Of a stretch of 64,000 bases of DNA, positions 1-64,000 are shown one piece after another. The position numbers and the translations under genes are program-made. The notes beneath the pieces are model-generated. The model was not told the origin of the DNA. It made no database searches and worked only from the letters and a program-made list of their open reading frames with translations. This DNA is from Mucilaginibacter sp. OK268 (GTDB lineage Bacteria; Bacteroidota; Bacteroidia; Sphingobacteriales; Sphingobacteriaceae). Numbering within the stretch: the first letter of the stretch is position 1; every line of letters begins with the position of its first letter. The stretch covers positions 186,001-250,000 of the forward strand of contig NZ_FNJV01000001.1 in NCBI RefSeq assembly GCF_900103125.1. The letters are read 5' to 3'.

Positions 1-2
1 AT

Positions 3-779
3 AACGAAAGAACACGTACTCCTAATTTACAAACCGGGCAATACAATGCCTCATGGCAACAATTTGCGCAGGAGCTGCAAAATTCGGCCATTGCCAAACA
101 ACAGGCGGCAAGCACATTTAACCGCTATAACGAATTGTATAAAAATAAAGTACTCACCGAATCTGAGTACGAGAAGTATAAATTTGAGTATGACCAGGCC
201 AAATCTGCCTATTTAATGATATTGGCTAAATATAAGACACAATGGCAAACCGAAGCCAATGGATTCAGGAATGAACTACGACAGCTAAACGGGCAGGAAG
301 CTGAGCTAAACGAACAAAAAAGACAATATATGCTGAGGGCTCCCATAAGCGGCTCAGTCCAAAATATATCAGGCGTACAAAACGGCGCGTATGTGTTTGC
401 GAATCAAAAGATCGGAGAAATATCGCCCGATGCTAATTTAACTGCCTTTTGTTATATCAAACCCTCAGATATCGGATTGATTAAAAAGGGACAGCAGGTG
501 CGTTTCCAGGTAGATGCCTTTAATTATAATCAATGGGGCCTGGTAACCGGTAAAGTGGTCGATATTTCTGATGATATCATCATTGTAAACCAAAACCAAC
601 CTGTATTTAAAGTAAAATGTACCCTTGATAAAAATTATCTCACGTTAAAGAACGGTTATAAAGGGTATTTAAAAAAAGGAATGAATTTTACAGCCCGTTT
701 TAGTGTAACCAAGCGGAGCTTGTATCAATTATTGTATGATAAGGTAGATGATTGGGTAAATCCTAATATAGGCAGTTAA
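3..779 (+). CDS. HlyD-family membrane-fusion (secretion adaptor) protein, 5' truncated
   Basis: The reading frame is open to the left edge of the window, so the N-terminus with its membrane anchor is missing; about 258 codons remain. The visible part begins in a glutamine- and alanine-rich coiled-coil hairpin, followed by the typical adaptor stretch LRAPISGSVQN and a beta-barrel-like C-terminal part (QQVRFQVDAFNYNQWG). HlyD-type adaptors span the periplasm and link an inner-membrane ABC exporter to an outer-membrane channel. The C39-peptidase ABC exporter starts 11 bases downstream on the same strand, so the two most likely form one operon for peptide export. A TTG at 135 is an internal codon, not a convincing start. 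The family call is firm; the substrate is unknown. Confidence 0.85.
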   Translation, partial: NERTRTPNLQTGQYNASWQQFAQELQNSAIAKQQAASTFNRYNELYKNKVLTESEYEKYKFEYDQAKSAYLMILAKYKTQWQTEANGFRNELRQLNGQEAELNEQKRQYMLRAPISGSVQNISGVQNGAYVFANQKIGEISPDANLTAFCYIKPSDIGLIKKGQQVRFQVDAFNYNQWGLVTGKVVDISDDIIIVNQNQPVFKVKCTLDKNYLTLKNGYKGYLKKGMNFTARFSVTKRSLYQLLYDKVDDWVNPNIGS

Positions 780-790
780 TCCAGATAGCA

Positions 791-2902
791 ATGAGCATTA
801 AAATAAAACAGCGGGATATAACGGATTGCGGGGCAGCTTGTTTAGCTTCTGTAGCATCACACTATAAGCTTGATCTTGCGGTTGCCCGTATCAGGCAGCT
901 TGCAGGTACTGATAAAAAAGGAACCAATGTATTGGGTATGGTTGAGGCCGCTCAGAAATTAGGATTTGAAGCCAAGGGAGTAAAAGGACCTTTTGAAAGC
1001 CTGTTCAAAATACCCAAGCCTGCTATTGCCCACCTGGTGGTAAAAGAAATTTTGCACCACTATGTAGTGATATATAAGGTTACTGATAAATTTATTGAGG
1101 TAATGGACCCGATTGATGGGCAGTTGAGCCGTAGAAGCCATGATGAATTTAAAAAAGAATGGTCAGGAACGCTGATACTATTGTTGCCATCTGAAGAATT
1201 TGAAACCGGTAACGAAAAGAAATCGGTAAACGGCCGTTTCTGGACGCTGATCAAACCGCACAAAAGCATTTTAATACAGGCCCTGTTTGGCGCTATTATT
1301 TATACCATTTTAGGCTTATCAACCTCGGTTTTTGTACAAAAACTGGTTGACTTTGTATTGGTTGACGGCAATCGAAACCTGCTCAATATTATGGGTATTG
1401 GTATGGTGATCATTTTGGCATTGCAGCTTTTTATAGGTACAGCCAAAACTATATTTACCCTAAAAACCGGGCAAATGATTGATGCCAAGCTCATATTGGG
1501 GTATTACAAACATTTGCTGAGGCTACCACAGCAGTTTTTTGATACCATGCGTGTGGGCGAGATCATTTCACGTATCAATGACGCGGTAAAGATCCGTACG
1601 TTTTTAAATGATGTGAGCATTAACTTTTTGGTAAACATATTTATCGTGGTGTTCTCGTTCATCATGATGTTTACCTATTACTGGAAACTGGCACTCATCA
1701 TGCTTAGTGTTATCCCATTATATCTGCTTATTTATTATGTAACGGATAAACTCAATAAAAAGGCACAGCGTAAACTGATGGAGGATGCCGCGGAGCTGGA
1801 ATCACAACTGGTAGAAAGCTTAAACTCGGTTGGTACCATTAAACGCTTTGGTCTGGAAGATCATGCAGATGAGAAAACAGAAGTACGTTTTGTTAAACTG
1901 CTGAAGGTGGGCATGAAGTCGAACCTGAACGCTGTTTTTTCAGGCACTTCGTCTGAGTTGATATCCCGTTTATTAACCATTGCCTTACTTTGGGTGGGTG
2001 CCGGTTATGTGATGGATAATAACATAACCCCGGGTGAACTTTTATCATTTTATACTTTGATAGGTTACTTTACCGGACCGGTATCATCATTGATCGGGAT
2101 GAACAGAACCGTACAGGATGCTGTAATTGCTGCTGATAGGTTGTTTGAGATCATGGATCTGGAGCGCGAAAGCGATGAAAACCAGATAGAGTTGAGTCCT
2201 GATAAAATTGGTGATATTCGTTTTGAAAATGTTTCCTTCCGTTACGGAACAAGGGTGGCTGTTTTTGATGACCTGAACCTAATCATCCCTAAAGGTAAAT
2301 TTACTGCTATCGTGGGCGAAAGCGGTTCGGGCAAATCAACACTCATGTCGATATTGCAAAATATATATCCTATACAAAGTGGCAATGTACGGATAGGGGA
2401 GTATGATCTTAAATACATCAAAAACTCATCTCTTCGACAAATGATATCGGTGGTTCCGCAACAAATCGACTTGTTTGCCGGCAATGTTATTGATAACATA
2501 GCCGTTGGCGATAATGAGCCGGACATGAAAAAGATCATCGACATATCGGCTAAATTGGGTATAACCGGCTTTATAGAATCGTTACCTAAAGGCTTCCAAA
2601 CCTACCTGGGCGAGAACGGAACTTCACTGTCTGGTGGGCAAAGGCAACGCATCGCCATCGCAAGGGCATTATATCGCAATCCCGAGATCCTGATATTGGA
2701 CGAAGCTACGTCTTCACTTGATTCTGTGTCTGAAAAATATGTGCAAAAGATGATCGAAATGCTAAAAGAGGATCAAAAAACAGTCATCGTTATTACACAT
2801 CGTTCAAGCACTTTAAATAATGCAGATAATATTATTGTATTGGATAAAGGCGTAGTTGTGGAGCAAGGCAGCCATAAAAAATTAAATTACAGTTTGAGCT
2901 AA
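791..2902 (+). CDS. Peptidase-domain ABC exporter (C39 bacteriocin-type, PCAT)
   Basis: This 703-residue protein has the full three-part architecture of exporters that cleave and secrete double-glycine leader peptides. An N-terminal C39 cysteine peptidase (about residues 1-135) has the motif TDCGAACL with catalytic Cys13, His90 in HHYVV and Asp106 in VMDP. Six membrane helices follow at about 160-440. The ATPase has Walker A GESGSGKST near 507, signature LSGGQRQRIA near 612, Walker B ILILDEATSSLD near 633 and the switch histidine in VITHR near 666. It works at the inner membrane with the HlyD adaptor upstream. Because all catalytic residues are present it should both process and transport. 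No leader peptide or maturation enzyme is visible in the window, so the cargo is probably encoded to the left or elsewhere. Confidence 0.93.
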   Translation: MSIKIKQRDITDCGAACLASVASHYKLDLAVARIRQLAGTDKKGTNVLGMVEAAQKLGFEAKGVKGPFESLFKIPKPAIAHLVVKEILHHYVVIYKVTDKFIEVMDPIDGQLSRRSHDEFKKEWSGTLILLLPSEEFETGNEKKSVNGRFWTLIKPHKSILIQALFGAIIYTILGLSTSVFVQKLVDFVLVDGNRNLLNIMGIGMVIILALQLFIGTAKTIFTLKTGQMIDAKLILGYYKHLLRLPQQFFDTMRVGEIISRINDAVKIRTFLNDVSINFLVNIFIVVFSFIMMFTYYWKLALIMLSVIPLYLLIYYVTDKLNKKAQRKLMEDAAELESQLVESLNSVGTIKRFGLEDHADEKTEVRFVKLLKVGMKSNLNAVFSGTSSELISRLLTIALLWVGAGYVMDNNITPGELLSFYTLIGYFTGPVSSLIGMNRTVQDAVIAADRLFEIMDLERESDENQIELSPDKIGDIRFENVSFRYGTRVAVFDDLNLIIPKGKFTAIVGESGSGKSTLMSILQNIYPIQSGNVRIGEYDLKYIKNSSLRQMISVVPQQIDLFAGNVIDNIAVGDNEPDMKKIIDISAKLGITGFIESLPKGFQTYLGENGTSLSGGQRQRIAIARALYRNPEILILDEATSSLDSVSEKYVQKMIEMLKEDQKTVIVITHRSSTLNNADNIIVLDKGVVVEQGSHKKLNYSLS

Positions 2903-2941
2903 AAGCCGAAGGCTTAAAGCGAAAAGCTTAATGCTGAAAAG

Positions 2942-3030
2942 ACGCGTCATTGCGAGGTACGAAGCAATCTATATGCTATACAGAGTGACTCTGCTAATCG
3001 GGGATTGCTTCGTACCTCGCAATGACGCGT
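2942..3030. repeat. Palindromic repeat, family A copy 1
   Basis: An 89-bp element has perfect 28-bp inverted ends (2942-2969 and 3003-3030) beginning ACGCGTCATTGCGAGGTACG. Related copies lie at 14807-14893 and 18808-18895. It codes for nothing convincing and sits between convergent genes. Confidence 0.85.
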
Positions 3031-3038
3031 TTTCTATA

Positions 3039-3076
3039 AAACAACAAAAGCGAGGTATGCCTCGCTTTTGTTGTTT
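3039..3076. terminator. Bidirectional terminator
   Basis: A perfect 17-bp stem (3039-3055 with 3060-3076) closes a TATG loop, with A- and T-rich flanks on both sides. It separates the plus-strand exporter from the minus-strand gene that ends at 3082 and can serve both. Confidence 0.85.
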
Positions 3077-3081
3077 AGCCC

Positions 3082-4098
3082 TTATCCTCCCGGATATCTG
3101 CGCTTTAGTAAAGCATAAAATTTTTCGGCGGTAGCGGGCTTGCTTTCCCAATTGTTTTTTACAACGTAGTTGGTTTTCAAAAAGCGTTCTGCTTCATCAA
3201 ACGTATTAAAGCGATTCACTATTTCAACAGCTTCGCTGTAGGCCAGACTGTAACCATTAAACAGATCTTTAATATAAAGCAGTTTATCATTCAGGTTGAT
3301 AGCCGATTTCAGATCGGTAATAGGCAAAACAGTCGCTGGTGACGCGGCAACAGCTCCTTTATCTTTTTCGGCTTTTAATGCCGATATTTTTTGATTAATA
3401 GTAAGTACTTTATCGTCGGTCGCCACTTTACCGTCATCGGGATGATCAATAGCCTCAGGACTAGGTTGATCATCCGCGGCTACAGGTGGTAATTGTTCAG
3501 TGAGTTCTTCCTGTTCAAAATGATCTTCTTCATCTTCCCATTCAGCAGTATGATCAATCTCCAGTTCTTCTTTTACAGGTTCTGGTTCATGTCGCTCAAG
3601 CGAATAGGTGTCGCCTGTATCTTCGGTCTTTAGTTCAATTTGCGGAACAGGCTGCTCCTCCTGTGCAGGTATGATCTCTGGTTCCGGTTCTGTCTTAACC
3701 GGGTTATAAGGTGGTTGAACGGGTGGAATAGCGGCTTGGGTTAGCTCCAGCTTGCTTTCGGCAGCAGGCTTTTGTTGTACAACAGGTTCAAAATAGCGTT
3801 GCTCATGTATAGGCTCCGTTTTTTTTTCAATGGGCGCCGGTGGGGGTAACGCAATAGGCTTACTTATTTCTATTACCGGTTCCGGCTTTTCGGTAATGAG
3901 CGCTGGTGTGGCCGGGTTGGCACGTTCATGCAGCCGGCGTAATATCTCGGCATGATCTTTTAAAAAATGGGCGTTGGCAACAAACAGCTCCAGTTCGAGC
4001 TCGTTCAGTTCACTGCTTTCTGCTTCAAGGTAATTATATTGGTCATTAAGCTCTTTTAAAATACCACCTATCTTTTTAAATACATCCAGTTGCTTCAT
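3082..4098 (-). CDS. Hypothetical protein with long acidic/proline-rich linker and conserved C-terminal domain
   Basis: The chosen ATG (4096-4098, MKQLDVFKK) gives 338 residues; an upstream in-frame ATG at 4257 would read across the thymidine kinase start and is unlikely. Residues 1-70 are helical and leucine/glutamate-rich, about 80-245 is a low-complexity linker rich in Pro and Glu, and the last 100 residues ([23 protein letters not shown] onward) form a compact domain that I recognise from hypothetical proteins of Sphingobacteriia and Flavobacteriia. No signal peptide or membrane helix is seen, so it is probably cytoplasmic. It is divergent from the thymidine kinase gene with 73 bp between starts. 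The function is unknown. Confidence 0.75.
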
Positions 4099-4171
4099 GG
4101 CTTCAATCTTAGAAAAATGCTTACCAAAAATAGGATTAAATTCTGATATTTGCCCTCCACTAATAGTCAGA

Positions 4172-4744
4172 ATGGTATTTAACGAGGAAATTTTTAAACG
4201 TAAAAGTGAATTAGGCGGCAGTATTGAAGTGATCTGCGGATCGATGTTCTCGGGCAAAACCGAAGAACTGATCAGGAGGCTTAACCGTGCCCGTATCGCG
4301 AAGCTGAAAATAGAGATATTTAGCCCAAAAGCTGATACGCGTTTTGTTGAAGATGCTCTGGTATCTCACAATGCCAATTCCATTCCCTCTACGCCGGTTG
4401 ACAGTGCTTCGGCTATATTATTACTGAGCAGCGATGTTCATGTTGTTGGTGTGGACGAGGCCCAGTTTTTTGATGATGAACTGCCCGAGGTTTGCAATAT
4501 ATTAGCCAACAAAGGTATACGTGTAATAGTTGCAGGTCTGGATATGGATTTTAAGGGCCGCCCGTTTGGCCCGATGCCAGCTATTATGGCCATTGCCGAG
4601 TCAGTTACCAAATTGCACGCCGTATGTGTAAGGTGTGGAAACCCGGCGCTTTATTCTTATCGTTTGGTACCAGACGAAGCCAGGATACTCCTGGGTGAAC
4701 AAGAAAGCTATGAACCCCGCTGCCGTATTTGCTACCATAGCTAA
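4172..4744 (+). CDS. tdk: Thymidine kinase (type II)
   Basis: This 190-residue enzyme phosphorylates thymidine with ATP in the cytoplasm for pyrimidine salvage. The sequence shows the P-loop GSMFSGKT (residues 23-30), the DEAQ motif at 95-98 carrying the catalytic glutamate, the lasso-region tyrosine-rich segment, and a zinc site with Cys152/Cys155 and Cys184/Cys187. The ATG at 4172 (MVFNEE) fits the usual family N-terminus; an earlier in-frame ATG at 4097 overlaps the start of the divergent gene and was not used. The length is normal for type II enzymes. Confidence 0.95.
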
Positions 4745-4899
4745 CGCAGAAATATTTTTTTTGTATAAAACCCTCTTTTTCAAAACAAAAGGTAGCATGC
4801 CATGTGTTAATGCTTTGGTAAAGCATAGTGTGTTTATAATTAATTTTTTTAATTATAATTAAAGCATGGTATTGCATTCATTCTTAAGTTAAGGGTTTT

Positions 4900-5277
4900 A
4901 TGGCAAAAAAAATCTTAGTGATCGAAGACGATAAAGACATCAGAGATACCATTGTGTACGTGCTGGAAGAGGAGGGTTATGAAGTGATAGCTTCAGATAA
5001 TGCCAGGATCCTGAAAAAAGTGCAGGACCTGAAACCTGATCTGATACTGCTTGATAACTGGTTAACCGATTGGATGAGTGATTTAAGCGGGCAACAGTTG
5101 AGCAAGGCATTAAAAAATGATCCTGCTACTAACCATATCCCGGTGATCCTTATCTCGGCTGTAAATAATTTAAAGGAAATTGCTAAAGCCGGGGAAGCCG
5201 ATGGCTACATCAAAAAACCATTTGATCTCACTGAATTGATTGAGGTGGTAAAGAACCACATCCAGATAGACCTATAA
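4900..5277 (+). CDS. Single-domain response regulator (receiver only)
   Basis: This 125-residue protein is one CheY-like receiver domain with no output domain. The acidic pair Asp10/Asp11 and phosphorylatable Asp52 (LILLDN) are present, with the conserved Ser in ILISA and Lys in YIKKPF. Such proteins act as phosphorelay intermediates or bind targets directly. No histidine kinase is adjacent, so its partner cannot be named. A rho-independent terminator follows at 5306-5340. An insertion-like NWLTDWMSDLS loop just after Asp52 is slightly longer than in CheY. Confidence 0.9.
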   Translation: MAKKILVIEDDKDIRDTIVYVLEEEGYEVIASDNARILKKVQDLKPDLILLDNWLTDWMSDLSGQQLSKALKNDPATNHIPVILISAVNNLKEIAKAGEADGYIKKPFDLTELIEVVKNHIQIDL

Positions 5278-5305
5278 AGAATCAAGAATTAAGATAGTAA
5301 TAATG

Positions 5306-5340
5306 AACGGCCTTTCAACATGTTTTGAAAGGCCGTTTTT
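5306..5340 (+). terminator. Rho-independent terminator after the receiver gene
   Basis: An 11-13 bp stem, AACGGCCTTTCAA with TTGAAAGGCCGTT, is followed by a T run. Confidence 0.85.
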
Positions 5341-5345
5341 ATGGG

Positions 5346-5483
5346 TTATAACCTCATGCCAAGCCCAACATTAAATGTGTGTCCATCGGCAGGTAAAATT
5401 CCGGGACCGGGATACATGTTGATACGGTGGGTAAAATATTTGGCGTTAAACAGATTATTAACGTTTGCATTGAGATGGTAATT
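5346..5483 (-). pseudogene. C-terminal remnant of a TonB-dependent receptor
   Basis: Read on the minus strand, about 45 codons encode NYHLNANVNNLFNAKYF, then a PGPGILPADG turn, and end FNVGLGMRL and a TAA stop. This is the typical last-strands signature of TonB-dependent siderophore-type receptors, including the terminal hydrophobic residue pattern. An in-frame stop lies immediately upstream and no further receptor sequence is visible, so the rest has been deleted. It occupies the otherwise gene-free 5278-5693 interval. Confidence 0.7.
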
Positions 5484-5693
5484 TTATTCGTAATTTATCA
5501 AAGGGCACAATTGGTGTAATTAACACACTAAGCGCCTGCTTAAAACGCTTAAGGTAAGGATACATGGGGGCGTTATAAAGCAGTTTGGAGTGGTTGTTTT
5601 TTAAACCTCAAACCAGTAAAAAAACTTAATTGCCTTATTTATAGTTAATTGTTGATTATTAACCGTATCTTTACTTAATTAAATAAAAATATA

Positions 5694-5882
5694 ATGCAAG
5701 GAACAGTAAAATTTTTCAATGAAAGCAAAGGTTTTGGATTTATTACACCAAGTAATGGTGGTGCCGAAGTTTTTGTACATGCCTCAGGCCTTATTGACAC
5801 TATCCGTGAAAACGACAGTGTTACCTACGATGTAGAACAAGGTAAAAAAGGCTTAAATGCGGTAAATGTAAAAGTAGGTTAA
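5694..5882 (+). CDS. cspA: Cold-shock domain protein
   Basis: This 62-residue protein is a single OB-fold cold-shock domain, slightly shorter than the usual 64-70. RNP1 (KGFGFI, residues 12-17) and RNP2 (VFVH, 26-29) are intact, so it should bind single-stranded RNA/DNA and act as an RNA chaperone. An AT-rich leader precedes it and a terminator follows at 5905-5938, so it is monocistronic. The symbol is by family; the exact paralogue cannot be told. Confidence 0.93.
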
Positions 5883-5904
5883 ATAACTATTATTATAATC
5901 GTAC

Positions 5905-5938
5905 AAGCATCTGCACATTGTGTGGATGCTTTTTTTTG
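5905..5938 (+). terminator. Terminator of the cold-shock gene
   Basis: AAGCATC pairs with GATGCTT, with a further GCACA/TGTG pairing inside, followed by eight T. Confidence 0.85.
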
Positions 5939-5960
5939 TGCCCTATAATTGGTATCAACA

Positions 5961-5992
5961 AAAAAAAGCGGATAGTTTTGGCTATCCGCTTT
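5961..5992 (-). terminator. Terminator of rpoD
   Basis: An 11-bp stem AAAGCGGATAG/CTATCCGCTTT lies 30 bp past the rpoD stop. In the minus direction it is followed by a run of T. Confidence 0.8.
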
Positions 5993-6022
5993 CTTATTCG
6001 TGGGCTAATGCCCGGTAATTAC

Positions 6023-6883
6023 TTAGTTCAAATACGATTGTAAAAGATTTGATTTGGAGTTATGACGCAAACGCATCAAAGCTTTATCTTTTAACTGGCG
6101 TACCCGTTCGCGGGTAAGATTAAATTTCTCACCTATTTCTTCTAACGAGTGAGGGGCATAGCCACCCAAACCAAAGAATAAAATAATAACCTCACGGTCG
6201 CGCTCGGCAAGTATGCTTAATGAACGTTTGATCTCTTGTGAAAGAGAATCCATCATCAGTTCGGTATCAGTCGCGGCATCAGTGCTTTGCAATACGTCAA
6301 GCAGGGTGTTTTCTTCACCTTGAATAAACGGAGCATCCATAGATATCTGACGGCCAGCATTACTCAGTGAGTCGGCAATTTTATCAACAGATACTTCCAG
6401 GTCTTCAGCCAGTTCCTCAGGTGTTGGCTGCCTTTCAAATTCTTGCTCTAATTTCGAAGCCGCTTTATGAATCTTACTTAATGAACCAATTTGGTTTAAA
6501 GGTAAGCGCACAATGCGTGATTGCTCCGCAACAGCCGATAATATAGACTGACGGATCCACCACACAGCGTATGAAATAAATTTAAAGCCCTTGGTTTCGT
6601 CAAAACGTTTAGCCGCTTTAATTAAACCTAAGTTTCCTTCGTTTATAAGGTCGCCTAAGGTAAGGCCCTGATTTTGGTACTGTTTTGCCACTGATACTAC
6701 AAAGCGAAGGTTAGTTTTTGTTAACCTTTCTAATGCAGCCTGGTCGCCCTCACGGATCTTCTGCGCCAGGATCACTTCTTCCTGTGCACTAATTAAATCT
6801 ACCTTGCCTATTTCATGCAGATACTTTTCAAGCGACTGAGACTCGCGGTTGGTAATGGATTGGGATATTTTAAGTTGTCTCAT
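6023..6883 (-). CDS. rpoD: Primary RNA polymerase sigma factor (RpoD/SigA, Bacteroidota type)
   Basis: At 286 residues this is the short primary sigma of Bacteroidota, which lacks region 1.1. Region 1.2 starts near residue 16 ([12 protein letters not shown]). Region 2 (about 59-113) has the core-binding and -10-recognition segment, including [18 protein letters not shown] and [10 protein letters not shown]. Region 3 spans about 125-205 and region 4 carries the C-terminal helix-turn-helix [18 protein letters not shown]. It directs RNA polymerase to housekeeping promoters of the TTTG/TAnnTTTG type. The gene stands alone, with its own terminator and a long leader. Confidence 0.96.
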
Positions 6884-7111
6884 TTTTTTGAATAGATTTT
6901 TTTCAAGCTAATAAACAGTCCGATAAGATTTTGTCTGGTTAAACTTAACCAGCCGATATTAAAAAATAAATTAAATTAAACTTTGCTTCTGTAAATTTTA
7001 CTATACCCGGGATAGTTACGAGGGTTGGCTAATGCTGTTATTGCAGTACGAAGCGTGGTGTTAGTAACCAATAAATGTTTAATCAAATGTATGATCTCTT
7101 AAATGGATGCA

Positions 7112-7119
7112 CAAAGATA
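7112..7119 (-). promoter_or_regulatory. Candidate -7 element of the rpoD promoter
   Basis: On the minus strand the sequence TATCTTTG fits the Bacteroidota TAnnTTTG element, with T-rich TTTTG about 24 bases upstream, wider than usual. It would give a leader of roughly 215 nt for rpoD. The rest of the 6884-7197 gap shows no gene. Confidence 0.4.
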
Positions 7120-7197
7120 CTCAATTAAATGCTATTATTGTGTCAAAATTACATGACGCAAGGATGTAATAACGGTTTATTATGTTCTTTTTTTAAT

Positions 7198-9654
7198 TTA
7201 GTTGGTTATTTCGGCGTTTGTCTCCTCTTTTTTCGCCCGGTTCTTGTTCCACTTTATCTTAATCTTGCCATCATCACCGTCTGTAGCTAATATATGTAAA
7301 ACAATGCCACGCATGCGTTTTTTATTTCGTTCAGTTTGATCAACTATAGTCGAATCCTTTTTAGGATTACGGAGTGGTATATCAAGCGCTATGTTAGTAC
7401 CTCTTGATAAAGAATACACGCCGGCCACATCCATATTTAATACGCTTGAGTTAATTTGCATAGGGCTTATGGTAATTTTATCGCCGTTGATGTCAAATTT
7501 GCCTTTCAGGTTTGAAAAAGTGATGTTCTTCAGATCGCGAAACGGGAACGCGAATTTCCCTACACTTGTTATCGGGCTAAAGTTAATCAGTGCCCCTTTT
7601 TGCAGGTCAATGGTTGCCGTGCCGTTTATAGAGCGGGGTACGATGTTGCCTTCATTATTGATACTACCAGTGATATGCGCTTGTGCCGATAAAAACCCCC
7701 TTAAGTTTTTTGACGAAAAACTCTGCAAGCCAAAATCATTAAACGAATAAAAGAAATTACTCACATTTACATTATCAACCTGGGTATTGAGCAAGAAGTT
7801 GTTCACCTTACCATTTTGAACGATATTACCGGCCAGTTTTAATGATCCGCCTGCATGTTTAACGCTTACATTCTGAACTTTTATCGTATTATCAGCCAGT
7901 AACAGATCGGCAGTGGCATCGGTAGCTAAAAACTTTTTATAATAAACTTTGGCAACGCGCAGATGCAATTCGGCCCGGCCTTTATCAAAGGCTGTGTTTA
8001 GTTTGTTATTTAAATTTACTTTGGTATTTTTTGTTTTAGCAGGTGCCTCACTTTGCCGGGCATTTAAAAAGCCTAAAAATTCTGCTATATGTAGCTGCGG
8101 ACTTGTTATTTGCCATACGATCAGTATTTTCTCAGGGGCGGTGTAGTACAGATTTAAAAAATTACTCACCTTTCCTTGCATATTTACCACACTATTACCA
8201 GTTTGCAAGCGGATATTATTCATATACAAATCGTTCTTATAAAATCTTAGTGCAATACCCGTATTTTTAAAATGAAGGTTACGCGGTAAATAACTTACGT
8301 CGGCATTTTTGATGTTAACTACACCATCCAGCAAAGGCTTGTTTAACTCGTAATTTACCAGGTCGGCTTTGTAAACCATGGTAATATCAGCAGTACCTTT
8401 TGTAAACTTAAGGCTCTGTTCGCCAATAACAGGGTTAAGCTTTTCCACTTCAAATTTTGATCTGAACACACCCGTAGCAACCGGCGTACTCAGGTTATTG
8501 ATAAAGGCGGTATCAACGGTAAAGGGCAAGCCTTTATAATCGCCATTAAAATGATACAATTTGATAATAGAATTTTCATCATTTAAGCCTTTACCATTGA
8601 TATAATTGTTGCTGAACACCCCATTGAAACTACAGTTATTAATACGACCACCAGGGGTTGTTAATGTATTATCCTTTACTTTACAGGTAACAAAGATCAA
8701 CGGATCACCGGCGCCAAAACTGCCTTTCAGGTCGGCGGTTACAGTAATGGGGGCATCCAGATCAAACATCCGGAGACTTTTGGTGATATTAGCTGCCAGC
8801 AGATTTGACGCGCTTTTCCAAAGGATATGGTCGTCGGCAATGTTTAGTGTAAAGTTAACCGGGGCTTTGGCTAAGTTAAACTGACCGCCAATGGTAAAGG
8901 TATCATCGCCAATTCCCAATTTGTTAGGCGCCACGGTGATCAACTTGTTTTTGTTATCATAGCTAATATCAAAAGGTCCGTTAAGCAGTTTATCTTTTAT
9001 AAAGCTTCCTTTTTTAGTGTTGAACGAGAAGCTTTTTACCAGTGTTTTTAATTGCAAATTAGCTTTCCAACCAGTAGTGGGGTAATCCATTTTGCCATCA
9101 ATATCCTGCACCTCGAACTGAAATAATTTAGATGCCTTGCGGTCGTCCACAACAAAATTAACGTTGTTTAATGCAAAGCGTTTTATCTGGGTTGATGAAC
9201 TGCTTTTTTCTTTAGTTAGTTTGCTTTCCTGGTGTTTGCTTTTAAAAACAGCCGTATTGCTATAGCCGGTGCTATCCGTAAATAGATCGATATTGGCATT
9301 GCTGATCTCTATTTTATTAATATTAACTGTGCCTTTAAGTAAAGCGCTGGCATCTACAGAAACATAAATGTCTTTCGCGCTCAGCAAGGTATGGTGATGA
9401 TTGGCCCAAAGTTTATCCTTTAGGGTAACATTCTTTAACGCTAACGATACACCCGGGAAGCCCTTAAAAAAAGTAGGATCGAGCCCACCTATGGTAAGGG
9501 TACCGTTCAGGTTTTTGTTAAGCTCGGTAGTAATGAGGTTGAGCACTTTTTGCTTATTGTAAACAACATAAATAGTAATAGCTATAAAGGCCACTATAAC
9601 TAATGCTACAATACCGCTCAATACTTTTAATGTTGTTTTAACCCAATGAGGCAT
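7198..9654 (-). CDS. AsmA-family envelope protein
   Basis: This 818-residue protein has one N-terminal membrane helix (about residues 10-32), then the AsmA signature region (LITTELNKNLNGTLTIGG), a long beta-strand-rich middle, and a C-terminal AsmA-type domain (about 665-760) with the LNMDVAGVYSL pattern. Such proteins are anchored in the inner membrane, project into the periplasm and are thought to move phospholipids or otherwise influence outer-membrane biogenesis. The lysine- and asparagine-rich tail looks disordered. It is divergent from the aspartyl protease gene with about 150 bp between starts. Exact function is not known. Confidence 0.85.
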   Translation of the reverse strand: MPHWVKTTLKVLSGIVALVIVAFIAITIYVVYNKQKVLNLITTELNKNLNGTLTIGGLDPTFFKGFPGVSLALKNVTLKDKLWANHHHTLLSAKDIYVSVDASALLKGTVNINKIEISNANIDLFTDSTGYSNTAVFKSKHQESKLTKEKSSSSTQIKRFALNNVNFVVDDRKASKLFQFEVQDIDGKMDYPTTGWKANLQLKTLVKSFSFNTKKGSFIKDKLLNGPFDISYDNKNKLITVAPNKLGIGDDTFTIGGQFNLAKAPVNFTLNIADDHILWKSASNLLAANITKSLRMFDLDAPITVTADLKGSFGAGDPLIFVTCKVKDNTLTTPGGRINNCSFNGVFSNNYINGKGLNDENSIIKLYHFNGDYKGLPFTVDTAFINNLSTPVATGVFRSKFEVEKLNPVIGEQSLKFTKGTADITMVYKADLVNYELNKPLLDGVVNIKNADVSYLPRNLHFKNTGIALRFYKNDLYMNNIRLQTGNSVVNMQGKVSNFLNLYYTAPEKILIVWQITSPQLHIAEFLGFLNARQSEAPAKTKNTKVNLNNKLNTAFDKGRAELHLRVAKVYYKKFLATDATADLLLADNTIKVQNVSVKHAGGSLKLAGNIVQNGKVNNFLLNTQVDNVNVSNFFYSFNDFGLQSFSSKNLRGFLSAQAHITGSINNEGNIVPRSINGTATIDLQKGALINFSPITSVGKFAFPFRDLKNITFSNLKGKFDINGDKITISPMQINSSVLNMDVAGVYSLSRGTNIALDIPLRNPKKDSTIVDQTERNKKRMRGIVLHILATDGDDGKIKIKWNKNRAKKEETNAEITN

Positions 9655-9803
9655 ATTTGTTAATTTATCAATAAAGGGTTAAATAACCTAATTGTTTGTT
9701 TATAAAGCTACTGGTTGTGAAATGTCTGCTCTTTTTTACAAAGCTTACCAAATAGCTTGTAACAAAATTTAGGCTGAAATATCTTAACAGGATACGCAGC
9801 TAA

Positions 9804-11099
9804 ATGAAAATACGACACCTTTTAACCGTTATAGCAATTGTACTTATTTTTGAATTGCCAACCTCTGCCCAGATAAAACAGCTCAATGAATTGGTATACA
9901 CCAAACAATATACATTATTAGAGCGGGCTTTAGCTACAACACATATATCGACGAATGACAAGATACTTTATAAAGCGTTTTTAACCAACGCGTTTAATCA
10001 ACCCGAAGCTTCCAATTTGCTCCTTAAAAAAATATTTGCTGGTAAAATAGCGGCAGGTGATAGTAAACTACAGTTTTATTTGCATCGTATTGCTTATGAC
10101 AACTATGTTAAATTGAATAATTACAAGGCCGCCCACATGGCCTCTGAACAATTGGTTAAATATTACAGCGCTTGGTTTAGCGCAAGCGAACTAACTGATC
10201 AGCAGGAGGAAAACAAAATATGGGCCGCACTTGCCACTGCCCCTGCTCAACAGGCGCACAAACAGGCGTCATCAGTCATCCCGATAAAAAAAGATATGGC
10301 CGGTTTGTGGAATATCCCGGTGCAACAGCAGGGTAGCAGTTATCTGTTTGTTTTTGATACAGGCGCCAATATATCAACCATAAGTGCCAGCTATGCCCAG
10401 AAACTGCATCTGGATGTGGTTAAAAACTCCCAGGTGAGCATCGAGGGCGGTATGAATGGCGTAAGCACCAAAGTGAATCTTGGTATAGCCACGCAGCTCA
10501 ACATGGGTAATGTGCAGATCAATAATGCCTTATTCCTGATATTCCCGGATAGCGCATTAAGTTTTGCGGGCGGGGCTTACAAAATAAATGGTATTATCGG
10601 CTTACCCATTATTAAAGCGCTTGAGGAAATAACGATTGGTAAAGATGCCATGCAAATACCTTTGATAGTAGATAGAAAAACTATCCCGCATAACCTGGCA
10701 CTCGATCTGCTGCAGCCTGTAATTTATATGGAGTACCAGGGTAAATCACTGCCTTTTACTTTTGATACAGGCGCGCAGGTAACTTTATTTAGCGATAATT
10801 TTTATAAACAATTCAAGCCCCATTTGGATAGCATCGCCAAAAAAGATAGTCTGCACATGGGGGGCGCTGGTGGCTCGAGGCGAATGAAAACACTCAAAGT
10901 ACCGCAGTTAATTTTTACTGTTGATCATAAACAAGTGCTGTTTAATAACACGCAGGTAAACGTTGAAGAAACACAGGTGAGCGACAAATATTATTACGGC
11001 AACATGGGGCAGGATATGTTTGCGCAGTTTACCAGCATGACCATCAACTTTGTTAACTCGTCCGTTTCATTTGGTAACCGGAAAAAGCAGGCAAAATAA
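9804..11099 (+). CDS. Secreted retropepsin-like aspartyl protease with two catalytic motifs
   Basis: A signal peptide (MKIRHLL, hydrophobic core, cleavage near SAQ) precedes about 405 mature residues. An N-terminal helical region to about residue 150 is followed by two retropepsin-like lobes: FDTGAN with Asp184 and FDTGAQ with Asp321. Each DTG could supply one aspartate, so the protein could form an intramolecular pseudo-dimer like pepsin, although both lobes resemble bacterial gag-polyprotein-like proteases. It is exported, probably periplasmic. Its stop codon abuts the stop of the convergent DUF4202 gene with no spacer. The target is unknown. Confidence 0.85.
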   Translation: MKIRHLLTVIAIVLIFELPTSAQIKQLNELVYTKQYTLLERALATTHISTNDKILYKAFLTNAFNQPEASNLLLKKIFAGKIAAGDSKLQFYLHRIAYDNYVKLNNYKAAHMASEQLVKYYSAWFSASELTDQQEENKIWAALATAPAQQAHKQASSVIPIKKDMAGLWNIPVQQQGSSYLFVFDTGANISTISASYAQKLHLDVVKNSQVSIEGGMNGVSTKVNLGIATQLNMGNVQINNALFLIFPDSALSFAGGAYKINGIIGLPIIKALEEITIGKDAMQIPLIVDRKTIPHNLALDLLQPVIYMEYQGKSLPFTFDTGAQVTLFSDNFYKQFKPHLDSIAKKDSLHMGGAGGSRRMKTLKVPQLIFTVDHKQVLFNNTQVNVEETQVSDKYYYGNMGQDMFAQFTSMTINFVNSSVSFGNRKKQAK

Positions 11100-11693
11100 T
11101 TATTTACTGTTGATCAGCTTCAAAGCCTCCTGTATGTAATGAAAGCCCTGGTCGGAATAGGGTAGAGTTAATGCAAACTGGTGTCCCTGCGCATCCATTT
11201 TTAATAATGATTTTTTAAGGATATTGATCACCTTTTCGGCCTCGTATTTAGGATGAAAATCCTCGTACTGAAATTGCAGAAAAACCAGGCAAAGGGCATT
11301 TTCCATAGTTTGTACATCGTGGTCAACCTTGATTTTTTGCTTGAGCAATATCTGCCGCACCCTGGCAATTTGCTCAGGATCATAACCAACATTTTCCATA
11401 ATAGCAGCCGTTTTTTCGGCGTGGTATTGGGCCAGATCCTTACGCCATTTTAAATAGGCTTCCCGGCCTTCGGGATAGGTATTGCGCGGTATTTCCCAAC
11501 GACCGATATGCTGACTCCGGGAGGCAAGTAACAATTCTTCGCTGGCATTAGGATCTAGTTTATTCACCCAGTTGTACAGTTCAATGGCCAAAAAATACTC
11601 CTGCGGATAGCTTATATTTTCCCAGGTAAAAGTGTTGGGGTCTTTTTGATTATAGGCATCAAATTGCTCAAAGGCGGCATTTAGTTTATTCAT
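11100..11693 (-). CDS. DUF4202 family protein
   Basis: The ATG at 11691-11693 (MNKLNAAFEQFD) gives 197 residues; three extra codons upstream are possible. The family is annotated DUF4202 and some members are mislabelled glutamyl-tRNA synthetase-like. Conserved histidines and acidic residues (SRSQHIGRWEIPR, HAEKTAAIM, QTMENALCLVFL) suggest an HD-like metal-binding helical fold, which is an inference. It follows the ClC channel gene by 13 bases on the same strand and is probably cotranscribed with it. Biochemical role unknown. Confidence 0.8.
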   Translation of the reverse strand: MNKLNAAFEQFDAYNQKDPNTFTWENISYPQEYFLAIELYNWVNKLDPNASEELLLASRSQHIGRWEIPRNTYPEGREAYLKWRKDLAQYHAEKTAAIMENVGYDPEQIARVRQILLKQKIKVDHDVQTMENALCLVFLQFQYEDFHPKYEAEKVINILKKSLLKMDAQGHQFALTLPYSDQGFHYIQEALKLINSK

Positions 11694-11706
11694 GGCTATC
11701 AATTAT

Positions 11707-13554
11707 TTAACTGGAGTATTCTTTTAGCAACTGCCGGTAACGGTTCAGTACGCTTGATTTGGATATAAAACCAACAAATTTGTGCTGATCAACTACCGGT
11801 AGGTTCCAGCTATTGGTTTCATCAAATTTTTTGACAATTTCCCGCACATCGTCCCCGGCGTCGATAATAGCGGGAGGGGTAACCATTACTTTTTGTACGT
11901 TCAGTTCGTCATACAGATCCTTATTGAACATGACCGGTCTGATATCGTCCAGCAGAATGATACCTTCCAGTACGTGATCATCGTTAGTTACGGCGATAAA
12001 GTTTTTCTTACCCACACTAATAAGCTCAATCAATTCTGTGAATGACGCGTAGATGCTGATCTCCTGTACGTCATGGTCGATCAGGTCGGGCGTATGCAGC
12101 AGCAGGAGCAGGTTTTGATCGTGCTCTCGGGTAAATATCTTGCCCTCCTCGGCTAGTTGTTTTAAGTCGGGCGATATAGCAGAGAAACGTTTGGCGATCA
12201 GGAACGACACCACCGAAACGATCATCAGCGGCAGAAAAAGATCATATCCCGAGCTCGATTCCGCTATCAGGAATATAGCTGTCAATGGCGCATACAGTAC
12301 CCCGCTCATTACCCCCGCCATTCCCACAATAACCATATTGGTTACGGGTACATTCGGGATCCCCATCTGGGTGCATACCACCGCGACAAAATAGCCCAAA
12401 GTGCCCCCTGCGAATAACGATGGTGCGAAATTACCGCCGTTGCCGCCGCCATAAATAGTAATAGAGGTGGCAAAGGCCTTGAGCAGGCAAATAAAGCCCA
12501 GGAACAGCAAAATAAACCACTCATGAAAAGTGAAATATTTAAAAAAGCTAACCGCCACTACCGACTCTATCTTCCCCGTGGCCAGCACTTTAATGGTCGA
12601 ATAACCTTCTCCAAAGAGGGGCGGAAACAGTACACAGAGTACCGAAAGCAGTACCCCGGCTATGATGGCTTTTTGCAGTCTGCTCCTTTTTAAATGTTTA
12701 AATTGATGCTCCACCCATTGCGATATCACCACAAAGTAGCGGGCATACAAACCGCAGGCTATACCCAGTACAATATAGAACGGTATGTTTTTATAGTTAA
12801 AAGCCTGTCTCGATGTAAACTGAAATAAGGCCTCCTCGTTTAAAATGATTCTGGATACCAAACTGCCACAAACGGCTGCCACAACCAGGGGTATAAAATC
12901 GGTAAAAACCACACCGGTAAGCAATATTTCAAAGGCGAACATCATACCAGCTATGGGGGCGTTGAAGGCCGAGGCTATACCCGCTGTAGCGCCAGCGGCT
13001 AGTAGTAAGGTACGGTCTTTATAGTCCAGCTTGTAGGTTTTGGCAAAGTTGGAACCAATGGCCGAACCCGTTACCGCGATAGGGCTTTCCAGGCCTGCAG
13101 AACCACCCAAACCTACGGTAATGGCGCTTTGCACTATCTGGGAGTACATTTTTACCGGTGATACCAGGCTGGAGTTCTGGGCAATTTCATATAGTATGGC
13201 CGGAATGCCTTTCCTGTCGTTGCCCCGGTAAATGTATAGTACCACTAGGGTGGTAAGTACAATACCCAGCAGGGGAAATACCACATAAAAAACGATCTGC
13301 TGCTCAAACTGAAATTTGGAAGTGATGAGGTAGTGGATATAATGCACCAGCATTTTTAAAACTACCCCCGCCAAACCCGCTGTACAACCCACCAATATAC
13401 CCGATAGGATCAGGAAATGACTGTGCGAAAGATTGTTGCGAACCCAAAGCAATATGATCTCATAACTCCTGACCTTTTGAACACTGTTGGCCCTGAAATC
13501 GCGCTGAAACTTAAAAAAGTTATGAAACCGCCTTAATTTACTGTACTTACTCAA
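11707..13554 (-). CDS. ClC-family chloride channel/antiporter with CBS pair
   Basis: This 615-residue membrane protein has the ClC core (about residues 45-455) with RKGIP near 115, GLESP with gating glutamate Glu156, and GGGNGGNFAPS as the third selectivity loop. Retention of the gating glutamate is compatible with proton-coupled exchange. The C-terminal 150 residues form two CBS domains (MVTPPAIIDAGDDVREIV), which normally bind adenine nucleotides and gate activity. It heads a probable two-gene operon with DUF4202. A second ClC gene (15063) of low overall similarity lies on the other side of the Crp/Fnr gene. Confidence 0.92.
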   Translation of the reverse strand: MSKYSKLRRFHNFFKFQRDFRANSVQKVRSYEIILLWVRNNLSHSHFLILSGILVGCTAGLAGVVLKMLVHYIHYLITSKFQFEQQIVFYVVFPLLGIVLTTLVVLYIYRGNDRKGIPAILYEIAQNSSLVSPVKMYSQIVQSAITVGLGGSAGLESPIAVTGSAIGSNFAKTYKLDYKDRTLLLAAGATAGIASAFNAPIAGMMFAFEILLTGVVFTDFIPLVVAAVCGSLVSRIILNEEALFQFTSRQAFNYKNIPFYIVLGIACGLYARYFVVISQWVEHQFKHLKRSRLQKAIIAGVLLSVLCVLFPPLFGEGYSTIKVLATGKIESVVAVSFFKYFTFHEWFILLFLGFICLLKAFATSITIYGGGNGGNFAPSLFAGGTLGYFVAVVCTQMGIPNVPVTNMVIVGMAGVMSGVLYAPLTAIFLIAESSSGYDLFLPLMIVSVVSFLIAKRFSAISPDLKQLAEEGKIFTREHDQNLLLLLHTPDLIDHDVQEISIYASFTELIELISVGKKNFIAVTNDDHVLEGIILLDDIRPVMFNKDLYDELNVQKVMVTPPAIIDAGDDVREIVKKFDETNSWNLPVVDQHKFVGFISKSSVLNRYRQLLKEYSS

Positions 13555-13666
13555 TGAAAACCTCCCGGCTGCAATTTAGGTATAAATTTGGAGCGGGTGT
13601 TAAGATATTCGAATCTGGAAAATCTGTCCGCCAGGTACGTTGCTCAAAAACTTTTTAAACCTTAAA

Positions 13667-13772
13667 TTTTAACACTTTTTTGGCCGAAATGGGATGAAAA
13701 TCGCCCGGAAACTGCTCGAAAAACCCCCATTTTAACACTTTTTAACAAATTTTAACACGGTTTTGAGCAGTT
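13667..13772. repeat. TTTTAACAC direct repeats and an inverted repeat
   Basis: The 14-mer TTTTAACACTTTTT occurs at 13667 and 13730, and TTTTAACAC again at 13750. The last two lie inside an inverted repeat, AACTGCTC (13710-13717) and GAGCAGTT (13765-13772). No gene is visible from 13555 to 14047. Confidence 0.6.
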
Positions 13773-13862
13773 TTTAAAACTTTAAAAAGTATTAATCTAT
13801 TGATTGTCAAATAACTAGATGTAAAATGGTCTGTTTTTGACCTGTTTGAGGGCTTAACAAAA

Positions 13863-13898
13863 CAGCCCGGTTTTCCTTTTCGTGGGAAAACCGGGCTG
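13863..13898 (-). terminator. Strong hairpin, probable terminator of the Crp/Fnr transcript
   Basis: A perfect 14-bp stem CAGCCCGGTTTTCC/GGAAAACCGGGCTG has an 8-nt loop. In the minus direction it is followed by TTTTGTT. It lies about 150 bp past the Crp/Fnr stop. Confidence 0.7.
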
Positions 13899-13951
13899 CT
13901 GTATATGTAAATATACGAAAAAATTGTGAAGAATTCCCCGATCTACGCCAT

Positions 13952-14040
13952 GCCGAACTTGTTTCGGCATCCCATGAGCAAGGTGTACAACATGGCGGTT
14001 AACCTGTCCTGAGGGATCCTGAAACAAGTTCAGGATGACA
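13952..14040. repeat. Palindromic intergenic repeat (ACTTGTTTC type)
   Basis: Two arms, GCCGAACTTGTTTCGGCATC and GATCCTGAAACAAGTTCAGGAT, are each self-complementary and also complementary to one another. Similar short sequences are common between genes in this group of organisms. Confidence 0.6.
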
Positions 14041-14047
14041 GAACCCG

Positions 14048-14743
14048 CTACTTCTTCCGTCCCAAAGTCATTTCTTTCAAAGTGTCCTCATTGAGGAGTT
14101 TGAAGCTTTTGCCGTCAAGCTTGATGAGTTTGTTTTGTATAAACTCCTGCGTTACCTTAAAAAAGGTCTCATACACCACGCTGGCGTAGGAGGAGATATC
14201 CTGCCGGGTGAGTTCGATATCTACGTATCCGTTTTCATTTAAGCCAAACTGGTTACGAAGGGATAACAAAGCCTGCGCGATGCGTTCCTTGACCGGCATA
14301 TGTGCCAGGTTGCGCATCCGCTTTTCCGACTCCTGCAGCTCATTGGCAAAAAACTTCATGAGTTTGTACGTAAGCTGACTGTTTACATTTAATGACGACT
14401 CAAAGAAATCCATGTTAACGTAACACACAATCCCTGGTACAACGGCCGTTGCCGATATGGGATAGGTTGATGTATCACCCAAACCTAAATGCCCCAGTAT
14501 ATCCCCCTGTTTGGCAAAGCGAAGGATCAGGTCCTTTTCCTGGTCCCATTGTTTATGAACTTTTACTACGCCTTTATACATAAAGTAGATGCCGGTTACG
14601 TCATCGCCCTCCTTAAAAAGCTGCTGCCCTTTTTTTAGGGTGATATTCTGTTTGTGGGCACCAATGGCAGGTAGCCAGTCTTTAAGGCTGTTGCGGCACA
14701 AAAAACAGGTATTCAGATCGCAGGTATAGGGGGCTTTTGTCAT
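14048..14743 (-). CDS. Crp/Fnr-family transcriptional regulator with N-terminal cysteines
   Basis: This 231-residue protein has an N-terminal C-x4-C-x2-C cluster (Cys8, Cys13, Cys16), a cyclic-nucleotide-binding beta-roll at about 30-145 (FKEGDDVTGIYFMYKG, ILGHLGLGD), a dimer helix and a winged helix-turn-helix near 190-215. The cysteine spacing resembles Bacteroidota Crp/Fnr proteins that may bind an iron-sulfur cluster or sense redox; this is not proven by sequence. The recognition helix SSYASVVYETFFKV departs from the usual VGTATETVIR form. It is divergent from the second ClC gene and a palindrome lies between them. Confidence 0.88.
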   Translation of the reverse strand: MTKAPYTCDLNTCFLCRNSLKDWLPAIGAHKQNITLKKGQQLFKEGDDVTGIYFMYKGVVKVHKQWDQEKDLILRFAKQGDILGHLGLGDTSTYPISATAVVPGIVCYVNMDFFESSLNVNSQLTYKLMKFFANELQESEKRMRNLAHMPVKERIAQALLSLRNQFGLNENGYVDIELTRQDISSYASVVYETFFKVTQEFIQNKLIKLDGKSFKLLNEDTLKEMTLGRKK

Positions 14744-14806
14744 AAATGTTGCGTATGCAATAATAAATATTTAATTGTTAGCCTCACCACCCGCAGTCGA
14801 CACAAA

Positions 14807-14893
14807 CACGTCATTGCGAGGAACGAAGCAATCCCCGACTTGCAGAGCCGCTCTGTATAGCATAGAGATTGCTTCGTTCCTCGCAATGACGTG
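14807..14893. repeat. Palindromic repeat, family A copy 2
   Basis: Ends CACGTCATTGCGAGGAACGA and its complement flank a 30-bp centre. The inverted arms are about 27 bp and match family A at 2942 and 18808. Confidence 0.85.
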
Positions 14894-14976
14894 GATTCTG
14901 TAATTTGGTATTAATGACTGTTGTTTATTGTTAAAATAATATAAATTATATAAAAATTTAAATTAATGTTTTATTT

Positions 14977-14994
14977 ATATTGTTTATACAATAT
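14977..14994. promoter_or_regulatory. Candidate Crp/Fnr operator
   Basis: ATATTG-TTTATA-CAATAT is a symmetric 18-bp palindrome with 6-bp arms and a 6-bp centre, the geometry expected for a Crp/Fnr dimer. It lies upstream of the ClC gene and within reach of the divergent Crp/Fnr gene. Confidence 0.4.
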
Positions 14995-15062
14995 TACAAA
15001 CTAAAACCTTAATTTTGTACCCCGAAAAGCTGGTCTTAACAATCCACAGCCGGCATCATAAA

Positions 15063-16958
15063 ATGGAACCATTAAAAAAAGCTGCAAGCAAAGCCGGGAT
15101 ACCCATATCGCCCGCATTAAATTATATCGAGAACTCATCCAATTCCGCAAACGGTATTATCCAAAAAAAACGACTGCTGTTTATTTCGTGCTTATCGGTA
15201 GCGGTGGCAGTAGCTATCAGTCTTATCGCCAAAGTGTTGATCTATTTGATTAACCTGGTTACCAATATTTCTTTTTATGGATCGTTCAGTTTAGGTTTTC
15301 ACTCACCGGCGGGTAACCATCTGGGGCCATGGGTTATTGTTATACCGGCTATTGGCGGTATATTGGTGGGTATTATGGCTTTTTATGGTTCAAAGGCTAT
15401 TCGGGGGCATGGGATCCCCGAGGCTATGGAGCAAATATTGGTTAACGAAAGTAATATCAACCCGGCTATTACTTTTTTAAAACCCATATCATCGGCTATT
15501 GCCATAGGTACCGGCGGACCGTTTGGCGCAGAAGGACCTATTATAGCCACGGGTGGCGCCTTAGGCTCGACCCTGGGTCAACTCTTCCGGATAACTGCCA
15601 ATGAACGTAAAATTATTTTGGCGGCAGGGGCTACGGCTGGCATGTCGGCTATATTTGGTACGCCCATAGCGGCAGTTTTTTTGGCTATTGAGTTGTTGCT
15701 GTTTGAGTTTTCGCCGAAGGCTATACTGCCCGTGGCTTTAGCCTGTATCACCGGTGCGGCGGGCCACCATTTGCTGTTTGAATCGGGTCCTGTATTTCCC
15801 ATGCCCGATCTGCCAACGCCGTCAAACCCGGCCTTGGCTATTTACAGCTTTATGGGTATCGTCATAGGCTTTTTATCATTGGGTATCACCAAAATAGTAT
15901 ATGTTATTGAAGATAATTTTGAAAAGCTACCTATTCACTGGATCTGGTGGCCGGCCATTGGCGGTCTGGCTGTAGGCATCATTGGTTTCTTTGCGCCGCA
16001 TACGCTGGGTGTGGGTTATGATAACATCACCGGTTTGCTATCGGGCAAATGGCCGCTGATCATTATCTGCAACCTATTGTTCCTCAAATTTTTATCCTGG
16101 GCCATCGCGCTGGGTAGCGGTACATCTGGCGGTACCCTGGCACCTTTACTCACCATGGGCGGTGCGGCCGGTGCGCTTATAGGTACGCTTATTTTATTGA
16201 TGTTCCCTAACTCGGGCATCAGTATCCCTATGGCCGCGCTGATCGGTATGTCGGCCATGTTCGCGGGAGCTTCAAGGGCCTATTTAACCAGTATCACCTT
16301 CGCGTTGGAGGCCACTATGCAATCACACGCGCTGTTGCCTTTGCTGGGCGCATGTACCGCGGCCTACATGGTTTCGTTTTTCCTGATGGAAAACACCATC
16401 ATGACCGAAAAGATAGCCCGTCGTGGTATTTTTACGCCAGATTCTTTTGAACCCGATCTGCTGCAAAAAATGGTGGTTTCGCAGGTGATCAGTGATGAAG
16501 CAACGGTCATCAATCTTAACAATAACATTGCTGATGTACGTGCCTGGGCAAGCACCAATAATATCCACGATAATTACCTCATTGTAGTGAATAACGATGG
16601 CGAATTTAACGGTACGTTAAAGCTAACGGACATTTACAGCCGTGATCTTGACCCAACTTCGCCATTACGGGATCTTCTTAAAAAGGAGGCCTGGGTTTCT
16701 GTTAAAAGTACCGATACACTGCGATATGCCATGGAAATGATGTCAAAAACTGATGTGGAAGTGTTACCGGTACTATCACCCGGCGATCAGCAGGTTACCG
16801 GCATATTATCCTACCGGGATATCATCTCGGCCTTTAAAATAGAAGCCGATAAAACGCAGCAGCCCTATGTGAAAATATCTCTGAAGCGGCAACGGATGAA
16901 AATGCTGGTGAAAGGGAGAAAAACCTCACCCAGCCCTCTCCAAAGGAGAGGGCTTTAA
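15063..16958 (+). CDS. ClC-family chloride channel/antiporter with CBS pair
   Basis: The ATG at 15063 (MEPLKKAASK) gives 631 residues. A TTG at 15015 is in frame but overlaps a TAATTTTG promoter-like element (15010-15017), so it was not chosen. The ClC core shows RGHGIPEAME near 115, GAEGP with gating Glu157, and GSGTSGGTLAPL as the third selectivity loop. A C-terminal CBS pair follows (about 470-605). The last dozen residues (KTSPSPLQRRGL) are encoded by a palindromic intergenic repeat that also supplies the stop codon, so the natural C-terminus may have been replaced. It has its own promoter region and is monocistronic. Confidence 0.92.
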   Translation: MEPLKKAASKAGIPISPALNYIENSSNSANGIIQKKRLLFISCLSVAVAVAISLIAKVLIYLINLVTNISFYGSFSLGFHSPAGNHLGPWVIVIPAIGGILVGIMAFYGSKAIRGHGIPEAMEQILVNESNINPAITFLKPISSAIAIGTGGPFGAEGPIIATGGALGSTLGQLFRITANERKIILAAGATAGMSAIFGTPIAAVFLAIELLLFEFSPKAILPVALACITGAAGHHLLFESGPVFPMPDLPTPSNPALAIYSFMGIVIGFLSLGITKIVYVIEDNFEKLPIHWIWWPAIGGLAVGIIGFFAPHTLGVGYDNITGLLSGKWPLIIICNLLFLKFLSWAIALGSGTSGGTLAPLLTMGGAAGALIGTLILLMFPNSGISIPMAALIGMSAMFAGASRAYLTSITFALEATMQSHALLPLLGACTAAYMVSFFLMENTIMTEKIARRGIFTPDSFEPDLLQKMVVSQVISDEATVINLNNNIADVRAWASTNNIHDNYLIVVNNDGEFNGTLKLTDIYSRDLDPTSPLRDLLKKEAWVSVKSTDTLRYAMEMMSKTDVEVLPVLSPGDQQVTGILSYRDIISAFKIEADKTQQPYVKISLKRQRMKMLVKGRKTSPSPLQRRGL

Positions 16959-17002
16959 GAACTTTTCTTAAAGTCTCCCCCTCGGGGGAGATTTAGAGGG
17001 GG
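16921..17002. repeat. Palindromic CCTCTCC-type repeat shared by two convergent gene ends
   Basis: It contains GCCCTCTCC-AAA-GGAGAGGGC (16933-16953) and TCTCCCCCTCGGGGGAGA (16973-16990). The stop codons of both the ClC gene and the DUF488 gene lie within it, and it may also work as a terminator. Confidence 0.7.
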
Positions 17003-17388
17003 TGTATCGTCAACAAAAACTCCCGTAACACCACCGCATGATTTTGCTGTTCGTCATGAACGGAGTAGAGCAGGGTAACCGTGTCGTGCGTTTTTATCAG
17101 TTCAACCAATTCGTTAATCGCTTCTTTTGATTGTCGCAGTTCGGCGATGTAGTTGTGCTGAAATTCGGCCCAGTTTTGCGGGTTGGCGTGATATTGTTTG
17201 CGTAATTCGGTTGATGGGGCTATATCCTTCATCCAGCGGTCAATTTGTGCCCGCTCTTTGGTTACACCTCGGGGCCACAGGCGGTCGACCAGTATGCGCA
17301 GGCCATCTGCTTTGTCGGCTGGGTTGTATATTCGTTTTAAGTTGAGAATCAAGAGACAAGAATCAAGAGTTAAGAAAATATCCAACAA
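16993..17388 (-). CDS. DUF488 family protein
   Basis: The protein matches DUF488 from LKRIYNPADKADG onward, with the hallmark VDRLWPRGVTKE, a middle HANPQNWAEFQ and the LLYSVHDEQQNHA segment. Family function is not established; conserved Arg/His/Asp residues suggest an enzyme. No ATG precedes the domain. The longest frame starts at TTG 17388, while another TTG lies just before LILNLKR. The N-terminal residues and the final HPL are read from intergenic repeats. It is therefore an intact domain with repeat-modified ends; the true start is uncertain and slight degradation is possible. Confidence 0.7.
   Translation of the reverse strand: MLDIFLTLDSCLLILNLKRIYNPADKADGLRILVDRLWPRGVTKERAQIDRWMKDIAPSTELRKQYHANPQNWAEFQHNYIAELRQSKEAINELVELIKTHDTVTLLYSVHDEQQNHAVVLREFLLTIHPL
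17341..17377. repeat. AATCAAGAGTTAAG-type repeat, inverted arm
   Basis: Units such as AGAATCAAGAGTTAAG are the complement of the 14-nt repeat at 17431-17486, so the two arms can form a long stem. This arm overlaps the start of the DUF488 gene. Confidence 0.7.
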
Positions 17389-17430
17389 TTTAGGAAATAT
17401 TTGGTCCTAAATAATCATATTCCTTTTTTC

Positions 17431-17486
17431 TTGATTCTTAACTCTTGATTCTCAACTCTTGATTCTTAACTCTTGATTCTCGACTC
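17431..17486. repeat. 14-nt tandem repeat, four units
   Basis: TTGATTCTTAACTC, TTGATTCTCAACTC, TTGATTCTTAACTC and TTGATTCTCGACTC follow one another with no spacer. Related units are at 19012-19048, 20991-21020 and 21054-21085. Confidence 0.9.
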
Positions 17487-17492
17487 TCTCTC

Positions 17493-18137
17493 TTACTCTT
17501 CCGTTTTATATTCCTCTATCTCCTTCAAAAACTCCATAGCTTTGATGATCTTTTTGCCGCCAAAACTTTCAATAAACTTTTTGACCCATTTACGATGGAT
17601 GTTTTTATAAGTTAAAGTATTGAATAAATAGACAGACAGTATAGTAAATAAAGTAACTACAGTGAGGTTGATAGCCCAGAATGTTGTTCCGCCGTGATCA
17701 ACCAATTGCTGACTATACCAAAATGTGCACCAAAAAGGGGTTTGCAGTATCATTATCCGGCCTACCATATTCAATGAGCTTTGTATAGCGGCCAGTTTTT
17801 CCTGTGTGCGGGTGATGGTATCAGTAATGCTCACACGCTCTAACATAGCCAGATGCCTGATATAAGCGGCCACAGCAAAAATATTGAACAGGGCGATAAG
17901 ACCGATGGAGATAGCGAAATAGATATTGTTTAAACTGTTGATCACCAGAAAGCCCAGAAAAACGGTGAATAATATACCAACCACCACCCCAAAAACCTGG
18001 TTACGGCGAAACGAGTTGATATGGTCCTCGATTTTTTTGGTTTGCATTTCCCTGATGATCTTATAATTGAGCTGCAGGGATCTTTCCAGCTTCTGATCGT
18101 AATCGCGCCACATTTGTTTTATCATTGACTCTTCCAT
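17493..18137 (-). CDS. Membrane protein encoded with an ECF sigma factor, probable anti-sigma factor
   Basis: This 214-residue protein has a charged cytoplasmic N-terminus (about 45 residues), paired hydrophobic helices at about 48-70 and 72-94, a charged loop, and a further pair near 125-170, then a basic/acidic tail. It has no recognised zinc-finger anti-sigma or FecR domain. It starts 4 bases after the stop of the ECF sigma gene, so translation is probably coupled. By position it is the best candidate for the sigma factor's membrane-bound inhibitor, which is an inference from gene order only. Confidence 0.75.
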   Translation of the reverse strand: MEESMIKQMWRDYDQKLERSLQLNYKIIREMQTKKIEDHINSFRRNQVFGVVVGILFTVFLGFLVINSLNNIYFAISIGLIALFNIFAVAAYIRHLAMLERVSITDTITRTQEKLAAIQSSLNMVGRIMILQTPFWCTFWYSQQLVDHGGTTFWAINLTVVTLFTILSVYLFNTLTYKNIHRKWVKKFIESFGGKKIIKAMEFLKEIEEYKTEE

Positions 18138-18141
18138 GGTA

Positions 18142-18645
18142 TTAAGCGTTAATTTTTGAAAATTTTTGTTTTAATTGTTCTTTAATGCGGTTAGTCTTCG
18201 TGCGCACGTTGGCTTCAGACAAACCCAGTATTTCGGCTATTTCTTTGCCGCTCTTTTCCTCCAGGTAAAGCAGCATCAGGGCCCTGTCCAGTTCTTTCAG
18301 CTCGTTAATAAACTGTTGCAGGAGGTTGATTTGTGCTTCTGGCGATGACTCTGTTTCTTCGCTAAAATCCATCATACTTTCAGACAGCGGGACGATCACA
18401 TCGTTCTTCTTTTTTTCTTTCCGATAGGAGCTGATGGCCACATTGAGTGCCACACGGTACATCCAGGTAGATAATTTGCTGCGGTCATCAAAACTGGGAA
18501 AGGCCCGCCAAAGCTGGAAAATGATTTCCTGCACCAGATCCTTTTTATCATTCTCATCCTTCTTGAACGAATTAGCGATCTTGTAAATGATCCCCTTGTT
18601 CTGCTCAATTACGGTTAAGAATATTTCCTCTTGTTGATTACTCAT
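18142..18645 (-). CDS. ECF RNA polymerase sigma factor (first of five in the window)
   Basis: The ATG at 18643-18645 (MSNQQEE) gives 167 residues; an in-frame ATG at 18675 lies at the predicted transcription start and is not used. Region 2 is seen in NDKKDLVQEIIFQLWRAFPSF and STWMYRVALNVAI. Region 4 is near residues 110-160 with the helix-turn-helix SGKEIAEILGLSEANVRTKTNRI. The gene precedes a probable membrane anti-sigma gene. A promoter-like box at 18677-18706 resembles a motif found before three neighbouring genes, which suggests that this sigma factor controls itself and them. Confidence 0.9.
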   Translation of the reverse strand: MSNQQEEIFLTVIEQNKGIIYKIANSFKKDENDKKDLVQEIIFQLWRAFPSFDDRSKLSTWMYRVALNVAISSYRKEKKKNDVIVPLSESMMDFSEETESSPEAQINLLQQFINELKELDRALMLLYLEEKSGKEIAEILGLSEANVRTKTNRIKEQLKQKFSKINA

Positions 18646-18676
18646 CGAATATCTACGCTGATTGTGTTTTACCAAT

Positions 18677-18706
18677 TATTCGCACAGGGGAGCGAAATGT
18701 TACAGT
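18677..18706 (-). promoter_or_regulatory. Candidate autoregulatory ECF promoter
   Basis: On the minus strand ACTGTAAC-N10-CCTGTGCGAATA keeps the GTAA and C-TGT cores and the 10-bp spacing of the AGGGTAAA-N10-CGTGTyATA boxes at 19072, 20326 and 25393. The match is weaker than among those three. Confidence 0.45.
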
Positions 18707-18728
18707 TTTTGCCATTTTTTTCTAAAGA

Positions 18729-18802
18729 GGGTGTCATGCTCCGTCGAAGCATGGTGGGCAGGCCTCTGCGCTCGACCCTTCGACGGGCTCAGGGTGACAC
18801 CC
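18729..18802. repeat. Palindromic repeat, family B copy 1 (reverse orientation)
   Basis: GGGTGTCATGCTCCGTCGAAGC begins a roughly 75-bp element with GTCGAAG/CTTCGAC inverted arms. It is the reverse orientation of the copies at 20208, 22895 and 26688. Confidence 0.85.
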
Positions 18803-18807
18803 ACCCT

Positions 18808-18895
18808 CATGTCATTGCGAGGAGGAACGACGACGCAATCTCATCGCGTTCAATATGCAAGTGAGGAGATTGCCGCACTGCGCTCGCAATGACAT
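18808..18895. repeat. Palindromic repeat, family A copy 3 (diverged)
   Basis: Ends CATGTCATTGCGAGGAGGAA and its diverged complement match family A; the inner arms have drifted. Confidence 0.75.
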
Positions 18896-19071
18896 ACTCT
18901 TTGTAAATAATGGGGTTCATATCTTACGTAATACGTCATTGTATCTTCAAAGCCCATGGATTTTAATTCTCAGGGTAATACCCCTGTATAAATCTATCAG
19001 TTTTTTCCTTGTCTTGATTCTTGACTCTTGGTTCTTGTTTCTCGTTCCCGATTTTTTTCTAAACCAGAGTC

Positions 19072-19098
19072 AGGGTAAAGTTCATGGGGCGTGTCATA
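19072..19098 (+). promoter_or_regulatory. ECF-type promoter box before the 15-residue-repeat protein gene
   Basis: AGGGTAAA-N10-CGTGTCATA ends 30 bp before the ATG. The box is nearly identical to that at 20326-20352, and both hexamer cores and spacing match the box at 25393-25419. Confidence 0.65.
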
Positions 19099-19127
19099 GC
19101 TCCAAATACACGATAAATATTATAGAC

Positions 19128-20192
19128 ATGAACTTTTACTCTTACAATGACAGCCTCTTATTAACTATTTTAAAAATATGGACATTTTTTTTAATAGTAT
19201 TTGTAGGCACCAATGCCCAGGCCCAGGATCACGACCGTGCCCGCACTAACGTTGGTTTGGTTTATCCGCTCAGCAGCAACTGGACAAATGCAGCCCGTGA
19301 TACCAATAGTTTTTCGCTAAACCTGATCGCCGGGGTATCAGCTGCCGAGCGTGGGGTTACCATCGCAGGTTTCTCCAATATTATTCACAATGACGCGCGT
19401 GGTTTCCAGATAGCCGGGTTTTCAAATCACGTAGGGAAAAATGCCGATGGTACCATGGTAGCCGGTTTTCTAAACACATATGGCGGTGGGCACGGAGTGG
19501 CGATTGCCGGTTTTGCCAATATAGCGGCTAACAGCAGCGGTGCCCAGATAGCCGGTTTCCTGAACAAGGGTGGTAATGTTTCAACCCTGCAGCTGGCCGG
19601 CTTTATGAATATAGCCCGCGACAATAAAGGCACGCAGATAGCCGGTTTTATGAACGTAGCTAAAAAATCCAAAGGTACCCAAATAGGCTTTATCAACATT
19701 GCCGATAGCGCCGGTACACAAATAGGTATCATCAACATCGCCAAAAACGGCGAAAAAAGCCTGGGGGCCACTATCGACGAAAATCAAACTGCACTGTTAA
19801 CCTTCCGCTCTGGTGGTAAAGTGTTTTACGGTATTGTGGGTATTGGTTACAATTTCAAGAATAAAAAGCAAAAGTATGCCTACGAGGCCGGTTTTGGCGC
19901 GCATGTGTTAACCATCCAGTCGTTTAGTCTGAATACAGAACTGGTGAACGGTGGACTGGAAAGCTTTAAGGGCGACGAGTATTGGAAATCAACATTCAGG
20001 CTGATGCCATCATTCCGGATAGCGAACAAGGTGGAGATCTTCGCCGGGCCATCTATCAATTATGTGAATACCAACACCGAAGAAGGGCGTAAGATGACCA
20101 CCAAATATATCAACAGCTGGACACGCCATGACGGCCGCGACCTGCACGGATTTTATGTCGGTTATACCGCAGGTGTACAGGTGGCATTGTAG
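19128..20192 (+). CDS. Exported protein with nine 15-residue IAGFxN repeats (LA_2272-like surface repeat)
   Basis: The ATG at 19128 (MNFYSYND) gives 354 residues; longer frames read through upstream repeats. A hydrophobic signal segment ends near QAQ33. Residues 76-205 contain about nine units of roughly 15 residues with pattern GxQIAGFxNxAxxxx; the last two read QIGFIN and QIGIIN. A conserved cap NGEKSLG, DEN and FRSGGK follows, then a beta-strand-rich region with alternating hydrophobics that may form barrel or sheet strands. The repeats resemble Leptospira LA_2272-type surface repeats. It shares the repeats, cap and promoter box with the protein at 23545-25314. Function unknown; probably outer-membrane or cell-surface. 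Confidence 0.8.
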   Translation: MNFYSYNDSLLLTILKIWTFFLIVFVGTNAQAQDHDRARTNVGLVYPLSSNWTNAARDTNSFSLNLIAGVSAAERGVTIAGFSNIIHNDARGFQIAGFSNHVGKNADGTMVAGFLNTYGGGHGVAIAGFANIAANSSGAQIAGFLNKGGNVSTLQLAGFMNIARDNKGTQIAGFMNVAKKSKGTQIGFINIADSAGTQIGIINIAKNGEKSLGATIDENQTALLTFRSGGKVFYGIVGIGYNFKNKKQKYAYEAGFGAHVLTIQSFSLNTELVNGGLESFKGDEYWKSTFRLMPSFRIANKVEIFAGPSINYVNTNTEEGRKMTTKYINSWTRHDGRDLHGFYVGYTAGVQVAL

Positions 20193-20207
20193 ATGTTACA
20201 CAAAGAG

Positions 20208-20287
20208 GGGTGTCACCCTGAGCTCCGTCGAAGGGTAGAGCGCAGAGGCCTGCCCACCATGCTTCGACGGAGCTCAGCATGACACCC
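20208..20287. repeat. Palindromic repeat, family B copy 2
   Basis: GGGTGTCACCCTGAGCTCCG to AGCATGACACCC, 80 bp, has arms GAGCTCCGTCGAAG and CTTCGACGGAGCTC. It may also terminate the upstream gene. Confidence 0.85.
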
Positions 20288-20325
20288 TGTTTTTAGTATA
20301 AAACAAATTTTTTCAAAACACAGTC

Positions 20326-20352
20326 AGGGTAAAGTTTACCGGGCGTGTCATA
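20326..20352 (+). promoter_or_regulatory. ECF-type promoter box before the outer-membrane beta-barrel gene
   Basis: AGGGTAAA-N10-CGTGTCATACTA is identical in both cores and spacing to the box at 19072. Similarity extends beyond the cores (CAGTCAGGGTAAAGTT). Confidence 0.65.
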
Positions 20353-20407
20353 CTACCAAATAACAGATAATAATTCAATAAAAATGATCACAAACAAAAA
20401 CCAAAAA

Positions 20408-20983
20408 ATGAAAGCAGTTAAATTATTTGCAACCGCAGCTATCCTGGTTACTTTAGGGATAGGTTCGGCAAAAGCACAGTCGTCGCCAGATCTTGAATTT
20501 GGTATCAAGGCAGGTGTTAACTTTTCTACCTTAAAAACGGGCCTGAGTGCTATTAATGATAAATCGGGGAAAATAGGTTTTAACGCCGGTATATTTGCCA
20601 GGGCCGGACAAACCTTGTACTTTCAACCGGAGCTAAACTATGTAACCTTCAGCGATAAATACCGTTTTAATTCAAACTCGTACGAAGCTAAGTTCAGGCA
20701 ATTGAACGTACCTTTAATGGTAGGCTACAAGATTGTGAATACTGCCGATCTGAATTTCAGGGTATCAGCCGGTCCGGATCTGTATTATAACCTTAAAACA
20801 CCAATTGCTCCGGAAGGCTTTAAATACAAAAAAGTTAGCGCCGGGGGTGTTCTTGATGCAGGTGTTGATATAGGCAGCTTAACTTTTGACGCCCGCTACA
20901 GTTTAGGTTTAAGCAAGGTGAATAAGGAGCTTGGCCAAAAGGCCAATATCTTTAGCCTGGGAGTTGGCTTTAAATTTCAATAA
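20408..20983 (+). CDS. Outer-membrane beta-barrel protein (PorT/porin-family type)
   Basis: The ATG at 20408 (MKAVKLFATAAI) gives 191 residues with a clear signal peptide ending KAQ; an ATG at 20384 would add eight polar residues. The mature part has the alternating strand pattern of small Bacteroidota barrels, beginning FGIKAGVNFSTL and ending IFSLGVGFKFQ with a terminal aromatic-containing strand. It resembles outer_membrane_beta-barrel/PorT-like domains of eight strands. It lies between the repeat-protein gene and the second ECF sigma gene, and shares a promoter box with the former. Substrate or role unknown. Confidence 0.85.
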   Translation: MKAVKLFATAAILVTLGIGSAKAQSSPDLEFGIKAGVNFSTLKTGLSAINDKSGKIGFNAGIFARAGQTLYFQPELNYVTFSDKYRFNSNSYEAKFRQLNVPLMVGYKIVNTADLNFRVSAGPDLYYNLKTPIAPEGFKYKKVSAGGVLDAGVDIGSLTFDARYSLGLSKVNKELGQKANIFSLGVGFKFQ

Positions 20984-20990
20984 CATAATT

Positions 20991-21085
20991 AGAGTCAGGA
21001 GTTAAGAATCAAGAGTCAGGATAAGCCAAAAGCAATTTGCTATTATTGTTTATCTTGACTCTTGATTCTTGACTCTTGGTTCTTG
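20991..21085. repeat. Inverted AATCAAGAGTC repeat with 33-nt loop
   Basis: Left arm 20991-21020 (AGAGTCAGGAGTTAAGAATC onward) pairs with right arm 21054-21085 (TCTTGACTCTTGATTCTTGA onward). The units are the same 14-nt type seen at 17431. It is positioned to act as a terminator between the barrel gene and the sigma gene. Confidence 0.75.
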
Positions 21086-21097
21086 ATAAATACCATA

Positions 21098-21673
21098 ATG
21101 GATAATAAGGAGATGACAGCCGATCTGGTCAACGAAAATGAGGCCGTTTTTGAGCAGCTGTTCAAAAAACATTTTAGGGAACTCCATGCATATTCTTTCT
21201 CGTTATTGAAGGACTGGGATGTGGCGGAAGAGATTGTGCAATCGCTGTTCCTTAAACTCTGGGAAAAAAACGACTGGTCGCATATACAAACATCCATTAA
21301 ATCGTACCTGTACAAATCGGTATACCATGAGAGTCTGAACTATATCAGGCGACAGAAAGTTCAATTAAAATATCAAACCTCAACAGCGTATGCCATGAAG
21401 AACGATACAGATGATGCGGCAGGCAAACTAAAAATGGGCGAACTGGAGCAGCATTTAAACAGAGCCCTGGGTAAACTGCCCGAAAAATGCCGGGCCATAT
21501 TTCAGCTGAGCCGGTTCCAGGAATTAAAATACCAGGAAATAGCCACCCAGTTAGATATCTCTATAAAAACTGTAGAAACCCACATGGGCAAAGCGCTGCG
21601 GATATTAAGAAAAGAAATGAAAGAATTTTTACCACTTATTGCATTAATGTTATTTAATATGTTTAGATCATGA
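21098..21673 (+). CDS. ECF RNA polymerase sigma factor (second), FecI-like
   Basis: The ATG at 21098 (MDNKEMTAD) gives 191 residues; upstream in-frame codons belong to a repeat. Region 2 is seen in WDVAEEIVQSLFLKLWEK and SYLYKSVYHESLNYIRR. Region 4 has LPEKCRAIFQLSRFQELKYQEIATQLDISIKTVE in pieces, typical of Bacteroidota FecI-like sigma factors. The stop overlaps the start of the FecR gene by ATGA, so the two are translationally coupled. No SusC or TonB receptor follows on this strand, which is unusual for such a pair. Confidence 0.93.
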   Translation: MDNKEMTADLVNENEAVFEQLFKKHFRELHAYSFSLLKDWDVAEEIVQSLFLKLWEKNDWSHIQTSIKSYLYKSVYHESLNYIRRQKVQLKYQTSTAYAMKNDTDDAAGKLKMGELEQHLNRALGKLPEKCRAIFQLSRFQELKYQEIATQLDISIKTVETHMGKALRILRKEMKEFLPLIALMLFNMFRS

Positions 21674-22656
21674 AACAGGATATGAGCGAAGATATACTGA
21701 TCAAATATATTTTGGGAGAGGCAAGCACCCATGAAGGGCAGGAAATTGAGACCTGGAAGAGCGCTAATCACGCTAATGCCAAAAAATTTGAGGAGGTAAA
21801 AATTATCCTGGAAACCGGTAAGCAGCTGGCAGAGGTTAGTCCGCTGAGTGAGGCCGAGGCCTGGGAAAAATTTAAGGAAAAAAGAGCGACCGCCAGACAG
21901 GAGCCCGCCAAAGTAGTTTCGATAAACAGGAGTACTGACACTAACTGGCTGCGCATAGCCGCGGCCGCGATATTGGTAATAGGCGGCGGATGGATAGGTT
22001 ATTACCTGTACCAGCAAAACGCCGCTACCCAGGTGGTGAACATTCAGGCCAATAACCAGGTGAGGGTTGATACCTTGCCCGATGGCTCGGTGGTGCATTT
22101 GAACAAAAACTCGGGTATCAGCTATGTGGGTACTTTTAAATCAAAACGTGAGATTACCCTTGCCGGCGAGGCATTTTTTGATGTGAAGCACAATGAGGCA
22201 GCCCCCTTTACCGTGCACGTGAATGATGTTACCATAAAAGATATAGGTACGGCCTTTAACGTAAAAAGCAAGCAGCGCAACACCGAGATTATTGTAGAGA
22301 GCGGAATTGTACAGGTAAGCCGGAGCAATAACGCGGTAAGATTAAGCCGAAACGAAATGGTAAGCATCAATTCCGATGATAAACAGCTGAAGGTTGAAAA
22401 AAGCACCGACGATCTGTATGGCTACTATAGAGAACCCGTATTTAACGCCGTTCATGTACCACTATCGCGTTTGGTTGAGGTATTGAACGAAGCTTACAGC
22501 GTGAATATCAGAATTGAGAATACGGCTCTGCGTAATATCCCTATCACTATCCCCATCAAATGGACCGATCCGTTGAGCAACGTATTGGAGGCTATAAAAG
22601 GCACAACCCCTGCTATGAATATCATAGAAGTAGGAAATAATGTCATTATCAGATAA
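21670..22656 (+). CDS. FecR-family anti-sigma factor
   Basis: This 328-residue protein has a cytoplasmic sigma-binding N-terminus (about 1-90), one membrane helix (about 96-114, LRIAAAAILVIGGGWIGYYL), a periplasmic FecR domain (RVDTLPDGSVVHLNKNSG, LAGEAFFDV) and a C-terminal DUF4974/STN-like domain (LSRLVEVLNEAYSVNIRI). It should hold the sigma factor encoded just upstream until a periplasmic signal arrives from an outer-membrane transducer. The nearest protein carrying an STN domain is the convergent repeat protein at 23545-25314. A terminator follows directly. Confidence 0.93.
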   Translation: MKQDMSEDILIKYILGEASTHEGQEIETWKSANHANAKKFEEVKIILETGKQLAEVSPLSEAEAWEKFKEKRATARQEPAKVVSINRSTDTNWLRIAAAAILVIGGGWIGYYLYQQNAATQVVNIQANNQVRVDTLPDGSVVHLNKNSGISYVGTFKSKREITLAGEAFFDVKHNEAAPFTVHVNDVTIKDIGTAFNVKSKQRNTEIIVESGIVQVSRSNNAVRLSRNEMVSINSDDKQLKVEKSTDDLYGYYREPVFNAVHVPLSRLVEVLNEAYSVNIRIENTALRNIPITIPIKWTDPLSNVLEAIKGTTPAMNIIEVGNNVIIR

Positions 22657-22657
22657 T

Positions 22658-22695
22658 AAAAGAGGCTGTATCATCAATCATGACCGGCCTCTTTT
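22658..22695 (+). terminator. Terminator after FecR
   Basis: AAAAGAGGC pairs with GCCTCTTTT across a 20-nt loop and ends in a T-rich stretch. Confidence 0.7.
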
Positions 22696-22894
22696 TCTTT
22701 GATCTATTCAGATATCCGGTGTTATAAATTGGGTTTACATGGTTTACACTTTTTATGGTTTGCATTATTTTAACTAATTGTAAAGCAAAGTGTTATGTAT
22801 TTTTTTAATCATTTAATGGGTTTACAGTGTAAACCCAACTTTATACTTCGTCGGTTCAAGTGGTCACGCCTGAATAGACTGAAAATATAAAAAA

Positions 22895-22971
22895 GGGTGT
22901 CACCCTGAGCCCCGTCGAAGGGTAGAGCGCAGAGACCTGCCCACTATGCTTCGACGGGTAGCATGACAGCC
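22895..22971. repeat. Palindromic repeat, family B copy 3
   Basis: GGGTGTCACCCTGAGCCCCG to GCATGACAGCC is a slightly diverged copy. Confidence 0.8.
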
Positions 22972-22979
22972 GACTAAAA

Positions 22980-23544
22980 AAGCCAAAGCCCTGTGCGATT
23001 CCTTCCCTCGGGAAGGAGAGGAAGGAGTTTATGAAATAAGCTAATCATCGCGCGTAGAAACCCCTCCGCCGGTTCAAGCGTCCACGCTTGAACCCATACT
23101 TAAGTAAGCGTGGACGCTTACCTAAAATAATATCCAGGCGTGGACACCTGGATTGGCAAGACGCATAGTCGACTCACCCGGTCTACGCTTCGCTGGACCA
23201 AAGAGGGTTGAGAAAAAAGAAATGAAAATCCCCTCTATGCGCGAAGCGTAGAGAGGAGTGACGAGCGCAACGACGTCGGTGTATGTTTTTATATTATAAG
23301 TGTTCGGAAGGTCGTTGGTTCGGCTAAAGCCAGCAAATGATTCCATTATCCGTCCCATAAATGGGACGGCAATGAATAGAAGACGAAGTGATTTACCTTT
23401 CATTGCCGTTGGTTTTAACCAACGGATTTCAGCATGATCAACTACTGGCTTTAGCCCAAAAAACGGTCAATTTGATTGATGCCGTAGCCTCTTTTACCCC
23501 TATTCTTTTAACCGTAGAGACGCATCACATGCGTCTCTTTTTTA
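22980..23544. repeat. Nest of several different palindromic repeats, no gene
   Basis: The stretch holds GGTTCAAGCGTCCACGCTTG palindrome (23071-23094), GCGTCCAC/GTGGACGC units to about 23155, an inverted TCTACGCTTCGC/GCGAAGCGTAGA pair (23182-23250), a CCGTCCCATAAATGGGACGG palindrome (23350-23369), CATTGCCGTTGG-TTTTAACCAACGG (23400-23425) and AGAGACGCATCACATGCGTCTCT (23517-23539). The last may terminate the minus-strand gene. Short open frames here are repeat artefacts. Confidence 0.75.
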
Positions 23545-25314
23545 TTACCAAACAAACTGTAAGCCGCCGGTTACACCGATACTTAAAGTAGTGATGTTAT
23601 TATCTGTGCCGATATGTTTGCTCAGTTCCCATCCGTGTATTTGGGCATCGTCATTTGGGTCGGAGCCGGTGATATCGAAAGTTGGGCCAGCAAATAAACG
23701 TAGCAGCTTGTTCAGCTTATAGCCCGGTAATAGTTTAAAGGATTGGGTTTGATAAAATTTCTTTTTGGTATCAGTAATCAATTCGACCACATACTCACCG
23801 TTTAAGGAGAATTTGGAATGGTTGATGATATGCGCGCCAAAACCCAGGTCGAGCGCGTATTTGGACCACGCATCGCCAAATTTATAGCCAGCACCTATCA
23901 GGCCATACATGACCCTGCCGCCCGAGCGGAAATCAAGATGGGTGAACAGGTTTTCATCCGTACTGATGGCCAGGCTTTTTTCGCCGTTTTTGATAAAGTT
24001 GATGATGCCGATGGGATAGTCGCTGCTATCGGCTACGTTAAATAAAAACCCAAGCTGAAAGCCCTTTACCTTTTTTGCTACGTTGAAAAGACTTGCCATT
24101 TGTGAGCCCGTTTGCCCGGTCGACCAGTTGAAAAGCCCGGCAAACTGCACACCACTTGCTTGCTTACCGGTATTGAACAAGCCCGCTACCTGTACACCAC
24201 CGGTAAAATTCTTTACGTTATTAAACAGCCCTGCCATTTGAAAGCCCTTTGCCTCCTGATCCAGGTTGGCTATACCGGCCACCTGCGCGCCTTTAAAATT
24301 ATTGGTTCTGTTGCCTATACCGGCCACCTGCATGCCGCTTGAGTTGTTGAGCACATTGTTGTAAATCCCGGCTATTTCAAAACCGCTTAAGCTGCCGCCT
24401 ACCACGTTAAATATCCCGGCCATCTGAAAACCGTTCACATCTTTGCGATTGATATTAAATATACCGGCTGCTTCAACCCCGTTAATACCGGCAGTATAGC
24501 CGCCCAGGAGATTATAGGAAACTTTGTCGATGATCTGGCTGTTATACATGCCATGTGTACTTAGGCCAGGTACCAGCGAAACCTGGTAAGGGCTTGTGGC
24601 AAAAAAGTTGCCCAGGTTCATGCCTTGCACCAGTTGTTTTGAGCTGATAAAGAACCGCGCAAAACGACTATGCTCCACACCGTTTCCCGAACCTTCGTCG
24701 GGGTAATATTTATAATTTTGGTTATTATGTTTAGAATCTACGTTAACTACCGGCAATATATAAAGGGCGGTGTCGCGGTATTCCTCCTTGCTTACACTTA
24801 AGGAGAGCGGGCCACCCGGGTTTTTAAGCCGGAGTTCAAAATAGCCTCTGTCGTTAGTTAAGGTTGCTACCAGTTGATTCTTTTCATAAACGCTGGCCTG
24901 TGGTATCCCTTTTTGCCCCGAAACATCATTTATATAACCTTTAACTATCGCCAGCTCCTTATCAACTTCGGCGGTGATATATAGTTTACCGGGCGCATGC
25001 CTTAACACAATGTATCCGGGTACTTCTTTAAACTCGTAGCTATCGCCCAGTAATTTATCCAGCAGGCTAAAAAGTGTTCCGCGGTAGCCCGCAACAGATA
25101 CCATGCTATCGGCCGGGATGGTTTTGTTGTTGTAGGCAAAATAAAAATTGCCTTTACTGGCAATTTTATCCAGAACGCTGCCCATACGCTGCTGCTTGAT
25201 CTCACCTATCGAGATCTCTTTCATCAGGTTGTTTTGCGCATAAAGTTGGGTGCAAAAAAGCGCGGGTATAAAAAGCGCCAGGCCGCGGGTGATTAGTTTT
25301 TGGTTAATGGTCAT
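23545..25314 (-). CDS. STN + carboxypeptidase-like domain protein with eleven 15-residue surface repeats
   Basis: The ATG at 25312-25314 (MTINQKLITRG) gives 589 residues and a clear signal peptide ending LYAQ; ATGs at 25356 and 25383 are possible but lie very near the predicted transcription start. After the signal come an STN-like secretin/TonB short domain (ISIGEIKQQRMGSVLDKIAS to about residue 100), a CarboxypepD_reg-like beta-sandwich (VKGYINDVSGQKGIPQASVY, about 125-205), then eleven 15-16 residue units of type GxQVAGLFNxxxxxx (about 265-430). The cap NGEKSLAISTDEN...FRSGGR and a strand-rich C-terminus match the protein at 19128. No TonB plug or receptor barrel is present. The architecture suggests an envelope sensor able to speak to FecR (inference). 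Confidence 0.8.
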   Translation of the reverse strand: MTINQKLITRGLALFIPALFCTQLYAQNNLMKEISIGEIKQQRMGSVLDKIASKGNFYFAYNNKTIPADSMVSVAGYRGTLFSLLDKLLGDSYEFKEVPGYIVLRHAPGKLYITAEVDKELAIVKGYINDVSGQKGIPQASVYEKNQLVATLTNDRGYFELRLKNPGGPLSLSVSKEEYRDTALYILPVVNVDSKHNNQNYKYYPDEGSGNGVEHSRFARFFISSKQLVQGMNLGNFFATSPYQVSLVPGLSTHGMYNSQIIDKVSYNLLGGYTAGINGVEAAGIFNINRKDVNGFQMAGIFNVVGGSLSGFEIAGIYNNVLNNSSGMQVAGIGNRTNNFKGAQVAGIANLDQEAKGFQMAGLFNNVKNFTGGVQVAGLFNTGKQASGVQFAGLFNWSTGQTGSQMASLFNVAKKVKGFQLGFLFNVADSSDYPIGIINFIKNGEKSLAISTDENLFTHLDFRSGGRVMYGLIGAGYKFGDAWSKYALDLGFGAHIINHSKFSLNGEYVVELITDTKKKFYQTQSFKLLPGYKLNKLLRLFAGPTFDITGSDPNDDAQIHGWELSKHIGTDNNITTLSIGVTGGLQFVW

Positions 25315-25392
25315 TAATTTATAGATGCTTTGTGTGTTATCATACACCTGTTTCATGAGCCGGGGTAGGGCAACATAAAGCATGGCGCATAG

Positions 25393-25419
25393 TATAACAC
25401 GTTCAAGGGTTTTTACCCT
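25393..25419 (-). promoter_or_regulatory. ECF-type promoter box before the STN-repeat protein gene
   Basis: On the minus strand AGGGTAAA-N10-CGTGTTATACTA has the same cores and spacing as the boxes at 19072 and 20326. It places transcription start near 25386, favouring the ATG at 25314. Confidence 0.65.
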
Positions 25420-25440
25420 TACACTGTTTTTAAATTATTT

Positions 25441-25603
25441 TAGAAGCTATTTAAAATTTAATTGTTCTTAAATGTAGAGACGCATAATTGCGTCTCCCGC
25501 TTACAAAGGCGGTTAAATGTTTTGAAAAGCGGCTTGTCCTGAGGGAGACGCAATTATGCGTCTCTACATAATTTTTTTAAAATCAAATTTAAAAAGCTTC
25601 TTA
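25441..25603. repeat. Nested inverted repeat with AGAAGCT ends (family C copy 1)
   Basis: Outer ends TAGAAGCTATTTAAAATTTA and AAATTTAAAAAGCTTCTTA enclose two inverted copies of the palindrome GTAGAGACGCATAATTGCGT. It looks like a small non-coding mobile-type element; no target duplication was established. Confidence 0.65.
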
Positions 25604-25728
25604 GGTTAGATCGCAATTCTGCTAAATAGTGACAGAATTTTTTTCAAGGTATTTGAATACGGCAAAACTAACCATTTTATTCCCTAAATGTCAGGCCATT
25701 GTAAGCAATATAGAAATATTGATTTTTA

Positions 25729-25762
25729 TTTTGAAATGATCGTTTCAAAATACTTATCTTTG
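25729..25762 (+). promoter_or_regulatory. Housekeeping promoter with embedded TetR-type operator, before the SDR gene
   Basis: The palindrome TTTTGAAATGATCGTTTCAA (25729-25750) lies between a TTTG element (25730-25733) and TATCTTTG (25755-25762), 21 bp apart. A similar operator occurs at 26574-26591. A dimer bound here would block RNA polymerase. Confidence 0.65.
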
Positions 25763-25801
25763 ATTCAACATTTCAAAACAAGAATCTTAAACATTAAAAA
25801 A

Positions 25802-26557
25802 ATGAATAATCTAACAAACAAAGTTGCCGTAGTTACAGGTGGTAACAGCGGTATTGGATATGCAGCCGCAAAAGAACTGATAGCACAAGGTGTAACTGTA
25901 GTTATTACCGGTCGTAACCGGGCATCTGTTGAAAAAGCAGCAGAAGAATTGGGCGCTACAGGTATAGTATCTGACCAAAGCAAAATTGACCAGATAGATA
26001 ATTTAGCACAGGCCGTTAAAGATCAGTTTGGTAAAGTTGATATCCTGTTCCTGAACGCAGGTATTGCCGCTTTTAGTCCGGTTGAAACCGCTACGGAAGA
26101 ACATTACGATAGCATCATGAACCTGAATGTAAAAGGCGTTTATTTTACTGTTCAAAAATTTATCCCTTTACTCAATGATGGTGCTTCCGTTATATTCAAT
26201 ACTTCTGTAAATGCCGTTTTAGGTGTGGCCGATAGTAGTGTTTATGCTGCCAGCAAAGCCGCTGTATTGTCATTTAACAAAGTATTGGCCCGTGAATTGG
26301 CATCACGTAAAATCAGGGTAAACGCTATTTCTCCCGGCCCGGTTGCAACCCCGTTGTATGATAAATTAGGCTTAGAGCAGGAGCAGGTTGATGGGTTCGG
26401 CGCGGCTTTAAGTCAAAAAATATTACTTAACCGCTTTGCACAACCAGAAGAAATTGCCAATGTGGTACGGTTCCTGGCTTCAGACGATGCTTCATTTATT
26501 ACCGGTACCGAAATTACTGTTGATGGCGGCTTAACAGTGAACGCGATTATGTACTAA
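25802..26557 (+). CDS. Short-chain dehydrogenase/reductase (classical SDR)
   Basis: The ATG at 25802 (MNNLTNKVAVVTGG) gives 251 residues, a normal classical SDR. The cofactor motif TGGNSGIG (residues 12-19), the NAG motif at 85-87, and the catalytic Ser135, Tyr148 and Lys152 (YAASK) are all present, as is the PGPVATPL segment. The Arg38 after ITG (TGRNR) suggests NADPH preference. It is an NAD(P)H-dependent oxidoreductase of unknown substrate. The upstream operator and the TetR gene 295 bp downstream suggest induction by a small molecule, as in many SDR/TetR pairs. Confidence 0.93.
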   Translation: MNNLTNKVAVVTGGNSGIGYAAAKELIAQGVTVVITGRNRASVEKAAEELGATGIVSDQSKIDQIDNLAQAVKDQFGKVDILFLNAGIAAFSPVETATEEHYDSIMNLNVKGVYFTVQKFIPLLNDGASVIFNTSVNAVLGVADSSVYAASKAAVLSFNKVLARELASRKIRVNAISPGPVATPLYDKLGLEQEQVDGFGAALSQKILLNRFAQPEEIANVVRFLASDDASFITGTEITVDGGLTVNAIMY

Positions 26558-26573
26558 AAAAATTTGCACGCAA

Positions 26574-26614
26574 TTGAAACGATTGTTTCAAATAGGTTAA
26601 ATTTATTAACTTTG
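26574..26614 (+). promoter_or_regulatory. Promoter and TetR-type operator before the TetR gene
   Basis: TTGAAACGATTGTTTCAA (26574-26591) matches the operator before the SDR gene. A TTG (26583-26585) stands 21 bp before TAACTTTG (26607-26614), a good housekeeping promoter. It would give a leader of about 230 nt containing a family B repeat. Confidence 0.6.
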
Positions 26615-26687
26615 CCTTATTGCCTGGTATTGCTAATCTGAGTAATAGGCCACGAATAGACATAACAAACAAATAATATGCAAGAGG

Positions 26688-26768
26688 GGGCTGTCACCCT
26701 GAGCTCCGTCGAAGGGGCGAGCGTAGAGGCCTGCCCACCATGCTTCGACGGAGCTCAGCATGACACCC
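26688..26768. repeat. Palindromic repeat, family B copy 4, inside the TetR leader
   Basis: GGGCTGTCACCCTGAGCTCC to CATGACACCC is nearly identical to the copy at 20208. It lies between the predicted promoter and the TetR start codon. Confidence 0.85.
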
Positions 26769-26851
26769 TTTTTTTAGAAATGTCTACTTATAGGCTATTA
26801 CCCTGATCCCCGGATAAACAGCATCGGCATAGGTATTTAAAATTGTTGATC

Positions 26852-27436
26852 ATGGCACGTAAGAAAGATTTTGATGAGGATGAACTGCTTGGGAAAGCGG
26901 CAGAACTTTTTTGGAGAAAGGGGTATAATGGCACATCGGCGCAGGATTTGGTCGACTGTTTGAACATTAACCGGTCGAGTTTGTACAATACCTATACTGA
27001 TAAAAGAACGCTGTTTAAAAAATCCTTGTCGCTATATCAAACCCAGCAAACCGGGGCCATGTTGAGTATGCTGGCCAAAGCCACAAACCCCGAAGCTACC
27101 GTTAAACAAATTTTTGACGGTTTGATCAAAGAGAGTGTGGAAGACCGGCTTTTAAAAGGCTGTTTCATGGTAAATACTGCTGTTGAACTGGCTGGGCAGG
27201 ATAAAGAAATAGGCGATATGGTAAATAACAATAACCTGAGCGTGGAAGATGCCTTAACCAAACTGATAGAGAGCGGACAGCAACAAGGCCAGTTTTCGAC
27301 TCAAAAAACAGCCCGTACACTGGCCCGGTTTGTTTTTGCCAATATCACCGGGATAAAGGTAGCCGCCAGGACAGGTGCCGATGAGCAAACGCTCCGGGAT
27401 ATTGCCGATGTGGCTATTTCATCGTTAAAAAAATAA
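26852..27436 (+). CDS. TetR/AcrR-family transcriptional repressor
   Basis: The ATG at 26852 (MARKKDFDED) gives 194 residues. The N-terminal helix-turn-helix (about 8-55) has the family pattern AAELFWRKGYNGTSAQDLVD, NINRSSLYNTYTDKRTLF. The C-terminal ligand domain resembles TetR_C_16/YcdC-like members (KGCFMVNTAVELA). Dimeric TetR proteins repress neighbouring genes until a ligand binds. Two matching palindromes, one before the SDR gene and one before this gene, make it the likely repressor of both. The ligand is unknown. Confidence 0.93.
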   Translation: MARKKDFDEDELLGKAAELFWRKGYNGTSAQDLVDCLNINRSSLYNTYTDKRTLFKKSLSLYQTQQTGAMLSMLAKATNPEATVKQIFDGLIKESVEDRLLKGCFMVNTAVELAGQDKEIGDMVNNNNLSVEDALTKLIESGQQQGQFSTQKTARTLARFVFANITGIKVAARTGADEQTLRDIADVAISSLKK

Positions 27437-27543
27437 AAGAGCCTCGCGAAGATTAATTAATATATGATTAACCCCCTGATAGTATTACCTGCTTAGCTTT
27501 GCCGCTGAATTAAAAAGAAACTGTAATTTTATTTATAGTAATA

Positions 27544-27592
27544 GTAGAGCGCTGGATGGCAGCATGCTGAAGGTTCGAATCCTTCCTCTACG
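27544..27592 (+). ncRNA. 48-nt tRNA-like sequence (minimal or truncated tRNA)
   Basis: The sequence can fold as acceptor stem GTAGAG/CTCTAC (27544-27549, 27586-27591), a short hairpin GCTG-GATGG-CAGC (27551-27563), and a perfect T-arm GAAGG-TTCGAAT-CCTTC (27569-27585) with the invariant TTCGAAT loop, followed by an unpaired G. The normal D-arm and a 7-nt anticodon loop are absent, so it is not a standard tRNA. It could be a tRNA remnant left by a deletion or integration event, or a tRNA-mimic RNA. Confidence 0.45.
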
Positions 27593-27619
27593 TCTGATCC
27601 CAATTTTATTTAACCAGCT

Positions 27620-27778
27620 ATGAATTACCCTGTAATCGCATTGATCATTTTATTGGCGCTGGGAGTTATTGGTTTACTGGCCTGGAAAAATCAAAAGGAT
27701 AAGAAAAAGATAGAGAAGGAAATGAACCGTTCCGAGATCAGGCCCGAAAAACATAACGAGAATAAACCCAACGCCTGA
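27620..27778 (+). CDS. Small single-pass membrane protein, 52 residues
   Basis: ATG AAT TAC CCT opens a 53-codon frame. Residues 3-23 form one hydrophobic helix (PVIALIILLALGVIGLLAW) and the rest is strongly charged (KNQKDKKKIEKEMNRSE), giving a positive-inside tail. Small proteins of this kind are common in Bacteroidota and unassigned. It starts 29 bp after the tRNA-like sequence. I do not recognise a family; coding status rests on composition and membrane-protein logic. Confidence 0.6.
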   Translation: MNYPVIALIILLALGVIGLLAWKNQKDKKKIEKEMNRSEIRPEKHNENKPNA

Positions 27779-27811
27779 GCGGCATCCGGATCCTCCGGAA
27801 TTAATGCTCTC

Positions 27812-27914
27812 TTAGAAGCTGTCTAAAAACAAAGATTATTCATTGCCGTTGACTTTAGTCAACGGCAATGATTTTACATCATAAATAATCTAAACCAATT
27901 TCAACAGCTTCTTG
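27812..27914. repeat. Nested inverted repeat with AGAAGCT ends (family C copy 2)
   Basis: Ends TTAGAAGCTGTCTAAA and TTTCAACAGCTTCTTG surround a perfect palindrome CATTGCCGTTGACTTTAGTC to 27870. The core matches 23400-23425, the ends match 25441-25603. Confidence 0.65.
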
Positions 27915-27960
27915 GCAATAATTGTTATTTCAATGTTTCCTTAATGTAATCTGCCTATTT

Positions 27961-27983
27961 GTTAACATTAAGGTTACATTAAA
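27961..27983 (+). promoter_or_regulatory. Pho-box-like 11-bp repeats before the TPR regulator gene
   Basis: GTTAACATTAA and GGTTACATTAA lie end to end with an 11-bp period, the spacing of PhoB direct repeats. A related pair is before the TonB receptor at 29817. The sequence can also be read as overlapping inverted half-sites. Confidence 0.4.
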
Positions 27984-28061
27984 ATGTTTTCTTTGTTTGC
28001 TATGCTTGATAGCGAGTTAATGCCCTGTTTAATACTATGATCACCCATTCAATTTTAATGT

Positions 28062-29711
28062 ATGGTTAGCATTTATGCCCGGCCCTCGCAACTCATATGG
28101 GTACTGCTTTGGGCCTTTTTATGTTTAAGCATAACCGCCGGTGCCCAAACCGAAAAAAACGCGCAATTTCAGCAACTACAATCATTGGGGCAACCGCATC
28201 CAGATTCAGCACTTATTGAGCTAAAAAAGGCGCATGCTAAAGCCGTTCAGGATAATGATAACCTGGCAGCTGGCAGGATTTTGCAGCAAATGGGGCAAAT
28301 TTGTTTTAACCAGGGCCATTATGCACAGGCCCTTGATTTTTATTTACATGCCGATAAGGTATTCGCGCAGGAAAATAACAAGGATCTGTTGGCCGGGAAT
28401 ATGGGTAAAATGGGCATCCTGTATTATTATAATAAACAATCGGATAAGGCATTTCAGCTGTATAACAAGGCCCTGGCTCTTTACCGGTCTACCGGTAATA
28501 AAAAGGGGCAGGCCGAAATATTTGGTGCTATAGGGCATCTGTATGAAAAACATCACCGGTACGATAGTTCTTTTTATTATCAGCATTTAGCCTTGCGTAC
28601 CTATAACCAGATAGGGGATAACTATGGACAGGCAAAAATATATGAAAACCTGGGCAGTATCCACGAAGACCTGGCCAATTACGATTCATCTTACTCCTGT
28701 TTTAAGGAATCGCTGAAAATATACCAGCAACATCATGATGAAGTTGCCAGTATTGAAGTGATCAATAACATAGGTGATATTTTGCGTAAAACGGGCAAGT
28801 ATGCGCAGGGAATTGAACAATCGCGCCTGGCTTATGCCTTGTCGGTAAAAAACGATAACCTGTATCAGCTTGCTGCTGCTTGCCGCGATCTGGGTAAGGG
28901 TTATCAATTGCTTCATCAAATGGATAGCGCCTATCATTACCTGGAACTGAGCCGGAAGTATTCGCTTGAAGTATATTCCAGGGAGAGCCTCAAGCAAACT
29001 TCCTTTTTGCAAGTATTGTATGATATGGACAAAAAGAGCGATGAAATTACAAGGCTCAATAATATCCGTAAAATCAACCAGATAGTTACCATAGCAATAA
29101 TTACCATTGTACTGTTGCTGATTGTTCTGGGATTGGTAACGTTTAGCCGCCAGCGGTTAAAGATCAGGGATCAGCGTGCTTTGGCCGAACAGAACAAATC
29201 GATATTTGAGGCTCAGCATGAATTGATGCAGCTTGAATTGAAAAACAAACAATTGGAAGAAGAAAGCCTGAAACAGCAATTAGAGCTTAAAAGCCAGGAG
29301 CTATCTACCCATACTTTAAACCTGATCAAAAATAACCAGTTGCTGGAAAATATGCGGAATACATTGCAGGACATGGTGAAGGAAGATAAGCGCGATCAGA
29401 AGAAACAAATGCAGCAGATCATCCAGCAAATAAACCAGAGTTTTAACCACGAGCAGCAATGGAAAGAATTTACCCTTGCCTTTGAACAGGTACACCAGCG
29501 GTTTTTTGATAAACTGAAACTGCACAGCAATGATCTTACATCAACAGATATGAGGCTGATCGCATTGCTTAAGGTAAATATGGATTCCAAAGATATTGCA
29601 GGCTTATTGGGTATCTCCAATGATAGCCTGCGTGTTGCCCGTTATCGTCTGCGTAAAAAACTCAACCTGGAGCAGGGTGATAACCTTTCCACCTTTATAC
29701 AAGCGCTTTAG
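28062..29711 (+). CDS. TPR-repeat membrane regulator with C-terminal LuxR-like HTH
   Basis: This 549-residue protein has a signal peptide (ending GAQ), about seven TPR-like units at 45-320 (for example GQAEIFGAIGHLYEKHHRYDSS), one membrane helix near 345-365 (IVTIAIITIVLLLIVLGLV), a long coiled coil at about 375-450 and a C-terminal helix-turn-helix (STDMRLIALLKVNMDSKDIAGLLGIS). The TPRs would be periplasmic and the DNA-binding domain cytoplasmic, a common Bacteroidota design for nutrient sensing. It lies just upstream of the TonB receptor/phytase genes and probably controls them. Start codon: ATG at 28062 fits the signal peptide. Confidence 0.85.
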   Translation: MVSIYARPSQLIWVLLWAFLCLSITAGAQTEKNAQFQQLQSLGQPHPDSALIELKKAHAKAVQDNDNLAAGRILQQMGQICFNQGHYAQALDFYLHADKVFAQENNKDLLAGNMGKMGILYYYNKQSDKAFQLYNKALALYRSTGNKKGQAEIFGAIGHLYEKHHRYDSSFYYQHLALRTYNQIGDNYGQAKIYENLGSIHEDLANYDSSYSCFKESLKIYQQHHDEVASIEVINNIGDILRKTGKYAQGIEQSRLAYALSVKNDNLYQLAAACRDLGKGYQLLHQMDSAYHYLELSRKYSLEVYSRESLKQTSFLQVLYDMDKKSDEITRLNNIRKINQIVTIAIITIVLLLIVLGLVTFSRQRLKIRDQRALAEQNKSIFEAQHELMQLELKNKQLEEESLKQQLELKSQELSTHTLNLIKNNQLLENMRNTLQDMVKEDKRDQKKQMQQIIQQINQSFNHEQQWKEFTLAFEQVHQRFFDKLKLHSNDLTSTDMRLIALLKVNMDSKDIAGLLGISNDSLRVARYRLRKKLNLEQGDNLSTFIQAL

Positions 29712-29718
29712 TTGTTTT

Positions 29719-29808
29719 GGGTGCGGGGTTCGTGGAGCGAGAGCGAGAATCCAGATCGAGTTTGTAAACAAGTAACCTTATCCTGATCTCGCTCCCGCAC
29801 CCCGATCC
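29719..29808. repeat. Inverted repeat after the TPR regulator gene
   Basis: GGGTGCGGGGTTCGTGGAGCGAGAGCGAG pairs in part with CTCGCTCCCGCACCCC further on. It may act as a terminator; the rest of 29712-30040 is AT-rich promoter region. Confidence 0.6.
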
Positions 29809-29816
29809 TTGCACCT

Positions 29817-29838
29817 CTTAACATTGGCTTAATGTAAC
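29817..29838 (+). promoter_or_regulatory. Pho-box-like 11-bp repeats before the TonB receptor gene
   Basis: CTTAACATTGG and CTTAATGTAAC repeat with an 11-bp period, like the pair at 27961. They lie about 200 bp before the receptor start. Confidence 0.4.
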
Positions 29839-30040
29839 GGTAAACTAATGATAATGGAGGTTTTGTTATTTAGTATATAATTGATAATGAGTTGTTTGTA
29901 ATTTTTTGTTGCCCTTCCGTATACGTTGCTTGTAACGGTGTTTCCTTTTTGTAACGGCAAATATTAATAAGCATATAGATGGTTTAAACACCTTTGTCCC
30001 GTCAAAAAAATCAAACACAATTGTATCAATCGTTTACAAA

Positions 30041-32809
30041 ATGAATAAATATTTACAAACCTTATTATTCCTGCTGTTATGCGTTACCGCAGCTAACGCT
30101 ACAAAACTAAAGGGCCATGTTTACGACCGTAAAACCGGCGAACCTATGGTAGGGGCTACCGTTAGTTTGGATAAAACCAGTAAAGCAACCACCACCGGCC
30201 TGGATGGTTCATTCGAATTAAAAGAGGTACCAAAAGGGATATTTAATCTCCGGATTTCCTATGTTATGTATCAAACGGTGATACAGGAAGTGGATATCGA
30301 AAAAGGAGATAATTTACAGCTGAAAATTTACCTGGAAGAGGCTGGTAAGGCCTTGCAGGAGGTAACCATATCTGCCAAAAAGAATGCCGCCTCTGAAAAT
30401 ACCGCCAGGAGGTTGGAACAACAGTCGACCCAGGTGATGAATGTAGTATCGGGCAAGGCTATTGAAATTTCACCCGATTTAACGGTAGCTAATGTGATTG
30501 CCCGTGTATCCGGTGTATCGGTTGAACGGAATAGCAACGGCGACGGGCAGTACGCCATTTTAAGGGGTATGGACAAACGCTATAACTATACCCTGGTTAA
30601 CGGTGTGAAGATCCCGAGCCCTGATAATAAATACCGTTACGTTCCGCTTGATATTTTCCCATCTGATCTGCTTGACCGCCTGGAGGTGTACAAAACCCTG
30701 ACCCCCAATATGGAGGGCGACGCGGTTGGTGGTGCCGTTAATATGGTGATGAAAGATGCTCCGGACCGCCTTACGGTGAACGCCAATATAGCCGGAGGTT
30801 ATAGCCAGTTGTTTTTTGATCGTAAATTTATGAGTTATGATTACTCCGGTATCAACTACAAATCGCCTTCGGAAATAAATGGCAAATCTTACCAGGCCAC
30901 CCAAAATGATTTTTCAAAAGGTACTTTAAGCTATGCTTTAAAACATCCGGCCCCGAATGTGGTGGGAAGTTTAACCTTAGGACAGCGCTTTTTCGATAAT
31001 AAATTAGGTGTGCTTGTTGCCGGTAGCTATCAAAATACTTACCGGGGTAGCAATAGTGTATTCTATAGTTCAAAAGTTGTTCCTACAGCCGAATACGCTG
31101 CCGTTACGAGCAAGAGCGACAGGGAGTATTCGGAACAACAAAAACGTTATGGCCTATTTTCTAAAGTTGATTATGTGATCGATAACCGTAATAAATTGAG
31201 CTTGTTCAACACTTATGTTAATTTGACCAACATCCAGGTTAGGGATGAAGTTTCAACCAATTTCTCGACTGACTATGACCCTGATAAAGGTAATGCGCAG
31301 TTGGGTTATTCAACCCGTAGCCGTTTAACCAAGCAGCAAATTTACAATGGTATGCTAAGGGGCGATCATAAGCTGTTTGATGATAAATTAAAAGTACAGT
31401 GGTCGGCGGTTTACTCATCGGCCGAAAACGAGGTGCCTGGTAATACCACCATCAGCCTGAATGGTGTACGCGAAAATTTTGTAGACAGGCGCACATTGCT
31501 TACCAACGGTACACCGCTTACCCATCGCTGGGAGCGTAATACCGATGAGGATAAGGCTGGTTATCTCGACTTGACCTATACCGCGCCGGTTGCAGGTGTA
31601 AACGTTGACTTTTCTGCCGGTGGTTTATATCGCGATAAAGAACGCAGCAGTTTCTATAATAACTATGCGCTTACGCCGGTTAACCCCGGAGCCGTATATG
31701 GTACCGATTTTCAGAATTATACTGATCTGTCTTTCACAGTAACCAACCCGGGTGGTGCAGTAAATAACCCTTTAACTTACGATGCTTCTGAAAAAATAGG
31801 AGCGGGATATGGAATGTTCAAATTCACCACTAAGGCAGTACAGGTTGTGGGTGGTGCACGTGTAGAACATACCGATCAGGGTTACCGCATGCTTTTCCCG
31901 GCTGGCGAAACCCGTCCCTCGGGCAACCAAATATATACGGATGTATTGCCAAGCTTAACCATCAAGTACTTTTTAACAGACAAGCAACAGTTACATGCTT
32001 CTTATTTCAGATCGATTAACCGCCCTGGATTTTATGAGATAGTACCGAGCAAGGTAGTTAATGAGGAATACCAGGAACGTGGCAACCCCGATTTGAAACG
32101 GGCCATTGCCGATAACTACGATTTAAGATATGAGCTTTTCCCTGACGCGGGTACGCAATTGCTGGCAGGCGCGTTTTTCAAAAACATCAAAAATCCTATC
32201 GAGTATATTTTCCAGGCTGATGCCACACGTGGCCAGGATACCTATTACACACCGGGTAATTTTGGTACAGCACGTAACTATGGTTTGGAGCTCGATTTCA
32301 TTAAGTTCTTCAACAAGTTTGGTGTAAAGGCCAATTATACTTACACCCATTCCCGTATCACTACACCAAAGGATACTTATATAACCGATGCTAATGGCGA
32401 TACCCGTAAAATATCGGTGAACCAGTCACGCCCGCTGTATGGTCAATCGGAACATATCGCTAATATCTCCCTGCTGTATAAGGATACCAAAAAAGGCTGG
32501 GACGTACAGGTTTCAGGTGCCTACACAGGTCCACGTATCAACACGGTATCGCAGTTCCTGAATAACGACTTATGGCAACAAGGCTTTATCCAGATGGATG
32601 CCTCGGCCGAAAAACGCTTCAAAAATGGGTTGAGTGTATTTGTAAAAGGCGGTAACCTGCTCAACACACCAAGCAAACTGTTCATCAAAGGAACTAATCC
32701 TACCAATGCAGCACTGAAGGATGACAACATTGAATCGAACGGACATACTTTGATCCGCAGCGACTATTACAAACAGACATACCTGATTGGTGTGCGCTAT
32801 AAACTTTAA
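30041..32809 (+). CDS. TonB-dependent outer-membrane receptor (phytase locus)
   Basis: This 922-residue receptor has a signal peptide (to about residue 20), a CarboxypepD_reg-like domain (LKGHVYDRKTGEPMVGATV, about 22-100), a plug domain (about 125-235, with VIARVSGVSVERN and ILRGMDKRYNYTLVNG) and a 22-strand barrel ending in YLIGVRYKL. It lacks an STN domain, so it probably does not signal through FecR, and there is no SusD partner. It imports a ligand across the outer membrane using TonB energy. The beta-helix lipoprotein and phytase genes follow with short gaps, which suggests uptake of phytate or its products. Confidence 0.93.
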   Translation: MNKYLQTLLFLLLCVTAANATKLKGHVYDRKTGEPMVGATVSLDKTSKATTTGLDGSFELKEVPKGIFNLRISYVMYQTVIQEVDIEKGDNLQLKIYLEEAGKALQEVTISAKKNAASENTARRLEQQSTQVMNVVSGKAIEISPDLTVANVIARVSGVSVERNSNGDGQYAILRGMDKRYNYTLVNGVKIPSPDNKYRYVPLDIFPSDLLDRLEVYKTLTPNMEGDAVGGAVNMVMKDAPDRLTVNANIAGGYSQLFFDRKFMSYDYSGINYKSPSEINGKSYQATQNDFSKGTLSYALKHPAPNVVGSLTLGQRFFDNKLGVLVAGSYQNTYRGSNSVFYSSKVVPTAEYAAVTSKSDREYSEQQKRYGLFSKVDYVIDNRNKLSLFNTYVNLTNIQVRDEVSTNFSTDYDPDKGNAQLGYSTRSRLTKQQIYNGMLRGDHKLFDDKLKVQWSAVYSSAENEVPGNTTISLNGVRENFVDRRTLLTNGTPLTHRWERNTDEDKAGYLDLTYTAPVAGVNVDFSAGGLYRDKERSSFYNNYALTPVNPGAVYGTDFQNYTDLSFTVTNPGGAVNNPLTYDASEKIGAGYGMFKFTTKAVQVVGGARVEHTDQGYRMLFPAGETRPSGNQIYTDVLPSLTIKYFLTDKQQLHASYFRSINRPGFYEIVPSKVVNEEYQERGNPDLKRAIADNYDLRYELFPDAGTQLLAGAFFKNIKNPIEYIFQADATRGQDTYYTPGNFGTARNYGLELDFIKFFNKFGVKANYTYTHSRITTPKDTYITDANGDTRKISVNQSRPLYGQSEHIANISLLYKDTKKGWDVQVSGAYTGPRINTVSQFLNNDLWQQGFIQMDASAEKRFKNGLSVFVKGGNLLNTPSKLFIKGTNPTNAALKDDNIESNGHTLIRSDYYKQTYLIGVRYKL

Positions 32810-32839
32810 AAAATGTCAATTATTTTAATCAAAAATAAG

Positions 32840-34093
32840 ATGAACTTAAAACCAATATTTACAGCATTACTGTTATCAGCGATAGCCATTAGCGGCTGCA
32901 GAAAAGCCAATCTGGATGTAGATACCAGCTCCGGCAACGGATCGGCCAGTGGCGAAGTATCAGGCGTTTGGGCCAAAGGCAGCACCCAGATCATCAAGGG
33001 TGATATTGTTATCCCCGCAGGTAAATCGCTCACCATTGAAGAAGGCGTCACTGTGTTAATGGATACCGTTGCCAAGCCAGAATTCATTGTAAAAGGTAAC
33101 CTGTACTCGATGGGTACGGCCGAGAACCCGGTTAGAATTACCGTAGCTGAACAATATCGTACCGACGCTAAAAAATTCGGAAAAATGTGGGGCGGTATAC
33201 TCGCGGCCCCAACTTGTGCGGAATTGGTGCTTGATCATACCATTTTGGAGTACGGCGGTAATACTACGTCGGATGCCTCAACTTCAGTAAAACAAGGTTT
33301 ATATAAAGCCGTTGCCGGCGAAAACTTACCAGCCTTATGGTTCTCAAATGTGAATGGTAAGCTTATCGTGGTCAACTCCATCGTCCGTAACTTTCAGGAA
33401 GATTGTACCTATATTGAAGGCGGAAAGATCATTTTTGCCAACAACATTTTCTATACAACTGGTGTAACCGGTGGCGAGGCGATGAACTTTAAATCGGGTT
33501 GTTTGGCCGATGTGGGCTTTAACCTTGTGTATAGCGCCAATACTAACGCCCTTAAATTATCAAACTCCGGCGACCGTAATCCGCAGGCATATATTATAGC
33601 CTATAACAATACCATGATCAATACTGGCTGGCGCAGGCCATCTGCCAAGGGCGGTTCTATCTGGCTGGAAAACAATGTGCACGCCGATATTTACAATAAC
33701 CTGTTTGCCAATACCCGTTTTGGTATCAAAAGGGATACAAAATCAACTGAAGATAAACGTACGGTGATCAGCAATAACCTTTATTATGGTTATGATCAAA
33801 CCACGGTAAATCAGTTCCAGCCATCAAAAGATATTGTTGCAGGGGTAAACGATATCATTAGCACCAAAGCCGGTGATAACGACCCTAAGTTTGTGAACTA
33901 CCCGGAATCAACCCCGGTACTGAACGCGGTATTTAATACCGCCTGGGATTTTCATTTGCAAAGCGGCTCACCAGCCTTAAATCATGGTAAAACCGACTTT
34001 ACCCGTCACCATGCTGCAGGTATTACGGTAAATGGGGTAACCTATGTTTCGCCAGATCCGGCAACTTACATCGGCGCTTTTGGAACAAAATAA
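32840..34093 (+). CDS. Lipoprotein with right-handed parallel beta-helix fold
   Basis: The ATG at 32840 (MNLKPIFTALLL) gives 417 residues; an ATG at 32813 lies 9 codons upstream. A lipobox AISGC at about residues 17-21 marks a lipoprotein. The mature part shows beta-helix features: asparagine ladders and repeated short strands (IIFANNIFYTTG, IYNNLFANTRFG, VISNNLYYG). Such folds often bind or cleave polymers. It starts 30 bp after the TonB receptor and is probably its surface partner, replacing the usual SusD. No catalytic site can be named. Confidence 0.8.
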   Translation: MNLKPIFTALLLSAIAISGCRKANLDVDTSSGNGSASGEVSGVWAKGSTQIIKGDIVIPAGKSLTIEEGVTVLMDTVAKPEFIVKGNLYSMGTAENPVRITVAEQYRTDAKKFGKMWGGILAAPTCAELVLDHTILEYGGNTTSDASTSVKQGLYKAVAGENLPALWFSNVNGKLIVVNSIVRNFQEDCTYIEGGKIIFANNIFYTTGVTGGEAMNFKSGCLADVGFNLVYSANTNALKLSNSGDRNPQAYIIAYNNTMINTGWRRPSAKGGSIWLENNVHADIYNNLFANTRFGIKRDTKSTEDKRTVISNNLYYGYDQTTVNQFQPSKDIVAGVNDIISTKAGDNDPKFVNYPESTPVLNAVFNTAWDFHLQSGSPALNHGKTDFTRHHAAGITVNGVTYVSPDPATYIGAFGTK

Positions 34094-34112
34094 ATAAACA
34101 AGAAAATCTACG

Positions 34113-34136
34113 GCCCTGCTTATGCAGGGCATTTTT
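34113..34136 (+). terminator. Short hairpin between the beta-helix and phytase genes
   Basis: GCCCTGC-TTAT-GCAGGGC is followed by ATTTTT. It may be an attenuator within the operon. Confidence 0.6.
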
Positions 34137-34147
34137 AAATATGATTA

Positions 34148-35260
34148 ATGAATAAATTAAACACTCTTTTATTGGCATCACTGGGCATCATGCTGTTTAA
34201 CACAGCCTGTGGTCAGAGCCAGGTACGTGATCACAAAGGAAATATGATGCCTGCAATTTCATCGCAGGCTATTAAACCTGTTATTATTACTGAACCTGTA
34301 TTGTTTGATACTGACGATCCGGCAATATGGGTGAATCCTGCAGATCCGGCTCAAAGCTTGATCATCGGTACGGATAAAAACAGCGAAGGGGCATTGTATA
34401 TATTTGATCTGCAAGGGAAAATTGTGAAAGATAAAGTTGTACGCGGCTTAAAACGACCAAACAATGTGGATCTGGCTTATGGTTTAAAGCTGGGAGGCAA
34501 GCCTACCGATATTGCTATTACTACCGAACGTATGACCCATAAGTTGCGGATATTTTCCCTGCCGGATATGAAACCAGTGGATAACGGCGGTATTGATGTA
34601 TTTGTAGGCGAAACCGGTTTTGAATACCGCGACCTGATGGGCATATCTATTTATACCGCAAAAACAGGTAAGATGTATGCCGTTGTTGGTCGCAAAAATG
34701 GCCCGAAAGATGGTGGTTATCTGTGGCAATATTTATTGGAAGACGATGGCACCGGAAATGTTAAAGCAACTTTGGTGCGCAAGTTTGGTAAATACAGTGG
34801 TAAAAAAGAGATCGAAGCAATAGCGGTAGATAATGAGCTGGGTTATATTTACTATTCAGACGAACAGGTAGGCGTGCGTCAGTATTATGCCGATCCGGAG
34901 AAGGGTGATAAAGAGCTGGCCATATTTGGTACATCAGGTTTTGAGGCCGATCATGAAGGCATCTCTATTTATAAACTAACAGATAAAACAGGCTATATCC
35001 TGGTGTCTGATCAGGGAGCAAATCGTTTCCAGATCTTTAGTCGGGAAGGAACTAAAGCTAAGCCCTTTGAACATAAGTTGGTAAAAATTGCCAATGTTGC
35101 TGCCCAGCAAAGCGATGGTTCTGATGTTGTGGCCACACCGCTTAATGCTACTTTTAAACACGGCATTTTTGTGGTAATGTGTAATGATAAAACTTTCCAC
35201 TACTATCGCTGGGAAGATATTGCGGGCAAAGAGTTGAAAGTGAAAGCAACGGGCAAGTAA
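34148..35260 (+). CDS. Beta-propeller phytase (3-phytase), lipoprotein
   Basis: This 370-residue enzyme has a lipobox FNTAC (Cys21) and then the beta-propeller phytase fold. Motifs include DDPAIWVNP (residues about 57-65), GTDKNSEGALYIFD, VDLAYGL, KEIEAIAVD and FEADHEGISIY, where acidic residues bind calcium and the phosphate groups. The enzyme releases phosphate from inositol hexakisphosphate. As a lipoprotein it is probably on the outer membrane, next to the TonB receptor that could import phosphate or lower inositol phosphates. A terminator follows at 35288. Confidence 0.93.
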   Translation: MNKLNTLLLASLGIMLFNTACGQSQVRDHKGNMMPAISSQAIKPVIITEPVLFDTDDPAIWVNPADPAQSLIIGTDKNSEGALYIFDLQGKIVKDKVVRGLKRPNNVDLAYGLKLGGKPTDIAITTERMTHKLRIFSLPDMKPVDNGGIDVFVGETGFEYRDLMGISIYTAKTGKMYAVVGRKNGPKDGGYLWQYLLEDDGTGNVKATLVRKFGKYSGKKEIEAIAVDNELGYIYYSDEQVGVRQYYADPEKGDKELAIFGTSGFEADHEGISIYKLTDKTGYILVSDQGANRFQIFSREGTKAKPFEHKLVKIANVAAQQSDGSDVVATPLNATFKHGIFVVMCNDKTFHYYRWEDIAGKELKVKATGK

Positions 35261-35287
35261 CTGATCTCAAGGCTAATTACCAATAAT

Positions 35288-35326
35288 AAAAGGTCGTCCT
35301 GAAAAGCTTCAGGGCGGCCTTTTTGT
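35288..35326 (+). terminator. Terminator of the phytase operon
   Basis: AAAAGGTCGTCCTGAA pairs with TTCAGGGCGGCCTTTTT, with two G-T or mismatched positions, and ends in T. Confidence 0.85.
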
Positions 35327-35464
35327 TTTATAAATACCACGGATAAGCGTTTAAATCTGCAATAAATTACTAAAAATATTAGTATTTTATTAAAATTTAA
35401 TATAGGTTTGTATCACGGAATTGCAGCCAGTATTTAGCTTTTCTGATGATCAAAAAAGCATGAT

Positions 35465-36319
35465 ATGAAAATTGAAGATAAGATATACGGTAGTTTTGAG
35501 GTAGGACCGGTGCTGGAAGAATTGATCTTGTCGGCACCGGTGCAGCGGTTGAAAAACATTCACCAGGGTGGAGCGATATTTCTGGTAAACCCGGCTTTAA
35601 ACCAAACCCGCTATGCACATTCTGTTGGTGTACTTTACCTGGTAAAATATTTTGGCGGAGGTATCGAAGAGCAAATAGCTGCCTTACTGCATGATGTTTC
35701 GCATACCGCTTTTTCGCATGTGGCTGATTATGTGTTTGAAAATATCAATGAAGATTATCATGAAACCATATTCGACGAGGTGATCAACCGCTCAGAAATT
35801 CCTCTCATCCTTAAAAAATACGGGTTTAACAGTACTAGCTTATTTAAGCAGGCTCATACTATTCTGGAGCAACCACTTCCTGCCCTTTGTGCCGACCGGG
35901 TAGATTATACCCTGAGAGATTTATATCAGGCTGATTTTATAGGACTAACCGAGATCAGGAATTTTATCAAAGAGCTCACCATTCAGGATGGTTGTATGGT
36001 GGTGAGGTCTGAAACGGCAGGTGATTGGATCAAAAATCAGTTTCGGCGTTTAAATGAAGCTTACTTTAAAAAGCCGGAGCATGTATACGCCAACCTGAAA
36101 CTGGCCGAACTTATTAAAGACGCCCTGGCCCAGGGGATGCTTCAAAAAAACGATCTTTTACGGGATGATTTCCAGGTATTACGTAAATTAAATACCAACA
36201 TAATCATGAGCCAGCGATTAAATGATATTGAAAACCTGGTACATTTTAAACAATTTACAAATAAAGGAGCAACAGAACGATTTAAGCAAAGGTCACTGCA
36301 TCCTTTGGTCATGGTTTAA
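35465..36319 (+). CDS. HD-domain phosphohydrolase (SAMHD1/dGTPase-like)
   Basis: This 284-residue cytoplasmic protein carries the HD metal-binding residues His52 (RYAHSVG), His76-Asp77 (LLHDVSHTAFSH) and Asp144 (CADRVDY). The pattern LVNPALNQTRYAHSVGV is typical of the YdhJ/SAMHD1-like subgroup, which hydrolyses nucleoside triphosphates or related phosphoesters. It stands alone between the phytase operon and a long non-coding stretch, with a terminator at 36365. The substrate cannot be told from sequence. Confidence 0.88.
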   Translation: MKIEDKIYGSFEVGPVLEELILSAPVQRLKNIHQGGAIFLVNPALNQTRYAHSVGVLYLVKYFGGGIEEQIAALLHDVSHTAFSHVADYVFENINEDYHETIFDEVINRSEIPLILKKYGFNSTSLFKQAHTILEQPLPALCADRVDYTLRDLYQADFIGLTEIRNFIKELTIQDGCMVVRSETAGDWIKNQFRRLNEAYFKKPEHVYANLKLAELIKDALAQGMLQKNDLLRDDFQVLRKLNTNIIMSQRLNDIENLVHFKQFTNKGATERFKQRSLHPLVMV

Positions 36320-36364
36320 AAAACGTTTGCAATAAGAAATAAATACAACCTAAACTTTATACAA

Positions 36365-36396
36365 AAAACAAGCCCGGAGATTTCTTTGGGCTTGTT
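36365..36396 (+). terminator. Terminator of the HD hydrolase gene
   Basis: AACAAGCCC pairs with GGGCTTGTT around an AGATTTCTT-type loop. Confidence 0.75.
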
Positions 36397-36681
36397 CCAA
36401 ACTTGTTTGGTTATCCTTAGTAGCTTTCAGAAGATGTTTATGCTTATCGCAAAAGATTTATACCGATGTTTTAAAAAGGTCAAAAAAAAGAACCCTTCCT
36501 GAAAAGGGTCCTTATACTAACCACTTAATCAACTATACCCAGGTCTCACTCCGGATAACAGCCAAATTTTTAATTACCAGTCTTTAGGGGGCTGGTATTT
36601 TTGCGTAATAACAGTGTTATAACCTATTTAACACATAAGTGAATGTAAATCAAAAAGATGTGATCTTGTATTTTTAATGTT

Positions 36682-36697
36682 ACACAAACGTTTGCGT
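36682..36697. promoter_or_regulatory. LacI-type operator-like palindrome 1
   Basis: ACACAAACGTTTGCGT is a 16-bp palindrome with one mismatch per arm and a central CG. Its centre is 170 bp from the centre of the palindrome at 36845. Confidence 0.5.
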
Positions 36698-36844
36698 AAA
36701 TTAATGACTAATGAAAAAATAGTTGAAGTCGGTATCAGTAAAATTTAGTCATAGCTGTTAGGAATTGAAACTATTAGTCAGTAAACTCATTAAAACAGAG
36801 TTATTTGCGTGTGGATTTTTAATAAAGGGTAATTATACGGAAGG

Positions 36845-36874
36845 AACCATCACACAAACGTTTGTGTGATGGTT
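36845..36874. promoter_or_regulatory. LacI-type operator-like perfect 30-bp palindrome 2
   Basis: Every one of 15 base pairs matches around the AAACGTTT centre; the arms read AACCATCACACAAAC. It lies 234 bp before the PAS protein gene in a 788-bp region with no gene. No T-run follows, so it is not a typical terminator. Confidence 0.6.
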
Positions 36875-37107
36875 TCATATTAAGATACTTTATTAAGTTT
36901 TTTGATAAGTATTCTTCACTGCGGGTGTATTTACACAAACAAAATTAGCGACTCGATAATTAACTATATTTTTTTTTAAATGCTGTATTTGTATATTTTA
37001 TTGTGTTTTAAACAGTTAAATAGTTTTGTTTCCTTTTAGGCAAATAGAAGTTAATTTTTAATTTATTATTAATTGTATATTTAACAGTATACAACCTTAA
37101 ACTTTAT

Positions 37108-38148
37108 ATGAATACTTTACACCATTCTCGCGAGATGTTATATGATCAGTTTAGTGTAGGTAACTGGCTCCAAAACCTACTCTTTTATTCCATGATCACT
37201 ACGCTGATAATTATTAATCTTTATTTCATTAAGAAGAAGAGTGTTTCTAACAAAAAAGCAGCTTTACCGTCGCGTTTGAGTGCCAATGAACTTCTTCAAA
37301 TATTATCTTCGTCAGTCAATGAAACTGCCATTGCGGTCTATTCAACCGAAGATATTATCCTTGAATTTGCTAATGATGAAATGATGCGTATTTGGGGTAA
37401 AAATCACAATGTGACCGGTAAACCTATGGAGGAAGAACTTACTGGGTTAAAAGCTCCGTCTTTTTTGAGTGTTCTTAAATCCGTTTGGGCAACAGGTGAG
37501 AATTTGAAAAATAGGGATACACCTTATATGCTTGAGATAAACGGGGAACAGCAAACAGGGTATTTTGATGTTGAGTACAGGACGATAAAGGATCAAACAG
37601 GTAAAACGCTTTATCTCATTCATACGGTTACTAATGTCACACAAAATTATCTGAAACATGAAGCCCTAAAGCAAAACGTCGATACCCTAAAAGCGGATCT
37701 GATCGCTTTAAAACAAGAGTTGATGTATACAGGTGAAGAGTTAGAGCTTTCCTATGTCAATACGGACAGATCCAACAATATGTTATTAGAAGCGCTGGAC
37801 TGCTTTAGCACAAAAATAGAACTTGCCAGTACTGGATATTGGTCGGTAAACCTACAAACACAGGAGTTTTCACTTTCTGAAAATGGGAAGGTCATATATG
37901 GAGTCCCAAAGGGAGCAAAATTAACGCTGGCAGATGGGTTAAGAATGATCGATAAGGAGAATCAAAGTGAAGTTATTGATGCCATTGAAGAGACCATAAA
38001 AAATGGCACACGCTACGTAAAAAATTACAAGATCAATCCATTGGATGGCAGCGAACCAAAATGGGTGAAGAGTTCTGGTAAGGCCCATTATAATGAAGAA
38101 GGAATCGCATTGGCTTTGTCGGGGAGTTTCCTGTTGACCCAAAGTTAA
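37108..38148 (+). CDS. Membrane-anchored protein with two PAS domains, no kinase domain
   Basis: This 346-residue protein has an N-terminal membrane helix (about residues 22-42), a first PAS domain (about 60-175, IAVYSTEDIILEFANDEMMRIWG), a coiled-coil linker (about 180-225) and a second PAS/PAC region (about 235-346, STGYWSVNLQTQEFSL, LDGSEPKWVKSSGKA). It ends without the HisKA and ATPase domains that usually follow this arrangement in Bacteroidota hybrid kinases. It may be a sensor partner or the sensory half of a lost kinase; no kinase remnant follows before the GH92 gene. Confidence 0.75.
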   Translation: MNTLHHSREMLYDQFSVGNWLQNLLFYSMITTLIIINLYFIKKKSVSNKKAALPSRLSANELLQILSSSVNETAIAVYSTEDIILEFANDEMMRIWGKNHNVTGKPMEEELTGLKAPSFLSVLKSVWATGENLKNRDTPYMLEINGEQQTGYFDVEYRTIKDQTGKTLYLIHTVTNVTQNYLKHEALKQNVDTLKADLIALKQELMYTGEELELSYVNTDRSNNMLLEALDCFSTKIELASTGYWSVNLQTQEFSLSENGKVIYGVPKGAKLTLADGLRMIDKENQSEVIDAIEETIKNGTRYVKNYKINPLDGSEPKWVKSSGKAHYNEEGIALALSGSFLLTQS

Positions 38149-38282
38149 CTGATAAGAAAGAGGAAGCTGCTGCAAAACTAAAGATCGGGGGAAAATTCAA
38201 TAAATGTATATAGATCGCCTATTCAAAAAATCAGAATAGTTACATTTTTTGATCAACAGATATAATCAACTATTTTTAAAGA

Positions 38283-40439
38283 ATGAGAAACTCAGCTAAA
38301 AGCATTTTAAATATAGTATTGATTGTTTTGCTTGCAGTAACAGTGGGTAAAAGTCAAACAACCACGGCTTATACAAAGTATGTAAACACCTTTATTGGTT
38401 CAGAGGGAGTTACTGACCCAAAGATATTGGGTTATGACTTGCCGAAAGGCTGGAGGGCGTGGTCGGGACTTACCTTTCCTGGTTGTTCTTTACCTAATGC
38501 CATGGTGCAATTAAGTCCGATGACAAAATTTCAGCCTGCCGGTGCCGGATATGAATATGAGGATTCGGTTATTGTGGGTTTCACACATACCAATAAAGGC
38601 CATTGGAATTTTGGTAATATCCCTATCCTGCCTCTTTCGAATCCGGGCGCTCAATTTGGTTCAAGATTTACGCATAAAAAAGAAAACGCTTCACCTGGTT
38701 TTTACCAGGTATACCTGGATGATTACCATGTTAACGTAAGTTTGACATCTACGTTAAGATGTGGCTATCATCAATACGAATATAAAAACAATGCAGACAG
38801 GCAAATACTTTTTGACTTGTCAAAAGCGCTTAGCCGCGTATCAACCTGGAAGATTGAACGGGCTGGGGACTTTGCTTTACAGGGCTTCCAGGGTGGTGAA
38901 AACGTTTATTTTTATGCTGTACTGAATACCAAAATTGAAAAATTAGAAAAGAAAGATGAAGGACAGCATACAGGCTTTGCTATAGTTCATTTAGCTAATG
39001 GTAGTACAGGACCCATTGAACTTAAAATAGGGTTGTCATTTGTGAGTGTAGAAAACGCGAAACAAAACCTGGAAAAAGAAATAGGCAGTAAAACATTTGA
39101 CGTAATTCGCAAAGAGGCAAACCAAAAGTGGGAAACCCTATTGTCATCTATCCAGGTAAAAGGTGGAACCTATAAACAAAAGCAAATGTTTTATTCGTGC
39201 CTGTACAGATCATTTCTATGGCCGGCATTGCGCAGTGATGTAAATGGAGAGTTTACAGATATCAAGAAAAATGTGGTAAAAACTGGTATCACTTATTATA
39301 CAGAACCCTCGTTGTGGGATACCTATCGTAATAAGGATGTACTTTTAGGTCTTATCAGTCCTGGTGTTACGCTGAACGTTATTAAATCAATGAAAGATAA
39401 GGGCGATAAAACAGGCTTTATACCCACTTTTTTTCATGGGGATCACGCTGCATCATCTATTGCGGGGGCTTATCTGAGGGGTATCGACAACTTCGATATT
39501 AAAAGCACCTATCAGTTGCTGTTAAAAAATGCCAATGAAGAAGGAGGGACACGCCCATTTATAGCTGAATACATCGAAAAAGGATATATAGCTGACCCCG
39601 ATGTTGAGAACCCCAATGTAGAAACCAAAGGCAAAGCAGGAGTATCAAAAACCTTAGAATATTCCTATGATGATTATTCTGTTGCCCAGATCGCTAAAAA
39701 ATTAGGAGATACAGCCAATTACAGAATCTTGATGGCAAGATCCAAAAACTATAAAAATGTATTTGATCCGTCTACAAAATTTATGAGAGGCAGGTTAGAA
39801 AATGGGGAATGGGTAAAAAACTTTAACCCTCAATATCCTTACTATGAATATATGTACAGGGAGGCAAATGCCTGGCAAGTATCTTTTTTTGCACCCCATG
39901 ATATGCCCGGATTGATTAAACTATACGGTGGATCAAAGAATTTTGAAGCAAAGCTTGATTCGTTTTTTACCGTGCCATGGAACCCTAAGTACATTGCCAG
40001 AAATGTAGAAACTATGGTGGGGCAATATTGTCAGGGTAACCAGCCAGATCATGAGGCGCCTTTTGCCTACTATTTTGTTGGCAAACCATGGAAATCGCAG
40101 AAGATCATTGATCATATATTAAATAATTTATATGGCATAGGTAGCAGAGGGTTAGAGCTTAGCGGAATGGATGATGCGGGTGAAATGTCGTCCTGGTATG
40201 TATTCAGTGCATTGGGCCTTTATCCATTTTCAGCTACCGACCCAGAGTATCTGGTAACAGTTCCGCTTTTTGACGAAATAAAATGGAAAACAAACACAGG
40301 TAAAATGTTAACCATAATAAAATCCGGAAAGGGGCGAACTTTAACATCCATAAAAGTAAACGGAAAGGAAAATAAAGGCTATTTCGTAAAAAATAGTTTG
40401 TTTACTACTGGTGGCAGCATTGAGATTATTACAAAATAA
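38283..40439 (+). CDS. GH92 alpha-mannosidase, exported
   Basis: This 718-residue enzyme has a signal peptide (to about residue 24, GKSQ) and the GH92 signatures: YVNTFIGSEG at the mature N-terminus, GFTHTNKGHWNFGNIPILP, LWDTYRNKDVLL, GNQPDHEAPFAYYFVGKPW and SGMDDAGEMSSWYVFSALG. GH92 enzymes are calcium-dependent exo-alpha-mannosidases acting by inversion, with the acid in the DHE/HE region and base aspartates in DDAG. It is shorter at the N-terminal sandwich than some members but complete. It is monocistronic and ends at a bidirectional terminator. Probable targets are mannose-containing glycans or mannose-phosphate linkages. Confidence 0.93.
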   Translation: MRNSAKSILNIVLIVLLAVTVGKSQTTTAYTKYVNTFIGSEGVTDPKILGYDLPKGWRAWSGLTFPGCSLPNAMVQLSPMTKFQPAGAGYEYEDSVIVGFTHTNKGHWNFGNIPILPLSNPGAQFGSRFTHKKENASPGFYQVYLDDYHVNVSLTSTLRCGYHQYEYKNNADRQILFDLSKALSRVSTWKIERAGDFALQGFQGGENVYFYAVLNTKIEKLEKKDEGQHTGFAIVHLANGSTGPIELKIGLSFVSVENAKQNLEKEIGSKTFDVIRKEANQKWETLLSSIQVKGGTYKQKQMFYSCLYRSFLWPALRSDVNGEFTDIKKNVVKTGITYYTEPSLWDTYRNKDVLLGLISPGVTLNVIKSMKDKGDKTGFIPTFFHGDHAASSIAGAYLRGIDNFDIKSTYQLLLKNANEEGGTRPFIAEYIEKGYIADPDVENPNVETKGKAGVSKTLEYSYDDYSVAQIAKKLGDTANYRILMARSKNYKNVFDPSTKFMRGRLENGEWVKNFNPQYPYYEYMYREANAWQVSFFAPHDMPGLIKLYGGSKNFEAKLDSFFTVPWNPKYIARNVETMVGQYCQGNQPDHEAPFAYYFVGKPWKSQKIIDHILNNLYGIGSRGLELSGMDDAGEMSSWYVFSALGLYPFSATDPEYLVTVPLFDEIKWKTNTGKMLTIIKSGKGRTLTSIKVNGKENKGYFVKNSLFTTGGSIEIITK

Positions 40440-40555
40440 TTAAATCATATAGCCATTTCAGAACTTAATATACTGATCAACAACGCATCGGTACGCATCC
40501 GCAACAAACCTTGGGTTATTAATGACCTTTTCCAAACTAATTATTTTCTGCAACA

Positions 40556-40581
40556 AAGGGTATCCCTTTAAGGATACCCTT
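40556..40581. terminator. Bidirectional terminator between GH92 and GDPD genes
   Basis: AAGGGTATCC pairs with GGATACCCTT around CTTTAA, between convergent genes. Confidence 0.8.
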
Positions 40582-40603
40582 GGGAAATAAAGTGATGATT
40601 GGT

Positions 40604-41518
40604 TTAAATATGTAGCGATCTTTTGCGCAAGTAAGCTAAAAGTTCTTTAGGTCTGTCGGTTTGTATTATGGTTGCACCATGTGCTATCAGCCAGTCCCAG
40701 CTGTCTTTGGTGTTTTCTTTGTCTACAGCTGTATCATCGTCATGTCCGGCATTAAGGCTTGCCCATAAGGAGTTGATCCATATTTTTGATCCATGGTGAT
40801 TAATAAAATGGTTATCAGATAAAACAGATGAGGTGTCCGTTTTAAAGTTAAGCTCAAATGCCACCGGTTTCATACGCTGCTGGTAATCTTTAATAATTTT
40901 TTTGGCACCGGCTTTATCCAGATCAACTACCGCCATAAAAGTGATGCTATCTAAAATTTCAGGGTATTTACTTTTTACATCATCATAAACGGCATCTGTT
41001 TTAAATATAGCCTGCTTTAATGTGCCGGTATTTTTTAATATACGGTATGCCTCATTGTAATACGGATAACTTTTATCCAGATTAATCAACACTTTATCTT
41101 TTACCAATAACATTACTTCCTGCAATGTTGGTATTGTAAAGTCGGTAACCCTGCCTAATCCATTCTTTAAATGAAATTGCTTTAATTCAGCTAAGGTATA
41201 GTCGCCGGGTTTACCTTTCCCGTCCGTTGTTCTATCAATGGTAGGATCGTGCATGATTACAATAACACCATCTTTGGTTTTGTTCAAATCAAGTTCAATA
41301 ATATCCACACCCATAGCCATCGCATATTTAAATGCTTGTAGGGAATTTTCCGGCGCATTGCGCCAATCACCGCGGTGTGCAGTAACCATTACTTGTTTAT
41401 CTGACGGATTGTGCAGCTGATTAACCAGGCTGTCTATTTTAGTTGTTTTTTGCGCGCTTACCGTTTGAGTAAACTGCGTTAAAAGTAAGGCGATAGTAAG
41501 ATATTGATAGCTTCTCAT
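40604..41518 (-). CDS. Glycerophosphodiester phosphodiesterase, exported
   Basis: This 304-residue enzyme has a signal peptide ending VSAQ. The GDPD catalytic set is complete: His48-Arg49 (AHRGDW), Glu57 (APENSL), Glu75 and Asp77 (IIELDLN), and His90 (MHDPTIDRTT). It cleaves glycerophosphodiesters to glycerol-3-phosphate and an alcohol in the periplasm. It is the last gene of a minus-strand run with MBL-fold, SusD, SusC, FecR and sigma genes; only 2 bp separate it from the MBL gene. This points to a phosphodiester-containing substrate for the whole locus. Confidence 0.93.
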   Translation of the reverse strand: MRSYQYLTIALLLTQFTQTVSAQKTTKIDSLVNQLHNPSDKQVMVTAHRGDWRNAPENSLQAFKYAMAMGVDIIELDLNKTKDGVIVIMHDPTIDRTTDGKGKPGDYTLAELKQFHLKNGLGRVTDFTIPTLQEVMLLVKDKVLINLDKSYPYYNEAYRILKNTGTLKQAIFKTDAVYDDVKSKYPEILDSITFMAVVDLDKAGAKKIIKDYQQRMKPVAFELNFKTDTSSVLSDNHFINHHGSKIWINSLWASLNAGHDDDTAVDKENTKDSWDWLIAHGATIIQTDRPKELLAYLRKRSLHI

Positions 41519-41520
41519 TG

Positions 41521-42819
41521 TTAATTTTTAATAGTTTTATTTACGATGTATGGTCCAAATATTTTAAGTACTTTGATGGTAGCGCTCCGGTCGTTAAGCA
41601 GATACACCCAGTAGGTTTTACCGCCGTTCATTACACGGATCAGTATGTGCCCTTCCAGACTTTTGAACGATTGGGCTATCCAAAAACCCAGATAGGCTTT
41701 AGTTTCAGGTTGCATATAAGTATTGAATACCTGGATACTATCACCTGAGGAGTTTTTATCTGTTAGCCGGAAAGCCAGTTCCTGCCCAGGCTGATCAGAG
41801 CACCAGCTTTGTTCAACAACGGTTCTGGGCGACAGCATTTTTAAAAAAGCATTATTGGTAGCATCCCTGTTCCCGTGATGGTCCAGGGTCATAGCTTCAA
41901 TTTTACCTATAACTTTTGCCATAGGGGTTTCCACATCCTTTCTTCCCGGATATCGGTCACCCTCATAACCAGTGTTATCCCCTCCTGTATAATAAGTAAA
42001 CGGGCCGTATGTTATTTTGATAGCGTTACTTAATGGATTTTCGTTGAACTTTCCATTTTCGAGCAATTGTTCTTTAGTAAAACAGCTATGCACTTTTTCA
42101 CCTTTACCAAACCAAATCATATTATTGGATTTGATATTACGGACAGCGAAATTTGGGTATAGTTGCTGGTTAAACTTTAATTTGATCTGCTGATCACTCC
42201 CTGCAACTAATCTGGCAGCTTTCATTCCATTTTTTGTTTGCTGGTACGTTACAAAAGCCAGGTAGTTTGTAAAAGTTAAATTGTTTTGATAATACTTTTT
42301 CAGATCAAGAGGATAGTTATAATCCGGATATCCGCGGTCAAGCATATTTTTAATGGGTACCTGATCACCTACATCTGTCAAGCCGGATAACCGGTAGGCT
42401 CCATTGGATGATAAAGGGCTACCGTTTTCGATATTGCCATAATGATCACTATGGAAATGGGTGATCAAAGCATAATCAATAGTGGGTTCACGTTCCCGGG
42501 GCATTACCTGCTTAATATAGGCCGCAATCCACTGACCGGGCCTTAGAGAGGCATTCGGTAGGGCAGGTGAGATCTTTAACGGAAAATTGGCTTTTTCCGA
42601 TTCGGCCGCATTCATATCCCCGGCATCTATAAGCATGGTAGTACCGTCAGGAAATACCATGAAGCTGGCGTTACCCCTTCCGGTATTAATAAAATGGATA
42701 TCTAGCATGCCATTCGTCCATGGTTGCAGCCGTTTTATATCGGATTTATCTTGCCCATACGCTGTTAGTACGCCTAAAGTAAAGAAGAGTAACAATTGTA
42801 ATTTTATGGTTTTGTTCAT
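41521..42819 (-). CDS. Exported metallo-beta-lactamase-fold hydrolase (ComEC/Rec2-like)
   Basis: This 432-residue protein has a signal peptide ending AYGQ. The zinc motif HFHSDH (His121, His123, Asp125, His126) and upstream LIDAGD (Asp65/Asp68 region) define the MBL fold; downstream LDHHGNRDATN supplies another metal ligand. Related ComEC-like domains act on nucleic acids or phosphodiesters, so a phosphodiesterase role fits the GDPD neighbour, although that is inference. It lies 45 bp after the SusD gene and 2 bp before GDPD, so it is in the same operon. Confidence 0.85.
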   Translation of the reverse strand: MNKTIKLQLLLFFTLGVLTAYGQDKSDIKRLQPWTNGMLDIHFINTGRGNASFMVFPDGTTMLIDAGDMNAAESEKANFPLKISPALPNASLRPGQWIAAYIKQVMPREREPTIDYALITHFHSDHYGNIENGSPLSSNGAYRLSGLTDVGDQVPIKNMLDRGYPDYNYPLDLKKYYQNNLTFTNYLAFVTYQQTKNGMKAARLVAGSDQQIKLKFNQQLYPNFAVRNIKSNNMIWFGKGEKVHSCFTKEQLLENGKFNENPLSNAIKITYGPFTYYTGGDNTGYEGDRYPGRKDVETPMAKVIGKIEAMTLDHHGNRDATNNAFLKMLSPRTVVEQSWCSDQPGQELAFRLTDKNSSGDSIQVFNTYMQPETKAYLGFWIAQSFKSLEGHILIRVMNGGKTYWVYLLNDRSATIKVLKIFGPYIVNKTIKN

Positions 42820-42864
42820 GTTAAATCAAAACGGGTTACCCATTCAGGATAACCCACTTAAAAA

Positions 42865-44271
42865 TTAATACCCTGGATTTTGTTTAATGGCAGGATCAGT
42901 ATTTACCTGCGATTGCGGAACCGGCGCCAGCAAATTATGCTGATCAATCGTGATCAATATGTTGTTATCTTTAAACCACTGATTCATTACCGTAACGGCA
43001 GTTCCGGTGCGCAGCAGATCAAACCAGCGGTGACCTTCACCAACTAGTTCCAATCTTCTTTCCAGCGCGATAGCATCACGCAGGTCTGCCTGACTTGCCG
43101 CGGCGGTATTGGTTAACCCAGCCCTGTTTCTGATCGTATTTAAATAACCGGCGGCCGGTGCTGCATTGCCCAATTCATTTTCAATCTCGGCCAGCATCAG
43201 AATCACATCTGCATAACGTAAAACCACAAAATCGCTTGGTCCGTCAGTTATTACATTGCCCGGAGGGGCACTCAGTTTGCTATTGAAGGGGGCTCCGGTT
43301 GATGCTAACGTAACATATACGTTTTTTCGCTGGTCATTGGCGGTGTACAAATTATAGAGGCTTAATGTGGGCAGGTTGTGGCCTTTGGCCCCGCTCACGG
43401 TAGCCGAGGGACTAAATTGCTGAAACATGATACTGCCTTCGGAGTTTCCGTTAACACCCGATGCAAACTGCACCGCAAAAATAATTTCCTTGTTGTTTTC
43501 ATTACCCACCGCAAAAACATCCTGAACCTTCCCCAACAACGTATGTTTACCTGAAGTTACTACAGTTAACAACTGGGTTTTTGCATTAGGATAATCCTTA
43601 AGTGTGAGATAAACTTTTCCCAATAACGCTTCCGCAGCGGTTTTGATCACCCTTCCCGGTTGTGCCGGTGCATCGGGTAAAAATCCAATAGCTGCTGTCA
43701 GATCGGCTTTGATCTGGTCATAAACCTTAGCAGACGGCTGCCGCCCCAGGCCGAATAGTTTATTAGGATCTGTAGTTTCACTTGTTACAAGGGGTACATC
43801 GCCATAAAGCCTTACCAGGTTAAAGTAAAGTAAGGAACGGATAAACAACATTTCGCCCTTACGTGACTGTTTCTGTGCCGGATCTGTATAGGTTATATTG
43901 TCGATCCGGTTGAGCACCACATTGGATTTCTGAATGGCCTGGTAAGAATCTCTCCAGCTAGTTTCGATAATATCATTGGAAGCAATAGTAGTGAATTGAT
44001 CCAGCTGACCGTAATTACCATTATCATTGGAGGGGACCTGATCAAAAGTATTATCTGATGGAATTTCGGTAAATGCCGGCAAATACAAACCATATAAGCC
44101 GGTGGATTGTAAGTTGCCGTAAACGGCATTGATATATTCCTCAGCCTCGGTCTGGTTGGTGAAAAATTTGCTGATATCTTTAGAGGTTATGGGGTTCTGA
44201 TACAGCTCTTTTTTGCAAGATGACGCCATAAAACTTATGGTTGTCAGTATGATGATGAATTTTGTTTTCAT
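42865..44271 (-). CDS. SusD/RagB-family substrate-binding lipoprotein
   Basis: This 468-residue protein has a lipobox MASSCKK (Cys19) and the SusD pattern: an N-terminal EEYINAVYGNLQ segment, helical TPR-like units, and the C-terminal block GYLNTIRNRAGLT, ERRLELVGEGHRWFDLLRTG and QVNTDPAIKQNPGY. It sits on the outer-membrane surface as the lid of the SusC transporter encoded 14 bp upstream. It binds the imported molecule, probably an organophosphate-bearing compound by context. Confidence 0.95.
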   Translation of the reverse strand: MKTKFIIILTTISFMASSCKKELYQNPITSKDISKFFTNQTEAEEYINAVYGNLQSTGLYGLYLPAFTEIPSDNTFDQVPSNDNGNYGQLDQFTTIASNDIIETSWRDSYQAIQKSNVVLNRIDNITYTDPAQKQSRKGEMLFIRSLLYFNLVRLYGDVPLVTSETTDPNKLFGLGRQPSAKVYDQIKADLTAAIGFLPDAPAQPGRVIKTAAEALLGKVYLTLKDYPNAKTQLLTVVTSGKHTLLGKVQDVFAVGNENNKEIIFAVQFASGVNGNSEGSIMFQQFSPSATVSGAKGHNLPTLSLYNLYTANDQRKNVYVTLASTGAPFNSKLSAPPGNVITDGPSDFVVLRYADVILMLAEIENELGNAAPAAGYLNTIRNRAGLTNTAAASQADLRDAIALERRLELVGEGHRWFDLLRTGTAVTVMNQWFKDNNILITIDQHNLLAPVPQSQVNTDPAIKQNPGY

Positions 44272-44285
44272 GTTCGTTATATCAA

Positions 44286-47200
44286 TTAAAATGTAACATT
44301 TGCGCCAAATATGAATGAACGGGCCACAGGATAGTTGGAATTGGCCAACCCGTCGGTAAGTACATTACTGCTGGTCGCATCGGGATTGTAACCCCTGTAT
44401 TTTGTCCAGGTGAACAGGTTATTGGCTGTTGCATAAAGGCGTATATGGCTTATTTTTATTTTTGATGTCCATGCTTCAGGCAAATTATACGCCAGTTGGA
44501 CATTGCGAAGCCTTAAATAGCTGCCATCATAATAAAAAATACTGGATGCACGTGTCAGCCTGCGTGCCGAGGAAAGGTTTCCCAGGTTTGGTGCAGCGTA
44601 AGTTCCTCCCGGATTGGCTACAGGATCATAACGGTGATCAAAATAATACTGACTTGGCATAGAAAACCCTTCGCCGGAGTCATCCAAAGTGGCTAAACCT
44701 CGGTCAAATATTTTTCGGCCCGATACACCATTAAAGGAGAAACTAAGTTCAAATCTATTATAGCCTATATTACCACCAAAACCGTAGGTGAATTTAGGAT
44801 TATAGGTACCAAAGGCTTTTTGATCCCGGCTGTCAATGACACCGTCATGATTCACGTCCTCTACCATATAATCGCCTACCAATGTACCTGCCAGGTGCGG
44901 GGTGCTGTTGATCAGATCCTGACTTTTATATACGCCGGTTATATTATAACCATATAATTCTGCAACCGGTCCTCCCACTTTGGTGATAAAATTACTTTCA
45001 GCACCCTGTATGATCTGCGTTTGCCCAGGGGCAAGTGCCAATACTTTATTTCGGTTAGTAGCTATATTGGCATTAAAGCCCAGCTTAAATGCACCTACAT
45101 TAAAATTATTTCCGGAAAGCTCGAACTCAAAACCCTGGTTGCTTACTTTGCCAATGTTTTGTATAGATGATACAAAACCCGACTGTTCGGGAATAGGTAC
45201 ATTCAGCAGTAGGTTTTTGGTGGTGGAATTGTAATAATCAGCCACCAGGTTAAAGTTTTGAAACAAGCCCAGATCAATGCCGATATCGGTAGAGTTTTTG
45301 GTTTCCCAAGTCAGGTTGTTATTGGCTGTAGTAGTTGCCGCAAAACCCGGAGAAAGAATATTGCCAAAAACATAATTAAAATTATAATCATTGGCCCCAT
45401 TAGCTGATGCGGACCCGACCAATGCTTTTGAACTGTAGGAACCGATTTGGTTGTTACCAGCCGAACCCCAGCTTGCCCGCACTTTTGCAAAAGTCACTAC
45501 ATTATTCTGCGGAAAGAACGATTCTTTACTCAGTACATACCCGGCTGTAACAGATGGAAAATTTCCCCATTTATTATTATCGCCAAAGCGGGAGGAACCG
45601 TCACGGCGCAAGGTCGCCGAAAGTAAATATTTATCAAAGTACGCATATTGGATACGAGCCAGGTAAGAGATCTGCGTCCACTTATACCTTACAGGTACCG
45701 CGGTGTAAATGCTCGCCCCGGCTATATTGTTGATATTATCGTCGGATATACCCGAGCCTGTAATTGCTGTTGCATTGCCATTTTCAGATTGGAAGGTATA
45801 ACCGGCCAATATATCCAGGTCATGGTGGCCTATGCTTTTGGTATAATTGATGGTATTCTCTGTAATATAGTTATAGATATTGCCATCATTTTCTATGGCT
45901 ATCGCAGGCTTGGGCGCTGCTTGCCGGTAAGCGCCAACGGTTGATGGATTGTAATAATCATAAAAATTGGTCCTGACATCGGCACCAACCAGTGTTTTAA
46001 ATTTTAACCCGGCCAGGGGTTCAAAGGCTAAATAGGTATTTCCAAAGGTCCGGAAATCATTTCGGTTATTCTTGATCAGTTTAGCTAAGGCCACCGGGCT
46101 TTCGCCCAGAGCGCCATCCTCCGGTGTGTTGCCTTTGATCTGCTGGCTTACGGCAATGGATCCATCCGGATTATAAGCCCTAAAAAAAGGATAGCTGATC
46201 GTGATGTCGCTGACCACATCACCCGAATTATCGGCATTGTTATTAAAATATTTATCCTTGGTATAAGAGGGGTTAACCGAAACGCCATAGGTAAACATTT
46301 TGGATAATTTCGACTCTACCTTAACAGTACCGCTAAACCTTTCGAGGCCATTATTGATTACGATGCCATCCTGCTTAAAGTAATTGGCCGAGATATAATA
46401 ATTGGTTTTTCCTGATCCTCCTGAAACGGAGAAATCATAGCTGCTCATGGGCGCTTTCCGGAATACTTCATTCAGCCAGTTAGTGTTGGTTAATCCCGGC
46501 TGCTTATCCAGGTACGGTTGCAAGTAATTAAGCCGCAGTTCCCGCAGATTGGCACCTTTGGATACCCTGGTGGCACGGTCATCAGTAATGCTTCTGTTCG
46601 CTGGATTTTTTGATATGTAGGCATTATCCCTTGCTTCTGTAAAATATACTGCTGCATCATAGGCATTCACATACTTCATATTATCATTACGCTCCTGGAA
46701 ACCGGTGTATACATCTAAAGAAACTTTTACTTTGTCGGAGTTGCCTTTTTTTGTTGTGATCAGTATCACGCCATTGGCTGCCCTTGAACCGTAGATTGCA
46801 CCGGCCGCGGCATCCTTAAGTACATCAATAGATTCGATATCCTGAGGATTGATCGAATTAAGACTACTGCCTTCTGATAGTGGAAAACCATCAACCACAA
46901 TCAGCGGCGACCGACCTGCCGTTAAAGTTCCTATTCCGCGAATGACGATTTGCGGGTCAGTTCCCGGTTGTGCAGAAGCATCGTTAATAACCACGCCGGC
47001 AGCCTTCCCGGCAATCTGTTGTGCAAAGTTGCTCCCGGAATAACGGTTCAGATCGGCTGATTTAATTTTGGATATAGCGCTGGTCAGTTTCCCCCTGGAT
47101 TGATTACCATAGCCGATAACTACTACATCATTAAGCTGGCTTGATGAGGGTTTTAATGAAACGTTGATAATGGTCTGGCTATTTATGAGATGTTCCTGTG

Positions 47201-47816
47201 GTGTATAACCAATGAATGTAAATATCAAAGCATCTTTTTCATCTGCACTGATGTGATAAATACCCTGGGTATCTGTGGATATCACCTTACCGCCTTCTTT
47301 TGCTTTTACCGTTACCCCCGGCAGCGGTTGGCCGGTTTCATCAGTTACTTTACCCTCAATTTTAATGATAGCAGACATCACCTGATCAGAAACCTTTGTC
47401 CTGATGGCATCGATCAGTATATTATCCCCGATTTGTTTATAAGTTAAATGTCGGGGTGTTAAAAGGAGGTTTAAAGATTGGGTAATGCTGAGGTTGTTCG
47501 CTGTAAATGAGTTCACTTTTTGACCACCTATCTTCGCGCTCGGATACACAAAGTGCAACGAGGTTAAACCTTCTATACGGTGCAGCACATTGGACAGGGC
47601 CTCGTTTTTTACGGTAATACTGATGTTGATTTTATCAAGTTCCTGTGCTTTTCCGGTATCGGCCAGTAAAGTAAAAGTGCTGATACTGGTCAGGAAAATT
47701 AGAACTGCCGAAATTCTCATGATTTGTTTGATACTTTTTTTAATGCAGATTGAAGCCGTTTCACTGCCATGTGGGCAAAGCAGTTCCTGTTTCTTTTGTT
47801 CCAAAAGAAATTTCAT
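44286..47816 (-). CDS. SusC/RagA-family TonB-dependent transporter with STN domain
   Basis: This 1176-residue protein has an N-terminal extension and signal (about residues 33-55, RISAVLIFLTSISTFTLL), an STN domain (about 65-135, ISITVKNEALSNVLHRIEGL) able to contact FecR, a CarboxypepD_reg domain (EGKVTDETGQPLPGVTVKA), the SusC hallmark DVVVIGYGNQ, a plug (IRGIGTL, LIVVDGFPL, AIYGSRAANGVILI) and a barrel ending RSFIFGANVTF. The ATG at 47816 gives the long N-terminus common in this family. A hairpin at 47865-47898 separates it from the FecR gene upstream. Confidence 0.95.
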   Translation of the reverse strand: MKFLLEQKKQELLCPHGSETASICIKKSIKQIMRISAVLIFLTSISTFTLLADTGKAQELDKINISITVKNEALSNVLHRIEGLTSLHFVYPSAKIGGQKVNSFTANNLSITQSLNLLLTPRHLTYKQIGDNILIDAIRTKVSDQVMSAIIKIEGKVTDETGQPLPGVTVKAKEGGKVISTDTQGIYHISADEKDALIFTFIGYTPQEHLINSQTIINVSLKPSSSQLNDVVVIGYGNQSRGKLTSAISKIKSADLNRYSGSNFAQQIAGKAAGVVINDASAQPGTDPQIVIRGIGTLTAGRSPLIVVDGFPLSEGSSLNSINPQDIESIDVLKDAAAGAIYGSRAANGVILITTKKGNSDKVKVSLDVYTGFQERNDNMKYVNAYDAAVYFTEARDNAYISKNPANRSITDDRATRVSKGANLRELRLNYLQPYLDKQPGLTNTNWLNEVFRKAPMSSYDFSVSGGSGKTNYYISANYFKQDGIVINNGLERFSGTVKVESKLSKMFTYGVSVNPSYTKDKYFNNNADNSGDVVSDITISYPFFRAYNPDGSIAVSQQIKGNTPEDGALGESPVALAKLIKNNRNDFRTFGNTYLAFEPLAGLKFKTLVGADVRTNFYDYYNPSTVGAYRQAAPKPAIAIENDGNIYNYITENTINYTKSIGHHDLDILAGYTFQSENGNATAITGSGISDDNINNIAGASIYTAVPVRYKWTQISYLARIQYAYFDKYLLSATLRRDGSSRFGDNNKWGNFPSVTAGYVLSKESFFPQNNVVTFAKVRASWGSAGNNQIGSYSSKALVGSASANGANDYNFNYVFGNILSPGFAATTTANNNLTWETKNSTDIGIDLGLFQNFNLVADYYNSTTKNLLLNVPIPEQSGFVSSIQNIGKVSNQGFEFELSGNNFNVGAFKLGFNANIATNRNKVLALAPGQTQIIQGAESNFITKVGGPVAELYGYNITGVYKSQDLINSTPHLAGTLVGDYMVEDVNHDGVIDSRDQKAFGTYNPKFTYGFGGNIGYNRFELSFSFNGVSGRKIFDRGLATLDDSGEGFSMPSQYYFDHRYDPVANPGGTYAAPNLGNLSSARRLTRASSIFYYDGSYLRLRNVQLAYNLPEAWTSKIKISHIRLYATANNLFTWTKYRGYNPDATSSNVLTDGLANSNYPVARSFIFGANVTF

Positions 47817-47864
47817 AAATTCGTTTGATTTTAAATGTTAGTTGCTAATGATTTAGAGTCGTTT

Positions 47865-47898
47865 AAAAACCGTTTTGTCTTGACCACAAAGCGGTTTT
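47865..47898 (-). terminator. Hairpin between FecR and SusC genes
   Basis: On the minus strand AAAACCGCTTTGTGG pairs with ACAAAACGGTTTTT and ends in T. It should reduce read-through from the regulator genes into SusC. Confidence 0.65.
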
Positions 47899-47962
47899 AT
47901 TGTTTTCTGTAGATTTACTCAGGTATACTTTTGTTCATTTTTAATGTTTAAAATTGATTTGA

Positions 47963-48964
47963 TTATTCGTTACATCCTGTTCCTAAGAAGGTAACGGTCT
48001 TTTGTGTAGTATCTATTTTATAGTTTACCAGGCTTATCGCCTTCATTACCTTAAGCAGTTGTTTCAATGGTATCTGGTTGTTAAAGCTGGCGGTATAGTG
48101 GCAGTTTTGGATGTTTTTATGTTCAAACCTGAAAGCGTAACCATACCACCGGCCCAATCTACCGGCAATATCCTGCATGTTTTGATTTTCGAACTGAAGC
48201 TTGCCATCCTTCCAGGAAATGGCCGATGATGAAGACATGTCTGATAGTGTGCTTTTGCCGCTTTGGGTATTATATTCTATATGTTTATCGGGCGTAATAA
48301 AACATAATACGCGGCGGTTATGCATGACGCTTACCTTACCCCGCATAACAGTTACAGCTTCTGTTGGCATATTTTTATAAGCCGTCACCGAGAAAGCTGT
48401 GCCTAATACATGGGTAATTAAACCTTTAGTATGTACCGAAAATGGTCTTGATGGGTCATGAGCTACATCAAAAAAAGCTTCGCCCTCCAGATATACATCG
48501 CGATGCTGCGCCGAAAATTGCTGCGGATAACGTAGTTTACTCCCGGCATTTAGCCATATCTCGGTACCATCGGTTAATATGATTTTTTGGATTTTGCCTT
48601 CACCAGTTGCTGTGCTCAGCAAGGTTTCTGCCTGGAGATGCGAATTACCAGCATATTTCCAAACCAGAGCCCCGGTAACAAACATCAGGAATATAGCCGC
48701 GGCCGAAAACCATCGCAGCCTTTTGCGGTAGTTTATTGATCTAACTGGTGTTTCTTCCGGGAAACCAGCTTCGATGATCCGATTCAGGAGCTTTTGTCTG
48801 ACCTGCAATTCATGGTCTGCATTTTTAAATACGACCATTTCCCGCTGGGTCTTGTCAAACGAGTTGTACCACTCGTCAAGCAATTGCTCTTCGGCTGAGG
48901 TAAGGGTTCCCTGTGCTTCTTTTATAAATAGTTGCCTTAAGCTGGCCTTGTCTTTTTTGGTCAT
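47963..48964 (-). CDS. FecR-family anti-sigma factor
   Basis: This 333-residue protein has a cytoplasmic helical N-terminus (about 1-84), one membrane helix (about 85-103, WFSAAAIFLMFVTGALVW), the FecR domain (IILTDGTEIWLNAGSKLRYP, LEGEAFFDV) and a C-terminal STN-like domain (ENQNMQDIAGRLGRWYGYAF). It pairs with the ECF sigma encoded 69 bp upstream and should sense the SusC transporter's STN domain. Motifs agree well with family members; length is normal. Confidence 0.94.
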   Translation of the reverse strand: MTKKDKASLRQLFIKEAQGTLTSAEEQLLDEWYNSFDKTQREMVVFKNADHELQVRQKLLNRIIEAGFPEETPVRSINYRKRLRWFSAAAIFLMFVTGALVWKYAGNSHLQAETLLSTATGEGKIQKIILTDGTEIWLNAGSKLRYPQQFSAQHRDVYLEGEAFFDVAHDPSRPFSVHTKGLITHVLGTAFSVTAYKNMPTEAVTVMRGKVSVMHNRRVLCFITPDKHIEYNTQSGKSTLSDMSSSSAISWKDGKLQFENQNMQDIAGRLGRWYGYAFRFEHKNIQNCHYTASFNNQIPLKQLLKVMKAISLVNYKIDTTQKTVTFLGTGCNE

Positions 48965-49033
48965 CTACAACATAACCAATTGAAAAAAGCACTTGTACTA
49001 TGTGAAAGTAAAATTTAATGTTTTAATATGTAT

Positions 49034-49618
49034 TTATTTATAATTACTTAACATTAAAAGACTGATTGTTATCAGGATATTAAGGCTTGTTGCAGATAGC
49101 TCGACCCGGTTATATATTTTAACCGTAGCCCTGATCCTTTTGATGGCTGAGCTGATCTGGTTGCGTACAGTTTGGTTGGAGAGATTAAGTCGGGTTGCAA
49201 TTTCTTCGCTGGTTAAAAATTCATTACGGCTCAGCAGGAATATCTGTTTCATTTTTTCGGGCATACGGTCAATTTCTTCCTGCACAACAGCCTCCAGCTC
49301 CTGGCTCATGAGGCGGGTTTCGCTATCTGTATCAGATAACCCGCTGACCGTTAGTTCCTGTTCTTCATAAAGTTCGGTCAACAATTGCTTGCGGAAAAAA
49401 TTAATGACCCGGCTTTTTAGTCGGCGATGCAGAAATGCACGAACTGATTCATCATTATCCAATATGACATCACCTGTTAAAAGCGATAAAAAAATGTCTT
49501 GTAAAATATCTTCAACATCCTGTTCCGACTGTAGGCGGCGATAGGCAACCACATACAGTTCTTTCCAAAATCTGCCGTATACTTTCTCAATAAATTGCCT
49601 TTTTTCTTCGGCCTGCAT
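49034..49618 (-). CDS. ECF RNA polymerase sigma factor (third), partner of downstream FecR
   Basis: This 194-residue protein shows ECF region 2 (LQSEQDVEDILQDIFLSLL, FLHRRLKSRVINFFRKQ) and region 4 (IDRMPEKMKQIFLLSRNEFLTSEEIATRLNLSNQTVRNQI in segments). A hydrophobic C-terminal tail (SLNILITISLLMLSNY) is typical of FecI-like sigma factors in this phylum. It should direct transcription of the SusC/SusD/MBL/GDPD genes. It follows another ECF sigma gene (49808-50380) on the same strand with a 189-bp gap. Confidence 0.93.
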   Translation of the reverse strand: MQAEEKRQFIEKVYGRFWKELYVVAYRRLQSEQDVEDILQDIFLSLLTGDVILDNDESVRAFLHRRLKSRVINFFRKQLLTELYEEQELTVSGLSDTDSETRLMSQELEAVVQEEIDRMPEKMKQIFLLSRNEFLTSEEIATRLNLSNQTVRNQISSAIKRIRATVKIYNRVELSATSLNILITISLLMLSNYK

Positions 49619-49807
49619 TTTGGGGTATCTTAATCAAACAAAAGTCGGAAATTAGTATTATGAAAATGTTAAATTTAGTATTAATAGAGTGCTTGAGGAC
49701 ATTTTTTATTGGTGAGTATAAAAATGTACAAGACCAGCACCAATTATATTTACGAACAATTTTATTGCGTACTGTATCAGCTGTTTTCCAGATAAGGATT
49801 TGGTGTA

Positions 49808-50380
49808 TCACCTTAGGAAAATAAGCAGGATCAGATAACTATGTTTAAAGCAAACCTTTAAATGCCTTACCGCCACCGTTAACTGGTTTTCAACGGTCCG
49901 TTTAGAGATATGCAACTGTTCGGCGATCTCCTGGTTAGAAAGGCGGTCAAAGCGGCTCAGCTCAAAGATTTGCTGGCATCTTTTTGGTAATTTGTCAAGA
50001 TACCCGCTGAACACCTTATCGATTTCCTCTTGTTGGATACGAATGTCCCCGAGGTTGGGTTCATGCAGGTTGTCAGCAGTAAGATGCTCACGGAAAATGA
50101 TCTCCAGTTTTACAGCTTTACGGCGTTTATAGATCTGAAAACGAACAGAGGTCTGCATAAAACTATAAAAAGAAACGATCTCCAGTTCTTTGCGCCGGTT
50201 CCAGATGCTTACAAAAATATCGTTGACCACCTCGGCGCAGGCTTCTGTATCATCCAGGTAATAATGAGCTGTCTTATAAAGACTCTTCCAATATCGCTCA
50301 AACAGGGAATTAAATGCCGTATGGTCATCCATACGCACCGCCTGCCACAGTTGAATATCTGATTTAGGGGAGTTCAGCAT
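49808..50380 (-). CDS. ECF RNA polymerase sigma factor (fourth), divergent from FecR
   Basis: This 190-residue protein has region 2 (CAEVVNDIFVSIWNRR, FYSFMQTSVRFQIYKRRK) and region 4 (LPKRCQQIFELSRFDRLSNQEIAEQL, SKRTVENQLTVAV). The hydrophobic tail YLILLIFLR matches FecI-like members. Its likely partner is the FecR gene on the opposite strand starting 203 bp away, because the FecR downstream on its own strand has its own sigma. Sigma and FecR genes are usually in line, so this divergent layout is unusual. Confidence 0.92.
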   Translation of the reverse strand: MLNSPKSDIQLWQAVRMDDHTAFNSLFERYWKSLYKTAHYYLDDTEACAEVVNDIFVSIWNRRKELEIVSFYSFMQTSVRFQIYKRRKAVKLEIIFREHLTADNLHEPNLGDIRIQQEEIDKVFSGYLDKLPKRCQQIFELSRFDRLSNQEIAEQLHISKRTVENQLTVAVRHLKVCFKHSYLILLIFLR

Positions 50381-50583
50381 TATAATTGGTTGGAAATAAT
50401 GAGATAAAGAAACATTTTAAAATAATCAATACCAAACTAAATTAAAAAAACTCCATAAACTTTCGACAAAATCAAGGGCTTCAGGTATAGGGTCTATGGT
50501 TAACTTTCAGGGCATTTAAAATAAATAAAAAAAGTATGTGTGTTTTTTAAAGAACCGAGTACTATAGTTATATAAACCAATAC

Positions 50584-51750
50584 ATGTCTAAGCAAGATTT
50601 TATTTCACTTTATGAAAAGTTCCTTTCCGGAAAATGTTCCGACGAAGAAAAGAAGCTTTTAGAGACTTACTATACCGAAATAAAACTGATGGATAACCAG
50701 TGGGAAAATTCATTGGGTAACGAAGACGAGATCAGGGAGGTGATCGTTTCCAGGATACAATCCGCCACGGGTCATCAGAAGCCTTTAATCAAAACAAATC
50801 ACCGGAGGTATGGCTGGTTGGGATACGCTGCGTCCATTCTGTTGGTGGTAGCAGCAGGTCTGATTTCCTGGTATTATTTTTCAGAAAAACAACAAGCGGA
50901 TCAGACCGCTAAAGCCAATATACGCCGCAACGATATTCATCCCGGAAGCAACCAGGCCTATCTGAAATTAGCCAGCGGTGTATCTATCATGCTTCGAGGG
51001 TTAAAGAACGGTGAAATTTCCAATTCAGCAACTGTAAAGATAAGTAAGGTCAGTGATAGTATAATAACTTATTCTGCTAACCAGCGCGCTAATGGTAATC
51101 CCGCCACTACGGCAGATAGCAACTCACTTGTCATTCCCAAAGGTGGAATCTTCCAAACTATATTATCCGATGGGACTAAGGTATGGCTTAATTCGGCATC
51201 CTCGTTGAAATATCCGGTTACCTTCGCTGGTAAAGAGCGGCGTGTAGTCCTTTCTGGTGAAGCCTACTTTGAGGTAGCCAAAAATAAAAACATGCCTTTT
51301 AAAGTGTCTGTTAACGGCGTAGATGTACAGGTACTGGGAACTCATTTCAATGTACTGGGTTATGCCGATGAAACGGAGATAAAAACTACGCTGCTTGAAG
51401 GATCTGTCAAACTGCAATCCGCAAAGGGAAAGGCCTTACTGGTTCCTGGTGAACAAGGTGTATTCAGTCAACAACGTATTGATTTTACCATCAATAAGGT
51501 TAATACGGAGGATGCTGTTTCCTGGAAGGAAGGCTTTTTTGTGTTTGACAATGAAAGCATACAAAGCATTATGCCCAAGATTGCCAGATGGTATAATGTA
51601 GAGGTGGTGTATCAGGATAAGCCAGGACAAAGCAAGCTTGGCGGTACCATTTCCAGATACAAGGATATCAATACCGTATTGAAGGCACTTGAATCCACAG
51701 GTGCAGCTCATTTTAAAATTCAGGGAAGGAGGGTGATCGTCATGGCTTAA
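50584..51750 (+). CDS. FecR-family anti-sigma factor (glycan locus)
   Basis: This 388-residue protein has a helical N-terminus (about 1-75), a membrane helix near 78-97 (GYAASILLVVAAGLISWYYF), a FecR domain split by a longer linker (IPKGGIFQTILSDGTKVWLN, LSGEAYFEVAKN) and a C-terminal DUF4974 domain (NESIQSIMPKIARWYNVEVVY). An extra segment between helix and FecR domain (VSIMLRGLKNGEI) is common in larger members. It heads the plus-strand SusC/SusD/GH2 locus and should control the divergent sigma factor. Confidence 0.94.
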   Translation: MSKQDFISLYEKFLSGKCSDEEKKLLETYYTEIKLMDNQWENSLGNEDEIREVIVSRIQSATGHQKPLIKTNHRRYGWLGYAASILLVVAAGLISWYYFSEKQQADQTAKANIRRNDIHPGSNQAYLKLASGVSIMLRGLKNGEISNSATVKISKVSDSIITYSANQRANGNPATTADSNSLVIPKGGIFQTILSDGTKVWLNSASSLKYPVTFAGKERRVVLSGEAYFEVAKNKNMPFKVSVNGVDVQVLGTHFNVLGYADETEIKTTLLEGSVKLQSAKGKALLVPGEQGVFSQQRIDFTINKVNTEDAVSWKEGFFVFDNESIQSIMPKIARWYNVEVVYQDKPGQSKLGGTISRYKDINTVLKALESTGAAHFKIQGRRVIVMA

Positions 51751-51784
51751 CACCTACTTCACTTCAATTTTCTTAGTTCTAAAT

Positions 51785-51820
51785 AAGACCAGGAGCAGGT
51801 CGAAGTGCTCCGGGTCTTTG
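51785..51820 (+). terminator. Hairpin between FecR and SusC genes (glycan locus)
   Basis: AAGACC-AGGAGCA pairs with TGCTCC-GGGTCTT and is followed by a T-containing stretch. It matches in position the hairpin of the other SusC locus. Confidence 0.7.
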
Positions 51821-51884
51821 CCTTACGGCATTAAGGATTAATAACCGATTATTCGTAAACCAATTATTTACTAACCTTAACCAA

Positions 51885-54800
51885 ATGTATAAATTTTCTA
51901 TTGCATTCCCGTGCAAAAGGGATTCCCTTGTCCTATCAAAAATTTTGTCGATAATGAAACTCACATTTGTTTTTTTGCTGGCTGGGTTACTCCAGGTAAG
52001 CGCTGCAAGTTATGCGCAAAACGTCAGTCTGAAGGTCAAAGATGCTTCTCTGTTAAGTATTTTTAAACAGCTGCATAAGCAGAGCGGCGTGGAGTTCGTG
52101 TATGATAACAAAATTCTAAACGAGTCAAATCCGGTAAGTATCAACGTGGTAAACCAGCCACTATCCAAAGTGCTTGACCTTTGTTTTGCCCAGCAGCCGA
52201 TAAGTTATGAGATCGTTCAAAACATGATTCTGATCAAAAGAAAAGTAATTAAAGAAAACCCACCGGATCCTGTTCCTATCCAGATACTGCCTATCGTTGT
52301 AAGTGGTAAGGTTACAGATCAGACTGGTCTGTCAATACCCGGGGTAACCGTAAAGTTAAAGGATGGAAACATCAGTGTCTCTACCCGGAAGGATGGGACC
52401 TATTCCATCAAACTGCCCGACGGAAATGGTATCCTGGTATTTAGCTTTATTGGGTATAGTACCGAAGAAGTGCCTGTAAATAATAATAAAGAGATCAATG
52501 TCATCATGAAAGAGGTAGCCACCGGCCTGAATGATGTTGTGGTGGTGGGGTACGGTCAGCAGAAAAAAGTGAGCCTGATCGGTGCCATAAGCACCGTAAA
52601 TGCTGAAGAACTGAAACAGCCGGTTGCCAATTTAACCGATGTTATAGCAGGGCGCGTGGCGGGTGTTATTGGGGTACAGCGAAGCGGGCAGCCAGGCTAC
52701 GATGGTGCCGAAATATATATCCGGGGTATTTCTACTTTTACCAACAGTGGACCTCTCGTGCTCGTAGATGGAATTGAGCGGGATTTTTCCAATGTGGACC
52801 CCGAGGATATTGCCAGTTTCAGTATCCTGAAAGATGCGTCAGCGACCGCGGTTTACGGAGTGCGCGGAGCTAATGGCGTTATTTTGATCCAAACCAAAAA
52901 AGGTAGGGTAGGGAAACCGACTATCAATGCCCAGTACGACCAGGGGATCACCCAGTTCACTAAGATCCCAGAGTTTGCTAATGGGATAACTTATATGCAG
53001 ATGGCAAATGAAGCCTACCATAATAGTAATCCCAATGACCCTAATCCGAAATATTCCCAGGATAGGATACAGAAAACAGCCAGCGGTGTTGATCCCGATC
53101 TTTATCCTAATGTGGACTGGTTTAAAGTTCTGTTCAATAAGTTTGGACAAAACCGTAGAGCAAGAGTCAATGCCAATGGAGGATCAGAGAATGCGCAATA
53201 CTATCTTTCAGTTGGGTATTATGATGAGAACGGCCTGTATAAAACAGACCAATTGGCGAGCTATAACTCTGCTATCAAATTTAACCGGTATAATTTTACC
53301 TCCAACCTCACTTTAAAGGTGACCAAAACCACCAAGGTTGAGTTTGGCGCTGCCGGATGGATCAGCAATGGTAATTACCCGGGGAACTCGGTTGATGCGA
53401 TCTGGAGTTCGGCTTACCTCCTCCCGCCAATTGTGATCCCTCCGGTGTATTCCAATGGCTTACATTCCCAAATCAGGACCGGAGATATAAACAACCCTTA
53501 TAACTTGTTAACCCAAAGTGGTTATGTAAGTGAGTTTAAAAGTCAGCTTTGGAGCAATATCCGTGTTACTCAGGACCTTGGTGCTATATTGAAAGGGCTT
53601 TCCGCAACGGGTATGTTCTCTTTTGACAACTACAACGCTCACATCATTAGCCGAACCAAAAGTGTTGATGGTTATCTGGCATCTGGCCGTGATACCAAGG
53701 GTAATTTAATTCTGGATAAGACAGCTATCGGAACCAGCTTTTTGGGTTACAGCAGATCAAATGGAGGCACACGTCAGTTTTACACCGAGGCGGCTATTAA
53801 CTACGCCAATTCATTCGGCAAGAACAGTGTAAGCGGGCTGATCCTCTTTAATCAATCTGATAAGGAAGACGCGTTTGCTAATGACTTTATCAGTTCCATA
53901 CCTTACCGCTATATGGGCCTGGCCGGTCGTGTTACTTATGCATACAACAACCGCTATCTGGCAGAGGCTAATTTCGGCTACAATGGTTCCGAAACATTTG
54001 CACCAAATCATCGATTCGGATTCTTTCCGTCATTCGGTGGTGGCTGGGTGTTATCCGAAGAGCCTTTCTTTAAACCACTCGCTAAAACCTTTCAGTTCGT
54101 CAAATTAAGATATTCGTACGGCGTTGTTGGGAACAGTAATATCGGCGGCCGCCGCTTTGCTTACATTTCTACAGTAGGTGGGGGTAACGGTAACTATTCT
54201 TATGGTCAGAATGGTGTGGATCAAAGCATCAACGGACTCGATATTGGTGACTATGCGGTCAGCGTAACCTGGGAAAAGGCGAAAAAACAAAATCTGGGGC
54301 TGGAGATCAAGATGCTGGATAACCTCATCTCATTAACAGCAGATGTATTTCAGGAGAACCGGACCGGTATCTATCGTCAGCGTGGAGATGTGCCAAACTA
54401 TGTGGGGATAGGTACTTTGCCTTACGCCAATCTTGGAGAGATCCATAACCGCGGGCTTGATGCAACCCTGGAATTGAATAAAAAAATAGGTGCAGATTGG
54501 CAGTTAGGTTTAAGAGGGAATTTCACCTGGAACCGGGCCATTGTGATCAATGACGCCAATGCACCCTGGCCATATCCATGGCAGCAGCGGATCGGCCGCA
54601 AATTTGGACAGCGGTTTGGTTACACTGCATTAGGCTTATTTACCAGCGATGCTGATGTGGCCAACAGCCCGTACCAGACAGGCACTAATAAGGCGGGCGA
54701 TATTAAATACAAGGACCTGAATGGTGACGGTAAAATAAACTCCTATGATCAGGGTCCGATTGGCTATGGAAGTATTCCCGAAATTGTTTATGGCTTTGGT

Positions 54801-55265
54801 CCCACCATCAGTTGGAAAGGCTTTGCTATTGCCGGATGGTTCAAGGGTATCAGCAATGTAGATATATCTCTGAATGGTGATGGGCTTCAGCCTTTCAGCC
54901 AGGGCGGCGAAAGAGGTAATTTGCTGGCGCAGATCACAGACCGCTGGACACCGACCAACCCTAATCCGCATCCGCTGTATCCGCGCCTTACCTACGGTAA
55001 CGATAATATGAATTATGAAAACAGCAGTTGGTGGGTGAAGAATGGCGCATTTATGCGCTTGCAAACACTGCAGCTAAGCTATGATTTTGCTGGCGCAAAA
55101 TGGCTGACACACACAGGCATGTCGCACCTTAGTATCTATTTTATCGGCTATAACCTGTGGACGGTGAGTGGCTTTAAATTGTGGGATGTGGAACTGGGAG
55201 ATGGCAGAGGGGCACAGTATCCACTGTTAAAAACCTACAATATGGGAGTTAAATGCACATTTTAA
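51885..55265 (+). CDS. SusC/RagA-family TonB-dependent transporter with STN domain (glycan locus)
   Basis: This 1126-residue protein has an N-terminal extension and signal peptide (about 24-45, MKLTFVFLLAGLLQVSAASY), an STN domain (about 48-118, VSLKVKDASLLSIFKQLHKQ), a CarboxypepD_reg domain (SGKVTDQTGLSIPGVTVKL), the hallmark DVVVVGYGQQKK, a plug (IYIRGISTF, VLVDGIERDF, AVYGVRGANGVILI) and a barrel ending YNMGVKCTF. It imports an oligosaccharide bound by its SusD partner and can pass a signal to FecR. Its end overlaps the SusD reading frame. Confidence 0.95.
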   Translation: MYKFSIAFPCKRDSLVLSKILSIMKLTFVFLLAGLLQVSAASYAQNVSLKVKDASLLSIFKQLHKQSGVEFVYDNKILNESNPVSINVVNQPLSKVLDLCFAQQPISYEIVQNMILIKRKVIKENPPDPVPIQILPIVVSGKVTDQTGLSIPGVTVKLKDGNISVSTRKDGTYSIKLPDGNGILVFSFIGYSTEEVPVNNNKEINVIMKEVATGLNDVVVVGYGQQKKVSLIGAISTVNAEELKQPVANLTDVIAGRVAGVIGVQRSGQPGYDGAEIYIRGISTFTNSGPLVLVDGIERDFSNVDPEDIASFSILKDASATAVYGVRGANGVILIQTKKGRVGKPTINAQYDQGITQFTKIPEFANGITYMQMANEAYHNSNPNDPNPKYSQDRIQKTASGVDPDLYPNVDWFKVLFNKFGQNRRARVNANGGSENAQYYLSVGYYDENGLYKTDQLASYNSAIKFNRYNFTSNLTLKVTKTTKVEFGAAGWISNGNYPGNSVDAIWSSAYLLPPIVIPPVYSNGLHSQIRTGDINNPYNLLTQSGYVSEFKSQLWSNIRVTQDLGAILKGLSATGMFSFDNYNAHIISRTKSVDGYLASGRDTKGNLILDKTAIGTSFLGYSRSNGGTRQFYTEAAINYANSFGKNSVSGLILFNQSDKEDAFANDFISSIPYRYMGLAGRVTYAYNNRYLAEANFGYNGSETFAPNHRFGFFPSFGGGWVLSEEPFFKPLAKTFQFVKLRYSYGVVGNSNIGGRRFAYISTVGGGNGNYSYGQNGVDQSINGLDIGDYAVSVTWEKAKKQNLGLEIKMLDNLISLTADVFQENRTGIYRQRGDVPNYVGIGTLPYANLGEIHNRGLDATLELNKKIGADWQLGLRGNFTWNRAIVINDANAPWPYPWQQRIGRKFGQRFGYTALGLFTSDADVANSPYQTGTNKAGDIKYKDLNGDGKINSYDQGPIGYGSIPEIVYGFGPTISWKGFAIAGWFKGISNVDISLNGDGLQPFSQGGERGNLLAQITDRWTPTNPNPHPLYPRLTYGNDNMNYENSSWWVKNGAFMRLQTLQLSYDFAGAKWLTHTGMSHLSIYFIGYNLWTVSGFKLWDVELGDGRGAQYPLLKTYNMGVKCTF

Positions 55266-55276
55266 TAATGGCTTTT

Positions 55277-57088
55277 ATGAAAAGAACAGATATGAAAACT
55301 ACGATCTTAAAATACAGCGCAGCCTTGCTGACCATTGCATTAGTTTTTAATACAGGCTGTAAAAAATACCTGGATCAGGTACCTAATGACCGGGAAACTA
55401 TCGAACAGGTGTTTAAAAAAAAGGGCCCATCAGAACAGTACCTTGCCAATGTTTACAGTTACATAGATGATGAGGCTGACCAATGGAACTCCAATCCCTG
55501 GCTGGGAAACGCTGACGAAGCGGACGTTACCTGGTCAAAGTATACTATATATGCACTAAACATTGGTAATATCAGTGCCGGGAACGCTCTTTTCGATACC
55601 TGGGGATATTACTACAAAGGCATTCGCTCTGCTACCTATTTCCTGAATCATATTGATGGCAATGCGGAGATCCTTGCACTCAATGGTCAGCAACTGATCG
55701 ATCAGTACAAAGCGGAGGCCAGGTTTCTGCGTGCTTACTATTATTTTTTACTGATGCGTCAGTATGGACCTGTTGTGCTTATGGGCGAAAAGGAGATTCC
55801 GGCTGATGCCACCGCGGATGCTATGCAACTGCCGCGCAGCCCATACGATGATTGTGTAAACTATGTGAGCACTGAGTTGGATAAAGCCGCCGCGGTACTA
55901 CCCCGCATACCTTCTAACAATGGCCAGCCAAGTGATGCTCAATACGGGCGGGCCACAGTAGGAATGGCGCTGGCCCTTAAGGCCCGGCTGTTGTTGTACG
56001 CAGCAAGTCCGCTATATAATGGAAATGCAGATTTTTCTGGCTTTAAAACCCTCGATGGAAAGCTACTGATCAACCAGTCTTATGATATACAAAAATGGAA
56101 GAAAGCAGCCGATGCAGCAAAAGCGGTTATTGATATGGGGCTGTATTCATTATATAAAGATCCAAGCGGAGACCCCATCAAATCATATCAAGGCATCTTT
56201 CTGCAGCCCTGGAACACCGAACAGATCTTCGTCAGAAAATCTAACGGTTTGCCCAATTTTGATGTGAATGCTATGCCAAGGCAGGCGGGCGGATGGAATG
56301 GGATTGGCGTAACCCAGGAACAGGTAGATGCCTATTTCATGACTGATGGCAGGCCGATCAAAGAGTCTTCGCTTTATTCAGAGACCGGTTTTACTAGTGT
56401 CAACGGTGTCCAGATCTACAACATGTATATCAACAGGGAGCCTCGTTTTTATGCCTCAGTAACCTATAATAACAGCGTTTTTCAAGGCGGCACCATGCAG
56501 GCTCCTGCACCGATCTCTTTTTTCGCAAGTGGGCCTAACGGGAAGAACGGACATCCGACCGACTGGACAAAAACGGGTTATCTGGTAAGAAAGAATGTTG
56601 CCCCCCAAACCAATGCGGGTTCTGGTGGTACCGGTGCCCAGCAGCAGCGTCCCGAGATTTTGTTCAGACTGGGAGAGATTTATTTGGATTATGCAGAAGC
56701 ACTAAATGAGTACGCCCCCGGCAATCCCGACATTGTTAAATACCTCAACCTGATCAGAGACCGGGCGGGTATTCCCCAATATGGTAATGGCACCAACGCC
56801 TTATCCGTTCCTTCGGCGCAGTTAGATATGCGTACCCGCATATGGCAGGAACGTAGGGTCGAGCTTGCCTTTGAAGAAATTCGCTGGTTCGATATCAGGC
56901 GCTGGAAGATCGCGTCACAGGTTATGGGTGATGTGCATGGAATGGATATCAGCAAAGATGATAACAGCTTTTATAAAAGGGTTGTGGCGAGTAATCACCT
57001 ATTCCGTTCACCTGCATCTTATTGGTTCCCGGTGAGCCAGTACGATCTCGACAGGGAAAAATTAATGGTTCAAAACCCCGGGTGGTAA
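55277..57088 (+). CDS. SusD/RagB-family glycan-binding lipoprotein
   Basis: ATGs at 55253, 55268, 55277 and 55292 are in frame; 55277 (MKRTDMKTTIL) was chosen because it clears the SusC stop and leaves a good lipoprotein signal with lipobox FNTGC. The product has about 603 residues. SusD features include YLANVYSYIDDEADQW, the AEARFLRAYYYFLLMRQYG helix, GRATVGMALALKARLLLYAASPLY, and the C-terminal block RVELAFEEIRWFDIRRWK. It forms the surface lid of the SusC transporter encoded just upstream. Confidence 0.94.
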   Translation: MKRTDMKTTILKYSAALLTIALVFNTGCKKYLDQVPNDRETIEQVFKKKGPSEQYLANVYSYIDDEADQWNSNPWLGNADEADVTWSKYTIYALNIGNISAGNALFDTWGYYYKGIRSATYFLNHIDGNAEILALNGQQLIDQYKAEARFLRAYYYFLLMRQYGPVVLMGEKEIPADATADAMQLPRSPYDDCVNYVSTELDKAAAVLPRIPSNNGQPSDAQYGRATVGMALALKARLLLYAASPLYNGNADFSGFKTLDGKLLINQSYDIQKWKKAADAAKAVIDMGLYSLYKDPSGDPIKSYQGIFLQPWNTEQIFVRKSNGLPNFDVNAMPRQAGGWNGIGVTQEQVDAYFMTDGRPIKESSLYSETGFTSVNGVQIYNMYINREPRFYASVTYNNSVFQGGTMQAPAPISFFASGPNGKNGHPTDWTKTGYLVRKNVAPQTNAGSGGTGAQQQRPEILFRLGEIYLDYAEALNEYAPGNPDIVKYLNLIRDRAGIPQYGNGTNALSVPSAQLDMRTRIWQERRVELAFEEIRWFDIRRWKIASQVMGDVHGMDISKDDNSFYKRVVASNHLFRSPASYWFPVSQYDLDREKLMVQNPGW

Positions 57089-57115
57089 TTTTTAATCAGA
57101 TCACTTAAAATTATA

Positions 57116-58099
57116 ATGATGTCAACTCAACATATTTCCAGGAACATATTATTTCTCCTCTGCCTGAGCTGTAGCTCATGGTTATCTGGCTGCAAAGATA
57201 AATTGGAATTACCCAACCAGCCTGTGGATAGCTATAACCGCGTTTATATGCCGCAGGCAGTAAACAACCCGATCAGCAAAACATTGAAAATAACCGACAG
57301 TGTGCAAACCTTAATATATGGCGCCAATTTTGGCGGTCAAGGGTATCCTGGAGCCGATATACCGGTTTCCTTTACCATTAACAAAGCTGCTGCGGATAGC
57401 TTCAATGTCGCCAATAAAACCAATTATCCTGTGTTGCCGGATGGCAGCTACACATTGTCGGCTCCCAGTTCTGTAATTCCCAAAGGTCGACTAAGCACCT
57501 CTCCCTTAACCATCAGTATTAAAACAAATGGAGCAGGTGCTATGGATGCCCTCAAAACCTATTTGTTAGCGGTTAGTATAACAAGTGTTACAGTAAAGTT
57601 AAACCCTACACTGCGTACAACTTTCTATCTGGTGACTGCCCAACCGGATTTTAATGACTATCCCGTTTATGACAGATCCAACTGGCAGGTGATCGGTTTT
57701 TCTTCTCAGGAAGCTAACGGTGAAGGGACGGATAATGGCCGCGCCATATTTGCGCTTGATGGTAGCACCTCCACCTTCTGGCACACCCAATGGTCTGGCG
57801 CTTCTCCCGGACCACCTCATTATCTGACTATTGATATGGGCGAAGTAAAAACACTGCACGGCCTTTCATTTGTAGGCAGGCAATCTGATGGCGGCGGGAA
57901 ACCAAACGATGTCAGCGTACAAACCAGCCTGGATAATGTTACCTGGACCGATGCCGGTGCTTTTAATCTGCAAAACAATAAGGATCTGCAGAAACAGTTT
58001 CTACCCGGAGGGTTTAAAAGCGCACGATATTTTAAGGTGATCATCAATTCCGCATACAATGCTACTTATACGCAAATAGCTGAGTTAAACGCCTTTTAA
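57116..58099 (+). CDS. Surface lipoprotein with DUF1735-like and discoidin (F5/8C, CBM32-like) domains
   Basis: This 327-residue protein has a lipobox WLSGC (Cys26). Residues about 40-175 resemble the DUF1735/BT_3987 N-terminal domain of SusE-position proteins (YMPQAVNNPISKTL, PVSFTINKAAADSFN, LSTSPLTISI). Residues about 185-327 form a discoidin-like beta-sandwich (ALDGSTSTFWHTQWS, YLTIDMGEVKTLHGLSF, SARYFKVIINSAY). It is probably an extracellular glycan-binding protein helping the SusC/D pair, likely for galactose-containing glycans given the GH2 enzyme. A terminator-like hairpin follows. Confidence 0.9.
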   Translation: MMSTQHISRNILFLLCLSCSSWLSGCKDKLELPNQPVDSYNRVYMPQAVNNPISKTLKITDSVQTLIYGANFGGQGYPGADIPVSFTINKAAADSFNVANKTNYPVLPDGSYTLSAPSSVIPKGRLSTSPLTISIKTNGAGAMDALKTYLLAVSITSVTVKLNPTLRTTFYLVTAQPDFNDYPVYDRSNWQVIGFSSQEANGEGTDNGRAIFALDGSTSTFWHTQWSGASPGPPHYLTIDMGEVKTLHGLSFVGRQSDGGGKPNDVSVQTSLDNVTWTDAGAFNLQNNKDLQKQFLPGGFKSARYFKVIINSAYNATYTQIAELNAF

Positions 58100-58106
58100 A
58101 ATCGCT

Positions 58107-58140
58107 CCCAATAGGTTGATGGTTCAACCTATTGGGTTTT
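58107..58140 (+). terminator. Terminator/attenuator before the GH2 gene
   Basis: A perfect 13-bp stem CCCAATAGGTTGA/TCAACCTATTGGG is followed by TTTT. The GH2 gene may thus be partly uncoupled from the SusC operon. Confidence 0.8.
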
Positions 58141-58242
58141 CACCCTGCACTACATGAAAAAACAACCTTTAAAAAAGGTATAATTCTTTACTATAACCTA
58201 ACGTTCATTCTGTAAAACCAATTTCAATTAACATCAATACTT

Positions 58243-61200
58243 ATGAATAACACTTTTTTCAGAAAGCAATTTGTTAAACTTTTATTGATCTCTCTTTTTA
58301 TTTTTAGTTATAAAATAAGTCTCGGATTTCAACAGCAAAAAAGTACGGGACTGTCTCAATCAGATACTGCCTTTGTGCCAAAAGAAATTGAGGACCCCGA
58401 AAATATTGGTATAAACAAAGAAGCCAATCATGCTACCCTAATGCCGTACGCTACTTTAAAAGAGGCCCTGGCTGCTAACCGCCATGCCTCCTCATTTAGC
58501 CGCAGCCTGAATGGCCCATGGAAATTCAACTGGGTCGACTGGCCTCAAAAACGTTCGGTTGACTTTTATAAGCCCGGTTATGATGTATCCGCATGGAAGG
58601 ATATCAAGGTGCCCTCCAACTGGCAGATCGAAGGTTATGGCACCCCTTATTACAGCAATTTTACTTATATCTTTCAAAAAGATTTTCCAAGGGTGATGAG
58701 CACACCGCCCGAAAAATATACTGCCTACAAAGAGCGTAATCCGGTTGGCAGTTATCGCCGTGAATTTACTGTCCCTGCCGAATGGAAAGGCCGCCGTGTA
58801 TTTATCACCTTTGATGGTGTGGATGCCGGTTTCTTCATCTGGGTCAACGGCCGCAAGGTTGGTTACAGTGTTAACAGCAGGAATGCCGCTGAGTTCGATC
58901 TGACTAAATATCTGCAGCCTGGCAAAAATACTTTGGCTGTTGAAGTTTATCGGTTTACCAGCGGAAGTTATCTTGAAGATCAGGATATGTGGCGCCTCAG
59001 CGGCATATTCAGAAATGTTACTTTATGGAGCAGCCCGGAGGAACATATTCGCGACTTCTTTATAAAAACAAACCTCGATAAACAATACAAAAATGCAGAG
59101 CTTGTTGTAAGCGCCAAAGTAAAAAATTACAGCGCTACAGTAACTAAGGCACGTGAAGTTAATGTTTCTCTGTACAATGGTATCGTACCCGTGCCCGGGG
59201 CTATCGGCAAAAAAGTAATTCCTTCGTTAAAGCCAGGTGAAGAGGTAACGGTTGATGTAAAGTTCAGAGTAAATAATCCGCAAAAGTGGACGGCCGAAAC
59301 GCCTAAACTTTATACCTCCGTGATTACGCTTAATGAAGGCGGCCGCAGTATAGAAACGTTGTCTTCGCGTACCGGTTTCCGCAGTATAGAGATCAAAGGC
59401 CGCCTGTTCACCGTAAACGGAGTTCCGATCAAATTAAAGGGTGTAAACCGCCACGAGAACTGGCCAAATGACGGTCATGCGGTTACCGAAGAACAAATGA
59501 TCAGGGATATCGTCCTTATTAAACAGGCCAACTGTAATCATGTACGTACCTGCCATTATTCTGATGATCCCCGCTGGTACGAGCTGTGTGATGAATACGG
59601 CATCTACCTTGTTGCCGAAGCCAACCTGGAAAGCCATGGCGCCTGGGATGAATTTAATGAAGAGCCGAGGATCAAGGCGGCGCTTATTGAACGCAATGTA
59701 GCTAATGTGGAGAATTTTAAAAACCACCCTTCAGTGATCATCTGGTCATTAGGTAACGAATGCGGCAGCGGCGGTTCGAATTTCAGGGCCATATTGAAAA
59801 CTATAAAGGGGATTGATACCAGTCGCCCAACACATTACCAGGGCTTTGGTATAGGCGATAATAATCCTGCCGATATGGATAGTGAGATGTACACCGATGT
59901 TCAGAACCTGGAAAAACATGCGAACGATAAAAAGCTTACCAAGCCATTTTATCTGTGCGAGTATGCTCATGCCATGTTCAATTCCATGGGTTCGGTAGAT
60001 ATTTATAATGATCTGTTTGATAAATATCCGCAGTTACTGGGTGGCGCTATTTGGGAATGGCAAGATCAGGGCGTATACAATAACCGTGATCCTAAACATC
60101 CCATTACGGCTTTTGGGGGCGGCTTTGGTGAATATCCAAACGACCAATATTTCATCCACAAAGGTGTGGTATTCTCTGACAGGTCGTTGAAACCGCATTA
60201 TCCAGAGCTTAAACATGCTTATCAATGGATCACTATCCGTGCAAAAGATCTTAAGAACGGATTGGTTACTATTAAGAACCGCTACCAGTTTATCAACCTT
60301 AACGGACTTATGGCAAAGTGGGACTTGAGTGAAAACGGCAATGCTATATCCTCGGGTAACTTAATCGTTGGTTTGGTTAATCCTGGAGGAGAAAAAGATA
60401 TCAAGATCCCATTTAAATTAACTCCAAAGCCTGGAGCCGAATATTTTCTAAGAGTTTCATTTGACCTTGCTTCTGATAAATTGTGGGCAAAAAAAGGCTA
60501 CGAAGTTGCCGAACAGCAGTTTGACCTGCCGATTGGTATTCCGGCGCTTGCTGACAGATCACAGGGAAGCGCATTAACTTTAAATGATTCAAAAGAAGAG
60601 ATCAAAGTAAAGGGATCTGATTTCAGTCTTGAATTTGACAAAGTGAAAGGCACTTTCTCGAAAATGGAGAAAGCCGGTGAAAGTATCCTGCAGAAAAATG
60701 GGGGGCCAATGCTGCACCTATGGCGCGCGCCGCATCGTAAAGATGATATGTGGGCTTATAGCGACTGGCAGAAAAATGGATTAAAGGATATTAACTGGGT
60801 AGCTGATGAGGTGAAAAGTACACAGTTGGCCGCAAATGTAGTAGAGATTAAAGTGAACCTGACTGGAACCGGTAAACATGATTTTGTTGTTCATCACCAG
60901 GCGGTTTATACCATTAACGGCAAAGGTGAGATCAACGTTGTTAATAATGTTAGCTTCAGCGATCCTAAACTAATACTGGCTCGTATAGGTGTGCGTATGT
61001 TCCTCAACAAGAACCTTGATCAGTTTGATTACTTGGGTCGTGGACCAATGGAAAACTATGGCGACCGTAAAAGTGGTTTTGATGTGGGGCATTATTCCAG
61101 CAGCGTAGTTAAGCAGATGACTCCATATGAAAAACCTATGGAATGCGGTAATCATGAAGATGTGCGCTGGGCTAATGTTAAAGCGGCAAAGGGATCGGGA

Positions 61201-61449
61201 ATAAAAATCAAACAGCTTGATTCCTTATTACAGGTGGCTGCACTTCCTTACAGCGACGAGGAAATGGAAAATGTAGAATACAAAATAGATCTGCCCAAAA
61301 GTAAAGGCACCGTACTTTGTATCAGTCATAAAACGTTGGGTGTTGGCTCCTGGGGCTGTGGGCCAAAACCGCTGGAACCTTATTTGGTATATGCAAAACC
61401 AACAGCATTTAATTATCAGATACTGTTAACCACATTTGTGAACAAATAG
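58243..61449 (+). CDS. GH2 beta-galactosidase, exported (LacZ-type)
   Basis: This 1068-residue enzyme has a signal peptide (to about residue 30) and the five-domain LacZ layout: sugar-binding jelly roll (about 80-265, with GSYRREFTVP and SGSYLEDQDMWRLSG), immunoglobulin-like domain, TIM barrel, second immunoglobulin-like domain and a C-terminal Bgal_small domain (about 790-1060, YLGRGPMENYGDRKSG). The acid/base Glu506 lies in SLGNECGSGG and the nucleophile Glu573 in LCEYAHAM. It cleaves terminal beta-galactosides by retention, in the periplasm. It is the enzyme of the adjacent SusC/D locus. Specificity beyond beta-galactoside is not certain. Confidence 0.93.
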   Translation: MNNTFFRKQFVKLLLISLFIFSYKISLGFQQQKSTGLSQSDTAFVPKEIEDPENIGINKEANHATLMPYATLKEALAANRHASSFSRSLNGPWKFNWVDWPQKRSVDFYKPGYDVSAWKDIKVPSNWQIEGYGTPYYSNFTYIFQKDFPRVMSTPPEKYTAYKERNPVGSYRREFTVPAEWKGRRVFITFDGVDAGFFIWVNGRKVGYSVNSRNAAEFDLTKYLQPGKNTLAVEVYRFTSGSYLEDQDMWRLSGIFRNVTLWSSPEEHIRDFFIKTNLDKQYKNAELVVSAKVKNYSATVTKAREVNVSLYNGIVPVPGAIGKKVIPSLKPGEEVTVDVKFRVNNPQKWTAETPKLYTSVITLNEGGRSIETLSSRTGFRSIEIKGRLFTVNGVPIKLKGVNRHENWPNDGHAVTEEQMIRDIVLIKQANCNHVRTCHYSDDPRWYELCDEYGIYLVAEANLESHGAWDEFNEEPRIKAALIERNVANVENFKNHPSVIIWSLGNECGSGGSNFRAILKTIKGIDTSRPTHYQGFGIGDNNPADMDSEMYTDVQNLEKHANDKKLTKPFYLCEYAHAMFNSMGSVDIYNDLFDKYPQLLGGAIWEWQDQGVYNNRDPKHPITAFGGGFGEYPNDQYFIHKGVVFSDRSLKPHYPELKHAYQWITIRAKDLKNGLVTIKNRYQFINLNGLMAKWDLSENGNAISSGNLIVGLVNPGGEKDIKIPFKLTPKPGAEYFLRVSFDLASDKLWAKKGYEVAEQQFDLPIGIPALADRSQGSALTLNDSKEEIKVKGSDFSLEFDKVKGTFSKMEKAGESILQKNGGPMLHLWRAPHRKDDMWAYSDWQKNGLKDINWVADEVKSTQLAANVVEIKVNLTGTGKHDFVVHHQAVYTINGKGEINVVNNVSFSDPKLILARIGVRMFLNKNLDQFDYLGRGPMENYGDRKSGFDVGHYSSSVVKQMTPYEKPMECGNHEDVRWANVKAAKGSGIKIKQLDSLLQVAALPYSDEEMENVEYKIDLPKSKGTVLCISHKTLGVGSWGCGPKPLEPYLVYAKPTAFNYQILLTTFVNK

Positions 61450-61644
61450 GATTTTAAAATTATTGTTCTGAAATGGGAAACAAAATATACATGCTGGCTG
61501 CACTGATCATCGTATTCCGGAAAGTCCTTCAATGCAATCAGCAACATTTTGAGCCTGTTCTAACATTAAATGTAAGGTCATGAACAAGATTGGTCAATTG
61601 AGTTCGCCGATCAAAGTAGACTGCCAGAGTTTATCAACATAGCT

Positions 61645-61890
61645 ATGACAAATCAATTATCCATTGAAGAGAGATATGCAGTAGTTTCTCTTATATTGAG
61701 TTCATATGACGATTATCTTGGTAGCAATCAGAATGGTCAAGATACTTGGCCTGATATCGTTAAACTATTAAATCACGATCCTCTGTACGACGATGTGTTA
61801 AACTACTGGGCTTTGTGGGGTGAAGAGAGAAAGGATCACTTGTTTCATATTACACCACAGATAAGGAGCTATTTAAAAGGTAATCATTAA
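61645..61890 (+). CDS. Hypothetical protein, 81 residues
   Basis: The ATG at 61645 (MTNQLSIEERY) opens an 81-residue acidic protein with no signal peptide or membrane helix. It is rich in aromatic residues (YDDYL, TWPDI, YWALWGEE) and probably all-helical. I do not recognise a family. It is followed by a strong terminator at 61891. It lies between the GH2 gene and a degraded region and has no clear functional link to either. Confidence 0.55.
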   Translation: MTNQLSIEERYAVVSLILSSYDDYLGSNQNGQDTWPDIVKLLNHDPLYDDVLNYWALWGEERKDHLFHITPQIRSYLKGNH

Positions 61891-61925
61891 CAAGTAAAGC
61901 CCAACCAAGCGTTGGGCTTTACTTG
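61891..61925. terminator. Bidirectional terminator
   Basis: A perfect 15-bp stem CAAGTAAAGCCCAAC/GTTGGGCTTTACTTG with a CAAGC loop lies between the 81-residue gene and the convergent regulator remnant. Confidence 0.85.
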
Positions 61926-62131
61926 TTATAAGCTAACCTTGTTTTAGCATGCTGGATAAGGCCATCTATAGCATATATGATGTGTTCTCTGTCCTCATTA
62001 GGGAGTTGTTGGATAGATAGTACTTTGTCCAGGAGCGATTGATCCCCGCTACCGCAAGCGGGATGTAAAATAAAAGTGGCTAAATAATGTAACTTAAGTG
62101 GACATCCAACTCTAAAAAGACGTTTTTTCAA
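61919..62131 (-). pseudogene. Possible C-terminal remnant of an XRE-type regulator
   Basis: The 70-codon frame ends with LLDKVLSIQQLPNEDREHIIYAIDGLIQHAK, which resembles the helical tail that follows the DNA-binding domain in many Bacteroidota XRE regulators (LPEEDRETIxxLIDxxI). No helix-turn-helix precedes it; the first 27 residues look unrelated and partly derive from a CCCGCTACCGCAAGCGGG palindrome. It is most simply a truncated gene. A real small protein cannot be excluded. Confidence 0.45.
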
Positions 62132-62166
62132 CTAAAAGATTGTTTTTTCAGAATACGGAAAATATA

Positions 62167-62214
62167 AAAAAGCAAAAACCTCGATTCCAGTTCGGAATCG
62201 AGGTCTTTGCTTTT
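62167..62214. terminator. Long hairpin, probable terminator
   Basis: AAAAGCAAAAACCTCGATTCC pairs with GGAATCGAGGTCTTTGCTTTT with one mismatch. From 62215 to 62557 no convincing gene is seen. Confidence 0.75.
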
Positions 62215-62557
62215 CTGTGGTGGCTACTTTACAAATTTCGAACTATTTCCTGTCTGATTTGCGTTTAATCGTCGATTGGGATTTATAAATTTTTGTTTTA
62301 CTTCCGACTGTGATTATCTGAATGAATTCGTTAATATACCTACATGCAGCCGATGATCAATTACCTCGAAAGAGTGTTGGAAATTGAGTTGAGCCTAACC
62401 ACGGGTTACAAGTTCGCGGGAGCAAGAATTTGGTGTTATTACAAAAGGATCTGAAAAGAAATAAACTAACCTGTTATAAGGTTACAAGTGAAATAATTTA
62501 CAAATTTTGTTTGTTATTGCATAAATTTAACGACCGATTATTTAAACAACTGATACT

Positions 62558-63166
62558 TTGCAGATAAAGTCATTGTATGATCAGCAACATATACGCGCCA
62601 GGATAGCCCTTGGAGACCAGCAGGCTTTTGCCTTATTTTTTAACTACCATTGGCCACAGGTTTATAGCACGGGTTTAAGGCTAACTAAATCGCCAGAAAA
62701 GGCCCAGGACCTTGCGCAGGATATTTTTATTAAGCTCTGGGAAAACCGGCATAAGCTCATCGAAATAAAGGAAGAAGATGCCTATATCTATATATTATCG
62801 CGCAATGTTATTTTTGATTTTCTGCGAAAAAAGGTTTTCGATACCGAAAATATTGAAGCCTTGATTGATTACTTTGAAGACAGCACCATTACAGCGCAGG
62901 AGAAGCTGGAATATAATGAATTGGAAAATATCCTTAAATCCGCTATCGATCAGTTACCGGGAAAAGTAAAAGATGTATTTATGCTGAGCAGGGTGGATGG
63001 TCTTACCCATGAACAGATTGCCCATCAACTAAGTATATCTGTAGTATCCTCTAAAACCTATATAGTGAGAGCACTACAGGACATCCGTAAATTCATGGCT
63101 TTACACACAGATAATCCTGCCATCATTTTTGCCGCCGGGGCTATTTTGTACAGCATATCAAAATAA
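62558..63166 (+). CDS. ECF RNA polymerase sigma factor (fifth), with downstream FecR
   Basis: This protein of about 202 residues has region 2 (SPEKAQDLAQDIFIKLWENR, AYIYILSRNVIFDFLRKK) and region 4 (LPGKVKDVFMLSRVDGLTHEQIAHQLSISVVSSKTYI in segments) and a hydrophobic tail (IIFAAGAILYSISK). The frame opens with TTG at 62558; no in-frame ATG lies between it and region 2, so a TTG start (62558 or 62573) is likely. The overlap of GATACTTTG with this start raises some doubt. A FecR gene follows after 99 bp. Confidence 0.9.
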   Translation: MQIKSLYDQQHIRARIALGDQQAFALFFNYHWPQVYSTGLRLTKSPEKAQDLAQDIFIKLWENRHKLIEIKEEDAYIYILSRNVIFDFLRKKVFDTENIEALIDYFEDSTITAQEKLEYNELENILKSAIDQLPGKVKDVFMLSRVDGLTHEQIAHQLSISVVSSKTYIVRALQDIRKFMALHTDNPAIIFAAGAILYSISK

Positions 63167-63265
63167 ATAAATATTTTTTGTCTTACCCTATCGCTCTTTT
63201 ACGTCTTTAGTATCAGTAGGCCCTGATTAATGCATGTCGCAAGGGGTACGTCCTATACCAATAAG

Positions 63266-64000
63266 ATGCACCAGGAAAGATTTAAAGTATTATTTGAACA
63301 ATATCTCCATGATAGCCTTCCTCCCGAAGATCTTTCGGAATTACAGGCAGCTATTCAGGATGACCGCTATCGGGCATTATTCGATGATTTGCTTAAAAAT
63401 GCATTCCAGGAACCAGCTTTTGCAGAGGTAGATGAAGGGGCTAGGCAATCCGTTTTAAACGCCGTCAGTTTCAAGATCAACCAGCAGGAAGATACTGAGT
63501 TAAGAAACACCGATAAAAGGCGCTTAATTCCTTATCGTTGGTTAACCGGTGTAGCGGCTTTGCTATTTTTTGCATTCGGCGTAGGATGGTTTTTTCTGCG
63601 GAATAAAGATCAAGGGCAGCATGAAAATACTTATGCCCATAATATCAAACCAGGCATCAACAAAGCCACACTGACCCTTGCAAATGGTAAAAAACTGATC
63701 CTTACTGATTCCCTGCAAGGTCAATTGGCCAGCGAGGCCGGGATTATAATCAGTAAAACAAAGCAAGGCCAGATTGTTTACACCGTTGCGTCGGATAAGG
63801 ATAGCGACCATCAGGCACTGCAATATAACACCTTAACGACAAAAGAAAGCGAACAATTCCAGGTAATTCTTCCCGATGGTTCCCATGTTTGGTTGGATGC
63901 CGCCTCCTCGCTGAAATACCCCGTAGCTTTTAACGGAAATGAACGCAAAGTAGAATTGACCGGACAAGGTTATTTTGAAGTGAGTCATAATGCAGCGGTA
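63266..64000 (+). CDS. FecR-family anti-sigma factor, truncated by the window edge
   Basis: The ATG at 63266 (MHQERFKVLFEQYLHD) opens 245 codons that run off the right edge. It shows the cytoplasmic N-terminus (about 1-95), a membrane helix (about 95-112, WLTGVAALLFFAFGVGWFF) and the FecR domain (QFQVILPDGSHVWLDAASSLKYP, TGQGYFEVSHN). It includes the longer linker (KATLTLANGKKLIL) typical of SusC-locus FecR proteins. The C-terminal domain and the expected SusC gene lie beyond the window. Confidence 0.92.
   Translation, partial: MHQERFKVLFEQYLHDSLPPEDLSELQAAIQDDRYRALFDDLLKNAFQEPAFAEVDEGARQSVLNAVSFKINQQEDTELRNTDKRRLIPYRWLTGVAALLFFAFGVGWFFLRNKDQGQHENTYAHNIKPGINKATLTLANGKKLILTDSLQGQLASEAGIIISKTKQGQIVYTVASDKDSDHQALQYNTLTTKESEQFQVILPDGSHVWLDAASSLKYPVAFNGNERKVELTGQGYFEVSHNAAV

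Follow-up and report, generated by a model that had tools for sequence, protein, structure and literature searches.

The two-block boxes that stand upstream of three envelope-protein genes in Mucilaginibacter sp. OK268 are probably promoters read by SIG2, a FecI-type ECF sigma factor encoded in the same cassette, and together with SIG2 and its FecR-like anti-sigma factor they would make up a cell-surface signaling regulon of the FecI/FecR type. Comparison with related genomes points to the SIG2-FecR-STN genes as the linked controller of the box, rather than to SIG1, a neighboring sigma factor. The proposed sensor, STNrep, looks like a combination of an STN domain, a carboxypeptidase-regulatory-like domain, LA_2272-type repeats (a name presumably taken from a Leptospira gene), and a predicted 8-stranded barrel, and not like a TonB transporter.

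A shared box precedes three envelope-protein genes

The window, meaning the whole 64,000-nt stretch of DNA analyzed, contains a cassette with the gene order LArep-BARREL-SIG2-fecR followed by the convergent STNrep, as established by synteny in Mucilaginibacter. LArep (19128–20192, plus strand) encodes a 354-aa LA_2272-type repeat protein (NCBIfam LA_2272_repeat, E = 4e-6); its start at ATG 19128 was inferred from the orthologues, and the longest ORF starts at 18855. BARREL (20384–20983, plus strand) encodes a small outer-membrane beta-barrel protein of 199 aa (Pfam OMP_b-brl_2, E = 2e-19), and both genes are predicted targets of the system. SIG2 (21098–21673, plus strand), the proposed reader of the box, matches TIGR02985 (E = 3e-49) and overlaps the adjacent fecR gene (21670–22656, plus strand). 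The product of the latter is a FecR-like anti-sigma factor (Pfam FecR, 1.5e-15; FecR_C, 1.9e-7) with, by hydropathy, a single hydrophobic transmembrane segment at about residue 96. STNrep (23545–25314, minus strand; open frame to 25383) is the proposed outer-membrane sensor as well as a predicted target, and many of its orthologues start at the methionine corresponding to residue 24 in the long ORF (25314).

The box has the form AGGGTAAA-N10-CGTGTYATA and occurs with 0 mismatches at 19072–19098 (box 1, plus strand), 20326–20352 (box 2, plus strand), and 25393–25419 (box 3, minus strand), the predicted promoters of LArep, BARREL, and STNrep, respectively. These three sites had been reported in a preliminary description of the locus, and all were recovered in place. 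Their position suits promoters: box 1 ends 29 nt upstream of ATG 19128, likely the true LArep start, box 2 ends 31 nt upstream of ATG 20384, and box 3 lies ~78 nt before STNrep if translation starts at Met24, close to the 57–77 nt seen in the orthologues. Some flanking letters are common to boxes 1 and 2. When up to 3 mismatches were allowed, the window gave 4 matches compared with 0.35 expected from shuffles; a scan for the sigma-70 consensus yielded nothing useful. The 7.16-Mb genome (19 contigs) contains exactly three copies of the core GTAAA-N10-CGTGTYATA, all in this cassette and within 6.4 kb, whereas base composition predicts 0.2 occurrences per genome for the core and 0.003 for the full AGGGTAAA form. 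Matches at 2 mismatches are pure background (118 genome-wide compared with 167 for the backwards pattern).

Conservation of the box within and outside Mucilaginibacter

Among 150 genomes of the genus, 15 contained GGTAAA-N10-CGTGTYATA. The intergenic, promoter-placed hits precede orthologues of LArep, BARREL, or STNrep, or the gene for a 778-aa TonB receptor; the remaining hits are mostly within, or far from the starts of, unrelated genes. The relaxed pattern TMAGGGTAAR-N11-GTGTYAT found 38 sites in 20 genomes compared with a handful for its backwards control. Scoring with a box matrix placed the box before LArep in 20/20 cassettes that have the gene, before STNrep in 18/23, before BARREL in 9/17 (8/17 are without it), before the TonB receptor in 7/7, clearly before SIG2 in 3/23, and before fecR in 0/23, but because Mucilaginibacter sites were used to train the matrix, these within-genus counts are partly circular and the fair test lies outside the genus. 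Information per column shows that only the two blocks are conserved, while spacer and flanks diverge.

A diverged form of the box is present in Pedobacter and Chitinophaga, and outside the genus it has drifted to GTAGGGGTAAA-N10-nGTTGTCnYA. Twenty-three of 25 LArep relatives from other genera scored above 0 against a background median of about −18 (Mann-Whitney p = 1e-14 for the relatives versus background), and these 23 boxes end 15–28 nt before the start of the gene. The 24th relative has a recognizable but low-scoring box. Five of the 25 exceeded the 99th percentile of the background, compared with at most one when the matrix columns were shuffled. Random occurrence throughout the genome and lack of conservation in related species had been named beforehand as outcomes that would count against a shared promoter; neither was found, and these computational tests leave the shared-promoter reading supported. 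The sequence comparisons thus bear out the earlier proposal that one ECF-type promoter motif is common to three envelope-protein genes and probably defines a small local regulon.

In several congeners, members of the 778-aa TonB receptor family have the box (for example, L081:9684-12020 and L082:7740-10076), and the N terminus of the receptor is a carboxypeptidase-regulatory-like segment, not an STN domain. In one genome (G014), the box precedes a receptor of this family on a contig away from the cassette (C2:50334, L173). Another genome (G030) has two extra box sites, one before lpxD (C3) and one before a desaturase gene (C4).

Candidate readers of the box

SIG2 is present in 19/20 genomes that have the box, and the 20th is a fragmentary genome in which the box precedes an STN gene. 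Over the 150 genomes, 19 have both, 1 has the box alone, 3 have SIG2 alone, and 127 have neither (Fisher p = 5e-20, uncorrected for relatedness). In addition, a SIG2-type sigma gene and a FecR gene adjoin 78/80 STNrep relatives from many Bacteroidota genera, with both exceptions located at contig ends. Together, the co-occurrence and the gene linkage argue for SIG2-FecR-STN as the controller of the box.

The preliminary description had named as best candidates for this role SIG1 (18142–18645, minus strand) and the membrane protein encoded beside it (17493–18137, minus strand), which would control the boxes as a local ECF regulon. SIG1 does divergently adjoin LArep in four species, and its own upstream box (18674–18705, minus strand) resembles the cassette box in length and position, but we consider this reading very unlikely. 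SIG1 is absent from the cassette in most species: with its membrane partner it flanks 4/23 Mucilaginibacter cassettes (G000, G030, G034, and G066), it is located elsewhere in two genomes (G046 and G128), and in four more (G054, G064, G099, and G104) it is missing at the threshold of E ≤ 1e-40. At this threshold it is absent from 12/20 genomes with the box, all of which retain the box (8 of the 150 have both, 12 the box alone, 12 SIG1 alone, and 118 neither), and it adds no association inside SIG2-positive genomes (Fisher p = 0.52). In 13 genomes with SIG1 and without SIG2, the box was found only in a fragmentary one (G069), before an STN gene. The co-occurrence tests ignore relatedness, but the decoupling of the box from SIG1 does not depend on it. 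The cassette box precedes 0/15 SIG1 orthologues; these instead conserve a box of their own, TGTRAYATTT...GCGAATAATT, that differs in both blocks. A "looser version" of the cassette box reported before SIG1 is indeed in the sequence, but the orthologues show that a different box is conserved there. A SIG1 regulon was therefore rejected, as the box is neither conserved together with SIG1 nor present before it, and by this distribution SIG1 is a lineage-specific neighbor with its own box. The case shows that adjacency alone can implicate the wrong sigma factor. SIG1 and its 3–4-helix partner form a separate conserved pair; the partner adjoins SIG1 wherever present, has no Pfam match, and may be an anti-sigma factor from a family not yet described.

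Other explanations leave SIG1 aside. Since the evidence is comparative sequence, the two conserved blocks, which keep a fixed distance to the start, might be the operator of a DNA-binding regulator acting at these promoters, but the fixed 10-bp spacing and the short distance to the start favor a sigma promoter, the box is strictly linked to a sigma factor and its anti-sigma factor, the cassette contains no further conserved regulator, and diverged triads have diverged boxes with unchanged spacing; we regard an operator as unlikely. It is also rather improbable that another FecI-type sigma factor of the genome reads the boxes, additionally or in the main. ECF sigma genes number in the dozens in such genomes (74–79 first-look candidates), and this one has related TAGGGGTAA...GTTGT boxes at other places, but the exact box is confined to this cassette and tracks SIG2 across species. 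The least credible explanation is that the upstream likeness is a functionless relic of gene duplication. LArep is paralogous to the C-terminal half of STNrep (39%), and boxes 1 and 2 share flanking letters as noted above, but duplication without function was rejected because conservation is limited to the two blocks, the genes downstream are in part unrelated (barrel, TonB receptor, and SIG2), and the G014 site is distant from the cassette.

The same genome carries a paralogous sigma-FecR-STN triad on another contig (C5:182006-186163; L282:6006-10163), led by a 226-aa gene. The box before this gene, GTAGGGGTAAA-N10-TGTTGTAATA, has the same spacing, and the relatives of the triad have it likewise; a loose genome pattern for this paralogous box gave a count not above its backwards control. 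Boxes resembling TAGGGGTAA...GTTGT are found just before unrelated genes elsewhere in the genome (C15:217128, L291; C11:67534, L306; C5:174267, L294; C15:322848, L292; and C18:82387, L293), and among the genes behind them, two encode proteins of similar type (276 aa and 344 aa), one encodes an epimerase-like protein, and another is lpxD. Taken as a whole, the genome-wide count of such boxes does not exceed the backwards control; they are possible promoters of other ECF sigma factors.

Predicted architecture of STNrep

A carboxypeptidase-regulatory-like domain was recognized in 75/75 STNrep sequences and STN (Pfam PF07660) in 43/75; the Pfam STN model matches relatives only, with no match on STNrep of the window itself. 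A model of the full protein had left the STN part at low confidence, and the N terminus was refolded with 75 sequences. In the resulting model of residues 1–235, pLDDT is above 90 over most of residues 50–210, the elements follow the beta-alpha-beta order of STN, and the fold matches secretin-type domains and the PupA signaling domain (TM 0.67 over the target, rmsd 2.8, 76 columns). At the other end, residues 466–612, a predicted barrel of about 147 residues, match the 8-stranded outer-membrane barrels of OprF (Z 15.7, rmsd 2.5, 121 residues) and OmpA (Z 13.9, rmsd 2.9, 117 residues); for the repeats, weaker matches to beta-helical tailspikes were obtained (Z 9–11). All of these matches rest on predicted models, and the Foldseek E-values are weak: nothing matched the full STNrep model at E ≤ 0.001. 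A domain search of STNrep at E values up to 10 detected neither a TonB receptor domain nor a plug.

Proposed mechanism and comparison with known systems

In the mechanism we propose, including its direction of regulation, RNA polymerase with SIG2 would read the GGGTAAA block as a −35-like element and the GTGTYATA block as a −10-like element. The C-terminal barrel would anchor STNrep in the outer membrane, with the STN domain exposed in the periplasm, and a putative surface or envelope signal would alter the contact between STN and FecR. FecR might then be inactivated or cut, and the SIG2 so freed would transcribe LArep, BARREL, and STNrep itself.

These components resemble those of FecI-FecR-FecA systems (E. 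coli Fec; Pseudomonas Fox and Pup; PMC9249621, PMC11637429) in that a FecI-type ECF sigma factor lies beside a FecR-like anti-sigma factor, which has a single transmembrane segment as well as a FecR_C domain, and in that the outer-membrane partner has an N-terminal STN-type signaling domain, as judged from Pfam matches in relatives and the predicted model. The conserved box at promoter distance before the sensor and target genes is a candidate SIG2-dependent promoter. Unlike in those systems, the partner is not a TonB-dependent receptor with a plug and a large barrel: in STNrep, LA_2272-type repeats and a predicted 8-stranded barrel take their place, and among the predicted targets are a repeat protein and a small barrel, not only a transporter. 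In the Dma anti-sigma factors of Bacteroides, the anti-sigma domain, helix, tether, and barrel are joined in one polypeptide (PMC13088901). As with Dma, a Bacteroidota ECF sigma factor would here be controlled through an outer-membrane beta-barrel, but FecR (21670–22656) and STNrep (23545–25314) are encoded by separate genes on opposite strands, the anti-sigma factor and barrel would be joined through the STN domain, and the sigma factor belongs to the TIGR02985/FecI type. LArep fits the repeat model of the LA_2272 family of surface repeat-containing proteins (NCBIfam NF047436); what differs from that family is that here an STN domain is attached to the repeats, with sigma and anti-sigma genes next door. 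In Leptospira, no STN-bearing receptor is known for a FecR-like/ECF pair (PMC12155086). The literature searched, in which few subscription journals were covered, held no description of a sigma-FecR-STN triad of this kind, so its novelty is provisional, and it yielded nothing on a regulatory role for LA_2272 repeat proteins and nothing relevant on such promoter boxes.

To our knowledge, nearly all descriptions of FecI/FecR signaling concern TonB-dependent transporters that sense their own imports. All parts of the system are of known kinds, in an arrangement that would work in a FecI/FecR-like way, and what is provisionally new is a sensor without the transporter, a defining feature of the systems described. 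We lean slightly toward a broader interpretation, in which this is a widespread Bacteroidota signaling class whose STN sensor is a repeat-plus-small-barrel surface protein rather than a nutrient transporter and responds to the condition of the outer membrane or to extracellular contact, and in which the sigma factor and its box have diverged together into several lineages, of which this genome has two. A conserved triad with a transporter-free sensor would separate sensing from import; with it, a function would be suggested for LA_2272-type repeat proteins, and a testable promoter consensus would be available for FecI-type sigma factors of Bacteroidota.

Hairpin and repeated elements in and around the cassette

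The earlier statement that the second sigma gene has no box is true of this genome, where the best match upstream of SIG2 scores 7.6 bits compared with 34–40 for real boxes, but it is misleading, because the three cassettes with a box directly before SIG2 all belong to relatives. Between BARREL and SIG2 is a hairpin (20988–21087, plus strand; −54.5 kcal/mol, z −10), a possible attenuator, and a stem-loop was found at this position in 17/17 cassettes folded. It suggests a terminator or attenuator, perhaps with a separate SIG2 promoter. Because SIG2 has no clear box here and a strong hairpin follows BARREL, autoregulation of SIG2 is only a candidate in this genome.

The hairpin of this genome is a 40-bp-scale stem built from a repeated element, CTTGATTCTTGACTCTTG, which has 13 copies within 3 mismatches in the window compared with 0.03 expected. 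Copies lie at 17350–17489, 19013–19037, and 20996–21085, and the large stem upstream of SIG2 is formed by one pair of them. Another repeat, located between genes, has TTCGACGGAGCTCAGSRTGACA in inverted pairs (5 matches in the window compared with 0 expected); it occurs at 20211–20284, 22898–22919, and 26692–26765 and is probably a REP- or MITE-like element.
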